Below are positions 1 to 6,788 of a DNA stretch of 6,788 nt, piece by piece. The stretch spans positions 1-6,788 of the forward strand of contig JANQTO010000093.1 of assembly GCA_030731685.1 (NCBI GenBank), read 5' to 3'. Made by a program: the position numbers and the translations under genes. Under the pieces are notes generated by a model. That model saw nothing but the letters and a program-made list of their open reading frames with translations. It made no database searches and was not told the DNA's origin. Source of the stretch: Nonlabens sp. Its GTDB lineage: Bacteria; Bacteroidota; Bacteroidia; Flavobacteriales; Flavobacteriaceae. Within the stretch, counting starts at the first letter, position 1. Each line of letters begins with the position of its first letter.

Positions 1-805
1 CTTCTACAAGACGTTCTTCACGTATGACGAACTGGTCACCTTCAGCAAACTTGAGCCTTTCATACAAGCAGCGGTCATAATCTTTGTAGATTTTATCACC
101 TACAGGTTTTAAAAGTTCCAGTCCGTTTGCTTCTGGGGTTTTAATTTTTTGAGATATCGGGTAAGCGTTAAAACCTTTTGCATCAAACGGCTGCATGATG
201 CGTGTAAGTTCAGTCACACTTAAGTCTTTATCTAACCAGCGCTCCTCATCTGTTTTACTTAATACAACCGGTGCGCGATGATGCCCTATACGTTCCATAA
301 GTCGGTTTGCTGCGGTAGTTACAATAGCAACTGTATGATGCAGTTCACCTGTTAATGGATTTTTCCATGTATCATAAATCCCTGCAAGTGCAAACGGGCC
401 GCGCTCGCGATTAGGATATACTAGGTAAGGCTTGTTCAGCTTCTCCGCTTTTGGGCCTTCTATAAAACCATCTACAAGAACTAGGCATCGTTGTGATTTA
501 ATCGCATGGCGGAACATCGGTTTATTAAAAATACCCATAGCGCCGTCATAAGCAGTGTCGTTTTCTGTATTGTTACTTCCTTCACTGCGAGCGTTAAGCA
601 TATACGTTTGCTTATTTGCCCAGTGCGGCGTATATCCCATGGTATATAATTGGATACGGTTAGGTTGTTCCATAGTTATTACTGGAATTTTATTTCCTGC
701 AGATGCGTTTACATTTTCAGCTAAGTAAGTTCCTTGTGCAAAGCGCGCATTAAAGCGTTCTTCTAGGACTTGCTGCGGTGTAATTATAGTTGCTCTTCCA
801 CACAT
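1..805 (-). CDS. SRAP-domain protein (YedK/HMCES-like abasic-site shield), 3' end beyond left edge
   Basis: The frame reads 268 codons from the ATG at 805 to the left edge without a stop. The family usually has about 220-270 residues, so only the last few are missing. SRAP proteins bind abasic sites in single-stranded DNA and, after removal of Met1, link Cys2 covalently to the sugar, protecting the site. All expected active-site residues are visible: MCGR start with Cys2, Asn71 in LNARSEG, Glu116 in GFIEG, His176 in GHHRAP. The usual GFYEW motif is GFIEG here, which looks like a subfamily variant with the catalytic Glu kept. There is no Shine-Dalgarno site; the leader is A-rich. The gene is divergent from an XRE-S24 repressor and its promoter is embedded in the palindromes at 821-916, so damage-inducible control is inferred. 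The start is certain because Cys must be residue 2. The family call is firm; the physiological role is from family knowledge. Confidence 0.93.
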   Translation of the reverse strand, partial: MCGRATIITPQQVLEERFNARFAQGTYLAENVNASAGNKIPVITMEQPNRIQLYTMGYTPHWANKQTYMLNARSEGSNNTENDTAYDGAMGIFNKPMFRHAIKSQRCLVLVDGFIEGPKAEKLNKPYLVYPNRERGPFALAGIYDTWKNPLTGELHHTVAIVTTAANRLMERIGHHRAPVVLSKTDEERWLDKDLSVTELTRIMQPFDAKGFNAYPISQKIKTPEANGLELLKPVGDKIYKDYDRCLYERLKFAEGDQFVIREERLVE

Positions 806-820
806 AATACTTGTTTTTAT

Positions 821-916
821 GGAACTATTCCAAGAACTGTTCCGTTTTACGGTTCAAATATATGGAATAATTCCTAACATATGGAAATATTCCTATGTTA
901 AAGTTGGAATAATTCC
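821..916. promoter_or_regulatory. Five-copy operator array, GGAAnnnTTCC palindromes
   Basis: Five 11-bp palindromes lie between the SRAP and repressor genes: R1 821-831 GGAACTATTCC, R2 833-843 AGAACTGTTCC, R3 864-874 GGAATAATTCC, R4 883-893 GGAAATATTCC, R5 906-916 GGAATAATTCC. R3 and R5 are identical. Four copies are preceded by AT or TT and three are followed by TA, suggesting a longer site near ATGGAAnnATTCCTA. R4 is embedded in a wider dyad, with TAACATA at 875-881 mirrored by TATGTTA at 894-900. R3 abuts the SRAP -7 box, R4 covers its -33 region, R5 overlaps the -33 TTG of the repressor promoter, and R1/R2 lie in the SRAP leader. This is how operators of a LexA/CI-like autorepressor are laid out. 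The sequence repeats are seen directly; the binding protein is inferred. Confidence 0.8.
855..862 (-). promoter_or_regulatory. Promoter -7 box of the SRAP gene
   Basis: On the minus strand this reads TATATTTG, an exact match to the Bacteroidota -7 consensus TAnnTTTG. Transcription would start near 851, giving a leader of about 46 nt that carries palindromes R1 and R2. No good TTG is found at the -33 position; TTTCC lies there instead, inside palindrome R4. That weak -33 and the palindromes abutting the box suit a repressed promoter. Confidence 0.55.
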
Positions 917-934
917 TATTATGTGTATATTTGT
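904..934 (+). promoter_or_regulatory. Promoter of the XRE-S24 repressor gene
   Basis: TTG at 904-906, a 20-bp spacer and TATATTTG at 927-934 match the flavobacterial TTG-N17-23-TAnnTTTG promoter exactly. Initiation about 4 nt past the box falls at about 938, which is the A of the ATG, so the message is probably leaderless. Palindrome R5 overlaps the -33 TTG, so bound repressor would block its own promoter. Confidence 0.6.
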
Positions 935-937
935 CTT

Positions 938-1711
938 ATGGGACAAGAGATAGCAACCGAAGCGCAACGCTTTAAACTGATACGAGAGGAGTTAGGTAAA
1001 ACACAAGCCGAGTTTGCCGAACTGCTAGATGCAGGCACAACAACGGCCGACATAGAACGCGGTAAAAAGAAAATCACGGGTAAAATCGTGAGTGACTTGC
1101 TGCGCTTATTTCAAATCAATCCTTTATGGTTATATGGTAAAAGTTTTAATAAGCACCTCGAGGTTTCAGGAAGTACAGGGCCTAAAGTAATTACTATAGG
1201 AACTAACGACCGTGAGAACATGATAATGGTTCCCATAAAAGCAAGCGCAGGTTACGCGGGGAACGTTCAAGATACAGACTGGTATAATGAATTACCTGCC
1301 TTCAACATCCCGTTACCCGAATATAAAGAAGGAAGTTTTAGAGCTTTTCAAGTGCGCGGTGACAGCATGTTACCGGTGTTGTTACCCAATGAATGGGTCA
1401 TGGGCAAGGCCGTAGAAAGTGTACGACAGGCAAACGATAGCCGTATTCATGTAATTGTTACAAGCGATACCGTTGTGGTAAAAAAATTGCGCAAGTCAGA
1501 GTCGCCAGACCAGGTGAATCTTATCTCCTTGAATAGAGAGTACCCATTAATTGAGCAACCCGTGAGCGAGATTAGGGAATTGTGGGAAGTAAATTCTAAA
1601 ATAAGTTTTGACCTCGATGCACGTGAAGGCGATGAGGCACTCGTGTCACTCAAGCAGGGATTAGATAGTTTGCGTACCGAAATTGCACAAATGAAAAAAG
1701 GAACTGCTTAA
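938..1711 (+). CDS. XRE-family HTH / S24 peptidase (LexA/CI-like) transcriptional repressor
   Basis: A 257-residue protein from the ATG at 938. Residues about 11-66 form a CI/Cro-type helix-turn-helix (RFKLIREELGKTQAEFAELL then TTTADIERGKKK). Residues about 95-225 are a LexA/UmuD-type S24 domain: a likely self-cleavage site Ala104-Gly105 in KASAGY, catalytic Ser143 in VRGDSMLP and Lys182 in VVVKKLRK. In this family, activated RecA on single-stranded DNA provokes self-cleavage, which splits the DNA-binding part from the dimerising part and relieves repression. The last 25 residues form a short charged helix, perhaps a coiled coil. A GTG at 923 in the same frame would add five residues, but it lies upstream of the predicted transcription start, so ATG 938 is preferred. 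The flanking palindromes are its probable operators, with the SRAP gene as target. Whether RecA is the trigger cannot be read from the sequence. Confidence 0.9.
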   Translation: MGQEIATEAQRFKLIREELGKTQAEFAELLDAGTTTADIERGKKKITGKIVSDLLRLFQINPLWLYGKSFNKHLEVSGSTGPKVITIGTNDRENMIMVPIKASAGYAGNVQDTDWYNELPAFNIPLPEYKEGSFRAFQVRGDSMLPVLLPNEWVMGKAVESVRQANDSRIHVIVTSDTVVVKKLRKSESPDQVNLISLNREYPLIEQPVSEIRELWEVNSKISFDLDAREGDEALVSLKQGLDSLRTEIAQMKKGTA

Positions 1712-1722
1712 ACAGTTCCTTT
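1694..1722. terminator. Hairpin terminator overlapping the repressor stop codon
   Basis: AAAGGAACTG (1697-1706) pairs perfectly with CAGTTCCTTT (1713-1722) around a 6-nt loop that contains the TAA stop of the repressor gene. On the minus strand the stem is followed by six T residues (1699-1694), so it is a good intrinsic terminator for the leftward lipoprotein genes. On the plus strand the T run is only the three bases inside the stem. The arms also resemble the GGAACT / AGTTCC halves of the upstream operators. Confidence 0.65.
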
Positions 1723-1747
1723 AGTTAAAAATAGTATTTGGTAGGGA

Positions 1748-1996
1748 CTACATGTCGTCCTCACCGCCCATTCCTGTATTTTCCTTAACTTCATTAACGC
1801 CTTCTTGAACGGTGTTTTCTACTGGGTCAGTCGCGTCGTCGTCGGTCATGTTGTCAACATCATCGCTTATGTCGTCTGCAGTGTCCTCTAAATCGTCGGC
1901 AACGTTTTCCATTTTGTCCTCTGTAGTTTCTCTACAAGAAACAGTAGCCAGTGACACGCCGAACATCATAAGTAATAAAATAGTTAATCTTTTCAT
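1748..1996 (-). CDS. Small acidic lipoprotein, function unknown
   Basis: An 82-residue protein. Residues 1-20 are a signal peptide (MKRL, then a hydrophobic stretch) ending in a lipobox-like TVSC, so Cys21 should be lipidated and the protein anchored in a membrane facing the periplasm or the cell surface. The mature part of about 61 residues is very acidic, rich in Asp and Glu, with a helical run of ADD/DDI/DDV-type repeats at about 32-54 and GGEDDM at the C-terminus. No enzymatic motif is visible and I recognise no family. It lies 25 nt downstream of a second lipoprotein of the same size whose Cys21 is also followed by Arg-Glu, so the two are probably co-transcribed and may be diverged duplicates. 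Its transcript can end at the hairpin at 1694-1722. Acidic residues soon after the lipidated Cys recall Bacteroidota surface-export signals, but the match is loose. Confidence 0.75.
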   Translation of the reverse strand: MKRLTILLLMMFGVSLATVSCRETTEDKMENVADDLEDTADDISDDVDNMTDDDATDPVENTVQEGVNEVKENTGMGGEDDM

Positions 1997-2021
1997 TTAT
2001 TTGATTTTTAGGTTAATAAAA

Positions 2022-2273
2022 TTAATTGTCATCGCCTATTTCGTCGATGATTTTATCAGCTTCCTTGTTGATTTCTCCATCAACTTTGTTAGCCGTGCGC
2101 TCTAGAATCCCTGGCTTTTCTTTAGTTTCCGCTGCTGGTTTTTCCACTTCAACCTCTCTTATGATTGTTGTTTCCTTGGTTTCAACCTCAACTGCCGGCT
2201 CAGCTTCTCTGCATGCAGCTAGACTTAATGCAAACACAGCTATAAGTGGCAGTTTGTTTAAGATATTTTTCAT
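2022..2273 (-). CDS. Small charged lipoprotein, function unknown
   Basis: An 83-residue protein. The signal peptide (MKNILNK, then a hydrophobic core) ends in a classic LAAC lipobox with Cys21. The mature part starts CREAE, runs through a Glu/Lys/Thr/Val-rich stretch (about 26-55) likely to be extended, and ends in a predicted helix with spaced hydrophobic residues (about 56-79) and a GDDN tail. It is the first gene of a probable two-gene unit with the lipoprotein at 1748-1996. Both have A-rich leaders containing AAATCAA close to the ATG and no Shine-Dalgarno site. A weak promoter candidate is TACATTTA on the minus strand at 2296-2303, a one-base departure from TAnnTTTG. No function is recognised. 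The lipoprotein call itself is strong. Confidence 0.8.
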   Translation of the reverse strand: MKNILNKLPLIAVFALSLAACREAEPAVEVETKETTIIREVEVEKPAAETKEKPGILERTANKVDGEINKEADKIIDEIGDDN

Positions 2274-2357
2274 TTTATTGATTTTATAGTGAACGTAAAT
2301 GTATCGTTATTGGAGAATGTAAAATGTTATTATAATCACAAAATAATTGTTATTTTT

Positions 2358-2375
2358 TCGCTTTCGCGAAAGCGA
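2358..2375. repeat. Palindrome copy 1, TCGCTTTCGCGAAAGCGA (18 bp)
   Basis: A perfect 18-bp palindrome between the lipoprotein genes and the DUF2461 gene, 26 bp upstream of the latter's ATG. Its core GCTTTCGCGAAAGC recurs at 5257-5268 (within the 16-bp copy 5255-5270) and 6613-6626. It could form a cruciform or hairpin or be a protein-binding or methylation site. Confidence 0.85.
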
Positions 2376-2401
2376 GACACTTACAAAACGACGTATTAAT
2401 C

Positions 2402-3064
2402 ATGAACTTTAGAAAACTTTACGACTTCCTGCGAGACTTGCAAAAGAACAATTCCAAAGAATGGATGGATGCAAATCGCAGTTATTATCAGGAGGTGCGA
2501 GACGATTATATTGCGTGGCTCAATGAGCTAGATCGCAAGTTGCAACAGGAGGACGCTGGCTATACACCAACCGATGGGCGCAAGGCTATTAATCGTATCA
2601 ATAACAACCTCATGTTTCATCCAGAGAAACCTATTTATAAGGACCATTTTGGCGCTGGGCTGGATTTAGGCGGTTCGGGCAAGCAAGGAGACTTTTATAT
2701 ACATCTAGGAATCAATGAGTCTTTTATGGCCGGTGGCTTCTATAAGCCGAAAAAAGAGTTACTGGATTCCATAAGACAGGCGATAGATTATAATGGTGCC
2801 GAGCTCAAATCTCTTATGAACAAAAAGAGTTTCAAAGAAATGTTTACAGGATTTATGGATGATGGTGATTCTTTGAAAACGTCACCCAAAGGATATTCAC
2901 AGGAACATGAACACATAGATTTATTGCGTATGAAAAGCTTTGCAGTTCAAGTAGATTTAACGCAAAAAACGGTCATTGAAACAGATTTCATGCAGTTATG
3001 TATCGACGTATATATGGAAATGAAACCGTTCCGCGATTATCTGAATCAGGCGGTTACTGTGTAG
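2402..3064 (+). CDS. DUF2461 family protein (TIGR02453-type)
   Basis: A 220-residue soluble protein with no signal peptide or membrane segment. Family landmarks are present in order: the N-terminal NN-x-x-EW motif (16-21, NNSKEW), the central RINNN followed by HPEKPIYK (65-80), corresponding to the usual Arg-rich R-D-x-R-F-x-x-x-K-x-P-Y-K segment, GGFYKP (111-116), and PKGY (162-165) followed by a His/Leu/Arg motif (EHIDLLRMKSF). Length is typical. The biochemical function of the family is not established as far as I know. The ATG at 2402 starts right at the conserved N-terminal helix. No Shine-Dalgarno site or clear promoter is seen upstream; the 18-bp palindrome lies there instead. The gene ends 11 bp from the convergent stop of the next gene, with no terminator between them. 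Confidence 0.88.
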   Translation: MNFRKLYDFLRDLQKNNSKEWMDANRSYYQEVRDDYIAWLNELDRKLQQEDAGYTPTDGRKAINRINNNLMFHPEKPIYKDHFGAGLDLGGSGKQGDFYIHLGINESFMAGGFYKPKKELLDSIRQAIDYNGAELKSLMNKKSFKEMFTGFMDDGDSLKTSPKGYSQEHEHIDLLRMKSFAVQVDLTQKTVIETDFMQLCIDVYMEMKPFRDYLNQAVTV

Positions 3065-3075
3065 CTAGAAACGTA

Positions 3076-4053
3076 TTAATCTCTATAGAAAACTTTAAAC
3101 GTTGCGCCCATTCCATAATTATCGTGGCCGCTGCGCACGAGGGCAGAGTTAGGGTTGTAACTCAAATCAAAAACCTGCCATGCGCGGTCGTTTAAGAAAA
3201 TGCGACGCACGTATGTATCGCGCTCTGTTAGTGTTTCTGTAAAAGGCAATAATGGTCTGTAGGTCGTGGATATTTTGGTATAACCCGAGCGTGTTTTTAT
3301 TTCGCGATATTTTTTTGCGTCTATGAGCGTACCCTTTTCATTGGTATAGCCTAAAACCTGTATCGATGCAAAAAGACCTGATTTGGGAATTGTGATATTG
3401 AGGTGCTCGATGTTAACTTCATAGATTTCATCTGTTTCTTCTGTTATAATAAAGGTATGGTTTGGGTAAACCGACTTTCGTACCGGTGAGCCGTCTGCAG
3501 CAACATCATAAAAAAGTACCCTGAATAAGGTTGAAAAAGCACGTAACTTCCCTTTTTTGCTTACTTGGCTTTTCTCGACCACTACCGGAATTTGCAATGT
3601 AGTAATTTGTGTAGGTTGCTCGTCCACGCGGTTAAAGCGCACTGCAATTTCAGACTCTACGGTAGGTAACCAACAGTCAAAATATACGTCGTGGTGAACA
3701 GGTTTGAGTTCGCGATTCTTGAATTTCCCTTCCAACTTTGCATTGAGGATTACTGTTTCTAGCTGGTCTGTTGTTTGGGTTAGATTTATAACCTTAGGTA
3801 CCGCCGTGGCTGGTATCGCAAGTTCTTTATATCCTAGTGATGATATGAATAGTGTGTCCACGTCTGCATACATTTTTTGCGTGAATTTAAAAATACCGTC
3901 ACCGTCAGCAAAGGTGCCGTTGCCATTACCGAAGCTTATCGTTGCAAAGGATACAGGTTCTTTAGAGTCGGCATCTTGAATTTTAATATCCTGCGCAATC
4001 ACAGTTAAAAATCCAAACAGGAATAGTATGTTAAATAGAAACCAGTTTTTCAT
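3076..4053 (-). CDS. Secreted protein with carboxypeptidase-like regulatory domain, function unknown
   Basis: A 325-residue protein from the ATG at 4053; an in-frame TTG one codon upstream is less likely. Residues 1-20 are a signal peptide, probably cut before Gln21 (VIA-QD), so it acts in the periplasm or at the outer membrane. Residues about 22-103 are a CarboxypepD_reg-like beta-sandwich (DADSKEPVSFATISFGNG, then DTLFISSLGY), the domain common in Bacteroidota at the N-terminus of TonB-dependent receptors. No TonB plug or receptor barrel follows in the remaining 220 residues, which look beta-rich and unfamiliar; the C-terminus is NYGMGATFKVFYRD. The start lies inside the last 23 nt of waaA, so the two are likely co-transcribed and translationally coupled. 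This suggests, but does not show, an envelope role. No protease motif is seen. Confidence 0.82.
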   Translation of the reverse strand: MKNWFLFNILFLFGFLTVIAQDIKIQDADSKEPVSFATISFGNGNGTFADGDGIFKFTQKMYADVDTLFISSLGYKELAIPATAVPKVINLTQTTDQLETVILNAKLEGKFKNRELKPVHHDVYFDCWLPTVESEIAVRFNRVDEQPTQITTLQIPVVVEKSQVSKKGKLRAFSTLFRVLFYDVAADGSPVRKSVYPNHTFIITEETDEIYEVNIEHLNITIPKSGLFASIQVLGYTNEKGTLIDAKKYREIKTRSGYTKISTTYRPLLPFTETLTERDTYVRRIFLNDRAWQVFDLSYNPNSALVRSGHDNYGMGATFKVFYRD

Positions 4054-4651
4054 CAATTGATTTTATGTAGTTAATGACCTCGCGGGTTGCGCCGGTATTA
4101 CTATTTATCCAGTGTTCACAAATCATTCCAGTTTTATCCCTTAGAAAATCGTTAGTAAATAACTCATCTAGAATTTCTGTTGCCTCGCTAGCACTTTTAA
4201 TGGAGAAAAGTCCGCCTAAGTCTTCTAGTTTTCCTGCTTCTGGAAATTTTTCATAGTTTTTTCCTATGACCACAGGAACGCCAAATGTTGCTGCTTCCAG
4301 AATATTATGCAAACCTTTTGTACCCATGGCACCGCCTACATAAGCAACACTTGCATAAGAATATGCTTTGGTAAGCAAACCTATAGTATCTACAATAAGA
4401 ACAGGAACGCTATTCATGTCATGGGTCGCGGAATCTTGTAAGGCAGACCATAGCAAGTTGTTCATTCCTAATTGATTTTGTAACGCTTGCACGCTTTCAG
4501 TATCTACTTCATGTGGAGCGATAACGATTTTATACTCTTGGCTTTCTGCAGTTTTTTGCAACCACGGTAGTAACACAGCAATATCTTCTTGCCAGCTGCT
4601 GCCTACAACAAGGCATTTTTTGGTACCGATGAATTCGTCAAATAAGGGCAC
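4031..4651 (-). CDS. waaA: WaaA C-terminal half (CMP-Kdo-binding domain)
   Basis: 206 residues if translation restarts at GTG 4651, 12 nt past the TAA; no better start is seen. Motifs of the nucleotide-sugar domain are complete: VVGSSWQED (15-23, for the usual AGST), IAPHEVD (44-50, for the RHPER region), DTIGLL (88-93), YVGGAMGTKGLHNILEAATF (104-123, for GGS...GGHNPLEPA) and GVPVVIGKNYEKFPE. No Shine-Dalgarno site precedes the GTG, so real expression of this half depends on reinitiation or readthrough. Its last 23 nt overlap the start of the downstream secreted-protein gene. Confidence 0.7.
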   Translation of the reverse strand: MPLFDEFIGTKKCLVVGSSWQEDIAVLLPWLQKTAESQEYKIVIAPHEVDTESVQALQNQLGMNNLLWSALQDSATHDMNSVPVLIVDTIGLLTKAYSYASVAYVGGAMGTKGLHNILEAATFGVPVVIGKNYEKFPEAGKLEDLGGLFSIKSASEATEILDELFTNDFLRDKTGMICEHWINSNTGATREVINYIKSIDEKLVSI

Positions 4652-4663
4652 TTTGTTATCGAG

Positions 4664-5296
4664 TTATATGAGCTGGCATGCGCGGTCAAACCTCGTATCG
4701 CCATTTACGGTTGCGTTTGCAAAGCCTAATTTTTTTAGGTGTGTTAAAGAATCTTCGTTTTGAAGGAAAAAATGATTTATAGCTTTCAAATAAGGTTTCA
4801 TCCAGCTTCCATACCAGCTATTAAACGCCATCTTTTCTCTAAAGACGCCACTTACCAAAATGGTGTGAACATTACGTCTGTGCAGCTCATTTAAGTAGTT
4901 AGGCCAGAATTCATACTTTACCATAATAGCTAGTGATGGGTTCACTATTTCTATAAATTTGTGAGCTTGTGCAGGTGTGTCCAGCGGCAAATAACACACA
5001 ACATGCGCCAGCTTTGTATTCTTTTTGTTCTCATAACCAGATGGTGAGAAAAACGTGAGCACAATTTGGAAGTCCTTATGGTTGAGCTGTTCCAGCACGG
5101 GAACAATTTGCTCAAACTCGCCCAGACTGGCGACGTGCACCCATATTTTGGGCAGCGTGTTCTTCACCTGGTCGCTCAAAATGCCCCATGAACGCTCACG
5201 ACCTTGTGCGCCTAACTTTATTTTGTGGTTAAACGCACCTATTATGGGTAAGCACGCTTTCGCGAAAGCGAACAATACATCATAGCCTTTTTTCAC
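4664..5296 (-). CDS. waaA: WaaA N-terminal half (acceptor-binding domain)
   Basis: 210 residues. The start is GTG 5296, since a stop lies two codons upstream; Tyr5 and the following hydrophobic helix (about 5-22) sit where WaaA proteins have their membrane-associated N-terminal helix, and NHKIKLGAQGRE follows. Motifs seen are HVASLGE with the catalytic-base Glu60, TFFSPSGYE (81-89, for the usual TPTG), YLPLDTP (102-108), KYEFWPN (127-133), GVFRE (150-154) and NGDTRFDR (198-205) at the interdomain linker. A 16-bp palindrome at 5255-5270 encodes AFAKA in the N-terminal helix. A four-codon upstream frame, ATG 5307 to TGA 5293, overlaps the GTG start and might couple initiation. This half holds the catalytic Glu but lacks the CMP-Kdo site, so it should be inactive alone. 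Confidence 0.85.
   Translation of the reverse strand: MKKGYDVLFAFAKACLPIIGAFNHKIKLGAQGRERSWGILSDQVKNTLPKIWVHVASLGEFEQIVPVLEQLNHKDFQIVLTFFSPSGYENKKNTKLAHVVCYLPLDTPAQAHKFIEIVNPSLAIMVKYEFWPNYLNELHRRNVHTILVSGVFREKMAFNSWYGSWMKPYLKAINHFFLQNEDSLTHLKKLGFANATVNGDTRFDRACQLI
5255..5270. repeat. Palindrome copy 2, CGCTTTCGCGAAAGCG, inside waaA
   Basis: A perfect 16-bp palindrome within the coding sequence of waaA, codons 9-14, read as FAFAKA. It shares the core of the copies at 2358-2375 and 6613-6626. It is tolerated in a region where WaaA is only hydrophobic and poorly conserved. Confidence 0.85.
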
Positions 5297-5313
5297 AGAT
5301 TACTCATTTTAAT

Positions 5314-5321
5314 CAAAAATA
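5314..5321 (-). promoter_or_regulatory. Candidate -7 box for waaA
   Basis: The minus strand reads TATTTTTG, an exact TAnnTTTG match, placing transcription start near 5310 and leaving a leader of about 14 nt before GTG 5296. No clear TTG is seen at the -33 position, so support is partial. Confidence 0.4.
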
Positions 5322-5336
5322 CCACAAATTTTGCGC

Positions 5337-5368
5337 TTGGGATAGCATGCGATTATTCCGTATTTTTA
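5337..5368 (+). promoter_or_regulatory. Candidate promoter of the aminotransferase gene
   Basis: TTG at 5337-5339, a 21-bp spacer and TATTTTTA at 5361-5368 fit the flavobacterial promoter with one mismatch in the last base of TAnnTTTG. The start would fall near 5372, giving a leader of about 40 nt. Confidence 0.35.
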
Positions 5369-5412
5369 CATGACAATGTGCGACTAAAGGCACAAATAAA
5401 ACTTAATTGCAA

Positions 5413-6546
5413 ATGCGTAAAATTCAAATGGTTGACCTAAAAGGTCAATATGAAGCAATAAAAGATCAGGTTAATGCATCTATTCAAGAGGTAATCGATA
5501 CGACCACGTTTATAAATGGGCCCGAAGTCCATGCTTTTCAAAAAAATCTTGAGGAATATCTAGGTGTGAAACACGTGATTCCATGTGCAAACGGAACTGA
5601 TGCGTTGCAAATAGCCATGATGGGTCTAGATTTAAAGCCTGGTGACGAGGTCATTACTGCCGACTTCACCTTTGCGGCAACCGTAGAAGTAATTGCACTC
5701 TTGCACCTTACACCGGTGCTGGTAGATGTGAATCCGTATAATTTTAATATTGACACAGAGGCGATACGCAAAGCGATTACGCCTAAAACAAAGGCGATAG
5801 TTCCAGTTCATCTTTTTGGACAAGTAGCAAATATGGCCGAGATTATGGCCATTGCCGAGGAGCATAACCTTTACGTGATTGAAGACAATGCACAAGGAAT
5901 AGGCGCAAATTACCTGCAGGCAGACGGCTCAAAGGCCAAAACAGGAACCATAGGTCATGTAGGAACAACATCGTTTTTTCCTTCTAAAAACCTAGGTTGC
6001 TATGGTGACGGTGGTGCGATTTTTACAAATGACGACGCACTGGCGCACACGCTGCGAGGTATCGTAAATCACGGGATGTATGAGCGTTATCACCACGATG
6101 TGGTAGGTGTAAATTCTAGATTAGACTCTATGCAGGCTGCGGTGTTAAGAGCAAAACTGCCTTTATTAGATAGTTATAATAATGCACGTAGAGATGCAGC
6201 GCGCAAGTACACCGCGGCATTTGCAGGGCAAAAGAATATTATCACGCCCATGGTTTGTGATAGTTGTGATTGTCATGTTTTTCATCAATATACTTTAGTC
6301 ATTAAAAACGCTAATCGTGATGAGCTTGTTAAGCATTTACAGGCAAACGATATACCGTGCGGTGTGTATTACCCTATACCACTACACTCCCAAAAAGCAT
6401 ACAAAGACGACCGCTACAACGAGGCCGATTTCCCAGTGACAAATCAGCTGGTGAAGGAATGCATCTCCTTACCTATGCACACAGAGCTTGATGATGAGCA
6501 AATTAAGTTTATAACAAGCGCTATTATTGAGTTCGTTAATAGATAA
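5413..6546 (+). CDS. DegT/DnrJ/EryC1/StrS sugar aminotransferase, WbpE/WlbC-like
   Basis: A 377-residue fold-type-I PLP enzyme that aminates a nucleotide-bound keto sugar. Visible landmarks are NGTDA (60-64, phosphate contact), IEDNAQGIGA (156-165) with Asp158 for the pyridine nitrogen, and FFPSKNLGCYGDGGAIF (188-204) with Lys192 forming the Schiff base. The text around Lys192, VNSRLDSMQAA (233-243) and YYPIPLH (319-325) resemble WbpE/WlbC, which makes UDP-2,3-diamino-glucuronate precursors for O-antigen. Related activities, such as GnnB for lipid A or KdnA for 8-amino-Kdo, cannot be excluded by eye. Being divergent from waaA supports a lipopolysaccharide role. The ATG at 5413 is preferred over an in-frame TTG at 5407 because MRKIQMVDLK matches the family start. 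Unusual is a cysteine cluster, CDSCDCH (282-288). No Shine-Dalgarno site is seen. Confidence 0.9.
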   Translation: MRKIQMVDLKGQYEAIKDQVNASIQEVIDTTTFINGPEVHAFQKNLEEYLGVKHVIPCANGTDALQIAMMGLDLKPGDEVITADFTFAATVEVIALLHLTPVLVDVNPYNFNIDTEAIRKAITPKTKAIVPVHLFGQVANMAEIMAIAEEHNLYVIEDNAQGIGANYLQADGSKAKTGTIGHVGTTSFFPSKNLGCYGDGGAIFTNDDALAHTLRGIVNHGMYERYHHDVVGVNSRLDSMQAAVLRAKLPLLDSYNNARRDAARKYTAAFAGQKNIITPMVCDSCDCHVFHQYTLVIKNANRDELVKHLQANDIPCGVYYPIPLHSQKAYKDDRYNEADFPVTNQLVKECISLPMHTELDDEQIKFITSAIIEFVNR

Positions 6547-6566
6547 AACTACCTTTTAAAGTATGT

Positions 6567-6603
6567 AAAAACCCACTAGAATTGTTTGTTCTAGTGGGTT
6601 TTT
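6567..6603. terminator. Strong bidirectional intrinsic terminator
   Basis: A perfect 15-bp stem, 6567-6581 pairing with 6589-6603, encloses the 7-nt loop TTGTTTG. The core is ACCCACTAGAA / TTCTAGTGGGT, with five A before and five T after, so it works in both directions. It lies 20 nt past the aminotransferase stop. Confidence 0.92.
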
Positions 6604-6612
6604 GGTGTTTAC

Positions 6613-6626
6613 GCTTTCGCGAAAGC
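6613..6626. repeat. Palindrome copy 3, GCTTTCGCGAAAGC (14 bp)
   Basis: A perfect 14-bp palindrome 9 bp past the terminator, sharing the core of the copies at 2358-2375 and 5255-5270. Confidence 0.85.
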
Positions 6627-6788
6627 TTATTTGTGATATGAAATATGGTATAATAATATGATTGATATTTCGGGTTTATTGCTGTATTCATGTCGAGCCT
6701 CCTTGTGAAAAAAAAGGTGATATCAATGCATATTCAAGGAAACATAAATTAGTTCAAATTATCTTAACTTGTACACTCAATTTTATAC
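6627..6788. other. AT-rich stretch without a convincing gene
   Basis: No substantial reading frame, tRNA or clear promoter is seen. The only notable mark is a minus-strand AAGGAGG at 6698-6704 placed 6 nt before an ATG at 6691. The 51-codon frame it opens (to 6536) runs through the palindrome and the terminator stem, so it is probably not a gene. Confidence 0.5.

Follow-up and report, generated by a model that had tools for sequence, protein, structure and literature searches.

Organization of the waaA locus

The window analysed is one entire contig (C93, 6788 bases) of G000, the assembly of a marine Nonlabens bacterium, and its minus strand carries waaA, which encodes the Kdo transferase, an enzyme of outer-membrane synthesis, at 5296..4031. 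The gene is interrupted: an N-terminal and a C-terminal open reading frame lie in one frame with a TAA between them, four codons separate this TAA from the next in-frame GTG, and the gene's own terminal stop is the TAA at 4031-4033 (Table 1). When the inner stop is read as X, the product has 421 residues and its alignment to intact relatives is gap-free at that position, and the frame contains no lesion besides this single in-frame stop. The first-pass annotation had described two same-frame waaA halves parted by a TAA at 4664-4666, with a GTG 12 nt downstream; the two minus-strand frames (5296..4664 and 4651..4031) bear this out, and the GTG is present and opens the second of them.

Table 1. 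Coordinates of the waaA features and of the other inner stops (window positions unless a locus is named).
Feature	Position	Strand	Remarks
waaA, N-terminal half (Glycos_transf_N)	4664..5296	-	210 codons; GTG start at 5296, TAA end
In-frame TAA, codon 211	4664..4666	-	Glu in 22/22 congeners
Tract of codons 207-266	4499..4678	-	all seven residue differences from P0122 (stop included, start residue excluded)
GTG, codon of Val216	4649..4651	-	12 nt past the stop; Val also in P0122 and P0123
waaA, C-terminal half	4031..4651	-	206 codons; GTG start
dnaE, in-frame TAG	L073 1726-1728 (contig C140 of G000)		29 of 29 compared relatives read on
AsmA-like gene, in-frame TAA	L127, near 5804		Glu in congener

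The N-terminal half belongs to PF04413 (Glycos_transf_N), scoring 145.4 bits (cut-off 23.9) and covering profile positions 12-179 of 179. A Pfam search at E 0.001 gave no match for the C-terminal half, which aligns with the later portions of five NCBIfam models for Kdo transferases, scoring under their full-length cut-offs. These matches, and the alignment of the crystallised C-terminal domain of another WaaA (4bfc) to residues 211-399 in the model of the uninterrupted relative P0122, identify a C-terminal CMP-Kdo-binding Rossmann domain. In the P0122 model the stop column is the final residue of the helix 202-211, the first strand of the second domain spans 228-231, and 4bfc aligns from the stop column on. 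Judged from this model, the stop sits at the WaaA domain boundary, where the first-pass annotation had placed it.

Two further features were seen in the window. The palindrome GCTTTCGCGAAAGC occurs at 2360, 5256 and 6613, one copy lying within the 5ˊ coding region of waaA. It is highly iterated: 55 copies fall in the 309,971 bases sampled from this assembly (loci L051-L130, the three in the window included) and 214 in 1.2 Mb of the congener G010 (loci L131-L190); shuffled 10-base palindromes of its core composition averaged 0.5 and 1.6 copies, with maxima of 2 and 6, respectively. A literature search for GCTTTCGCGAAAGC found no work on the motif by title. At 820-925, between the divergent SRAP and S24/HTH regulator genes, inverted repeats resembling GGAATAATTCC recur, with exact copies at 864 and 906; they look like putative operator sites of the S24/HTH regulator.

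Comparison with relatives

Nonlabens is a genus of the Flavobacteriaceae, and 22 congener genomes were searched within a set of 58 other genomes. The N domain is present in 57 of the 58, always within a single open frame (394-502 codons) and with a stop-free match, and the sole genome that gave no match has a size of 0.3 Mb. The full comparison comprised 46 loci, 29 from genomes and 17 from a named collection (11 of these 17 repeat congener contigs), all of which align to P0122 through both domains. The stop column holds Glu in 34 of the 46 rows, among them all 22 congeners, in every one of which waaA is uninterrupted; two rows outside the genus carry a stop, among the final ten alignment columns. 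An ancestral Glu codon at the stop, as had been suggested, is consistent with this column.

In a large protein database clustered at 90%, the two nearest proteins are both uninterrupted: P0122 (NCBI MAG Nonlabens sp., 5 member sequences), which is 98% identical to waaA across 421 residues, and P0123 (JGI), which is 95% identical. P0122 thereby supplies what is expected of a pseudogene produced by assembly error, an intact gene in a near-identical relative. Both domains lie on one chain in P0122, P0123 and the 22 congeners, and the TAA parts them in the present assembly. An uninterrupted protein of 98% identity and the intact genes of all 22 congeners make an error of sequencing or assembly the most likely cause of the break. 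Searches for a second waaA in the assembly itself, for which the Pfam N domain, each of the two halves and 501 bp of DNA served as queries, returned this contig only; such an absence is weak, since the assembly is 77% complete. Hence, of the two circumstances that the first-pass annotation had held to tell against its reading, Glu in the relatives is found in all 22 congeners, and a second intact copy of the gene is not found in the 77% recovered.

The domain-boundary position of the stop had led to the suggestion of a two-subunit Kdo transferase. In such an enzyme each domain would be translated as a chain of its own, the C-terminal one after re-initiation at the GTG, and the two would associate into an active whole. 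Such an arrangement would fit the coincidence of stop and boundary, the conservation of both halves and the fact that the C-terminal domain of WaaA has been crystallised alone (4bfc). However, the split is not conserved among close relatives, P0122 and all 22 congeners being single-chain, and the GTG is not a new start but an ordinary valine codon. No Shine-Dalgarno-like purine run was seen ahead of it; flavobacteria frequently lack Shine-Dalgarno sequences. A split form is absent among the 120 N-half matches listed, in which a short form could hide within a 90% cluster, and a literature search for a split Kdo transferase yielded none by title. Short N-domain proteins were compared as proteins only, in a list confined to lengths near that of the query and with some entries named partial; among the best 120 of 2400, there are 14 whose ends correspond to positions 200-222. 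Three short N-domain WaaA proteins encoded on long contigs of other bacteria (P0115, P0014 and P0043) end inside the second domain, not in the linker, and look like other broken waaA copies. The suggested two-subunit enzyme is not supported and we regard it as highly improbable. The same low standing attaches to the view that a single marine Nonlabens lineage has recently split WaaA between its Rossmann domains, with the chains reassembling into an active enzyme, which would be the birth of a heteromeric glycosyltransferase in progress. A genuine split would serve as a natural experiment on whether the domain boundary of a GT-B enzyme is a place where it can divide into subunits.

Clustered differences around the stop

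The start residue aside, waaA differs from P0122 at seven residues, namely 207, 211 (the stop), 225, 231, 249, 252 and 266, and is identical to it over the 205 residues before and the 155 residues after this tract. The seven differences fit in 60 codons, and a fraction of 0.00065 of 20,000 random draws, weighted by site variability among 15 relatives, was equally tight; for comparison, the 15 differences between P0123 and P0122 are scattered over 115-406. Cys at position 207 is confined to this waaA, the 16 aligned relatives all having Ser there. The clustering points either to a patch that was resolved wrongly or to a short tract of recombination, and its fit to recombination counts against the reading as an error.

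A genuine private nonsense mutation, carried by the sampled strain or by part of its population as a newly arisen pseudogene allele or else as a minority variant that entered the consensus, ranks second after a consensus error, and we consider it unlikely. It would explain why the frame shows one in-frame stop only and is otherwise undamaged. Under standard conditions E. coli cannot do without WaaA, yet according to PMC8151780 strains that lack waaA were built at 21 C, so that loss of WaaA is not necessarily lethal everywhere. Against it, six more changes crowd round the stop in a protein whose remainder is identical to P0122, for which a single fresh point mutation is an insufficient explanation, and dnaE in the same assembly is stopped too, a defect hardly compatible with life.

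Inner stops elsewhere in the assembly

The assembly comprises 2,500,408 bases in 543 contigs and is 77.4% complete; its fragmentation suggests that it is a metagenome bin. Eighty of its contigs (309,971 bases) were sampled, together with 1.2 Mb of the congener G010 (794 ORFs of at least 150 codons). In the sampled contigs 47 alignment places (46 genes, 17,349 residues) were obtained, and three of them contain inner stops, defined as lying at least 20 columns inside the alignment: a TAG in dnaE, a TAA in an AsmA-like gene and the TAA in waaA (two further stops at alignment edges were not counted). None of the 75 places in 11 other Nonlabens loci has an inner stop, four having stops at the edges; this control is small and narrow (114,583 bases, 24,114 residues, 11 distinct reference genes). 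The difference of 3/46 versus 0/75 gives a Fisher p of 0.053, or 0.139 when recomputed without waaA, which had been chosen beforehand, and with 11 reference genes in the control the comparison is weak.

More weight attaches to dnaE than to the counts of stops. The gene was found once in the assembly, and its frame terminates at the TAG. The site is read through in all 29 relatives compared, which head a list of 120 and are 78-96% identical, and the gene product equals P0244 over residues 791 to 1449, the stop excepted. Cells require DnaE, which makes it improbable that this stop, at least, is genuine. The changes at 642 and 645 are close neighbours in columns that are invariant in the 29 relatives. 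Besides the stop there are three changes in invariant columns, an ordinary number, since the relatives range from 0 to 16, and this counts against the reading as an error, as does the finding that, among the essential genes inspected by family, rpoB domain 1 and a release-factor gene are both contained in long open frames. A candidate second local error, at the residue following the dnaE stop, was dropped, the same residue being present in the two closest DnaE relatives.

Frameshift-like splits number one in this assembly (L059, a SulP-type transporter) against two in the control locus L034, and were therefore left out of the argument; a p of 0.019 that counted the former was not used, since the control had been credited with none. 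In L034, which belongs to Nonlabens ulvanivorans JCM 19298, the splits near 264 and 8550 run into neighbouring frames and suggest frameshifts in a public assembly. A scan of codon and dicodon scores for stops inside coding sequence returned no candidates in either set. At a threshold of 0.2 the score scan gave 50.8 candidates per Mb in G010 versus 12.9 in the present assembly, with two of the three known inner stops below the threshold. The scans did not tell broken genes from same-frame neighbours and were dropped.

Inner stops in several genes, together with conservation that persists across the waaA stop, would also be expected if the organism decoded such stops as amino acids by read-through or recoding, and no RF1 gene above the model cut-off was found in the incomplete assembly. 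The search with the RF1 model found one gene, at 211.8 bits against a cut-off of 423.25, with an SPF motif, which is typical of RF2. This lone release factor argues against recoding, RF2-type factors decoding TAA, and so does the use of stops: the 40 genes with a 3ˊ end inside a contig, waaA included, terminate with TAA (25), TAG (10) and TGA (5), and the inner stops comprise both TAA and TAG. A screen of 55 of the 80 loci detected no suppressor tRNA, a weak result given that only two tRNA genes were found there. Of all the explanations weighed, recoding seems the least credible, and we regard it as extremely improbable.

Proposed origin of the stop and comparison with known systems

Of the three origins offered for the stop by the first-pass annotation, a fresh nonsense change and a base-calling error still stand, the two-subunit enzyme is unsupported, and the evidence leans to error. 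We consider the TAA in waaA to be most likely a local consensus error that arose in sequencing or assembly, and the gene itself is most likely ordinary. The clustered tract would then be a wrongly resolved stretch, perhaps from low coverage or mixed strains, rather than the sequence of a living cell; the real WaaA of this organism would be an ordinary single chain, and the location of the stop at the domain boundary would be a coincidence. The case cautions that, where a fragmentary assembly shows a conspicuous stop, the other essential genes of that assembly, here dnaE, should be consulted before the stop is given a biological meaning.

According to the abstract of Cooley and Wright 2024 (PMC11017572), many internal-stop pseudogenes among 126,564 genomes are ascribed to assembly error, and inflated counts flag poor assemblies. 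The waaA break resembles the spurious pseudogenes described there: the gene is intact save for an internal stop, the assembly is fragmentary and holds more stopped genes, and close relatives are intact. It differs in that the abstract covers public genome assemblies generally, and the error in waaA is a probable one.

The known WaaA (KdtA) is the Kdo transferase acting on lipid IVA and has a GT-B fold, represented by the structures 2xci and 2xcu from Aquifex aeolicus and, for the C-terminal domain, by 4bfc from Acinetobacter baumannii. In contrast to this enzyme, the present assembly has a frame that a stop divides at the boundary of the two domains.
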